From the IMG/VR virus record IMGVR_UViG_3300005356_000003, positions 1 through 41,563 of that record: a stretch of DNA of 41,563 nucleotides, one strand, 5' to 3'. Below, in pieces: positions 1 through 41,563 of the stretch. Origin of the DNA: a virus. The position numbers and the translations under genes are program-made. The first letter of the stretch is position 1; every line of letters starts with the position of its first letter. Under the pieces are notes generated by a model that saw nothing but the letters and a program-made list of their open reading frames with translations, had not been told where the DNA came from and did not search any database.

Positions 1-120
1 GCCCGAACCGACCGAACCGACCGGCCGCGGTGGCGGACATCGCCTGTCACCACTGCTGCCCGAGTGGATGCACGGCCTGCCGGCCGGCTACCTGACCGAT
101 CACGCCGACCGGAACGCCGC
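1..120. repeat. Terminal direct repeat, left copy (identical to 41444-41563)
   Basis: All 120 bases match the last 120 of the window. Both copies lie inside the same methyltransferase reading frame, and merging them gives one intact gene. That favours an assembly overlap of a circular or circularly permuted genome over true physical ends, which would cut the gene. Confidence 0.95.
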
Positions 121-199
121 GATCAGACTCGCCGGCAACGGCGTCGTGCCGGCGCAGGCTGCCGCCGCGATCCGGATGCTCTGGCCGGCGGTCCCGTAG
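1..199 (+). CDS. DNA cytosine-5 methyltransferase, C-terminal end (continues from the right end)
   Basis: This is the 3' end of the methyltransferase that starts at 40503 on the right edge. The reading frame that runs off 41563 continues without interruption at base 121 because bases 1-120 repeat 41444-41563. It reads through the segment GNGVVPAQAAAAI, the usual motif X of C5 methyltransferases, which helps form the cofactor pocket and normally sits at the very C-terminus, and stops at TAG 197-199. The stop directly abuts the TTGACA of the next promoter. Seen in sequence: frame continuity and motif X. Inferred: the genome is circular or permuted and the gene is complete (about 379 residues). 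Confidence 0.85.
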   Translation, partial: PEPTEPTGRGGGHRLSPLLPEWMHGLPAGYLTDHADRNAAIRLAGNGVVPAQAAAAIRMLWPAVP

Positions 200-232
200 T
201 TGACAAGCCTACATGAAGGCATGTAGGCTTGT
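200..232 (+). promoter_or_regulatory. Promoter/operator copy 1 (apparently leaderless)
   Basis: The -35 TTGACA is at 200-205, with an 18-base spacer and -10 TAGGCT at 224-229. A perfect 13-base inverted repeat, ACAAGCCTACATG at 203-215 and its complement at 220-232 (loop AAGG), covers the whole core promoter. The ATG of the next gene is at 236, only six bases past the -10, so the transcript should start at or next to the start codon. This copy lacks the GCGGGAC/GGAG leader that follows the other copies. The -35 directly follows the methyltransferase stop codon. Confidence 0.85.
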
Positions 233-235
233 CCC

Positions 236-538
236 ATGACCAGCGAGCAGAACACACAGGCCGAACAAGACCTCCGCGGGTACCGCGTCCTGCGCGGCGC
301 GATCAATGTAGGTGACTACATTCGGATCGCCAACGCCAACCCGTCGATGTGCGAGCAGTGGTGGAAGGTCACCTCGATCGAAGAGACCAAGATCGGGCAC
401 GCGACGCGGGTCAACCTGGTCAACGCGATCGGCGGTTTCCGGACCGGGTACGCGCTGAACTCATGGGACCGGATCATCCGGCACCCCTACTCGCAGAAGC
501 GCGCCAACCCTGCCAATTACGTTCCGCTGGAGGACTGA
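236..538 (+). CDS. Small protein of unknown function, possible SH3-like beta barrel
   Basis: The product has 100 residues and no family I can name. After a polar N-terminus it reads as alternating beta strands (YRVLRGAINVGDYIRIAN, WWKVTSIEE, TRVNLVNAIGG), the pattern of a small SH3/KOW-like barrel; that fold is inference. The ATG at 236 sits six bases downstream of the -10 hexamer, which points to a leaderless mRNA, common in actinobacteria, and no ribosome site is visible. It is the first gene after promoter copy 1 and is followed five bases later by the next gene, so the two probably form one short transcript ending at the hairpin at 810-846. Confidence 0.75.
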   Translation: MTSEQNTQAEQDLRGYRVLRGAINVGDYIRIANANPSMCEQWWKVTSIEETKIGHATRVNLVNAIGGFRTGYALNSWDRIIRHPYSQKRANPANYVPLED

Positions 539-543
539 GCGCC

Positions 544-798
544 ATGACCAACCCGTTCCGCCGGCCAACAGAAGCCGACGCCTATCGCGTGCTGCACGGA
601 GGCGGCCTGGCCGCGTTGGAAGCTCGATACGGCATCGGGATCGCCGATGACTTGATCAACCACTGGCACGAGATCGGAATCGCGAAGATTCGGCACCTGA
701 GCGTGCCGACCGGGCGGATCAACCCGCGAACCGGCCGGGAACGGATGGATTACCGGATGGACATCAAGACCTACGCCAAGTACGCCAAGCTGACGTAA
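544..798 (+). CDS. Small basic protein of unknown function
   Basis: The product has 84 residues. The central part (AYRVLHGGGLAALEARYG, IADDLINHWHEIGIAKIRHL) is predicted helical, followed by a basic, proline-containing stretch rich in Arg/Lys with an unusual run of Tyr and Lys near the end (TYAKYAKLT). ATG 544 lies five bases after the stop of the preceding gene, so translation is probably coupled. It is the last gene of the rightward arm; a hairpin follows at 810-846 and the converging lysis gene ends at 886. No function can be assigned. A nucleic-acid-binding role would fit the charge but is not shown. Confidence 0.7.
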   Translation: MTNPFRRPTEADAYRVLHGGGLAALEARYGIGIADDLINHWHEIGIAKIRHLSVPTGRINPRTGRERMDYRMDIKTYAKYAKLT

Positions 799-809
799 TG
801 CCGGACACA

Positions 810-846
810 CGAAAGCCCCCCAGTCGTCGACCCAGGGGGACTTTCG
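810..846. terminator. Bidirectional hairpin terminator between converging arms
   Basis: CGAAAGCCCCC (810-820) pairs with GGGGGACTTTCG (835-846) with one bulged A; the loop itself contains a short GTC/GAC pairing. It lies in the 87-base gap between the rightward gene ending at 798 and the leftward gene ending at 886, where both arms must stop. There is no T tract, as is usual for high-GC actinobacterial terminators. Confidence 0.75.
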
Positions 847-885
847 CTGTGGAACTGGACGGAACACGGCACCCTCAGTGTACCG

Positions 886-1161
886 CTATCGGCCGCGGGT
901 GAGAATCTTCCGCATCGTCGCCGGGGAGTTCACATGCCGGCGCGCCCACCACGCGACCACCTGCGGCGCGGCAAGCGCGATCAACACGGTGACGGTCGCC
1001 TGCTGTGCGTCGGTGAGTGGCAGGCCGAATGACACCGCCGCGCCCACCAGCGCGCCCGCGATCGACGTGTACAGCGCGCGCCCGCGCAGGGGTTCGGACT
1101 CCGCCCCCGTGACGACGTCGGCCGCGCCCACCTCCGTCGACACCTTGACCTGCTCGCTCAT
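886..1161 (-). CDS. Holin-like small membrane protein
   Basis: The product has 91 residues. A polar N-terminus (about 1-28) is followed by two hydrophobic segments, roughly residues 30-50 (LYTSIAGALVGAAVSFGLPL) and 56-76 (ATVTVLIALAAPQVVAWWA), and a short basic tail ending MRKILTRGR. Two membrane passes with a charged C-terminus is the common architecture of small phage holins. The gene is the last of the leftward arm, downstream of the endolysin, which fits a lysis role. I chose the internal ATG at 1161; the open frame extends further upstream without a convincing start. Other membrane proteins in this cluster could equally be the true holin. Confidence 0.65.
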   Translation of the reverse strand: MSEQVKVSTEVGAADVVTGAESEPLRGRALYTSIAGALVGAAVSFGLPLTDAQQATVTVLIALAAPQVVAWWARRHVNSPATMRKILTRGR

Positions 1162-1204
1162 AGCCGCACCCCTGCTCTGTCGATGTCTCGCCACGGATCG
1201 GTAT

Positions 1205-1453
1205 CTACCATGGAAGGGGATGGCTCAGCGTCATCGTCCCAAAAGTCATGTGGATGGTGAGCCACACCCCGAACAGTCCCAGTATGACGCGCCCGGCGAT
1301 CACCAGCTTTGTCGGCCGCTGATCGTAGACCTTGAAAGCCCGCCAGAACTGTTCGGACAGCGTGTCATCGTCTCGCTCGTTCAACAGTGCCGCGCCCTCG
1401 GCGGCCAGGAAGGCCAGCCCCCACGCGCACCACCAGACGACCCAGGGGTTCAC
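1205..1453 (-). CDS. Small membrane protein of the lysis cluster
   Basis: The product has 82 residues from a GTG whose GTGA overlaps the stop of the upstream 51-residue gene. A hydrophobic N-terminus rich in Trp (VNPWVVWWCAWGLAFLAAEG) forms one membrane span. A polar loop with an acidic stretch (NERDDDTLSEQFWRAF) follows, then a second span near residues 50-72 (LVIAGRVILGLFGVWLTIH). The four-base overlaps indicate coupled translation through this cluster. Its exact role (holin, antiholin or another envelope protein) cannot be told from sequence. Confidence 0.65.
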   Translation of the reverse strand: MNPWVVWWCAWGLAFLAAEGAALLNERDDDTLSEQFWRAFKVYDQRPTKLVIAGRVILGLFGVWLTIHMTFGTMTLSHPLPW

Positions 1454-1605
1454 GCGAAGCCGTCGCGGATCGCAGGCAGGGCGAACGCCAGCATGCCGCA
1501 GGCGGCGCCGAGCAGCGCGAGGCTGACCCGGGAGGGCACGCCGCAGGCGGCCAGCACGAGCAACAGCACGCCGGCCAGGTAGAGCAGGGCGATCGCAACG
1601 CGCAT
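1450..1605 (-). CDS. Tiny two-span membrane protein
   Basis: This 51-residue gene runs from ATG 1605 to TGA 1452-1450. It has a good ribosome site (AGGAG, six bases before ATG) that overlaps the stop of the upstream gene, and its own stop overlaps the GTG of the downstream gene. The protein is almost wholly hydrophobic: residues 3-20 (VAIALLYLAGVLLLVLAA) and 27-45 (VSLALLGAACGMLAFALPA) form two helices joined by a short CGVPSR turn. The LVLAAC sequence resembles a lipobox, but the second helix and tight turn make a two-pass membrane protein likelier. It could contribute to lysis. Confidence 0.7.
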   Translation of the reverse strand: MRVAIALLYLAGVLLLVLAACGVPSRVSLALLGAACGMLAFALPAIRDGFA

Positions 1606-1614
1606 GATCCACTC

Positions 1615-1998
1615 CTATCGGGTCAGGACGAGCCCGAGCGCGGCGATCGCGACCAGGGCGACTGCCACCAGTATGGTCCAGGCGGCGTGGATCCCCTGAC
1701 CGCGGCCAGCCTGCGACTTCGCGTAGTCAGCCGCCGGCTGGATCAGCGCCTCCAGCCGGGCGATCGCCCCGGCGAGATCGCTTTGCGTCACGTACGTGCC
1801 GCGCTCCCGCTCGATCTGACTGCGCAGTTCGTTGGCCTTTTCGTCCTTGTACGTCTGGATTTCCCGGGCCAGTTCCAGTGCCGCGCGGTCCGCCCGTTCT
1901 TTGATCATGAGCGCCTTCTCGCGCTCGATCGCGACCTCGGCATAGCGCCGGTCCCGCTCGGCCGCTAACTCGCGGAGGTGTGTCCGCAACGTGGGCAT
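1615..1998 (-). CDS. Coiled-coil protein with C-terminal membrane anchor
   Basis: The product has 127 residues. Residues 1-70 are a highly charged helix rich in Glu, Arg and Lys with heptad-like spacing (LRELAAERDRRYAEVAIERE and onward), predicted as a long coiled coil. The last 20 or so residues (AAWTILVAVALVAIAALGLVL) form a membrane anchor ending in TR. Tail-anchored coiled-coil proteins of this type are frequent beside endolysin genes in actinophages and may act in the last lysis step at the envelope; that role is inference. The start ATG 1998 overlaps the upstream gene by 34 bases. Confidence 0.7.
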   Translation of the reverse strand: MPTLRTHLRELAAERDRRYAEVAIEREKALMIKERADRAALELAREIQTYKDEKANELRSQIERERGTYVTQSDLAGAIARLEALIQPAADYAKSQAGRGQGIHAAWTILVAVALVAIAALGLVLTR

Positions 1999-2306
1999 GT
2001 CGGCACCCCTCTCGGCGTGCGGGCGTAGCGCCGTTGCTCCCGGACGAGCAACCCGAACTGGCCCCAGGGGATGATCGCGATGATCAGCCAGCACCCCAAC
2101 CGCACCCATGGCCGCCCCGGATAGTCCGGCCAGAACTGCGTCGCGGCGGCCAGGCCACCCACGAGCAGGTAGGCCGTCGCTGTGAACGCCGCATGCCGGC
2201 CGACGCCGGTACGCCACCACCGTAGCCGCAGCGTGCGGACCACCAGCGCCGCGGCGCCGATGAAAAAGACAAATATCAATGTGCTGGTAATCTCGCCGAT
2301 GATCAT
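1965..2306 (-). CDS. Multi-span membrane protein with C-terminal zinc-ribbon-like CxxC
   Basis: The product has 113 residues with three predicted membrane helices: about 4-25 (GEITSTLIFVFFIGAAALVV), 39-57 (AFTATAYLLVGGLAAATQF) and 69-90 (LGCWLIIAIIPWGQFGLLV). A cytoplasmic-type basic tail ends in CPRCGHTSAS, a single CxxC that alone is not a full zinc site. The ATG at 2306 shares its A with the stop of the upstream gene (TGATG). It is placed between the holin candidates and endolysin, so an envelope or lysis-timing role is possible but unproven. Confidence 0.7.
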   Translation of the reverse strand: MIIGEITSTLIFVFFIGAAALVVRTLRLRWWRTGVGRHAAFTATAYLLVGGLAAATQFWPDYPGRPWVRLGCWLIIAIIPWGQFGLLVREQRRYARTPRGVPTCPRCGHTSAS

Positions 2307-2476
2307 CACTCGCCCCGGTACAGTTGCGCGATCTTGGGTGAGAGGTGATTCTCTTCCAGTATCCGGGACAGAACATCGGCGAGTCGGCTGACTTCGGGCC
2401 ACTTCCGGCGCTGACTCTCGGCGGCGTCGGTGGCAGCGCGCTCGCCGTTGTCATGCTTGCGCGGATCGGCACTCAT
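2306..2476 (-). CDS. Small charged protein of unknown function
   Basis: The product has 56 residues, hydrophilic, with an amphipathic helix around residues 25-45 (KWPEVSRLADVLSRILEENH). It has no membrane segment, unlike its neighbours. The start ATG overlaps the stop of the upstream membrane protein by four bases (ATGA) and its stop shares a base with the downstream start, so it is embedded in the lysis operon. The overlaps on both sides are the main evidence that it is a gene. Function unknown. Confidence 0.6.
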   Translation of the reverse strand: MSADPRKHDNGERAATDAAESQRRKWPEVSRLADVLSRILEENHLSPKIAQLYRGE

Positions 2477-2778
2477 GGCGCCGGTTCGCTGTCGACGATG
2501 ACGGTCGGCAGTGCCCGCATGGTCTGCTCCGTCACCCGCGCCACCACCATCAGGGCGTCCGCCTGCGCGCTGGCCGCGAAGTAGGCCTGGCGCCATTGCT
2601 CGGCCGTCCGCTCCGCGGTCGCGACGCGCTTTTCCAGGTCCGCGCGTAGCACATCGAGAGTGCCGCGCGGCACCAGTAGACCACGGAAAATGGCGAACAC
2701 GACGGCGCCGAGCATGCCAACGGCGCCACCCTGGATGGCCAGGCTTCCCCACTCACCCAGGATGGCGCCCACGCTCAC
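2473..2778 (-). CDS. Membrane protein with coiled coil, holin-like
   Basis: The product has 101 residues from a GTG 16 bases after the endolysin stop. One hydrophobic segment near residues 11-35 (SLAIQGGAVGMLGAVVFAIFRGLL) is followed by a charged helix (LDVLRADLEKRVATAERTAEQW) with heptad character. A single membrane helix plus cytoplasmic coiled coil immediately downstream of the endolysin is a frequent layout for actinophage holin or holin-partner proteins. With at least four other membrane proteins in the cluster, which one forms the lethal hole cannot be decided here. Confidence 0.65.
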   Translation of the reverse strand: MSVGAILGEWGSLAIQGGAVGMLGAVVFAIFRGLLVPRGTLDVLRADLEKRVATAERTAEQWRQAYFAASAQADALMVVARVTEQTMRALPTVIVDSEPAP

Positions 2779-2794
2779 AGACTACAGCGCGTGA

Positions 2795-3646
2795 TCAGCT
2801 GTCTTCTGCGCGCTGTGCGGCACGGAACGCGGCGTCTTCGACCTGCTGTTCGGTCAGTCCGACGGTGCCGGCCGACGCCAGCGCATCGAGCTTCTGCTCG
2901 ATCCGGTTGAGCCTGGTGTGCATCTTGTTCTCCTGGCCGCGGATCTCGGCCGGCGCACCGTCGGGGACGGTCGGCAGGTCGTTGATGATCGTGTGCTCAC
3001 GCCATGCCGCAGCGCGCATGGTGAGATCTTGTTCCGGCGTCATGTCTTCCGCTCCATCCCAGTTGTCCCCGTATTTGAGGTAGCCGGCCACCCGCGCCAG
3101 CAGCACGTCCCACGGGAACGCGGCGCCCGGGTCCATGTGGTCCCCGCCGTCCTCCGGGTAGGCCAGCGTGATGTCGCAGTGCCCGACGAACCCTTTCGGC
3201 TTGACCGCGCCGTACCAGGCCGCCCGCGTCTCCGCGACACTGAGCCTGCGCGGCGGGATACCGTACTTCCGGCAGTCCCGCGCAGCCTGCTTGGCGCAGC
3301 GCCACAGCGTGCCGTCGCTGGCCGGATCGAGCCATCCCTCGCGCGTCTGTGCTGTGCCGCAGAGTTCGTGCTGGATGCCGAGTCTGTTGCCTTTGGCAAA
3401 CGCCGAGTTCGCCCGGTTGTACGTCAGTACACATTGGACGGTGCTGTTCCGGTCGTGGAAGTAATGACAGGACGTACCGTCCGACCGGCGCGCGTCGTAC
3501 GCGGCGCCGTCCTCGGCCGACGTCGCGCGCTCGCTGCCGGCTGTGTAGTGGATCACGATGTACTGCACACCGCGCCCGTCGCGACCGGTGCCGTACGCGC
3601 GCGGCACCACGTATTGCAGGTCCGGGTACTCGGGACTGGCGCCCAT
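2795..3646 (-). CDS. Endolysin: N-acetylmuramoyl-L-alanine amidase (Amidase_2 type)
   Basis: The product has 283 residues. It cleaves the bond between muramic acid and the stem peptide to open the host wall at lysis. Residues 28-175 carry the zinc amidase fold: VIHYTAGS places the first zinc ligand at His33, GHCDITL gives His156, and DPGAAFPW gives Asp172, the usual H-H-D/C set followed by DPG..F.W. After residue 200 there is no obvious wall-binding domain; the tail (KMHTRLNRIEQKLDALASAG) is a coiled coil that could drive oligomerisation. There is no signal peptide, so export must depend on a holin. The ATG shares a base with the stop of the upstream tail gene (TGATG). Confidence 0.9.
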   Translation of the reverse strand: MGASPEYPDLQYVVPRAYGTGRDGRGVQYIVIHYTAGSERATSAEDGAAYDARRSDGTSCHYFHDRNSTVQCVLTYNRANSAFAKGNRLGIQHELCGTAQTREGWLDPASDGTLWRCAKQAARDCRKYGIPPRRLSVAETRAAWYGAVKPKGFVGHCDITLAYPEDGGDHMDPGAAFPWDVLLARVAGYLKYGDNWDGAEDMTPEQDLTMRAAAWREHTIINDLPTVPDGAPAEIRGQENKMHTRLNRIEQKLDALASAGTVGLTEQQVEDAAFRAAQRAEDS

Positions 3647-4128
3647 CAGGCCACCCCGATCCGGTAGGACGTGACGATGATGGCGTCGTTGGCATCCCAG
3701 GTGAACGGGGCGGTGCTGGTGACGTTGGCCTCGGTGCCGCCGGACGGATGGTAGATCACGTCGATGGTGGTCGAGGTCAGGTAGCGCGCGGCGCCGCGGA
3801 AAGCGGACACACCGTCATGCAACAGTCTCACATCTCCAACGTACGCGTTGGCATAGTAGGACGGCATACTGAAAGGCAGACTGATGGTCGGCTGCGTGCC
3901 GACCGCCGAACCGGCGCCATAGGTGAATTTGAAGAAAAACTGCGCATATCCGCCGGCATTGGTGTATTTGGCCGTTACCGTACCGCTGCCGAGGGTCAGG
4001 TTGGTCAGCGTCGGTGTCCAGTCGACCGGGTCGGCACTGAGCGCCTCGATCTGATCGAGCAGTAGCTCATAGTCCAGGGCGGTGCGCAGTAGCCCACCGC
4101 GGGACAGCGGTCGATCCGGCCAGCTCAT
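3646..4128 (-). CDS. Minor tail protein / tail tip beta-structured protein
   Basis: The product has 160 residues. The start ATG at 4128 overlaps the preceding tail protein stop by four bases, preferred over an upstream in-frame ATG at 4152. An N-terminal helix (TALDYELLLDQIEALSADP) is followed by a beta-rich domain with the pattern WTPTLTNLTLGSGTVTAKYT, AQFFFKFTYG and TISLPF. This pattern is often seen at the C-terminus of phage tail fibre and baseplate proteins, where it forms a trimeric jelly-roll-like tip. Placed between the tail hub and the endolysin, it is a candidate receptor-contacting protein. Assignment is by context and pattern only. Confidence 0.65.
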   Translation of the reverse strand: MSWPDRPLSRGGLLRTALDYELLLDQIEALSADPVDWTPTLTNLTLGSGTVTAKYTNAGGYAQFFFKFTYGAGSAVGTQPTISLPFSMPSYYANAYVGDVRLLHDGVSAFRGAARYLTSTTIDVIYHPSGGTEANVTSTAPFTWDANDAIIVTSYRIGVA

Positions 4129-6959
4129 AGCCCATCCACTCCTGGTCGCCACATCCGCACGGCCGCGCCGGCCGCGGGGGACACGCTCACGTTGTTCAGC
4201 CCGCGCACGACGGTACCGACCTGCGTCGGGCGCAGCGCCAGCACCAGGCCGCGGGAGATGGCGCTGATCCCGCCGGTCACGGTGAACGAACCGGCCGGAA
4301 TGTCGGTCGCGGTGGTCTGGATGGCGTAGTCGACCACGACTCCCATGTCGTCGCCTGCGGTGACCGGGCTGTCGGTGGCCTCGGTGGCGCCGGCCAGCGT
4401 GGCCACCGAAGTCCAGTCATCTTGTTTCCAGCCGATGTACAGGATCAGCGCGCCGTCGCGCTCGACATTCAGCGCCGGATAGGCGATGTTCTGTGCCGAC
4501 CCGTTCAGTTGTGTCGCGTGCGCCGGCACTTTCTTGGTGCCGCCGGCCGCGGCCATGCTGAGTTCGTCAAACGCGAAGATCCGTGACCAGGTGTCCGCGT
4601 TGGCCGCCCCGCCCGTATACGTACATGTCGGCGCGACGACGCCGCTCTCGTACGGCCGGGCCATGACCTTGACGTTCCCGGCGTCGGCCAGCAGCGTCCA
4701 GCCGGACGGCACGTCCGGGGTGCCGGTGCCGCTGTTGCGGATCGCGCTCACCAGGACCAGCGTCTCACCAGCGCTGGCGTTGAGTCCCGCCGGTAGGCCG
4801 GGCGTCGTGCTGGCGTTGTTCGCGCTGCTCGCCGTGCCGGCCGCGATGAACGCGATGGTTCCGGTGGATAGGCTGTCCAGCCTCACCACCTCGCCGGAGA
4901 CCTGGAGATAGTAGGACGTCACCTCCGACCATTGCGGGCCGAGGTGGGTGGACAGCCGGAAAGAGGTGTCCGTGGTGTTGCGACCGTGGAACAGGGTCGA
5001 GCCTGACGTGTCCACCGTTTCGATCTCCCAGGGGTCGGCGCTGCGGCACACGAACCGGAAGACATGACCCTGCCGGCCGGACGTCTCGGTGCATCCCATG
5101 ATCATTAGTCGTAGGTCGTACTGATCGAGGTAGCGCGGCGTGCCCGTCGTGGGCATCCGGATACGGATCACGTCGCCCACGTACGCGCTGCGCACCGCGG
5201 CGATCAGCGTGTCGCTACCGGACAGCGCCGACCGGGTCAGGTCGACGACCACCTGTGGGTACCGGCGACCCTTCCATGACGCGAGATGCAGCCGCCAGCC
5301 CGCGGCCGGCGGCAGTTGGTTGTCGCTGAACAGGTTGAGCTCGAAGGGTCCCGCGATCCGGTCGCCGATACCGTCGGCCGCCACACTCGGATCGGCGCCG
5401 TGGTAGTGGTAGCCGTCCGCTTCCTGTGTCAGTTCGAAGGTCGCGCCGCCGCGCCGGTTGACCACGATGCCGGACGCCAGGGCGAAATCGTCGTCGGCCT
5501 GTTGCATGAGGCTGCCCTCGGTGCCGACCTGCGCGCCGTCGGCCACCCCGTACATCAGGGTGAACTTGGGCGGCTGATTGACCAGACCCTGCCATCCGCA
5601 GTACAGCCGGCCGGGCGTCGCACTGTCGCGCAGTTCGGGCAGTAGCCCGCCGTCGACATCGATCGCCTCGTCGAGCAGGTTCGACAGGGTGTCGACCCCT
5701 TGGGGTCCCATCAAAGGGGAGTTGATCGCACTGAATACTCCGCCGTTGCCGTTGCGATACTCCACGCCGAGCCCGGCATCCTCAAGTAGCCGTGCGATAC
5801 GCGACCCCGCGGCCTCACCCTCGAAGCCGCGCCACGCGCAGGCGCCCGACCCGATCGGTTCCAGAAACGATGCCAGCGACGCGGTATCGGTCGTCACCAC
5901 CAGGTGTCCGACGGAAAATTCCCCTGCGAACTGTTGCTGTATGGCGATCGAATGGTAGGCGCCGAAGGTGCGGGCGGCCCACGTGTCCGACAGCCCGACG
6001 CCTATCTGGCTGGCCGAGGCATCGAGGTAGACCGACAGGGTCAGGTCGATGTCGGCGCCGTTCTGGACGAAGTCGACCGACACTGCGACGTCGGTGCCGA
6101 GCAACTCAACGGAGAAATCCACGGTCGTGGTCGCGTGCACCTGCGAACCGGACCGGTAGCCGAAGATCTGCAACACGCCCGCGTCGCTGATGACCACGTC
6201 CGCGAAGTCGAGCGTTCCGCCGAAGAAATACATCCGGTAGGCATGGTTGTCGCCGCCCGGACCTTCGGCTGGGATGTGCCACGTCGCCGCAATCCGGTAC
6301 TCGGTGCTGGCCGTATGGGCCGGCGCCACCACGAAGATGATGCCGCCCTCCGTCAGGGTCACCATCCGTGGTGTGGCGGGGTGGTCGGCGTACCCCCCGA
6401 ACTGGACGCCGCCGGCCCACGACACCGTAGGGTGCGCGTCGATCGGTGAGGCGACGGTACTCGACGACGACTCTTCCTCCAGCGGCAGGTACACCAGCAT
6501 GGACGCGCGCGCGGCCGCCTGCGCCAGCGCGCGATAGGCCGGCGACCGGATGGGCTGCGTGTACTGGCTGTCCTGCCTGCGCAGGCCGGACACCAGCACA
6601 TCGACCATGGTGTCGGCGCCGGCTGTCGCGCGCCAGGCCGCGTTGAACCTGGTCAGCTGGCCGATCATCCTGACCAGCGTGTCCGCGTGCCCGTCGTCGA
6701 TCTCGACGCGGACCTGCGCGCCGAGTCCGTACCGCCCGAAATACGCGGAGTACGGATTCTCCCAATCGAGGTCACCGTTGGGATCGAAGATCTGGAATGC
6801 CACCTCGCTCGGTGACAATGAGTTGCTGGCGTCGCGGAAACCCCAGAAGATGTCGACGGCGTTGCGCCCGCCGAGCCCCTGGACATACGACGTCACATCG
6901 ACGTCGGCGCCGCCGATCACGAAATAGATCTTGACCGGAACCGGTAGCTGTAGGCTCAT
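4125..6959 (-). CDS. Large minor tail protein: tail hub with lectin-like and beta-sandwich domains
   Basis: The product has 944 residues. Residues 1-150 (VDVTSYVQGLGGRNAVDIFWG, EVAFQIFDPNGDLDWENPYS) resemble the distal-tail/hub N-terminus of actinophage minor tail proteins. Residues about 155-365 form a concanavalin/LamG-like insert (YLPLEE at the start, later TVDFSVELLGTDVAVSVDF) of the kind that binds sugars. Hub sequence resumes to about 685, and residues 700-925 form a separate Ig-like beta sandwich (VPSGWTLLADAGNVKVMARPY). A similar sandwich forms the N-terminus of the product at 13928-15493. It probably closes the tail tip and contacts the cell. ATGA overlaps join it to both neighbours. 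Confidence 0.8.
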   Translation of the reverse strand: MSLQLPVPVKIYFVIGGADVDVTSYVQGLGGRNAVDIFWGFRDASNSLSPSEVAFQIFDPNGDLDWENPYSAYFGRYGLGAQVRVEIDDGHADTLVRMIGQLTRFNAAWRATAGADTMVDVLVSGLRRQDSQYTQPIRSPAYRALAQAAARASMLVYLPLEEESSSSTVASPIDAHPTVSWAGGVQFGGYADHPATPRMVTLTEGGIIFVVAPAHTASTEYRIAATWHIPAEGPGGDNHAYRMYFFGGTLDFADVVISDAGVLQIFGYRSGSQVHATTTVDFSVELLGTDVAVSVDFVQNGADIDLTLSVYLDASASQIGVGLSDTWAARTFGAYHSIAIQQQFAGEFSVGHLVVTTDTASLASFLEPIGSGACAWRGFEGEAAGSRIARLLEDAGLGVEYRNGNGGVFSAINSPLMGPQGVDTLSNLLDEAIDVDGGLLPELRDSATPGRLYCGWQGLVNQPPKFTLMYGVADGAQVGTEGSLMQQADDDFALASGIVVNRRGGATFELTQEADGYHYHGADPSVAADGIGDRIAGPFELNLFSDNQLPPAAGWRLHLASWKGRRYPQVVVDLTRSALSGSDTLIAAVRSAYVGDVIRIRMPTTGTPRYLDQYDLRLMIMGCTETSGRQGHVFRFVCRSADPWEIETVDTSGSTLFHGRNTTDTSFRLSTHLGPQWSEVTSYYLQVSGEVVRLDSLSTGTIAFIAAGTASSANNASTTPGLPAGLNASAGETLVLVSAIRNSGTGTPDVPSGWTLLADAGNVKVMARPYESGVVAPTCTYTGGAANADTWSRIFAFDELSMAAAGGTKKVPAHATQLNGSAQNIAYPALNVERDGALILYIGWKQDDWTSVATLAGATEATDSPVTAGDDMGVVVDYAIQTTATDIPAGSFTVTGGISAISRGLVLALRPTQVGTVVRGLNNVSVSPAAGAAVRMWRPGVDGL

Positions 6960-8983
6960 GCGACCTGAACCCGTCCCCGGACCGAATCGATGAACACGAT
7001 GCGACCGCCACGCAGCTCCTGCAAGAGCAGGTCGGCCAGTGTCGAGCCGTCCGACATGATGCGCAGGGCGGCCACCCCCGCGCCGCCGGCACCCGTGCTC
7101 AGCGCGCCGAGGATGCCCTTCGTCTGCTCATTGTTGTACACCTTGCCGCTGGCGCCGAGGTCGATCAACTCGGGACCGCGGTCGCCCGCGATGACGAATC
7201 CTGAGCCGGTACCGCCGGACCCCATGATCCGACGGTTGGTGACGCTTCCGCCCGGCAGGTCGAACGCCCGGTCACCGGACTGGCTGACCTTGACCCGCAC
7301 GTGCACATCCTCGTCGAGGATGCCGTCCAGCGCGGCGTTCGCCTCGTCCCGGAAGCGACCGAACTGGATGCTGGCCGCGATCAACTTCGGCCCGAGCCCG
7401 GGAATCCAGCCGAACGCCAGGCTGGCCGCTTTCAGGATCATGTCGAACGCGCTCAGTGCCGCCTCCAGAAAGAACACCGTCCAGCGCTTGCCGGCGCGCC
7501 ACGCGTCACCGATGGCGATGATCGTGTCCACGAGCATGCTCAACCCACTGAGCACGGCGCCGATCGCACCCTCACCCATCACGCCGAGTGCGATGCTCGC
7601 CAGCTGGCCGAACTCCTCGACACTCTCGCTGTTCTCCGACCATTTCTTACTGATCAACCCCAGCCAGTATTCGACGGTCGGCGCCACGCGATCGGCGAAC
7701 CGCTGAATCCAGCCCATCGCACGCTCGAATACCGGCAGGAACTTGTCTCCCATGTCGGCCTGGAACATCTCCCACTGACGCCGGTACCCCTCGATCGCGC
7801 TGTACGCGTTCCCGGACATGTGGCCGGCCGCAATGTCCGCCGCACTACCGATGTCCTCGAAGTCTTTCGCGGCCTGCGCCAAATCCATGTTGAACAGCGC
7901 GTTTCCGAGGTCCTCGGCCTTGGTGCCGAACAGCGCAATCGCCAGCGCCCGTTGTTCCAGCGGGTCTTTAATGGCATTGAGCTTTTGGAGCATGTCATCC
8001 AGCGCGGCTTTCGCCCGCGCCCCGCCGGCCGCGAATTCCTGGCTGGCGGTCTTGGTGTTGATTCCCAACTTTTTGAAAGCGTCCTGCGCCGCTTTATTGT
8101 CGAATTCCTGCGTCTTGATGGCCAATTCTTTGAGTGCGTCGGCCATTGTGTCGGCATCACGCGCGCCCGCTTGCAGGCCCTGCGACATCAGGCCCATAGC
8201 CTCTTTGCCGTTGATACCCAATTCGCGAAACTGCGTACTGTATTCGATGAATGTGTCCAGCAGGTCGTCAGCACTGTTGACGCCCTTGGCGATACCGGCG
8301 TGCAACAGATTGAATGCCTCGTCGACGCTGTCCGCCATGCCGGTGGTGAGCATGTGCTGAATGGCCACCGCGACCTTTTTGCCGTCTTCCTCCATGGTGG
8401 CGGCCAGCGCGGCGACCCGCTCCGAGACGACTTTGAGACTCGGCTGGATGGCCGCGTCCATGACGGCCGCCGTCGGCATGATGTACAGCGCGGCGTCGCG
8501 GACGATGGAAGACGCGTCCTCCATCGATTCGCCCCAGTTGTCCATGTAGACCTGGCCCGCGATCCGGCCGTAGCGGGCAGCCTCGCGAGGGTCGAGCAGG
8601 AGTTGTGCTTTCATCCGCCCGAGCGCGTTCGCGCGTTCCAGGCTGGCATCGATAGCTTTCTTGAGTGCGCCGAGCGCCATCGCGGCGCCGGCCATGGCCA
8701 CGCCGACGGCGGCGCCGGCCGCCGCGCCGATCGGCCCCAGCCTGCCGAGCAGCCCGCCGGCACCCTGCGCGCTGTCGCCTACGTTGTCGAGCGCCCCGCC
8801 GGCCTGGTCGCCCATAGCTTCGACCTCATTGCCGGCCTCGGTGGCTTCCTCGCCCACCCGGGCGGCCGCGTCGGCCGTGTCATTGAGCGCGTGTTCCAGC
8901 CGGTCGGCATCGCGGGTGGCATCACGAAAGGCCGCGTCGCCGCGGTTGTCAGCCCGAATGACGATCCGAACCTCGTTGGCCAC
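6956..8983 (-). CDS. Tape measure protein
   Basis: The product has 675 residues. It sets tail length and is ejected through the tail. The N-terminus is a long charged helix rich in Asp, Ala and Glu (DATRDADRLEHALNDTADAA), then an Ala/Gly-rich hydrophobic stretch at about 78-107, a central helical domain (KLGINTKTASQEF, NPLEQRALAIALFGTKAEDLG type sequence seen in TP901-family tape measures) and a second hydrophobic zone near 470-530. At roughly 1.5 angstrom per residue the tail would be near 100 nm. The GTG start lies six bases after the frameshifted chaperone stop (8990), with a G-rich ribosome site, as expected for this gene order. Confidence 0.9.
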   Translation of the reverse strand: MANEVRIVIRADNRGDAAFRDATRDADRLEHALNDTADAAARVGEEATEAGNEVEAMGDQAGGALDNVGDSAQGAGGLLGRLGPIGAAAGAAVGVAMAGAAMALGALKKAIDASLERANALGRMKAQLLLDPREAARYGRIAGQVYMDNWGESMEDASSIVRDAALYIMPTAAVMDAAIQPSLKVVSERVAALAATMEEDGKKVAVAIQHMLTTGMADSVDEAFNLLHAGIAKGVNSADDLLDTFIEYSTQFRELGINGKEAMGLMSQGLQAGARDADTMADALKELAIKTQEFDNKAAQDAFKKLGINTKTASQEFAAGGARAKAALDDMLQKLNAIKDPLEQRALAIALFGTKAEDLGNALFNMDLAQAAKDFEDIGSAADIAAGHMSGNAYSAIEGYRRQWEMFQADMGDKFLPVFERAMGWIQRFADRVAPTVEYWLGLISKKWSENSESVEEFGQLASIALGVMGEGAIGAVLSGLSMLVDTIIAIGDAWRAGKRWTVFFLEAALSAFDMILKAASLAFGWIPGLGPKLIAASIQFGRFRDEANAALDGILDEDVHVRVKVSQSGDRAFDLPGGSVTNRRIMGSGGTGSGFVIAGDRGPELIDLGASGKVYNNEQTKGILGALSTGAGGAGVAALRIMSDGSTLADLLLQELRGGRIVFIDSVRGRVQVA

Positions 8984-8989
8984 CCGCGT

Positions 8990-9600
8990 TCACCACCCCT
9001 CGTCGTGCCCGTCGTTCGCCTCGTCGTCATCCGTCGTGCCGGCCTTGATGATCGACAGCAGTTTGAGCAACCCCGGACGGCCGCCGGACAGCGTTGCCGG
9101 TTCCCGGTCCAGTTGGCTCGGCAGGCAGCTGAACCGCTCGCACAGTTTGATCACCGTTTCAGCGTGCCGCAGTTCGGCAGGCTTGGTTACAACGCTTCCG
9201 TCGTCTGCAAGTCCTCCGGGTATGGCTCGCCAGAGTGCGAGTCTTTTCCCAGGTCACTCGCCCCGTCCACCTCGACCGACGCGCCGAAGTAGTCCCGATA
9301 GATCTTCATGAGGAACTGTGACCCGATCAGCAGGCACCCTTCCGGCGTGACCGGGATCGGTTCGCCACGCCTGGTCAGCGTCCAGCTTTCGACCACCTCT
9401 GACAGGAACTCCGCGGCGTGATGGAAGACGACGTTGCGCCGCTCCTGCGGGTCGGTCGCGGCCTCGCGCCGGGCGACCTCTCTGGCTGACCACTCCAGCA
9501 GTTCGCCGGTCGACAGCGACCGGGCACGGACCTCGGCACCCGGTCTCTCCTCCCAGGTCAGGACGTAGATCTCTTCGACGTCGTAGGTGGTTTCCCCCAT
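8990..9600 (-). CDS. Tail assembly chaperone, long form made by -1 frameshift (gpGT-like)
   Basis: At 9250-9244 the minus strand reads G GGA AAA in the correct phase (CTG GGA AAA GAC), a classic X XXY YYZ slippery heptamer. A -1 shift enters a frame that stays open for 84 residues to TGA 8992-8990, just before the tape measure start, and contains VIKLCERFSCLPSQLD and RPGLLKLLSIIKAG, typical of the second tail-chaperone domain. Length, phase and position match the lambda gpG/gpGT arrangement conserved in long-tailed phages. The extension has no start of its own near the junction. The fusion would be about 203 residues. Confidence 0.85.
9187..9600 (-). CDS. Tail assembly chaperone, short form (gpG-like)
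   Basis: The product has 137 residues, from ATG 9600 to TAA 9189-9187. It coats and keeps soluble the tape measure protein while the tail tube polymerises. The N-terminus is beta-rich (YDVEEIYVLTWEERPGAEVRA) and the rest helical (REVARREAATDPQERRNVVFHHAA). It sits between the tail-tube-type gene and the tape measure gene, the canonical place. About 18 residues before its stop it carries the slippery sequence GGGAAAA that yields the longer product. No enzymatic motif is present or expected. Confidence 0.85.
   Translation of the reverse strand: MGETTYDVEEIYVLTWEERPGAEVRARSLSTGELLEWSAREVARREAATDPQERRNVVFHHAAEFLSEVVESWTLTRRGEPIPVTPEGCLLIGSQFLMKIYRDYFGASVEVDGASDLGKDSHSGEPYPEDLQTTEAL
9244..9250 (-). 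other. Programmed -1 ribosomal frameshift site GGGAAAA
   Basis: The minus-strand heptamer G GGA AAA is in zero-frame register with the chaperone (Leu-Gly-Lys). After slipping, the next codon is AGA and the -1 frame runs on to 8990. It is in the conserved position for tail chaperone frameshifts of siphoviruses. Confidence 0.85.
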
Positions 9601-9611
9601 GATCGAAGCTC

Positions 9612-10028
9612 CTAAGCCCACGTCGGGACGGTACCGTCGGCCAGCACGCCGGGCGCGGTCCATGTCAGTTCGCCCGACGCCGCACGGCTCAGGCTGTAGT
9701 CGGTATAGAGCATCTCCGCGGCGAGCGTCTTGCCACCGATGGTGAACGTGCTGGTCCGGTTGACGCTCGTGCTCGGCACTGTCGCGAACACACCGTGCGC
9801 GGTCGCGGACGGCACCGCGCCGAGGTTGGCCACCCCGTTCAGCGTCACGCTCATGTCGGCCAGCAACAGGAGTCGCTCGTACGCGCTCTTGTCCAGGCCG
9901 GTGACGTCCTGCACACCGCGCGGCGTGCTGATGCTCAGGTCGGTCACGTCATTGATGATCGCCCTGACAGTGCCGTCCGAACTGTCGACGCTGCATGTCG
10001 TCCACGCCAGGCCGGTTTGCTTAGCCAT
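9612..10028 (-). CDS. Tail tube-type protein (second of two)
   Basis: The product has 138 residues. The sequence is beta-rich (TTCSVDSSDGTVRAIINDVT, RTSTFTIGGKTLAAEM) and contains DVTGLDKSAYERLLLLADMS. That matches the DLTGIDRSAYERAGLLRSG of the larger tail protein at 10875-11630, so the two are related. It lies directly before the chaperone pair, the normal place of the major tail protein. Either this is the main tube subunit and the larger one a decorated or terminal version, or the reverse. The start ATG overlaps the upstream gene by eight bases. Confidence 0.7.
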   Translation of the reverse strand: MAKQTGLAWTTCSVDSSDGTVRAIINDVTDLSISTPRGVQDVTGLDKSAYERLLLLADMSVTLNGVANLGAVPSATAHGVFATVPSTSVNRTSTFTIGGKTLAAEMLYTDYSLSRAASGELTWTAPGVLADGTVPTWA

Positions 10029-10233
10029 CGGCTACCCTCGATTCTCTTTCGATCTTCACGCCGTCGAACGTCTGCGTCACGGCGAGGATTCGTTCATCCG
10101 CGTACATCTCGACGTGCGCGATCACCACGTTGCCCGGCGGGTAGTCGATGACGATCCGGCGGACCATGTTCGGATCGAGTCCGAGCGCCTCGCATACCGG
10201 TTGCGCGGCGTACTTCCCTAGCAGCTTTGCCAT
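10021..10233 (-). CDS. Small tail-module protein of unknown function
   Basis: The product has 70 residues from ATG 10233, overlapping the upstream small gene by 16 bases. A helical N-terminus (KLLGKYAAQPVCEALGLDP) leads into a beta hairpin-like half (VRRIVIDYPPGNVVIAHVEM, TQTFDGVKIE). The C-terminal half resembles short proteins found near tail tube genes in actinophages, but I cannot name a family. Overlaps on both sides and position in the tail operon support it as a real gene. Confidence 0.65.
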   Translation of the reverse strand: MAKLLGKYAAQPVCEALGLDPNMVRRIVIDYPPGNVVIAHVEMYADERILAVTQTFDGVKIERESRVADG

Positions 10234-10424
10234 GCCCGTTTCCCCCGTCTGTTCAGCCAGCGCCGATCGGCCGGCGCCAGGTCGGCTGACCATTCGGCCA
10301 GCAGTTCGTTGTCGGCCATGCGGATGCGGTCGGCCAGATCGAACCGCGCCCGCGGTCCAGGTTTGGTCGCCTTGCGCCACGCGCGCCAGCGCGCCCGCCA
10401 GTGGTGGTACGGAATGTCACCCAC
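10218..10424 (-). CDS. Small Trp/Arg-rich protein of unknown function
   Basis: The product has 68 residues from GTG 10424, preceded by the strong purine run GGAGAGGG six bases upstream. It is strongly basic and tryptophan-rich (YHHWRARWRAWRKATKPGPR) with a second part DLADRIRMADNELLAEW, and ends in RRGKRAWQSC. It overlaps both neighbours (8 and 16 bases). This is a small tail-operon gene of unknown role; the net charge would suit contact with nucleic acid or an acidic protein surface, but nothing more can be said. Confidence 0.6.
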   Translation of the reverse strand: MGDIPYHHWRARWRAWRKATKPGPRARFDLADRIRMADNELLAEWSADLAPADRRWLNRRGKRAWQSC

Positions 10425-10857
10425 GGTTGGCCCTCTCCGCGAGTCGCTGCTGATGGGTGCCGAACCGGTCCAGCCATTCCGGCACCGGCATCGCCCGCGT
10501 GCGCCGCATCGATCGCGGTGTGCGCCAGTCTCCGAGCCTGAGCAGCGCGATTGGCTCACGGAACAGCGGCCGGTAGTGGTTGTCGAAACATGACGTGCCG
10601 GGCGCGAACACGTACTCGACCAGACCGTCCGGCCGGCGGACCGCGGTGCACGGACGCCGGTAGACGTTCATGATCAGATGCCGCTGGCGCCGGCCCTTGT
10701 CGGTGGTCGGGTCGCTGATGATCCTGAATCCGCGTTCCAGCTTCTCGCAGTCGACCTCGGCGCAGGTGGCGCGCCGATGGTGGGTGGCCAGCGGCGCCGA
10801 CACGCGGAAGGTCTGGAAAGCCTGATGTGGCGCGGCCGGCGTGATGCGGTTGAGCAT
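10417..10857 (-). CDS. Conserved-looking protein of the tail module, unknown function
   Basis: The product has 146 residues from ATG 10857. It contains two cysteines and nearby histidines (HHRRATCAEVDCEKLERGFR), a possible metal site, and a conserved-looking core HLIMNVYRRPCTAVRRPDGLVEY followed by APGTSCFDNHYRPLFREP. It lies between the larger tail tube protein and the small basic tail genes. Similar Cys/His-containing proteins sit beside tail genes in actinophages, but I do not know a tested function. It ends with a highly basic stretch. Confidence 0.65.
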   Translation of the reverse strand: MLNRITPAAPHQAFQTFRVSAPLATHHRRATCAEVDCEKLERGFRIISDPTTDKGRRQRHLIMNVYRRPCTAVRRPDGLVEYVFAPGTSCFDNHYRPLFREPIALLRLGDWRTPRSMRRTRAMPVPEWLDRFGTHQQRLAERANRG

Positions 10858-10874
10858 GTTCGATCCCCTCCCGA

Positions 10875-11630
10875 TCAGAACGCGGTCGCGGTGAGATTGC
10901 GGACGGCCAGCACGTGAAACTGCGCGTTGCTGAAAGTGCCCGTCGTGACAACTTTCAGGAAGCGCTCGACCGCGACCGTCGGGCCGGTCTGGATGCGCAC
11001 CGCGCCGACGGCCGACAACGCCGCGGTGGTGGCGCCGGTCACATCGGCATACGCGTCGGCACCGTTGTCGGTGCTCGACTGAATCTTGATGGTCACGCTG
11101 GTGCCGGTGAACGCGTACAACTGTACGTACATCTGGAGACCGAAGTTGGTCGTCCCGACGGCCGCGCCGTAGTCGTAGGCGGTGCCGGCCGTCGCCGTGC
11201 TGTCGGTGCGGATGCCGGCCGTCAGTTGCTGGCCGAATTCGATCCCGAAGCCGTCCGACATGGTCTTGATGTCGACCAGCAACGAGCCGTCCTTGCCGCG
11301 CTTGGGGTCGTAGCCGATCTGTTTGGCGACGATGCCGGCACCCGCATCGCCGAGCGCCGAGCCCGGAAAACGCACCGTCGCTGTGACATTTGACGTGGGC
11401 AGGGCGCTGAACTTGGGGTGAGCCTGGCCGGCCGACGGGTGGAAATAGCTGACCCACTCCAGCGCGCCCGAGCGCAACAGGCCGGCGCGTTCGTATGCGC
11501 TCCTGTCGATGCCGGTGAGATCCTGTGTGGCGCCCGGCCCGCCACCGATCTTGCCGAGGCTGTTGATATCGCCGGCCAGCGCGATGCCGTCGACATCGAA
11601 ACCCATCCCGAGCCCGGACCCCTTGCCCAC
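10875..11630 (-). CDS. Major tail protein (tail tube), larger form
   Basis: The product has 251 residues from a GTG that follows the tail terminator stop (TAG then GTG). The start GKGSGLGMGFDVDGIALAGD and the segment DLTGIDRSAYERAGLLRSG are typical of actinophage major tail proteins. Residues 1-150 form the tube-type beta barrel, and residues about 150-251 (FGLQMYVQLYAFTGTSVTIK, GPTVAVERFLKVVTTG) form an extra beta domain probably displayed on the tail surface. The position after connector and terminator genes supports the call. See the shorter relative at 9612-10028. Confidence 0.8.
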   Translation of the reverse strand: MGKGSGLGMGFDVDGIALAGDINSLGKIGGGPGATQDLTGIDRSAYERAGLLRSGALEWVSYFHPSAGQAHPKFSALPTSNVTATVRFPGSALGDAGAGIVAKQIGYDPKRGKDGSLLVDIKTMSDGFGIEFGQQLTAGIRTDSTATAGTAYDYGAAVGTTNFGLQMYVQLYAFTGTSVTIKIQSSTDNGADAYADVTGATTAALSAVGAVRIQTGPTVAVERFLKVVTTGTFSNAQFHVLAVRNLTATAF

Positions 11631-12107
11631 CTACAGCACCTCACCCCACGCGTCGTCGACCACGATGCCGACGCTCATGGTCGACACCCGGTTCAGCTGA
11701 TTGTCCAGCGAGAGATAGCCGGTCTCGGCCTTCCAGGGCCCGCCGGTCTGGCCCTTGGGGTCGAACCAACCGTTACCGGCCACGTCGATGTCTGAAAAGA
11801 ACGTGTTCACCAGGGCGTCGGTCGCGGTGAGCAGTGCCGCTTCCGTGGCATCCATCACGGTCGCATCGCCTAATCCGTTGCGATGCAGCCGGACGGTGAG
11901 CTCAACCCGGGCGGCCGTGGTGGCCAGCCCGCCGTGCCCCTGGAGTGCCTCGACACTGCCGAGCCAGCACGCGACCACCGTCGCACTACCTAGCGCGTCG
12001 TAGTCGAGCCTGCTCTTGGGCTCATGCCCGAGGACGGCCGGCGTACCGACCACCGTCCCGGCATGCGTCCGGCACCAGGCGAGCAGGGCGGCAGTGTTGA
12101 TCGTCAT
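11631..12107 (-). CDS. Tail terminator protein
   Basis: The product has 158 residues. Tail terminators cap the growing tube and join it to the head connector. The start ATG 12107 overlaps the preceding gene stop (ATGA). An N-terminal helix (NTAALLAWCRTHAGTVVG) is followed by alternating strands and helices (ATVVACWLGSVEAL, RVELTVRLHRNG) and a C-terminal strand region MSVGIVVDDAWGEVL. The size, gene order (connectors, this gene, tail tube) and mixed fold fit the family. Assignment is mainly by position. Confidence 0.65.
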   Translation of the reverse strand: MTINTAALLAWCRTHAGTVVGTPAVLGHEPKSRLDYDALGSATVVACWLGSVEALQGHGGLATTAARVELTVRLHRNGLGDATVMDATEAALLTATDALVNTFFSDIDVAGNGWFDPKGQTGGPWKAETGYLSLDNQLNRVSTMSVGIVVDDAWGEVL

Positions 12108-12490
12108 CCGTTCAACTCCCGGACGCGTCGCGCGACCACGCCATTGACGATGCGGACGGACTGCCGGTTGACATCCTGCGTGGCGCGGCGCCAATGCCAG
12201 TAGCCTTTGAACCGCGTCTTTTTGTTGCGCGAACCGGTGCCCTCAAGCCACGGACCTTTGACTGATCCGCTGTCGTTGACCTCGACCCTGCCGCGCCGCA
12301 CCACGCGCAACTGCGACCGGTAGTGCCCGGTCGGGTTTTTGAAATCGGCGGCGTTGTACCCCTTGACCCGCCAGAGTGCGTACTCCGCAACGGCAACCTC
12401 GGCCTCTTTGGTCACCCGCGTGGCCCAGGCGCGCTGTTCGGACGGTCGGAACACCGGACCGTCGACCTGCTGGCTGATCAGCCGTGCCAT
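12104..12490 (-). CDS. Head-tail joining / minor tail protein (HK97 gp10-like)
   Basis: The product has 128 residues. The N-terminal helix carries EQRAWATRVTKEAEVAVAEYALWRV, then a loop and beta-rich basic half (YRSQLRVVRRGRVEVNDS, GYWHWRRATQ). This resembles HK97-gp10-type neck proteins that sit between the head-closure and terminator proteins. It starts at ATG 12490 after a GGGGG ribosome site. Upstream lies a 362-base gap containing tRNA-like sequence, unlike the rest of this densely packed operon. Confidence 0.6.
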   Translation of the reverse strand: MARLISQQVDGPVFRPSEQRAWATRVTKEAEVAVAEYALWRVKGYNAADFKNPTGHYRSQLRVVRRGRVEVNDSGSVKGPWLEGTGSRNKKTRFKGYWHWRRATQDVNRQSVRIVNGVVARRVRELNG

Positions 12491-12631
12491 CGTGCCCCCG
12501 CCCGCGCGGGCAGGGTTGTCGGAGTGCGCACCCTGTCCCTTGCTTTCTTGGCGTCGGGCCGTTGCCGGCCCGTGGGGATTGCGGATCTTGAGTTGTGGCG
12601 CCCGCCGGGAGCGCTTTGGCGTGACACCCCG

Positions 12632-12721
12632 GCGGATCGCGTGTGATCAGCGTACATCCCTCGACCTCAAGTAGAGGTAGAGAGTTGACGCAGCCTGTAG
12701 GTTTGAGCCCTACGGGTCGCG
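12632..12721 (+). tRNA. Degenerate tRNA-like element 1
   Basis: A possible acceptor GCGGATC (12632-12638) pairs with GGGTCGC (12714-12720) with one mismatch and two wobbles. GTGT and ACAT could form a D stem. A T-arm GTAGG-TTTGAGC-CCTAC is at 12697-12713, with T instead of the invariant C at loop position 56. The anticodon stem would be CCTC/GAGG with an 11-base loop. The D-loop lacks GG. It is a poor match to a working tRNA and may be a relic or another folded RNA. Confidence 0.25.
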
Positions 12722-12844
12722 CGGTTGGTGCAATTGGCATGACTCGGGCATAAGTTGCGACGCACGATTGAATTCGTGATTTCTCCGCAAAGCGGCTTGC
12801 CGTGAACTCCCTGCGGCTTGCGGGTTCGAATCCCGCACCGCGTA
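12719..12844 (+). tRNA. tRNA-like element 2 with oversized central region
   Basis: Acceptor GCGCGGT (12719-12725) pairs fully with ACCGCGT (12837-12843), with G-U at the end. D-arm GTGC-AATTG-GCAT is at 12728-12740. The T-arm GCGGG-TTCGAAT-CCCGC is at 12820-12836 with a canonical loop. Between D- and T-arms lie 79 bases where about 25-30 are expected. They contain hairpins CACGA/TCGTG and CCGC/GCGG but no standard seven-base anticodon loop. No anticodon can be assigned, and it overlaps element 1 by up to three bases. Confidence 0.4.
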
Positions 12845-12852
12845 CCCGTAGA

Positions 12853-13203
12853 TCAACTTGGCACGTAGTTGCCGCTGATCGTGACCTCAAGATGACTCGG
12901 CGCGGGAGTGGTACCGCCGTCCCAACGTTTGACCTGCGTCACGATGCCGACCCGGCCGGACGTCAGCGTCACCCTCGACCCCGCTGGGCAGACGGTCGCC
13001 AGTGCGCAGCGCAGCACCGCCATCGTCTTGGCGTCGTCGGTCGGTGTCTGCGCCCGGTCGGTCGCGTCGGTCTCCTCGACGACGGCGCGCACCGTGACTG
13101 CGGCGCCGAACTGCTCGGTCCCGTCGCCCGCAACGCCGGTATACGGCTCGATCGCGACGTCCTGCCCCAGCTTCGCGTACACCCACGCGGGTATGCCGGC
13201 CAT
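12853..13203 (-). CDS. Head-tail connector / head closure protein
   Basis: The product has 116 residues. It is a beta-barrel-like small protein: QDVAIEPYTGVAGDGTEQFG, AVTVRAVVEETDA and the closing strands SRVTLTSGRVGIVTQVKRW and SHLEVTIS. This pattern and size match the head-tail stopper (gp16-type) of long-tailed phages, which seals the connector after packaging. Its ATG shares a base with the TAA of the upstream adaptor gene (TAATG). The call rests on fold pattern plus gene order. Confidence 0.65.
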   Translation of the reverse strand: MAGIPAWVYAKLGQDVAIEPYTGVAGDGTEQFGAAVTVRAVVEETDATDRAQTPTDDAKTMAVLRCALATVCPAGSRVTLTSGRVGIVTQVKRWDGGTTPAPSHLEVTISGNYVPS

Positions 13204-13931
13204 TACCAGATACCGCCCGACCAGGCGTAGGGCAACGGCGCCATGCCGGTCAGGCCGGCGGCGCGCAGGATGTCGAACGCCGCCGGGGAGTACCGGCCCG
13301 GCGTACTGCCGCCGGCCGCGGTGTACGACGCACCGAGCGACACGCCACCGATGGCGACACTCTGATACTGGCTGGCCCCCACCCCGTACGGGTCACCGAT
13401 CTCGACGGCGTACGCGGCCTGCGCGACGGTCGCATCCCGCAGGGCCACGGTCACGGCGGCGTCGGTCGGTAGCAGCGTCGTGCTGTTGGTCTCGTACCGC
13501 GCGCCGTTCAGCATTTCATCCACCCGCGCGCTGGCGATCAGTAGTGCTTTACGCACGTCGAGACTGGCGTCCGGCACCGACGTCAGGGGACTGTCCGCGT
13601 AGTCGGTCGTGGTCGCGTACACTCGCATGCCGGTTGGCGTGGCGCCAATGATCGACTCGACCCAGAATCGTTGCTCCGCCTTGCCCTTGCCGTCGCCAGT
13701 GATCGTGAAGCGCTCGACCCACTCGCCGGGCACCGTGAGTTCGTAAGCTTCCCCGGACCAGGGCGTAGCCGTAGCCGTGGGCGCGCCGGCCGTCATCACC
13801 ACCGAAGCGATCACCGTGTCGTCCCCGCGGGTTACAGCCAGCGTGACGACGCCGGACGCGGGCAACCCTGTGTCCCCGCTGATATCGATTGTGGGAGTGC
13901 GCCAGTCCCCCACCTGCCGAGCGTCCGTCAT
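13203..13931 (-). CDS. Head-tail adaptor with N-terminal beta domain
   Basis: The product has 242 residues from ATG 13931, overlapping the upstream stop by four bases. Residues 1-115 form a beta sandwich (TPTIDISGDTGLPASGVVTL, YELTVPGEWVERFTITGDGK). Residues about 130-190 are the helical connector part (LDVRKALLIASARVDEMLNG, AVTVALRDATVAQAAYAVE), which matches gp6/gp15-type adaptors that ring the portal. The C-terminal part (YSPAAFDILRAAGLTG) is typical of this actinophage family. It joins portal to the stopper encoded next. Confidence 0.7.
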   Translation of the reverse strand: MTDARQVGDWRTPTIDISGDTGLPASGVVTLAVTRGDDTVIASVVMTAGAPTATATPWSGEAYELTVPGEWVERFTITGDGKGKAEQRFWVESIIGATPTGMRVYATTTDYADSPLTSVPDASLDVRKALLIASARVDEMLNGARYETNSTTLLPTDAAVTVALRDATVAQAAYAVEIGDPYGVGASQYQSVAIGGVSLGASYTAAGGSTPGRYSPAAFDILRAAGLTGMAPLPYAWSGGIW

Positions 13932-15493
13932 GGTGATCCTCCCGTGCTGTAGCTGGCCGCGCGCGCGCTCCCAGCGTAGGCGGCCGACCGAGCGCCCGGT
14001 ACGTACGCGCTCGCGCGCGCGTTCAGCACGTACACCCCCGGGCGCTCGGCGGCGCCGGCCGGCCCGTACGCGGCGCCCACGCCCTCCGCGCATTCGGCCG
14101 GCGCCGTCGCGGTACTGCTCGCCGATACCGTGGCGTCATCGGCCGAGCCCGTGCCGGCACCGTCGCCCGCAGGCGCACCCACGCTGGCGCCCGCGTTGTC
14201 GGCCGAGCCCGCGCCCGTGGCGTTGCCCGCGCTCGCCTGCGTCGTCGTGGCAACGGTAGAATCAGACGCCGCCCCCGATCCGGTCGCTACGTCGGTCCCG
14301 CAAGCCACTGCACCCGTCGGATCGGGGGCGGCCCCCGTCCCGGCCGCACTGCCCGCGCTGAATGTGACAGTTGTCGTCGCGTTGTCACTCGCACCCGTAC
14401 CGGTCGCGACCTCGGCAGGTACCGCGTTGTTCGAACCGGCGTCGACGCTGGGATTGTCGGCCGCCCCCGTCGCTGTCGCGCACTCCGCGAAGCACTGGAC
14501 AGCCGACGTCGCATCGCCGGCCGAGCCCGTGCCGACCGCGCCACCGTCGAACGCCGAGACGGGCGCGGCGGCATTGTCGGCCGAGCCTGTGCCGGTGGCG
14601 CTCTCGGCGCCGGCCGTACCGCTCGCCGTGACGGCGGCGTCGTCGGCGGAGCCCGTACCCGTGGCGTTCTCGGCGCCGGCACGCAGTGATGCCGCCGGAT
14701 TGTCGGCCGCCCCGGTCCCTGCTGAACCCTCCGACGGGACGCCGAGGCCGACCGCCGCGTTGTCCGCCGCGCCCGTCCCGGCGGCATTCTCGGCATTGGC
14801 ACTGGTGCCGGTCGCCGCTGGTTTGATCTCGATATAGACGAATGCGATGTTGGTCGATGTGCCGGCGTAGGTCAGGTTCAGTGTTGTCGAGCCGCCGTTG
14901 GTCCCGTCGGCTGTCGAGCGCTTGACGAACCCGTAGCTGACCGCCCCGCCGGGCGTGCCGGTCGCGCCGGCCGGGTTGAGCGCACAGCCCGTGCCGGCCG
15001 TCATGCTGCCGAGCGCGTCCCAATCGGTTGCCGCGCCGAACGCCTGCGATCCGTTGGCCGTGCCCGTCACGCTCTGCGCCAGCGCGCCGCTGCTCGCCGA
15101 ACCGCCCTTACCGTGTGTGCCGACCGGCGACGCGTCCTGGCCGGTGAGCACGGTGATGCGTAGCGCGGCTTCGCGGAAACCACTGCTCGCCGCGTTGGTC
15201 ACCGTGACCGTCATCGCCGCGCCCGTGGCGACCGGTGCCGTCCACTGCGCCGCCTGACCGTCTTTGGTGGGCGAGTCGTTGCGGCTCTGCCAATCCTGGA
15301 GGGTGTAGGTCAGGTGCGCGCCGAGGTTGTCGGTGATCGTCGGCGTGCCCGGCAGTGACGTGCTGTTGCCGCACCACTGGATCAGCAGGAGCGAGCCCGA
15401 CGGCGGCGTGAACGACGCGCTGGTGACGGTCGCGGTCGCGCCGTTGGTCTGCGTCGCGACGGCCGGTGATGACGCGTCGATCGCCAGGGCCAC
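13928..15493 (-). CDS. Repetitive virion surface protein with about 12 GTG-rich repeats
   Basis: The product has 521 residues. Residues 1-225 form an Ig-like beta sandwich (ATVTSASFTPPSGSLLLIQW, AAMTVTVTNAASSGFREAAL), similar in style to the C-terminal domain of the tail hub at 4125-6959. From about 232 to 475 the sequence is roughly 12 tandem units of 18-25 residues built around AxGTGxADN, extremely rich in Ala, Gly, Thr and Ser with few charges. The end (ARASAYVPGARSAAYAGSAR) is another short repeat. It lies among head accessory genes, so a fibre or decoration on the capsid is likely. The role of the repeats is not known. Confidence 0.75.
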   Translation of the reverse strand: MALAIDASSPAVATQTNGATATVTSASFTPPSGSLLLIQWCGNSTSLPGTPTITDNLGAHLTYTLQDWQSRNDSPTKDGQAAQWTAPVATGAAMTVTVTNAASSGFREAALRITVLTGQDASPVGTHGKGGSASSGALAQSVTGTANGSQAFGAATDWDALGSMTAGTGCALNPAGATGTPGGAVSYGFVKRSTADGTNGGSTTLNLTYAGTSTNIAFVYIEIKPAATGTSANAENAAGTGAADNAAVGLGVPSEGSAGTGAADNPAASLRAGAENATGTGSADDAAVTASGTAGAESATGTGSADNAAAPVSAFDGGAVGTGSAGDATSAVQCFAECATATGAADNPSVDAGSNNAVPAEVATGTGASDNATTTVTFSAGSAAGTGAAPDPTGAVACGTDVATGSGAASDSTVATTTQASAGNATGAGSADNAGASVGAPAGDGAGTGSADDATVSASSTATAPAECAEGVGAAYGPAGAAERPGVYVLNARASAYVPGARSAAYAGSARAASYSTGGSP

Positions 15494-15509
15494 GCGTCAT
15501 CCCTCCGGT

Positions 15510-15854
15510 CTAGGTGCCGGCGGTGATCTGTCCGGCCAGCACGTCGGTCATGTTGTCGAGCCCCACCGCATGCAGCTGACCCTTGGGGACGTTGCGGTCA
15601 CCGACCGGACAGGTCATCTGGTGCGGCGCGCCCTCCGGCGACCCGTCGGCGCCGACCCCGAACAACAGGCGGGAGTACAGGCACCCGTCGTCGCGGTGGG
15701 TCGTCGCACCGGACAGTTCGCCAGTGGTCTGATTGAAGTCGATCACCATCGAAATGACGCGATTCGCATAGTCCGCGAACGGGCCGACCATGTAGGGCGG
15801 CTCACCCCATCCCGTGCCCGGCCGGTTGATCTGCATCGGCGGCGTCCTGCTCAT
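15510..15854 (-). CDS. Head-module protein of unknown function
   Basis: The product has 114 residues from ATG 15854 (ATGA overlap with the upstream stop), preferred over an earlier in-frame start at 15887. Features seen are a Pro/Gly-rich start (SRTPPMQINRPGTGWGEPP), a beta segment YANRVISMVIDFNQTTGELS and two cysteines (GCLYSRL, MTCPVGDR). It sits between two beta-structured head accessory genes and probably has a virion role. I do not recognise a family. Confidence 0.65.
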   Translation of the reverse strand: MSRTPPMQINRPGTGWGEPPYMVGPFADYANRVISMVIDFNQTTGELSGATTHRDDGCLYSRLLFGVGADGSPEGAPHQMTCPVGDRNVPKGQLHAVGLDNMTDVLAGQITAGT

Positions 15855-16324
15855 ATCGTGAACCGCCAGATCCCATTGGCGTGCCACACCACCGTGAGCT
15901 GACCGCTGGTGACGGACTGCGCGCCGCCGAAGTAGTTGAAGCTAGTGCCCTGGTCGGCTACCGGTGTTGTCAGCGTGTCGTCGTACACCAGGCAGCCATA
16001 AACGTTGGCCAGCGTCGCCGCCGAGCCCGACGCCGTGTCGGCGGCGTCGAAGAATACGACGGCCGACGTGGCGCTGTTGAGCACCTGGGAGGTGAGCGCG
16101 ACGCCGCCGGCAGGCCACTGGACGGCCTGCGACACCTCGTTGCCGGTGATGACCCACTGTCCGGCGTTGTACGCGCTGTTGGCTGCCGTGACGTTCTGAT
16201 CGGGCGTGATGTCGTTGTCGTACAGCGCGACCTTGAAACTGTCCGCGTCGTGATCCATCGCGCAGACGTTGCCCATCACGTCGGCCAGCATAGGCCGGAA
16301 GATCTTGGAGTTTGACCAGGCCAT
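15851..16324 (-). CDS. Beta-structured head accessory protein
   Basis: The product has 157 residues. It begins MAWSNSKIFRPMLADVMGN and includes DSFKVALYDNDITPDQ, WVITGNEVSQAVQWPAGGVAL and VVFFDAADTASGSAAT, ending LTVVWHANGIWRF. This combination is familiar from actinophage head-region proteins of unsettled role, sometimes annotated as capsid decoration or minor structural proteins. Beta strands dominate. Its ATG shares a base with the TAA of the upstream coiled-coil gene, so translation is coupled. Virion location is inferred from context. Confidence 0.65.
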   Translation of the reverse strand: MAWSNSKIFRPMLADVMGNVCAMDHDADSFKVALYDNDITPDQNVTAANSAYNAGQWVITGNEVSQAVQWPAGGVALTSQVLNSATSAVVFFDAADTASGSAATLANVYGCLVYDDTLTTPVADQGTSFNYFGGAQSVTSGQLTVVWHANGIWRFTI

Positions 16325-16692
16325 TACTCGGCGCTCCCATCATCCGGCGTGCCGTAGTCGCGGTCGAACGCGTCGACAGCCTCGATCGCATGCGCGACTT
16401 CATCGCGTGCGACCCTGCGCGCCTCGCGCGCGCCCTCCAGTGCCTGCGCCGCGCGCTCTTCCGCGGTCACCGCGGCGTCGAATGCTCGATCAGCATCACG
16501 AGCCTGGCGCAGCAACTGCGCGCGGTGCGCGGCATGCTCAGGTGTGCCCGGTACGCGGTGCTGGATTTGGTACAACTCCAGCTGGAGCGCCGCTCGGTCG
16601 GCGGCGTGGGGATCGGACGGCACCGCGGTCAGTCGCTCCCGGATTTCGACGCTCGGATCGGATGCGGCACCCGCGCCGCCGGCAGTACTCAT
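16324..16692 (-). CDS. Coiled-coil protein of the head module
   Basis: The product has 122 residues from ATG 16692, overlapping the upstream stop by four bases. Residues 20-110 are almost continuous charged helix rich in Ala, Arg and Glu (HRAQLLRQARDADRAFDAAV, ERAAQALEGAREARRVARDE), consistent with a coiled coil. It has no cysteine, metal or enzymatic motif. It may be a minor structural or assembly protein; nothing more specific can be supported. Confidence 0.65.
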   Translation of the reverse strand: MSTAGGAGAASDPSVEIRERLTAVPSDPHAADRAALQLELYQIQHRVPGTPEHAAHRAQLLRQARDADRAFDAAVTAEERAAQALEGAREARRVARDEVAHAIEAVDAFDRDYGTPDDGSAE

Positions 16693-17030
16693 GAGTCCTC
16701 CGCTCGTGCGGTCGCGCACGGCGCGTACACCGCACAGTCCTGACCGTCGTCCCTGGTGATCGTCACGCTCATGACCGGCCGACCCTCGGCGTTGACCTGT
16801 ACCAGTTCGCGACCGACGTAGTCCTGACGCTCGGCGGCCTCGATCTTGCACCGCGTACCAGCCGGCACCATCGGCATCGTCATGCCGGCCGCCGGCCCGC
16901 GTGAGCAGGTGTGGTAGCGGGTGTGCGGCGCAGCCTCGCGCGTCACCGCGGTCTGCGGGCAGTTAGGGCACACCCACCAGCGCTCAGCACTGAGCAGCGG
17001 CACGCCGCCGCCGTTGGTGTTGACGGTCAT
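16689..17030 (-). CDS. Zinc-ribbon-like small protein
   Basis: The product has 113 residues. The N-terminal part has WWVCPNCPQTAVTREAAPHT followed by RYHTC, giving C-x2-C and later H/C ligands as in a zinc ribbon. The second half is beta-rich (PAGTRCKIEAAERQDYVG, RPVMSVTITRDDGQDCAVYA). Start choice: ATG 17030 gives a normal N-terminus; an in-frame ATG at 17042 directly abuts GGAAGG and is too close for it. Similar zinc proteins occur in head modules of Streptomyces and Micromonospora phages. The function is unknown; metal binding is predicted. Confidence 0.7.
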   Translation of the reverse strand: MTVNTNGGGVPLLSAERWWVCPNCPQTAVTREAAPHTRYHTCSRGPAAGMTMPMVPAGTRCKIEAAERQDYVGRELVQVNAEGRPVMSVTITRDDGQDCAVYAPCATARAEDS

Positions 17031-17118
17031 CGATCGATCCATCCTTCCGGCGGTCGGCTGTCCGCAGGCCCGGCAGGAACCCTGTGGACAGCCGACCTCA
17101 CCACGCCGCGAGCAGGGC

Positions 17119-17694
17119 CTAGGTCAGAACGAACCGGGGGACCGTGACCAGTTCGGTCGGCGTCGCCACGGTGGCCGGCGCCGTGGTCGACAGGCCCGAA
17201 CCCGACGACTGCGACACGGCCGACTCGCCGGTCACCAGACCGGCCTTGGCGCACGTCACACCGAGCAGGGTCGGCACCGTGGTCGCGGCGACCATGATGG
17301 CCGCCCGGTACACGCCGGTCCGCGGCACGGTGTACGTGCTGGCCAGCGCCAGCGTGAAATTGGTATTGGCCGCCAGCGCCGCCGAGCCCTGGTCAGCCGA
17401 CTGACGCAGCAGCGCGGGGGTCGCGCTGTCGTCGTAGAGGGCCACCCACCACGCGGTGAGCGTGCCGCCGGCCGTGCCGCCCGAACTGAACCCGATGTTG
17501 GTGATCACGTCGCCGGCACGGAGCCAGATCCGGGCGTTGGTCATGATGCCGGTAGCGGCAATGGCGACCGAGGCCAGCCCGAAGCGGGACAGGTTGCTCC
17601 GATAGAACGTATCGGCCGACGACGGGTCCATGACGTTCTGGAACTCGAATGCGTCACCGAGACGACGGTTGTAGCCACCACGCGCGGCGGTCAT
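17119..17694 (-). CDS. Beta-rich head accessory or fibre protein
   Basis: The product has 191 residues, starting at ATG 17694 with ATGA overlap. An N-terminal arm (RGGYNRRLGDAFEFQNVMDP) precedes a beta-sandwich-like domain with WLRAGDVITNIGFSSGGTAG, LTAWWVALYDDSATPALL and TYTVPRTGVYRAAIMVAATT, the pattern of jelly-roll folds in viral fibres and decoration proteins. It is directly downstream of the capsid genes. A surface role on the head is plausible. The sequence gives no catalytic residues. Confidence 0.65.
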   Translation of the reverse strand: MTAARGGYNRRLGDAFEFQNVMDPSSADTFYRSNLSRFGLASVAIAATGIMTNARIWLRAGDVITNIGFSSGGTAGGTLTAWWVALYDDSATPALLRQSADQGSAALAANTNFTLALASTYTVPRTGVYRAAIMVAATTVPTLLGVTCAKAGLVTGESAVSQSSGSGLSTTAPATVATPTELVTVPRFVLT

Positions 17695-18233
17695 CGCACA
17701 CCACCCTCTGTGCCCTCATGGGCGGTCACGGCGGCGTCGTAGCGCGCCCGCAGTTCCTGCGTGTTCATGGCCCGGGCCTGCGCGTCCGTGACGTCGAGGT
17801 TCTTGACCGCGTAGGCGCGCCAGTCGGCCACCTTGTCACTGTCCGGCGGGTCCGGCAGTGCCGGCCGCCCGGTCGCCTCCGGCGCCTGCTCGGCCTCGGC
17901 GTCTGTCTTGACCTGACGTTCGCGCTTGCGGGCAACCTCGTCGCGCAGGCTGTCCAGTTCGGCCGCCCGGTCGAGCTCGGCCGACTCGCGCTTGAGTTCG
18001 GCGTACTCCTGGACCGTCGTCATGGTGACCCGTCGGATCGCCTCGTCAACGCCGACCTTGTCGAGCGGCTCGATCCCGTAGCCGCCCGACCGGAAGTAGG
18101 CCAGCCTGCCCGCGGTGGTCTCGTCGGTCACGTCAAGCTCGGCGCGACCGTCGATGAAATGCGTCTCCGTGCCGGCCGCGCCGACACTGCCGGTCCAGCC
18201 GGGAACCGGGGTCATGATCTTGAATTTGGACAT
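17691..18233 (-). CDS. Capsid-adjacent protein with helical C-terminal domain
   Basis: The product has 180 residues after a strong ribosome site (GGAGGGG, five bases before ATG). The N-terminus (KFKIMTPVPGWTGSVGAAGT, GRAELDVTDETTAGRLAYFR) resembles small head proteins that line up behind the capsid gene. The centre is charged coiled coil (YAELKRESAELDRAAELDSL). The C-terminus (DWRAYAVKNLDVTDAQARAM) looks like a small SAP/LEM-like helical domain able to bind DNA or protein. It could help join capsid and packaging or connector components; this is inference from position. Confidence 0.65.
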   Translation of the reverse strand: MSKFKIMTPVPGWTGSVGAAGTETHFIDGRAELDVTDETTAGRLAYFRSGGYGIEPLDKVGVDEAIRRVTMTTVQEYAELKRESAELDRAAELDSLRDEVARKRERQVKTDAEAEQAPEATGRPALPDPPDSDKVADWRAYAVKNLDVTDAQARAMNTQELRARYDAAVTAHEGTEGGVR

Positions 18234-18245
18234 CTCAACCCCTCC

Positions 18246-19241
18246 CTACTGAACCGTGATGTTGCGGTACACGCCGCACGCCTTGGACGACTTGAGCACG
18301 AACGCCGCCGGTCCCAATTCAATTTCACCGAGCTTGACCGCGCCGGACGTGGACCAGTCCGGGAAATACGTGTTGACCAACTGCTGTCCGCCGGGGCTGG
18401 CCGCATGCGCGGCGTCGAGTCCGAGGCTGACCGCGAAGACCTCGCTCACGTTCGACGTGATCGGGATGATCGGCGAACTGCCGTCCGCCCGGTCGCCCAC
18501 GTCGATCAGCGCCCAGCCGCGGTACGACTCGACATCCTGGTCGAACTCATTGCGGGTCATCGTGAGCATGTTCGCCCACTTGGCGAGCCGCTTGAGTTGC
18601 GTGATCGCCTTGGTGTTGCCGAGGATCGCCCGGGTCCCGGCCGGCACGCCGCCCGGCTGATCCGGCGTCATCGACCCGACCTTGGTGGGGACGATCGAGG
18701 ACAGCCAGATGTCGATCTTGTCGAGTTCCAGTAGCGCGTTGGCCTGCGTCGCGATCGTCACCCAGTTGGTCGATGTCGTGAGCTCGGTGGACGCGCCGGT
18801 CAGCGCCTTGGACAGGCCATCGAAGGTGTTCGCGTTGGTGGCCGTGTCTCCGTACAGGAACTCCCGTACGAACCGCTCACGGACAGCGACCATCGCTTCC
18901 ATCATTTGGAACGTGACTTCGTTGGTGCCCGCCGCGCCCAGCCGCGCGATCACTCGGTCCAGTTCGAAGCTGGCGCCGATGGGCTTGAGTGTGACGCTGT
19001 AGGTGGCGCGCGTCGCCTGACCGGGGGTGTACTCGGTGTTGATAGCACGCGGCGCCGCGCTGGCGCCGGTCAGCTTGCGGACGTAGGTGTATCCGAGGGT
19101 CGCCCCACCGGTACCCGGGACCACCGTGTCGTCGAAGGTGATGTTGTTCATCAGCCACGAGTTACGACGGAAGTCGTCGATGACAGCGAAATCGATGTCA
19201 TTGATGGTGTTTACGCCCGCCTGCGCCAAGGTGATTGGCAT
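18246..19241 (-). CDS. Major capsid protein (HK97 fold)
   Basis: The product has 331 residues. It begins PITLAQAGVNTINDIDFAVI and shows the N-arm and E-loop style sequence FRRNSWLMNNITFDDTVVPG, then TYVRKLTGASAAPRA, FELDRVIARLGAAGTNEV and AMVAVRERFVREFLYGDTAT, typical of actinophage HK97-type capsids. It follows the scaffold gene by 15 bases and has a GAGAGAG ribosome site. Length is normal for a capsid made with a separate scaffold. It should be the most abundant virion protein. Confidence 0.9.
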   Translation of the reverse strand: MPITLAQAGVNTINDIDFAVIDDFRRNSWLMNNITFDDTVVPGTGGATLGYTYVRKLTGASAAPRAINTEYTPGQATRATYSVTLKPIGASFELDRVIARLGAAGTNEVTFQMMEAMVAVRERFVREFLYGDTATNANTFDGLSKALTGASTELTTSTNWVTIATQANALLELDKIDIWLSSIVPTKVGSMTPDQPGGVPAGTRAILGNTKAITQLKRLAKWANMLTMTRNEFDQDVESYRGWALIDVGDRADGSSPIIPITSNVSEVFAVSLGLDAAHAASPGGQQLVNTYFPDWSTSGAVKLGEIELGPAAFVLKSSKACGVYRNITVQ

Positions 19242-19256
19242 AGACGTCTCTCTCTG

Positions 19257-19931
19257 TTACGTGGGTGGTCGCTGGCTGCCCAGCTGTTTCGCTACCGCGC
19301 CGATCAGTCCGAGTCGCTGACCGGCCGCTGGCGGCGCGTTGAAACCGCCATTGACCGGACCCTGCGCGCCGGCCGGCGGCGTGGTCTCCAGCAGCAATCG
19401 CGGATTGGCCGCGACCGCCTCTTTCACGAGCGCCTCAACCTTGGCCGCGAAGTCGGCCGCCGTCGGGTCGAGCGTCGCCAGTTTGCCGGCCCTGAGCAGT
19501 ACCGCGCCGACCAACTGTTCGTCGGCCTTGGCTGCTCGTGCCGCGACATCGATCGCCCGATCGATCCGCAGTGCGCGCACCTCGGCCTGCGCCGAGGTCA
19601 GGTCGGCCGCGACCTTCGCGGGGTCGACCTCGGCCGGCTTGATACCGAGTGCTTCCGCAATCTTGGTCAGAGCCTCGTCGCGGGCACTCGCCCGCGCGTT
19701 GTCCCGAGCCTTGCCGCCTTCCTCGGTCGCGATCCGCTTCCGCTCGTCCGCCAGCACCTTGTCGATGTGCGCCTTGACCGCCGGGTCGTTCGGATCGAAC
19801 TTCGCGGCCGTCGGTGCGGCCGGTACTACCGGTGTCGGCGCAGGAGCGCCGCCCGTCGGCTCACCCGTGACCGGTTCCGGCCCTGCCGGCGCCGTCCTCA
19901 GGTAGACCGTTCTCCCCCGTCGTACAAACAC
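19257..19931 (-). CDS. Capsid scaffolding protein
   Basis: The product has 224 residues. A Pro/Thr/Ala-rich leader is followed by a long charged helix (DPAVKAHIDKVLADERKRIA, ARDEALTKIAEALGIKPAEV) and the small C-terminal segment NPRLLLETTPPAG, all typical of scaffolds that guide shell assembly and leave before packaging. Start choice: GTG 19931 has AGGGAG five bases upstream; an upstream TTG (19955) lacks a ribosome site. It sits just before the capsid gene, as expected. Low Cys and aromatic content fits a disordered/helical scaffold. Confidence 0.85.
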   Translation of the reverse strand: MFVRRGRTVYLRTAPAGPEPVTGEPTGGAPAPTPVVPAAPTAAKFDPNDPAVKAHIDKVLADERKRIATEEGGKARDNARASARDEALTKIAEALGIKPAEVDPAKVAADLTSAQAEVRALRIDRAIDVAARAAKADEQLVGAVLLRAGKLATLDPTAADFAAKVEALVKEAVAANPRLLLETTPPAGAQGPVNGGFNAPPAAGQRLGLIGAVAKQLGSQRPPT

Positions 19932-19983
19932 GCGCGCGCTCCCTGGCTCGCTCAACTGCCACCACCCGGTAACAGTGACGCGA

Positions 19984-21048
19984 TCATACCCCCGAAACCC
20001 TCAAGCCGAGGTTGAGACTTTCCCGGCGTGTGTCGCGCCGGATGCCGAGTGCCTGCGACGACGCCACATGTTCGCGTACCCGCGCCTGCGCCGTCTTGCG
20101 CGCCTCGCGTGCGGCCGCCAGCGCCGGGCCGTCCAGCGCGGCCGCCTCGCGCTGGCGCAGTTCCCGTACGCGACGTTCCAACGCCCGCAACCGGTCGCGC
20201 GCCTTCTGTCCTTCGGGGTCGGGTCGCGTCACCGGCCGCCCGGTCAGCCCCGGTCGGTACCGTCCGATCCGACAGCGGCAACGCGGATGAAACAAGCCGG
20301 CGGCGCGTGCCTCGGCCAGCGACCCCGCCACCCGCACCGTCACCATACGGCCGGGCGTGCCCTCGGCCGGCATCACCAGCACGGCGCCGCCCTGCCCTGT
20401 CGCGTCGACCGTCAGGACCTTTCCCATCCAGCGCCGGCAACGCTCGCACTCCTGCGGACCGGCCGAGACGATGACCAGCACGCCGCCGGCCGCCCGCACC
20501 GCTGCCACCTCGCCCGCGATCTGCGCCTCGTGAGCGGCTGTCGCGGCGGCCATCTCGACGTAGCCGGCCAGCGACCAGCGCCGGCCGCGACGGTCGATGA
20601 ACCCCGTGATCCCCTGTTCCATGGCCTGATTCAAGGCGCGCTGGACGCCGCGACGCCGACCGAGCTCGGTCTGTCCGGTGCCCGTCAGTTGCAATCCGCC
20701 GGCCAGCACGGCGCCACGGTAGGCCTCGGCTGCGGCCTGCGCCGCCCGCCGCTCGACCCCGCGCAGACGCTCGGACAACGGCGCGGCGTAGCGCGAGACG
20801 TCGCCCCGGTAGACGGTGCCGATCATCCGGCGGACCTCGACATCGACGGCCGGGCGCTGGCGGGCCAGCACCGTTTCGGCCTCCCGCCGCACCGCGCCGA
20901 CCTCGACCATCCGGCGCGCGGCCCAATCGCCCGACGCGATGCCGCGCACCAGCCGCGCCGCGATCGAGCCGGTGATGAGCGCTTCGGCATGGGCGTACAG
21001 CGCGGCGAGACGCTGCGCCACCTCGCTCGCCCGGCCGCGGTCGGCCAC
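19984..21048 (-). CDS. MuF-like minor capsid / head morphogenesis protein
   Basis: The product has 354 residues from GTG 21048. Residues 1-230 are mostly helical (RRMVEVGAVRREAETVLARQ, RGVQRALNQAMEQGITGFID). The middle carries AGPQECERCRRWMGKVL and later LFHPRCRCRIGRYRPG, the paired Cys motifs and HPxCRC signature of phage minor capsid (MuF-type) proteins. The C-terminal 90 residues are a charged coiled coil. MuF-type proteins bind portal and capsid and may be packaged. It lies between portal and scaffold, the standard position. There is no obvious toxin domain after the MuF part. Confidence 0.8.
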   Translation of the reverse strand: MADRGRASEVAQRLAALYAHAEALITGSIAARLVRGIASGDWAARRMVEVGAVRREAETVLARQRPAVDVEVRRMIGTVYRGDVSRYAAPLSERLRGVERRAAQAAAEAYRGAVLAGGLQLTGTGQTELGRRRGVQRALNQAMEQGITGFIDRRGRRWSLAGYVEMAAATAAHEAQIAGEVAAVRAAGGVLVIVSAGPQECERCRRWMGKVLTVDATGQGGAVLVMPAEGTPGRMVTVRVAGSLAEARAAGLFHPRCRCRIGRYRPGLTGRPVTRPDPEGQKARDRLRALERRVRELRQREAAALDGPALAAAREARKTAQARVREHVASSQALGIRRDTRRESLNLGLRVSGV

Positions 21049-21051
21049 AGA

Positions 21052-21234
21052 TCAGACCCGCCGGTCGGTGACGATGGCGCGCAGTTGCGCACTATCGAGC
21101 GGCTCAGGGTGAGCGATGGTGCCACCTTGGCACTGTGACCGATCGGGTGGTGGTGCGCCCTGGAAGTCGGGAATCCAGTCGGAACAGGTACACAGCGGGT
21201 GCCGACCGGGCGGAAACCGCTCGACGTGGCTCAT
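21052..21234 (-). CDS. Small Cys/His protein between portal and MuF genes
   Basis: The product has 60 residues. Its ATG overlaps the portal stop by four bases and it ends three bases before the next start. It contains HPLCTCSDWIPDF and SQCQGGTIAHPEP, giving CxC, a later Cys and His that could bind one zinc. Such short Cys-containing proteins are found between portal and head-morphogenesis genes in other actinophages. Function unknown. Confidence 0.65.
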   Translation of the reverse strand: MSHVERFPPGRHPLCTCSDWIPDFQGAPPPDRSQCQGGTIAHPEPLDSAQLRAIVTDRRV

Positions 21235-22829
21235 GATGCGCCGATCAACCCGGCCGGTACCCTGCCGTTCTCGGCGGGGTCGGCCGGCGGCACCTCGACC
21301 GGATCGCCGTCGAATGCGCCCGGATCGGTCGGAACCGGCGGCGCGGCGGCCGTTTTCTCGTCCTCGATGGCGAGCGCTTCCGCCTGAATCTGGTCGTCCT
21401 CCCAGTCGGGATGGGCCATCGCGATCTTGGTGCGGAGCGAGATGGCCGCGGCGGCGTCCAGCAACTGGACGATTTCCGCGTCTTTCTTGGGGTCGGGCGT
21501 GACACCGTCGGCGAATTTGATCCGCACCCGCGCACCGATGGTCGACCCCTTGCTCCGGTAGTACGTCGCATCCAGCATGGCCGCCACCGTGGCCGAGCGC
21601 TGGTCGGCCCGGGTCGCCTCGTCGGCCTTGCGCGCCCGGGTCGCGATCGTGCGGGCGCCGCGCTGGCCGACCTCGGTGGCGGTCGCCTGCGCGCCCGACG
21701 CTTCCTCGCCGAACGCGTCGGCACTCAACCCGGCGTTGCGCACGATCGTGCGCCAGTTGCCGGCCGACGTCCGCTCGTACTTGTCGACATTGATCTCAAA
21801 TTCAACCTGCTCGATCTGCATGGGTTGCTTGGGGTCGAGCGACTTGACCGCCAGGAAGATCCGCTGACTCGCGTCGAACGTCGCGCCCCGGCCCGGCCCG
21901 AGCCCCCGGGTGTAGCTGTCCGGCACGACCAGGCGCGGCCGGGCGAGCCGTAGCGCGTCCATCCAGAGCGACCACGTCTCGTCCAGCGCCTGCATCGCAC
22001 CGATCGCGCCCTGGTAGTCGCTGCGCCCGTACGCCGAATCCGGCAACTCACGATTCGGCAGGATGTTGGGGTGGTGGACGACGTCGAGCAGCGGGATGCC
22101 GGTCGCGATGACGCCGTCGTCGCCCGCCAGCGCGGCGAGTCGCTCCGTCTCGGGGTGGGCGACCAGTGGCACCAGCTTGCCGAGCGCGGCATCCGTGCCC
22201 AGCCGTAGCTGATGCTGGACCGCGCCGGGTTCGTGATGTTCCAGATAGCGCAGCACGCCGTTACCGCCGTGCGAAAGGACGCGCCAGAACGTGACCTCGG
22301 CGAGCCGGCCGGACCGCCAGACCGGCAGCGCGCAGTGCGGCGTCAGTGCCTCGATGATCGGATAGTCGCTGATGGCGACGTCTACCGAGTGACGCAGGTA
22401 GGCGGACCCGTAGGCGCTGGCGAGCTCGGCGCACTGCGCCCACGCCGCGTACCCGCCGCCGTCCTCCAGGATCTCCTGTAGCCGGTCGGTCGCCTCACTC
22501 GCGTCGTCGACGCGAACCGCCGGACGCTCGCTGTACAGCAGGTCGGCCGACAGCGCGCTGATGTTGGCCGCGGCCGGGATGTGGAACCGCTCCATGTCGT
22601 CGACGCCGCCGACCGTCGGCTGTCCCCAGAACATCCGGGACAGCCACCCGTACAGACCGCTGGCGCGCTGTGACGGGCGCACGTGCAACCGGCCCTGCGC
22701 GTCGGCCTGATACAGCTTGGCGAGCTCGGCCACGTCGCCGCGGTACCAGGTGCCGTACTCGGCGAACATGTCACTGACCGCGCCGGCCAGCGGTGGCCAG
22801 GCTGCGTTGTCCCCGTACGTGATCGGCAT
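21231..22829 (-). CDS. Portal protein
   Basis: The product has 532 residues. The portal forms the 12-subunit ring through which DNA enters and leaves. The N-terminus (AVSDMFAEYGTWYRGDVAEL, SRMFWGQPTVGGVDDMERFH) and DLLYSERPAVRVDD match the actinophage portal family related to SPP1 gp6. Later segments include YSGYGRSDYQG-type loop sequence (DSAYGRSDYQGAIGAMQALD) and the helical stem near TGVDKYERTSAGN-like residues (NVDKYERTSAGNWRTIVRNA). It follows the large terminase by nine bases. Length and order are normal. Confidence 0.9.
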   Translation of the reverse strand: MPITYGDNAAWPPLAGAVSDMFAEYGTWYRGDVAELAKLYQADAQGRLHVRPSQRASGLYGWLSRMFWGQPTVGGVDDMERFHIPAAANISALSADLLYSERPAVRVDDASEATDRLQEILEDGGGYAAWAQCAELASAYGSAYLRHSVDVAISDYPIIEALTPHCALPVWRSGRLAEVTFWRVLSHGGNGVLRYLEHHEPGAVQHQLRLGTDAALGKLVPLVAHPETERLAALAGDDGVIATGIPLLDVVHHPNILPNRELPDSAYGRSDYQGAIGAMQALDETWSLWMDALRLARPRLVVPDSYTRGLGPGRGATFDASQRIFLAVKSLDPKQPMQIEQVEFEINVDKYERTSAGNWRTIVRNAGLSADAFGEEASGAQATATEVGQRGARTIATRARKADEATRADQRSATVAAMLDATYYRSKGSTIGARVRIKFADGVTPDPKKDAEIVQLLDAAAAISLRTKIAMAHPDWEDDQIQAEALAIEDEKTAAAPPVPTDPGAFDGDPVEVPPADPAENGRVPAGLIGAS

Positions 22830-22838
22830 GCTGACAGG

Positions 22839-30035: not shown

Positions 30036-32501
30036 TCACATTCGCTTCTCAACCTCGGTGATATCCGTCAAAATCACTTCAAACCCGGTCGGACCCTCGG
30101 ATATCAACTGGTCATCCTCGTCGCGGTTCGGGGTGAGCACCCCGTCGGCGGACTGGTCGGCCAACTCGACCACCTTGAACCGACTCGCGCCGTGCGCCTT
30201 GGCGAGCAGCCCCCGCTGAATCAGGTCAGCCCACGCACGCGCCCACGCACGCCGCCAGGCGGCCCCGTCCGGACCCGTGCCGGTCGGTCCTGTCCAGATG
30301 TCGTCCGTCCAGGCGGCCCGGATCTCGGCGTACGTACCGCCCATGCCGGGGTTGTAGCGCGAGTGGACGGCCGTCCACAGCGCCCGCGCCCGCGCCTTGC
30401 CGAGCGGTTCCCGCGGCCCGTCGGCGGCCGGCGCCGTCGCGTCGCCGCGCCACACCGGTACCACGCCGACGACCATCGGATCGTCCGGCTCACTGAACCC
30501 CGGCACCATGGCGGCCGGCGGTGCGGGCACATCGACAAGATCAAACAGAATGTCCTCGAAGTCTTCATGATCCTTTTGCTTGCGCGACGTGAGGGTGATC
30601 GTCCGGCCGGCCTTGCGCGCCAGCAACTCACTCTGGAGGGCGCCTTTGACCTCGGTATGCCCGCGCCCGTCGTCGCCCTTCTGTGGCGTGTGGTGGACGA
30701 GCAGCACGCACGCGCCGGTCGCCCTGCGCAGGAGCTCGGCAGCCGCGACCAGGCGCGACATCTCCGCGCGGTCCACCTCGTCGATGCCCTCGGTGGCGCG
30801 CGCCTGCGTGTCGATGATAATCAACTCCAACGCCGCCCGGCGGCAGGATTCCACGAACGCCGTCCACTCGACGCCGAGCATCTGCACCGGCCGGGCGAGC
30901 AGCCGGATCGTCGACCGGTCCACCGGCCCGTGCCGCGCTTCCCAGGCACGTATCCGGGTGCCGATGCCACGGGCACCCTCGGCCACCACGTAGCCGACCC
31001 GCACCTGCCGCACCGCCCTGCCGGCCCACGGCATCCCCCGGGCCGCCCGTAGCGCCAGGTCGATCGCCACGAAGCTCTTGCCGTGCCCGGACGGCCCGTT
31101 GATCCGCGCGAGGCTGTCCAGGAACAGCATGCCGTCGACGAGTGGTTCCAGCGCTGGCAGGGCCAGCACGCCATCGATGTCGAGCCATTCGCCGTCCAGC
31201 GCGTCCGCCGAGGTCCCGACGTCGCCCGCCCGCAGCGTCCGCACGCGCTCCCGCGCGGCGTCGCGGACAAGTTCCCGGTTGACCTCACGCTGGACGGCCG
31301 CTTCCCATGCCGCGACCGCTGGGTCAGTGAGGGTTGATGTTGCGGAAATATCCGGCGACATTGGCGTATCGGTACTGAGCCGCGACGTACCGTTGGGCTG
31401 GATTCCAGAGCCACCAGAGATCGTCCCGGGCTCGCTGAACGACACGACGGGCGAGGCTGACATCGACGCCGCGCCGCTCGAGCTCGGCGAGAAAGGGAGC
31501 ACCCCTGCCGACGGGTCCGGCCACACCTCCGCCCGTAGCGGGTCGGTCCATTCCGGTGGCAGTTCGGCCGGTCGGTCACCGACGTGGCGCTGTGCGCTGC
31601 GCCAGACGGCTATCTGTTCAGCTTCATTGAACGTGCCGTCGGTGTTGGCCTGGTCAGCCGCCGCGCAGTAGTCGTGCACGGCCGCGGGCGGCACCCATCC
31701 CGCGTTGATCAGTTCGAACATCCGGCAGGCCACCCGAAACGCCGTGTCGTTGCGGGTGCCCTCGACCGCGCAAGCAAGTTCGGCCAGCAGTTCGCGCACC
31801 GCGCCGGCCGCGTATCGTTGCCCCCGGTCGTCGCTGTTCATGATTGGCCCCGGGGGCGGGGGTGACCAGCCGGCCGGCGGTGTTCTTGGTAGGGGTACCG
31901 CCGGCCGGATCATGTCGAGCAGCCAGTCCGGCGCCACGTACGGCGCGGCGTCGGTCAGTTCGACGTACGCACCCTTGCCGCTGACGCTCGGTGGCGCGAC
32001 CACCTGGCCGCCGGTCCCCCGCACATCGAGTCCGGGCGGCAGTGACCCGCGGCGATTGGTCGGCTCGAAATCGGGCGGCATCGCAAACCGCCAGTGTTCC
32101 CCACCCCCGCCGGTTTCCACGTGCGGCATCAATCCGTCACGCATCAGTCGCACCACCAATGCGGCGGTCGGTTCGATGGCGTTCGCGGGGTCGTAGTCCA
32201 GTACCCAATGCCCGGACGGCGCGCCGGTCGCGATACCGACGTTCGGACGCTGCTGGAATTCCAGCCATATCGCGGCGTCACGGCGTACGTCGAGTTGCCA
32301 TTTGCCTGCGATCGGATGTTTGCCGCCCTGTTTGTAGTCGTGGTCAGGGTCGTAGTCCGACTGGCCGTTGTGGTCGACGTGACCGGGTACGCCGCGACCG
32401 CACGAACAGTGCCCGTCGGCCAGCATGTGGTGCAACGGCACGAGCGCCCAACCCAAAGCGAGGTATTTCTTGACAAATTGAAGTTTTTCGGTATCATCCA
32501 C
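30036..32501 (-). CDS. Bifunctional primase-polymerase fused to AAA replicative helicase
   Basis: The product has 821 residues. It primes and unwinds phage DNA. Residues 1-200 are a Prim-Pol domain: WVLDYDP gives catalytic Asp102 and Asp104, GGGGEHWRF gives His136, and LDVRGTGGQVVAPPS the third motif. A Cys/His patch (HCSCGRGVPGHVDH, residues 31-44) may bind zinc. After a disordered linker (about 330-395), residues 440-700 form a RepA/RecA-like ATPase with Walker A NGPSGHGKS at 468-476 and Walker B LELIIIDTQ near 558-566. The C-terminal 120 residues include a small helical, possibly winged-helix region. Start choice: GTG 32501 has TAGGAG upstream; a longer frame to 32549 has none. No separate polymerase is encoded. 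Confidence 0.87.
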   Translation of the reverse strand: MDDTEKLQFVKKYLALGWALVPLHHMLADGHCSCGRGVPGHVDHNGQSDYDPDHDYKQGGKHPIAGKWQLDVRRDAAIWLEFQQRPNVGIATGAPSGHWVLDYDPANAIEPTAALVVRLMRDGLMPHVETGGGGEHWRFAMPPDFEPTNRRGSLPPGLDVRGTGGQVVAPPSVSGKGAYVELTDAAPYVAPDWLLDMIRPAVPLPRTPPAGWSPPPPGPIMNSDDRGQRYAAGAVRELLAELACAVEGTRNDTAFRVACRMFELINAGWVPPAAVHDYCAAADQANTDGTFNEAEQIAVWRSAQRHVGDRPAELPPEWTDPLRAEVWPDPSAGVLPFSPSSSGAASMSASPVVSFSEPGTISGGSGIQPNGTSRLSTDTPMSPDISATSTLTDPAVAAWEAAVQREVNRELVRDAARERVRTLRAGDVGTSADALDGEWLDIDGVLALPALEPLVDGMLFLDSLARINGPSGHGKSFVAIDLALRAARGMPWAGRAVRQVRVGYVVAEGARGIGTRIRAWEARHGPVDRSTIRLLARPVQMLGVEWTAFVESCRRAALELIIIDTQARATEGIDEVDRAEMSRLVAAAELLRRATGACVLLVHHTPQKGDDGRGHTEVKGALQSELLARKAGRTITLTSRKQKDHEDFEDILFDLVDVPAPPAAMVPGFSEPDDPMVVGVVPVWRGDATAPAADGPREPLGKARARALWTAVHSRYNPGMGGTYAEIRAAWTDDIWTGPTGTGPDGAAWRRAWARAWADLIQRGLLAKAHGASRFKVVELADQSADGVLTPNRDEDDQLISEGPTGFEVILTDITEVEKRM

Positions 32502-32639
32502 CCTGGATCTCCTAACCCGTTGATCCCTGACCTGGCCCCGCAGCCGCACCCCGGACCGCCGACCGTACGCCCGCTGCCCCCGTGACGGATACGTACAGCC
32601 CCGCGCTCCGGCCTGTCGGTAGGCGGGGTCGCGTCGGCT

Positions 32640-32846
32640 CTAAACCTCGACGGATGCGGTCGCTACGGCGGTACCCGCCAGTTCGCGCCGCGCCCGTCTG
32701 GTCAGCCAGCGGATCACCTCGCCGCGCCCGACGTTGCGCCCACGGCGCGCGCTGAGATCGCGGCGCACCCCCTCGATCCACGCCAGCACGTCCGAGTCTT
32801 CCTGATACGTCACACCTTGCTTAGATTTCTTGATCGGCTCAGTCAT
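32640..32846 (-). CDS. Ribbon-helix-helix-like regulator
   Basis: The product has 68 residues from ATG 32846. GVTYQEDSDVLAWIEGVRRD followed by RRGRNVGRGEVIRWLTRRAR resembles the strand-helix-turn-helix of Arc/CopG proteins. It diverges from the gene at 32920, and a perfect 17-base palindrome (32863-32879) lies between them in operator position. A likely -10 (TAGAGT, 32859-32854 on the minus strand) ends eight bases before the ATG, so the mRNA may be leaderless. It is probably an autoregulated repressor at the divergence point of the two arms. Confidence 0.65.
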   Translation of the reverse strand: MTEPIKKSKQGVTYQEDSDVLAWIEGVRRDLSARRGRNVGRGEVIRWLTRRARRELAGTAVATASVEV

Positions 32847-32862
32847 GTGAGGCACTCTAACT

Positions 32863-32879
32863 TGCTTCAAGTTGAAGCA
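32863..32879. promoter_or_regulatory. Perfect 17-base palindrome in the divergent control region
   Basis: TGCTTCAA, a central G, and TTGAAGCA lie between the two divergently transcribed genes that begin the leftward and rightward arms. A possible plus-strand promoter TTGCTT (32862-32867), 17-base spacer, TACGGT (32885-32890) overlaps it. It is a good operator candidate for the adjacent ribbon-helix-helix protein and is unrelated to the CCTACA/TGTAGG family. Confidence 0.6.
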
Positions 32880-32919
32880 CCAGCTACGGTCAACCGGCGG
32901 GGCACGGAAAGGACGGAAC

Positions 32920-33102
32920 GTGACGCGATTCGATGACTGGCTGGACGCGGTGCGCGAGGCTTCGCGACGTGGCCTGACCTACGGTCACAAGCACCGCGTT
33001 CAACGACTCAGGGCCGGCGGATTCCAGGTGATCTATCAGTCCGACAGGCGGACCGACTATGAAACGATCCTGCGTCGACACATGAGGCGGTGTCACCCAT
33101 GA
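32920..33102 (+). CDS. First rightward gene, small basic protein of unknown function
   Basis: The product has 60 residues from GTG 32920 with GAAAGGA six bases upstream. It is highly basic (WLDAVREASRRGLTYGHKHR, LRRHMRRCHP) and mainly helical with a central strand GFQVIYQSDR. It starts the rightward arm and is coupled to the next gene by ATGA. A toxin role opposite the ribbon-helix-helix gene was considered, but the two genes are divergent, not co-transcribed. Function unknown. Confidence 0.65.
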   Translation: MTRFDDWLDAVREASRRGLTYGHKHRVQRLRAGGFQVIYQSDRRTDYETILRRHMRRCHP

Positions 33103-33344
33103 AGGTTGTTCAGGTGCCATGGTTCGTGGTCGAGCAAGGGTCGACCGTCGTTGTCGACGGACTCCCGTGGCTTGTCGCGTCGCCACCCGGCCCGCAACGG
33201 ATGCTGCGTGCCGATGACAGGAAGGCTTATCGGATCTTCGGTGGCGAGCAGAGCGACACGGTGACGGTGCTGGTACCGGAGACGGACGACGCGGTACGCA
33301 TCCTCAGCGGACAGTTCACAGTGGAAATTCTGGAGGAGATATGA
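33099..33344 (+). CDS. Small beta-rich protein of unknown function
   Basis: The product has 81 residues from ATG 33099 (ATGA overlap). Alternating strands (KVVQVPWFVVEQGSTVVVDG, SDTVTVLVPETDDAVRILSG, FTVEILEEI) suggest a compact barrel. It has no cysteine or catalytic motif. It is coupled to the next gene by another ATGA at 33341, so the first four rightward genes form one translation-coupled operon. Confidence 0.65.
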   Translation: MKVVQVPWFVVEQGSTVVVDGLPWLVASPPGPQRMLRADDRKAYRIFGGEQSDTVTVLVPETDDAVRILSGQFTVEILEEI

Positions 33345-33697
33345 GCACTGAACTGAGCGGACCGGACGATCCGTGGGGGATCACCACGCAGCCTGACGGA
33401 AAGATCATTGTTTGGTGTGGCACGCAGCAGGCATACGAAGGTCGCTCATTACTGCCGGATGAGGTGCGCCGGATGGCGCGCCAGCTTCTCATGGCCGCCG
33501 GCCCAGAGGAGACCGCACCCCTCCCGCTACTGCCGATGCCGACCTACGACCGGACGCCGGACATCCGGATGCAGGCGCTGGACATGGCAATCCGGCTTGC
33601 CCGGCCAGGCACTGCCGGACACATCATTACGGCCGACGCCGCCGCATTCGAGCAGTACCTCACGAGCGGAAAGGTCGACAGTGAGCAGGGCGAGTGA
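33341..33697 (+). CDS. Protein of unknown function upstream of the nuclease
   Basis: The product has 118 residues. The first part is beta-like (WGITTQPDGKIIVWCG), then helices (LPDEVRRMARQLLMAAG, IRMQALDMAIRLARP) and a terminal segment AAAFEQYLTSGKVDSEQGE. Its last codons (VDSEQGE, stop) lie in a 27-base direct repeat that also encodes the end of the next small gene. No family recognised. Confidence 0.65.
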   Translation: MSTELSGPDDPWGITTQPDGKIIVWCGTQQAYEGRSLLPDEVRRMARQLLMAAGPEETAPLPLLPMPTYDRTPDIRMQALDMAIRLARPGTAGHIITADAAAFEQYLTSGKVDSEQGE

Positions 33698-33698
33698 A
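33672..33698. repeat. 27-base direct repeat, left copy at a gene junction
   Basis: AGGTCGACAGTGAGCAGGGC and seven further bases are identical to 33817-33843. Each copy encodes the end of one gene (VDSEQGE, stop) and the start of the next (SRASE from GTG). The two copies bracket a 53-residue gene with a 145-base repeat period. Confidence 0.95.
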
Positions 33699-33842
33699 CT
33701 CAGGAAGCTTCTGGACGATCTAATTATCGCCGCGTTCGAAGACGGCCAGCGATACCGCGAAGAGTACGGTCCGACAACCAGCAGAATCCGCAATACGATC
33801 ATCGAACGTTACGGAGAGGTCGACAGTGAGCAGGGCGAGTGA
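33681..33842 (+). CDS. Small gene bracketed by direct repeats, unknown function
   Basis: The product has 53 residues from GTG 33681. Helical and charged (ELRKLLDDLIIAAFEDGQRY, SRIRNTIIERYGEVDSEQGE). Both its first residues (SRASEL) and last residues (VDSEQGE) are shared with the neighbouring genes through a 27-base repeat. Recombination between the copies would remove 145 bases and join the flanking genes cleanly, so this looks like an inserted or removable cassette. It overlaps the upstream gene by 17 bases and the downstream by 17. Function unknown. Confidence 0.65.
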   Translation: MSRASELRKLLDDLIIAAFEDGQRYREEYGPTTSRIRNTIIERYGEVDSEQGE

Positions 33843-33843
33843 A
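33817..33843. repeat. 27-base direct repeat, right copy at a gene junction
   Basis: Identical to 33672-33698. It contains the stop of the 53-residue gene and the GTG start of the Cas4-like nuclease. Confidence 0.95.
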
Positions 33844-35601
33844 TTGGAGGCGAAACGCCTGTCGACGGAACGAATCGCGGCGAGGTGCGACGCGCTGCTC
33901 AATGCCGGCGACGACGCGGCCGGCATCAGTCCGGCACTGGTGATGATCGAACTGTCCAAACAGCTGCTGTCTGAGGCGACCCACATCAGCGGACAGCGCA
34001 GGAGCGGCTGGAAGTCGAGCAGCGACGCACACACCGTGGCGGCGCGCATCCTGGAACGCTGGACGGCCGAACTGACCGAACACATCAAACAGGACGTCCC
34101 GCCGATGCGCCCGCCGATCGACCTCGACGACCCCGCGCAGCGCGAGCCGGCGTCCGGCGTGCCGAGCGAGCGCGGACAGTCGGACATCGACAAGGTTCGC
34201 GGCGCCTGGCCGGACGGTCCGATCACGCCCGACGCCGCGACGCGGGTGCGTCTCGCGGTCGAGGCTGGCAAGGACACCGACGGCAAGCTCGACGCCGCGT
34301 TCGGCGATCGCGTAACCGCACATCGGCAGGTCGTAGACAGTTTCGTCCATCCGCCCCTGGATGGATTGCCAGCGGTACCGAAAACAGCTGACCTTCTCGC
34401 CGCGCCGGTTCACGTCACATCTGACGGATACGGTTCGACCGATGTGACGCTATGCGGCAAGGGCGGCCTGCGCGGGTACCGCGGCGCCGCGACCTGCCCG
34501 GAATGCATCGCGCTGTTCGACGATCGTTCCGGCCGGCGGCCGGCCGCAGAGACCACGCAGGACAAGGTATCCATGGAGCGCATCATTGCACCGCCGCAGG
34601 AGTTTGGACCCGAGCGATTCGGCACCGTGGCGTCCGTGCGGTTCACCGACCCGAGCGAGCCACCGAAACGCATGACGTTCGCCGAGGTCCGTGAGCACGG
34701 CCGGGCGCGCGCCCGCGGGGCGGATCACCGCTCCTACTCGCAGGTGGACGCGTTCCGACAGTGCGGCATCCAGTACGCACTGTCGGACCTCGACAACGTG
34801 CCTACCTGGTGGAACGTGGGGGGCACGGCCGTCCATTACGCCTGCGAACGCGTTAACCGCATGTGGTACACGGGGACGATCGACTTCGATGCGATCGGAC
34901 ACCAGGCCATCATCGACGCGCTGTGGTCCGAGAGCTTCGCACGGTCGACCTCGGAAACGCTGGCCGCCCACCCCGGCGTCGGCATGTCCGACTGGCGCGC
35001 GGCGAAGTCCGGTGCCGAGGGCTACGACTGGTGGCGCGTCGAGGGTGCGCTCATGGTCGGCCGGTGGGTCGCCCGACTGCGCGCGCTGCACGACGACGGC
35101 TGGACGATCGCGACGATTGGCGAACGGGCGGACGCCCAAGCCGCAATCGAAGTCAGCCTGCCGATGACGATTCTGACCGGCGTCGACGATCCGAACGGCA
35201 TCAAGGTGGAGAACATCATCGACCTGGTCATGGTCCGTGACGACACGTTCATGATCATCGACACCAAATCGGGCGCCAGTGCGCCGACCTCGACATATCA
35301 ACTGGGCCAGTACGCATGGGCCGTCGGTCGGGGGTTCCATCAGGGTTCGCGCATCGTCGGTGCCTGGTGGCTCGCCCGGACCGACACGCTCAGCTATGCG
35401 GGTGCGTCCGAACTGATCGCGTCCGACGCGCAGTTCCCGGACCTGCGCGAGTTGCACCCGTGGGACGAGATCGAGTATCTGATCTCCACAATGGACATCG
35501 CCGAGCGTCAAGGCCTGTACCTGCCGAACAAGAGCAAGTCCGACCGGTTCGGCTGCGGCTCGTGCGGCGTCAAGTCGCTCTGCCCGGTCGGGCCGCGCTA
35601 G
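33826..35601 (+). CDS. Cas4/RecB-like PD-(D/E)XK nuclease with N-terminal extension
   Basis: The product has 591 residues from GTG 33826. Residues 300-591 form the nuclease: YSQVDAFRQCGIQYAL, GGTAVHYAC with His337, NIIDLVMVRD with Asp466, MIIDTKSG with Asp479 and Lys481, and YQLGQYAWAV with Gln492 and Tyr496-type residues (QxxxY). Cys313 with Cys577, Cys580 and Cys586 (GCGSCGVKSLC) fits a 4Fe-4S cluster as in Cas4/AddB. Residues 1-290 are an unusual extension with a helical part and a zinc-like patch VTLCGKGGLRGYRGAATCPE-C (Cys210, 224, 227). Probably a recombination exonuclease working beside the SSB-like and RusA proteins. Confidence 0.85.
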   Translation: MSRASELEAKRLSTERIAARCDALLNAGDDAAGISPALVMIELSKQLLSEATHISGQRRSGWKSSSDAHTVAARILERWTAELTEHIKQDVPPMRPPIDLDDPAQREPASGVPSERGQSDIDKVRGAWPDGPITPDAATRVRLAVEAGKDTDGKLDAAFGDRVTAHRQVVDSFVHPPLDGLPAVPKTADLLAAPVHVTSDGYGSTDVTLCGKGGLRGYRGAATCPECIALFDDRSGRRPAAETTQDKVSMERIIAPPQEFGPERFGTVASVRFTDPSEPPKRMTFAEVREHGRARARGADHRSYSQVDAFRQCGIQYALSDLDNVPTWWNVGGTAVHYACERVNRMWYTGTIDFDAIGHQAIIDALWSESFARSTSETLAAHPGVGMSDWRAAKSGAEGYDWWRVEGALMVGRWVARLRALHDDGWTIATIGERADAQAAIEVSLPMTILTGVDDPNGIKVENIIDLVMVRDDTFMIIDTKSGASAPTSTYQLGQYAWAVGRGFHQGSRIVGAWWLARTDTLSYAGASELIASDAQFPDLRELHPWDEIEYLISTMDIAERQGLYLPNKSKSDRFGCGSCGVKSLCPVGPR

Positions 35602-35602
35602 C

Positions 35603-35632
35603 TTGACATTCCTGCAATCGTCGCTGTAAGCT
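35603..35632 (+). promoter_or_regulatory. Promoter without operator palindrome
   Basis: TTGACA (35603-35608), 18-base spacer, TAAGCT (35627-35632) precede the gene at 35665 by a leader with AGGAAAGG. The spacing equals that of the operator family but the spacer has no inverted repeat and the leader has no GCGGGAC box, so it is probably not under the same regulator. Confidence 0.6.
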
Positions 35633-35664
35633 TCTGAGACCACGCCCGACAGGAAAGGCACACG

Positions 35665-36555
35665 ATGCAACCGCAACAGCCGTACTACGGCCAGCCGCCC
35701 GGCTACGCGCCGCAGCAGTACGTCCCGCAGCCTCAGCAGCAGTACGCGGCACCGGCCGCGGTTGCCGGTCCGCCGCAGTTCTCCGACCCGACCGGCGGTA
35801 GCGGCGGCGGCATGCCGCTCAAGCTCCGCGAGATCCTCGGTCGTGCCTGCGGAATCAAGCCGGTCAAGTTCCGGCCGGCCCTCGGCCAGATGTTCGGCGG
35901 GAAGCCGCAGACCGACTCGATCGTCATGGACATCCTGATCCTGGACGGTCCCGTACCGCTCCAGTTCGGCGAGTCGCAGGCGACCGACGGTACCGGCGGT
36001 CCGGCCTGTTACCAGCTCGACACGCTCCCGGCGCTGGTGACCGGCGTTATCAGCAACAATCAGGAAGTCGTCAAGGAGTGCAGGCGGGTACTGGAACAGA
36101 CCCCCGGCAATGTGATCCCGTGCCGGATCGTGCGCGGCATGATGGGCAACAACCCGTTTCTGCTGGCCGCTCTCGGCGGCGTCAGCGACCCGCAGCCGCA
36201 GTTGGCCGACCAGGCCCGCGCGCAACTGGCCGCGGTCTACACGGCGATCACGATGGGTCAGTTCGTCAACCCTGAGCCGCGGGAGATCAACGGGGGTCCG
36301 CGGCGGAAGGCGACGAACAACAGCGCCGCGCCGCAGCAGCAGGCCGTCCAGTACCCGCCGCAGGCGGCCTACCCGCCCCCGCCGCCGACGGGTCAGGTTG
36401 TCTACCCGCCGGCCAGCCCGAGTCACCCGGCCGTCGCGGCGTACAACGCGCAGCAGCAGGCGCCCGCCACCCCGGCGGCGCCGCCGGGGTGGGACCCGAA
36501 CGTATGGGCCGGCCTGCCCGACGCCGACAAGGCGCGCTTCCTGCCCCAGCAGTAG
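35665..36555 (+). CDS. Pro/Gln-rich protein, possible single-stranded DNA-binding protein
   Basis: The product has 296 residues. A disordered N-terminal arm rich in Pro, Gln, Tyr (QPYYGQPPGYAPQQYVPQPQ) and a longer disordered C-terminal tail (GQVVYPPASPSHPAVAAYNA) flank a core of about 140 residues: LKLREILGRACGIKPVKFRP, TDSIVMDILILDGPVPLQFG, GNVIPCRIVRGMMGNNPFLL. The strand-rich core followed by a low-complexity tail resembles actinophage SSB-like proteins encoded beside RecB-type nucleases, but I cannot confirm an OB fold. It has its own promoter at 35603. Confidence 0.6.
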   Translation: MQPQQPYYGQPPGYAPQQYVPQPQQQYAAPAAVAGPPQFSDPTGGSGGGMPLKLREILGRACGIKPVKFRPALGQMFGGKPQTDSIVMDILILDGPVPLQFGESQATDGTGGPACYQLDTLPALVTGVISNNQEVVKECRRVLEQTPGNVIPCRIVRGMMGNNPFLLAALGGVSDPQPQLADQARAQLAAVYTAITMGQFVNPEPREINGGPRRKATNNSAAPQQQAVQYPPQAAYPPPPPTGQVVYPPASPSHPAVAAYNAQQQAPATPAAPPGWDPNVWAGLPDADKARFLPQQ

Positions 36556-36638
36556 GCGCCCATGAGTCCCGCACGCCGGCCAGCCCGGACCTGCCCCGAC
36601 ACATCACGGCAGATGTTCCCTGACCGGCGTGCGGCAAA

Positions 36639-36727
36639 CCCGAGGTAGCTCAACGGCAGAGCACCCGTCCCCGATGGCGCGCGGCAGCAAGGGACGATAG
36701 GTCCGGGTTCGACTCCCGGCCTCGGGA
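36639..36727 (+). tRNA. tRNA-like gene with abnormal anticodon loop
   Basis: Acceptor CCCGAGG (36639-36645) pairs perfectly with CCTCGGG (36720-36726), then A. D-arm GCTC-AACGGCA-GAGC and T-arm CCGGG-TTCGACT-CCCGG are canonical. The anticodon region is not: CGTCCC pairs with GGGACG (six pairs, the two lower positions mismatched), leaving a 19-base loop instead of seven. The total is 89 bases; CCA is not encoded. No anticodon can be assigned. It may be a tRNA with an insertion, a decayed copy, or a tRNA mimic. Confidence 0.65.
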
Positions 36728-36728
36728 C

Positions 36729-36893
36729 GTGAAGAGATCAAAAGACTACAGCGGTCGCCATCGCGTGGCATGGTGGCATCCTCGCGCGCTGGCCGCGGTC
36801 ATCGTGCCGCCCAGCGAGCAGGCCATGATCCGACTGTCGGCGCTGACCGTCGTGCTGGCCTACGCGCTGTACCTCGTCGTGAGGCTCGGCTGA
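36729..36893 (+). CDS. Small membrane protein
   Basis: The product has 54 residues from GTG 36729, which begins two bases after the tRNA-like gene. A basic, His/Trp-containing start (KRSKDYSGRHRVAWWHPRAL) precedes a hydrophobic segment near residues 35-53 (IRLSALTVVLAYALYLVVRL). The stop shares a base with the next ATG (TGATG), which supports translation here, but no clear ribosome site precedes the GTG; an internal ATG would give a 22-residue membrane peptide. Function unknown. Confidence 0.45.
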   Translation: MKRSKDYSGRHRVAWWHPRALAAVIVPPSEQAMIRLSALTVVLAYALYLVVRLG

Positions 36894-37279
36894 TGTCGGC
36901 CGAGCGGATGTCCACGGCGCAGTGCGCGCACGCCGCCGGAATCAGGCAGGGCACCTGGAGTGCCTATGTCGCCCGCGGTCACGCGCCGAAGCCGGACGGC
37001 CGACTGCGCGACACTGGCGCCCCGTACTGGCTTCGGTCGACCTACGAGCGGTGGAGGGCCAACCGCCCCGGCGCCGAACACGCCGACGCGACACTGGCCA
37101 CCCACGACCGGATCGAAGCCGCGGACAAGGTCGACCTCGATGATGGTTACCGGCCGGCCAGCAACGTCGCCCTGGCACGCAGGCTCGGCATCAGCGCGGC
37201 GACGGTGACCAGGCACCGCAAAGGCGTCTGTCGGTGCGCCCAGTTGCGCGCCCGGCGCGCGGGTGCGGGCGCGCGTTGA
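36893..37279 (+). CDS. Double helix-turn-helix regulator
   Basis: The product has 128 residues. Residues 6-60 (STAQCAHAAGIRQGTWSAYV, ARGHAPKPDG, WLRSTYERWRANRPG) match the excisionase/AlpA-MerR-like HTH pattern in which a recognition helix is followed by a wing ending in a WRANRPG-type motif. A second HTH follows near 88-112 (ASNVALARRLGISAATVTRH). The C-terminus is basic with CRC. Two DNA-binding modules suit a transcription regulator, and with no excision system in the genome, control of the palindromic promoters just downstream is a reasonable guess. ATG shares a base with the upstream stop. Confidence 0.7.
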   Translation: MSAERMSTAQCAHAAGIRQGTWSAYVARGHAPKPDGRLRDTGAPYWLRSTYERWRANRPGAEHADATLATHDRIEAADKVDLDDGYRPASNVALARRLGISAATVTRHRKGVCRCAQLRARRAGAGAR

Positions 37280-37557
37280 CGACGCACTACGCGACGTGGC
37301 AGGACATCACCGGCAGTCCCGGCGTCCGCGAGAGCGTGTTCGCCGCGCTCGGCTACGACACGAGCGGCTACGACGTGCCGGCCGTCGTCGACGAATACCG
37401 CGCCGCGATCGACGCCGCCCTGCCCCGTCCCGTCGCGTTGCGCGGTGATGACTTTGTCGGTCCGTGTCCGGCGCCCGATGGGGCATGGTCGGCGCTCGCC
37501 GAGGCAGTCAACGGCATCGACCTCTGGCGCTTGACAAGCTTACATAGAAGCATGTAG
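37276..37557 (+). CDS. Protein of unknown function whose end runs through an operator
   Basis: The product has 93 residues from TTG 37276 (TTGA overlap with the preceding stop). HYATWQDITGSPGVRESVFA, YDVPAVVDEYRAAIDAALP and LRGDDFVGPCPAPDGAWSAL are typical of small actinophage alpha/beta proteins. Its last eight residues (LTSLHRSM) and the TAG stop are encoded by promoter/operator copy 2, the stop lying inside the -10. Function unknown; the start is the least certain part. Confidence 0.6.
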   Translation: MTTHYATWQDITGSPGVRESVFAALGYDTSGYDVPAVVDEYRAAIDAALPRPVALRGDDFVGPCPAPDGAWSALAEAVNGIDLWRLTSLHRSM

Positions 37558-37563
37558 GCTTGT
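37531..37563 (+). promoter_or_regulatory. Promoter/operator copy 2
   Basis: TTGACA 37531-37536, 18-base spacer, TAGGCT 37555-37560. Inverted repeat 37534-37563 with two mismatches, the least perfect of the five plus-strand copies; it is also the one constrained by an overlapping coding sequence. Followed by the conserved leader with GCGGGAC and AGGGAG (37586-37591). Confidence 0.85.
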
Positions 37564-37600
37564 CTTGCAAGCGGGACACGGAGACAGGGAGATGGACGTC

Positions 37601-37864
37601 ATGGCATTCGACAAGCGCACCGGCCGGCGGATCGAACAGCGCGACCCCCAGGAGATCCTTGACGAGCTATACCACGAGCGTGACATGCGCGACCTGGGTG
37701 CCGATCCCGAGTTGTACCCCAGTGCCAGCGATGGCGACCTGGCTGGCCGGATTCGCTTTCACCAGGTGCACCGCGATGCGGCGATCGCCGCGAACCGCAT
37801 CGCGGGTTTGGAGGCGGAAGCGTTCGACAATTGGGAGACCGAATTTCCGGTCGACTCCGACTAG
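37601..37864 (+). CDS. Operator-controlled small charged protein, unknown function
   Basis: The product has 87 residues. Start choice: ATG 37601 lies nine bases after AGGGAG, matching the other leaders; ATG 37592 directly abuts it. The protein is polar and helical (PQEILDELYHERDMRDLGAD, DLAGRIRFHQVHRDAAIAAN, AGLEAEAFDNWETEFPVD), acidic overall, with no cysteines. It is a single-gene unit between operator copies 2 and 3. Small acidic phage proteins can be DNA mimics or inhibitors of host defence, but no motif shows this. Confidence 0.7.
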   Translation: MAFDKRTGRRIEQRDPQEILDELYHERDMRDLGADPELYPSASDGDLAGRIRFHQVHRDAAIAANRIAGLEAEAFDNWETEFPVDSD

Positions 37865-37869
37865 GGCAC

Positions 37870-37902
37870 TTGACAAGCCTACATGGAAACATGTAGGCTT
37901 GC
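37870..37902 (+). promoter_or_regulatory. Promoter/operator copy 3
   Basis: TTGACA 37870-37875, 18-base spacer, TAGGCT 37894-37899. Inverted repeat 37873-37902 with one mismatch at the outermost base and loop GAAA. The leader keeps GCGGGAC but has GGGGCAAGGGAG in place of GGAGACAGGGAG. Confidence 0.85.
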
Positions 37903-37935
37903 TCTGTAAGCGGGACACGGGGCAAGGGAGTCGAG

Positions 37936-38418
37936 ATGAACGCCATGTGGTTCAGAGCCAATGGGGTCGAGGGCACGCGCGAGACCGCGCCGGCCGGCCA
38001 CCCGGTCTACACCGTCACGCATACCGCCAGCGGCCGGTACCTGACGACCGACGTGGTCAGCCTGGCCCTGCGCACGGCGCGCGAGTGGGCCGCGCAGGCG
38101 CCCACGGTCGCACTGATGTCGAGCCCCCTGCCGGCCGCCGAGCGCTGCTCGTCCGGCCTGGCCCGCGGCGCCAGCCTGACCATGCCGAGCGATGCGCAGG
38201 CTCGCAAACTGATCGTTGCGCGAGACAACCTGACGCGTCCAGGCTTGCTGTCGCGCGGCGGCCATGAGTGGCAGGCAAGTATCACGATGCTCCGAGCGCT
38301 GCGTCGACGCGGGTGGATCACACTGAACGACCCGACCCGCCCCACGTACGGCATGATCAACGACAGCGGTCGCCGCGCGCTGGCGCGCTATGAGGCTTCC
38401 AAGGTCGGTGCGCGATGA
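37936..38418 (+). CDS. Operator-controlled protein with winged-helix-like C-terminus
   Basis: The product has 160 residues from ATG 37936, five bases after AGGGAG. Residues 20-60 are a small alpha/beta unit (PVYTVTHTASGRYLTTDVVS, LALRTAREWAAQAP). Residues 85-155 (SDAQARKLIVARDNLTRPGL, ITMLRALRRRGWITLNDPTR, YGMINDSGRRALARYE) read like a winged helix of the MarR-like type, ending in the common 'G..AL..Y' helix. It could therefore be a DNA-binding protein that acts on its own operator and the other copies. Regulatory role is inference. Confidence 0.65.
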   Translation: MNAMWFRANGVEGTRETAPAGHPVYTVTHTASGRYLTTDVVSLALRTAREWAAQAPTVALMSSPLPAAERCSSGLARGASLTMPSDAQARKLIVARDNLTRPGLLSRGGHEWQASITMLRALRRRGWITLNDPTRPTYGMINDSGRRALARYEASKVGAR

Positions 38419-38570
38419 ACGCCACGACCAAGCGCGAATGCGCCTGGTGTCAGCGCGTGGTAACACCGGAGCACGCGCACAAGTGGACTCAAGCTCAGCA
38501 CGCCGAGATCTGGCCGGGACAGCCGTTCATCGACGCATGGTGCCCTGGCGGCAAGGCCGGTGCGCGATGA
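38415..38570 (+). CDS. Small Cys/His protein, possible zinc binder
   Basis: The product has 51 residues. ATG 38415 overlaps the preceding stop and its own stop overlaps the next ATG (both ATGA). It contains ECAWCQRVV (CxxC), HAHKW and AWCPGG, enough for one zinc site. The last residues (GKAGAR) mirror the end of the preceding protein (SKVGAR) because an 18-base gene-junction sequence is nearly duplicated. Similar CxxC peptides are common in actinophage early regions. Function unknown. Confidence 0.65.
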   Translation: MNATTKRECAWCQRVVTPEHAHKWTQAQHAEIWPGQPFIDAWCPGGKAGAR

Positions 38571-38794
38571 CCGGCGACGAACTCAACGCCCTGCCCGTGG
38601 GAGCCGTGGTCATCCCGTCGGACTCCGAATCCTGGCCTGCGGCCAGGACTATATGGTCCGGGTGGCGGAAGACCGACCCGCCCGGTCCCAACGGTCCGTG
38701 GCGTCGCGTCGACGAATCGGACGGAGTGGTCACCACCCGGACGTCGGCGCTGGTGCTCATCGGAGTGAAGCTACTCGAAAGGAACACGCGATGA
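38567..38794 (+). CDS. Small SH3-like protein of unknown function
   Basis: The product has 75 residues. LNALPVGAVVIPSDSESWPA, TIWSGWRKTDPPGPNGPWRR and TSALVLIGVKLLER give the pattern of a small beta barrel with several Trp, often seen in actinophage accessory proteins of unknown role. ATGA overlaps on both sides place it in the operon from operator copy 3. No catalytic residues. Confidence 0.65.
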   Translation: MTGDELNALPVGAVVIPSDSESWPAARTIWSGWRKTDPPGPNGPWRRVDESDGVVTTRTSALVLIGVKLLERNTR

Positions 38795-39201
38795 GCACGT
38801 ACCCGGGCGAGTGCAGCGGTGACACCGGATGTTCGATCCACCCCGGGATGCAATACGCGCACATGCCATGGGGGAACGCCGATCCGATCGATGTCGCGCA
38901 GGACTACAACGTGATCAACGCCGCGCTCGAATGCGCGATCGGCGAGTCGTGGGAGGGAGAGGAATCCTGGTCATGGATCGCCGCGCGATGGATCGAGCAC
39001 ATGGCAACCACGCACGGCGCGCACTGCCCCGGCCGGGGCTGCCTCGCGACCGCCGACGCGCCGGCCTACGTCGGCGCGCTGCGCCGGATGCGGCGCGACG
39101 CCAGCAAGTACGGAGCGCACGCGGACAGCATCTGGCGCGCAGGGTACCGCGACGCCATCCGCGACCTCGCGAACGAGTTGGGGGTTGATCTTGATGGATA
39201 A
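38791..39201 (+). CDS. Protein of unknown function
   Basis: The product has 136 residues. An N-terminal Cys/His-containing part (YPGECSGDTGCSIHPGMQYA) is followed by helices (YNVINAALECAIGESWEGEE, RWIEHMATTHGAHCPGRGCL) and a basic C-terminal helix (LRRMRRDASKYGAHADSIWR). Four or more cysteines with histidines could hold metal. It is within the operon started at operator copy 3. No family recognised. Confidence 0.65.
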   Translation: MSTYPGECSGDTGCSIHPGMQYAHMPWGNADPIDVAQDYNVINAALECAIGESWEGEESWSWIAARWIEHMATTHGAHCPGRGCLATADAPAYVGALRRMRRDASKYGAHADSIWRAGYRDAIRDLANELGVDLDG

Positions 39202-39457
39202 CAGCAACGTCACGTTGATACAGGACGCGATCGGCGGCGTACTGAGCGAAGATGACTGTCCCGTTCATTCAGCCACGCTGGCGCGCGCCGCGCGGGCTGC
39301 GCTCGGCGCGCTGGCCGGCGCCGAGCGGCTACGGGCGGATGATTCCGACGTCGAAGTCCAGCTACAGGCGCCGCCACGGCCCATTCCCTGTGGCCGCCCG
39401 TGGGTAGCCGAGATCGCGCTCTGTCCACGATGCAGGCTCGGGGCAGACAGGCACTGA
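39194..39457 (+). CDS. Small protein with C-terminal CxxC, unknown function
   Basis: The product has 87 residues from ATG 39194, overlapping the previous gene by eight bases. A helical first half (VTLIQDAIGGVLSEDDCPVH, LARAARAALGALAGAERLRA) is followed by a linker and ALCPRCRLGADRH. The CxxC plus CPVH could bind zinc. It ends 10 bases before operator copy 4 and is the last gene of its unit. Function unknown. Confidence 0.6.
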   Translation: MDNSNVTLIQDAIGGVLSEDDCPVHSATLARAARAALGALAGAERLRADDSDVEVQLQAPPRPIPCGRPWVAEIALCPRCRLGADRH

Positions 39458-39466
39458 CCGGGGCGC

Positions 39467-39499
39467 TTGACAAGCCTACATGGAAGCATGTAGGCTTGT
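39467..39499 (+). promoter_or_regulatory. Promoter/operator copy 4
   Basis: TTGACA 39467-39472, 18-base spacer, TAGGCT 39491-39496. Perfect 13-base inverted repeat 39470-39482 and 39487-39499 with loop GAAG. Leader with GCGGGAC (39507-39513) and AGGGAG six bases before ATG 39534. Confidence 0.88.
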
Positions 39500-39533
39500 C
39501 TTGCAAGCGGGACACGGAGACAGGGAGACGGAC

Positions 39534-39986
39534 ATGAGCCTCACGACGATCCACACCTTTGACATTGCCGACCAGCGGGCGCGGTTCAGCTACGACGGCA
39601 TCGCGTTGCGGGCTGTCGAAATCCGGACCGATGAGAACGGCGAACTGTGGATTTTCGCGATCCGGGTGACCAGGCGCGGCGCCGACCACAGGAGCGGCAC
39701 GGGGTTCTGGCTGACCCTCGCGGACACCCTCGACCGCCGTGAGGACTGCGCCAGCATCGCCGCCTACGTTCGCGAATTGACCGCGATCAGCGATCGCGAC
39801 GGTACGCCGATCACAACCGGCGCCACCGTCGAATACCGGACGTTCAACCCGGTCGGCGCCGAGGTCGACGGGCTGACCGGGCGCGTCGACGACGTTGGCT
39901 CGGACGGCATGATCGGGGTCGAGTGGGAGTCGGCGCGCGGCGAGGTTCAGTGGCACTGCCCCAGCGTCCTACTGGTCGTGGCGTGA
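39534..39986 (+). CDS. Operator-controlled beta-rich protein of unknown function
   Basis: The product has 150 residues from ATG 39534, with the ribosome site of the conserved leader; a longer open frame runs through the promoter and is not used. The first 90 residues are beta strands and one helix (ALRAVEIRTDENGELWIFAI, CASIAAYVRELTAISDRDG). The last 55 form a clear SH3/KOW-like barrel (TTGATVEYRTFNPVGAEVDG, GLTGRVDDVGSDGMIGVEWE). It shares a base with the next gene. Barrel-bearing proteins recur among the operator-driven genes. Confidence 0.7.
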   Translation: MSLTTIHTFDIADQRARFSYDGIALRAVEIRTDENGELWIFAIRVTRRGADHRSGTGFWLTLADTLDRREDCASIAAYVRELTAISDRDGTPITTGATVEYRTFNPVGAEVDGLTGRVDDVGSDGMIGVEWESARGEVQWHCPSVLLVVA

Positions 39987-40237
39987 TGGCCAACGAAGGA
40001 CTTGACCAGGTCATCGCGGATATCTATGACGGGATCGGCCGACCGGACCGGGCGGCCATGGTGCGCCAGGACCTCGACCCGCACGACGGGTGCGCCGATG
40101 CGGACGAGACCGAGATCCTCGTCAAGGTGCTCGACGCCGTACCGGACAGCAAGGTCAAGAAACACGATGGCGGCTGCTGGCAGCTGCACGCGGCATGCCT
40201 GCGCGACAAGCTCTATGCCGACATGGGGTGGGAGTAG
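39986..40237 (+). CDS. Small acidic protein of unknown function
   Basis: The product has 83 residues. ATG 39986 shares its A with the preceding stop (TGATG). It is helical and acidic (GLDQVIADIYDGIGRPDRAA, LDPHDGCADADETEILVKVL) with three cysteines late on (DGGCWQLHAACLRDKLY). Its TAG stop directly abuts the TTGACA of operator copy 5. Function unknown. Confidence 0.65.
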   Translation: MANEGLDQVIADIYDGIGRPDRAAMVRQDLDPHDGCADADETEILVKVLDAVPDSKVKKHDGGCWQLHAACLRDKLYADMGWE

Positions 40238-40270
40238 TTGACAAGCCTACATGGAAGCATGTAGGCTTGT
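40238..40270 (+). promoter_or_regulatory. Promoter/operator copy 5
   Basis: TTGACA 40238-40243, 18-base spacer, TAGGCT 40262-40267. Perfect inverted repeat 40241-40253 and 40258-40270, loop GAAG. Leader with GCGGGAC and GAGGGAG, eight bases before ATG 40309. It drives a small gene and the methyltransferase. Confidence 0.88.
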
Positions 40271-40308
40271 TCTGTAAGCGGGACACGGAGACAGAGGGAG
40301 ACAGTCAG

Positions 40309-40506
40309 ATGATCGCCAGGGGCATGAAGATCCGGCTCACCAGCGTCGCGCCGGTCAGCGCCCAGTTTCTCGGCCGCACGGCCGCCGTGGTCAACGTGCT
40401 CGGCAACTCGGTCGTCCTGAACGTCGACGGCCACGGTGCCGCGATCGTCCACCGCGCGTGGGGCACCAAGCGGAACCCCGGCGACCTCGCCTTTGATGTC
40501 CTGTGA
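40309..40506 (+). CDS. Operator-controlled small SH3-like protein
   Basis: The product has 65 residues from ATG 40309. The sequence MKIRLTSVAPVSAQFLGRTA, VVNVLGNSVVLNVDGHGAAI and VHRAWGTKRNPGDLAFDVL is a compact barrel pattern with no cysteines. Its TGA overlaps the GTG of the methyltransferase, so the two are co-translated and may work together, for example in protecting DNA. That link is only positional. Confidence 0.7.
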   Translation: MIARGMKIRLTSVAPVSAQFLGRTAAVVNVLGNSVVLNVDGHGAAIVHRAWGTKRNPGDLAFDVL

Positions 40507-41563
40507 GCATCACGATCGGTTCGATGTACAGCGGGTACGGAGGGCTAGAGCTGGCCGCCGCAGCGGCTTCGGCCCTTCCCGTCCGCACGCTCTGGCACTG
40601 CGAGGTCGACCCGGACGCGAGCCACGTACTCAAGATCCATCATCCGGACGTGCCGAACATCGGAAGCGACGACACACAGGACTGGTCGACTGTCGAGCGG
40701 CCGGACCTGCTGGCCGGCGGTCCGCCGTGTCAGGCCATCTCGCAGGCCGGCAGACGGGGTGCCGAGGCTGACCCGCGCTGGCGCTGGCCGCACTTCCTGA
40801 CCGCGCTGCGCGGACTGCGGCCGGCCGCGTTCGTTGCCGAGAACCCGGTAGGACTGGTCACGCATCTCAAGGGCGCCACCTGGCAAGGCATCCTGGACGA
40901 GATGCGCGGCGCCGGCTACGCGGTCGCATGGGTCATCATCGGCGCGTGCGCCGTTGGCGCGCCGCACTGCCGGCACCGGATGTTCGCGATCGGACGGCTG
41001 CGTGCCGCGCCCGGACCAGCCGTACGGCTCAGTCCCGAACGTCACCTCTGCGGCAAGCGTGGCCCGTTGCTCCCGACCCCCGTCGCCCGCGACGGCGACG
41101 GGCGCGGCGAGGGTGATGCCGCCTACTGGGAGCGCAAGGCGCTACGTCGCGCCCACCAGGGTCTGCCGCTCGGCGCGGCCGTGCGCCTGCTACCGACACC
41201 GGTCGTGGCCGACGTCAGAGGGTCGCGCAACGCCACGGCGGGCGATCGCGGCGGCATCGGGGGGCGCACGCTCGGGGACGCACTACGCCTGCTGCCCCCG
41301 CCGCGCGCCAGCGACGCCGCCAACGGCGGTCCGAATCAGGGCATCGCGTCCGGCGACGTCGCGCTGTCCAGCGCCGTCATCGGGGAGCGCTGGGGAGAGT
41401 ACGCGCCGGCCGTCGAGCGCTGGTCGGAGATGACGCGCCCGGCGCCCGAACCGACCGAACCGACCGGCCGCGGTGGCGGACATCGCCTGTCACCACTGCT
41501 GCCCGAGTGGATGCACGGCCTGCCGGCCGGCTACCTGACCGATCACGCCGACCGGAACGCCGC
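40503..41563 (+). CDS. DNA cytosine-5 methyltransferase (continues at base 121)
   Basis: The complete gene is 379 residues from GTG 40503 through the joined ends to TAG 199. It transfers methyl from S-adenosylmethionine to C5 of cytosine. Motif I SMYSGYGGLELAA, motif IV AGGPPCQAISQ with catalytic Cys75, motif VI VAENPVGL with Glu112, motif VIII GAPHCRHRMF (Arg156, Arg158) and motif X GNGVVPAQ are all present. The target-recognition region (about 165-330) holds three LLPxP...D repeats. No restriction enzyme is nearby, so it is an orphan, probably protecting phage DNA from host restriction. It is under operator copy 5. Confidence 0.9.
   Translation, partial: MSITIGSMYSGYGGLELAAAAASALPVRTLWHCEVDPDASHVLKIHHPDVPNIGSDDTQDWSTVERPDLLAGGPPCQAISQAGRRGAEADPRWRWPHFLTALRGLRPAAFVAENPVGLVTHLKGATWQGILDEMRGAGYAVAWVIIGACAVGAPHCRHRMFAIGRLRAAPGPAVRLSPERHLCGKRGPLLPTPVARDGDGRGEGDAAYWERKALRRAHQGLPLGAAVRLLPTPVVADVRGSRNATAGDRGGIGGRTLGDALRLLPPPRASDAANGGPNQGIASGDVALSSAVIGERWGEYAPAVERWSEMTRPAPEPTEPTGRGGGHRLSPLLPEWMHGLPAGYLTDHADRNA
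41444..41563. repeat. Terminal direct repeat, right copy (identical to 1-120)
   Basis: Same 120 bases as the left end, within the methyltransferase frame. It shows the two ends overlap and that the unique genome is 41,443 bases. Confidence 0.95.

Follow-up and report, generated by a model that had tools for sequence, protein, structure and literature searches.

In the actinophage phiC31, a single repressor (the c-repressor) acts at many inverted-repeat operators located at early promoters. Repeated sites for one phage protein are also found in phages of clusters A/CA, where stoperators are asymmetric 13-14 bp sequences, oriented with transcription and present in about 25 copies, that terminate elongation. 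Cluster O phages (Corndog; PMC4351075) carry more than 30 copies of a 17-bp dyad, mostly off promoters; in Corndog, 11 of the copies are intragenic. In the cluster EG Microbacterium phages (Hyperion; PMC7302621), 18-bp inverted repeats with consensus GATCAACCNNGGTTGATC occur in 8-10 copies at one genome end. Closest to the locus described here are the ESAS/SAS elements of cluster K mycobacteriophages (Pope et al. 2011, PMC3203893; Adephagia 2024, PMC11373665). The ESAS of Adephagia are SigA-like promoters with an inverted repeat, for which repression by a regulator has been thought plausible (PMC11373665), and their function has been a standing question since 2011.

We analysed the complete 41,563-nucleotide viral record IMGVR_UViG_3300005356_000003 from IMG/VR (hereafter the window). 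Its two ends share a 120-bp direct repeat (1-120 and 41444-41563), and the genome therefore closes to a circle of 41,443 bp; at ~41.4 kb the record represents a whole genome, either circular or end-redundant. The virus is uncultured and its host group is probably the actinobacteria. Its terminase relatives (~42% identity) belong to Streptomyces and Micromonospora phages. In the scanned proteins, which took in only part of the small ORFs, we found neither an integrase nor a recognised immunity repressor, and lysogenic repression is therefore not implied. Database searches yielded no close relative for testing conservation of the element described below.

The dyad ACAAGCCTACATG-N4-CATGTAGGCTTGT occurs at 203, 37534, 37873, 39470 and 40241, always on the plus strand and with 0, 2, 1, 0 and 0 mismatches, respectively, and in each case it accompanies the promoter motif TTGACA-N18-TAGGCT (Table 1). 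A preliminary description of this DNA had listed five plus-strand copies, three perfect and the others with one or two mismatches, and our scan returned exactly these. The 30-base dyad was absent from 100 dinucleotide shuffles, as against five occurrences in the window, and half-sites elsewhere in the genome are matched only with three mismatches. The observation is real, well above chance and larger than first noted. The dyad had been said to cover the promoter from the -35 to slightly beyond the -10; it does pass the -10, by three bases, but of the -35 it takes in only the final three. In the copies at 37531, 39467 and 200 it extends by one further pair, and both mismatches of copy 2 are confined to the left arm, leaving the -10 unaltered. 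Placement directly after a stop codon, also claimed earlier, is exact at 200 and 40238 and approximate (5 and 9 bases) at 37870 and 39467, but does not apply at 37531, where ORF 37276-37557 enters the element and has the TAG of the -10 as its stop.

Each of the five copies heads one operon in a row of five that fills ~4.7 kb where the plus-strand arm ends. Owing to the end repeat, the copy at 200 falls directly behind the methyltransferase gene, which starts at 40503 and ends across the junction at base 199, and is thus adjacent to the other copies. A strong hairpin, a probable bidirectional terminator, closes this arm where it meets the minus-strand arm. Copies 2-5 are followed by a common leader of ~24 bases that ends at the ribosome site, with AAGCGGGACACGGAGACAGGGAGA as its best form, so that in these four copies the similarity of promoter plus leader spans ~65 bases. 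At copy 1, TAGGCT lies six bases ahead of the ATG, with no ribosome site and no shared leader; from this spacing the mRNA is predicted to be leaderless, with its +1 at about 236, the A of the ATG. A family search with the two ORFs of this operon (236-538 and 544-798) gave no match.

The copy set, earlier given as five, has a further, minus-strand element at 27230. This sixth site consists of TTGACA (27230-27225) followed by a perfect 24-bp palindrome, ATCCTACAGCACGTGCTGTAGGAT (27224-27201), with TAGGAT as the -10, and the stop codon TGA of the helicase gene is located within its TTGACA. It has a CCTACA-N8-TGTAGG core in the same register as the five plus-strand copies and pairs at 13 of 16 positions about the fixed centre, for which simulation gave a probability of 7.5e-6 for a random promoter in this genome. 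The inner eight and some of the outer bases differ from those of the five copies, yet pairing is retained and the palindrome is perfect, and it is therefore the symmetry itself that has been kept. All six sites conform to TTGACA-N18-TAGG(C/A)T, and, counted from the base at which the -35 begins, the dyad centre lies at exactly 17.5 bases in each. The first start of the RusA operon behind the sixth site is ambiguous (ATG 27191 or GTG 27161). Its leader carries GCGGGAC at nearly the same distance as do the leaders of copies 2-5; this resemblance between the leader sequences is only suggestive (alignment p ~0.06). A related promoter at 35603, which heads the stretch 35665-37557 containing the HTH gene, was rejected as a seventh member, with 6 of 16 pairs (P ~0.19) and a dyad no better than chance.

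Table 1. Positions of the promoter-operators, leaders, operons and associated features in the window
Feature	Positions	Strand	Remarks
Copy 1 promoter-operator	200..232	+	TTGACAAGCCTACATGAAGGCATGTAGGCTTGT; perfect dyad 203-232; -10 at 224-229
Copy 2 promoter-operator	37531..37563	+	2 mismatches
Copy 3 promoter-operator	37870..37902	+	1 mismatch
Copy 4 promoter-operator	39467..39499	+	perfect
Copy 5 promoter-operator	40238..40270	+	perfect
Sixth promoter-operator	27201..27230	-	TTGACAATCCTACAGCACGTGCTGTAGGAT; from promoter search of both strands
Related promoter	35603..35632	+	TTGACATTCCTGCAATCGTCGCTGTAAGCT; core CCTACA-N8-TGTAGG in register, 2 mismatches
Copy 2 leader	37569..37592	+	AAGCGGGACACGGAGACAGGGAGA
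Copy 3 leader	37908-37930	+	
Copy 4 leader	39505-39528	+	
Copy 5 leader	40276-40299	+	
Operon 1	236..798	+	ORFs 236-538 (100 aa) and 544-798 (84 aa)
Operon 2	37592..37864	+	single ORF, 90 aa
Operon 3, first gene	37936..38418	+	
Operon 4 (behind copy 4)	39534-40237	+	
Operon 5	40309 to C5-methyltransferase gene	+	methyltransferase gene 40503-41563, ends at 199 after circularisation
Operon behind sixth site	25906..27191	-	includes RusA-like resolvase gene 25906-26409
Candidate regulator	36893..37279	+	AlpA/excisionase-like N-terminus, C-terminal HTH
Candidate regulator 2	37936..38418	+	directly behind copy 3; C-terminal half helix-helix-strand-strand-helix (low-confidence model)
Strong hairpin (probable bidirectional terminator)	811..846		GAAAGCCCCCC...GGGGGACTTTC; closes plus-strand arm, meets minus-strand arm

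The window series most likely works like the ESAS. In both, the non-structural arm of a genome carries several copies, a TTGACA-N16-18-TA...T promoter (N18 in the window) sits inside an inverted repeat, and there is a conserved leader at the ribosome site. The preliminary description had set these elements apart from start-associated sequences on the grounds that the dyad lies inside the promoter; that distinction is wrong, since the ESAS dyad likewise lies on the promoter. The promoter-in-dyad detector used on the window found 6, 4 and 7 sites in stretches of the cluster K phages Adephagia, TM4 and Pixie, with the SAS leader behind most of these sites; seven other actinophages (SV1, phiC31, pMLP1, PapayaSalad, Catfish, NBR1 and Darolandstone) gave none. 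There are also discrepancies. The dyad is near-perfect in the window, whereas the cluster K repeats are imperfect 17-bp sequences; the gap is TACA-N8-TGTA as against ~N13; and the dyad centre lies 17.5 rather than 19-21 bases from the -35. The window leader is conserved yet different from that of cluster K, and the 13-bp SAS GGGATAGGAGCCC has no match in the window with up to two mismatches. The window half-site TTGACA(A/T)GC(C/A)TACA is near the K1 half-site, with 12 of 14 bases in agreement, but six of these 12 are fixed by the -35, and shared ancestry of the regulators does not follow from this agreement. When the window proteins were compared with those of Adephagia, RusA (1e-4) was the sole match better than E 0.01, and neither a related regulator nor any further genome relationship was seen. 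The window has the repeated SigA-like promoter in an inverted repeat that characterises the ESAS, and has neither the SAS, nor the cluster K repeat consensus and spacing, nor a genome relationship to cluster K. We regard the series as a cousin of the ESAS that stands independently of them and does not amount to a novel type of control, and we claim no formal ESAS/SAS membership for it.

The other systems are more distant. The likeness to stoperators drawn in the preliminary description extends to repeated sites for one phage protein, but breaks down at the sites themselves: the window dyads are symmetric and always on a promoter, and none has the asymmetric, off-promoter, single-orientation arrangement. 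The Corndog dyads resemble those of the window in being perfect and in recurring between genes, where the gaps are short; they differ in number and in their location mostly off promoters. The Hyperion repeats, like those of the window, lie shortly 5' of gene starts, although no promoter has been reported inside them (PMC7302621). For phiC31, our detector returned no promoter-covering dyad of the window design.

We consider it reasonably probable that the six sites are host sigma-70/SigA-type promoters overlaid, at six operons, with the operator of a phage-encoded dimeric repressor. That one protein binds all copies and controls the cassettes jointly had been proposed before; this is the best reading and is partly supported, and the finding of the sixth site strengthens the case for coordinated control. 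We infer promoter activity, dimer binding, repression and the phage origin of the binding protein. A single phage-encoded DNA-binding protein would hold off RNA polymerase at the six operons simultaneously; on the minus arm this is the RusA operon, and on the plus arm the five small-gene/methyltransferase operons at its end. Each bound dimer, reaching from the interior of the -35 to slightly beyond the -10, would exclude the host RNA polymerase. With the protein missing or inactive, these near-consensus promoters (TTGACA, 18 bp, TAGGCT/TAGGAT) would fire unaided, the transcripts of copies 2-5 opening with the shared leader and its ribosome site and that of copy 1 opening at the AUG. As the hexamers are close to consensus and the spacing is suitable, no activator should be needed, which favours repression over activation. 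It is very improbable that the binding protein is a MerR-type activator, the alternative suggested earlier, which would sit inside the promoter and realign it. The dyad does lie between the -35 and -10; however, MerR promoters have spacers of 19-20 bp, whereas the spacer is 18 bp at all six sites and the dyad passes the -10. No MerR family match was found among the scanned proteins, and the AlpA/excisionase-like N-terminus of the 36893 protein is only a distant relation of that family.

A host regulator, rather than a phage protein, might bind the dyads and couple the operons to the state of the host. Phage promoters do come under host factors, and on the phage side there are candidates only. 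We nevertheless judge this rather unlikely: the strict pattern TTGACANNCCTACAN8TGTAGGNT was sought in 84,980 species, which may or may not include the host, and gave two Paenibacillus sites only, both of which are terminator-like, with a hairpin and a T-run. Terminator function has also to be weighed for the window dyads, which could act as RNA hairpins that end the upstream transcript while the adjoining promoter starts the next. Each dyad lies at or a few bases from the end of an upstream ORF, the predicted folds, flanks included, are stable at about -24 to -34 kcal/mol, and no other terminators were found between these operons. The stems, however, have no T-run behind them, unlike the GC-rich stem and T-run of an intrinsic terminator, and the element lies outside its own transcript; since a hairpin would leave the fixed -35/-10 register and the conserved CCTACA/TGTAGG core unexplained, we think this role improbable. 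Similarly unlikely, in our estimate, is that the copies are recent duplications of a promoter-leader cassette, or recombination or mobile sequences, with no shared regulator. The ~65 bases, leader included, that four copies have in common would fit such an origin, but the sixth site has diverged in sequence while keeping a perfect dyad and the register, and copy 1 keeps its dyad without such a leader.

Under the preferred reading of a phage-encoded repressor, the proteins of 36893-37279 and 37936-38418 are candidates for the regulator, from weak family matches and low-confidence models. The latter may end in a winged helix, and its best fold neighbours include MarR-type repressors, none of them significant; solved-structure and fold searches with both candidates gave no significant match. 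A relative of the 36893 protein (45% identical, contig L049) has no such promoters within 10 kb. In the region 32640-32880, a minus-strand gene encodes a small basic protein that looks ribbon-helix-helix-like by eye only. A perfect TGCTTCA-N3-TGAAGCA dyad, found once in the genome, lies just upstream of this gene (32863-32879), which is probably a separate, autoregulated one.

The window provides a second, unrelated phage with a promoter-in-dyad and leader arrangement; here the dyads are cleaner, the sixth copy has diverged and one copy is leaderless. This suggests that the dyad on the promoter is the functional unit and is able to act without an SAS-like leader. The series argues for testing the ESAS as a transcriptional operator rather than a translational signal, and as the cleaner example it makes their role directly testable. 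More tentatively, and with a good deal of doubt, promoter-covering dyads with a leader could be a general, repeatedly invented design of actinophage regulons, each with its own operator code and with an unknown class of regulator, possibly shared with cluster K (half-site TTGACAWGCMTACA).

A search of related genomes for the dyad had been recommended in the preliminary description; exact and relaxed scans of IMG/VR and the 84,980 species found no relative of the series, and the element had no useful match when compared by BLASTN with phages and plasmids. For the relaxed half-site pattern, matches were confined to contigs of ~60 kb, each having the N13 gap of cluster K. One match of the dyad scan, in an AT-rich contig, was discarded as unrelated sequence. 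The pattern TTGACANNCCTACAN8TGTAGG occurs in one copy each in AT-rich phage contigs and in one 98-kb contig, and we judge these single matches to be near chance. The AT-rich contigs (L028, L029, L030, L032 and L033) each have a single TTGACAATCCTACA-N8-TGTAGGAT before a start codon, in the same layout as the sixth site of the window and without visible relationship to it. In the 98-kb contig (L031, with a GroEL gene), one TTGACAATCCTACATGAAACTATGTAGGAT at 5938-5966 lies directly 3' of a LuxR-like HTH gene and is another single dyad-covered promoter. Lastly, the window contains an odd tRNA at 36639-36728, for which ARAGORN gave an anticodon of only two bases and named no amino acid; its Rfam score is well above threshold, and its variable region appears to be long.
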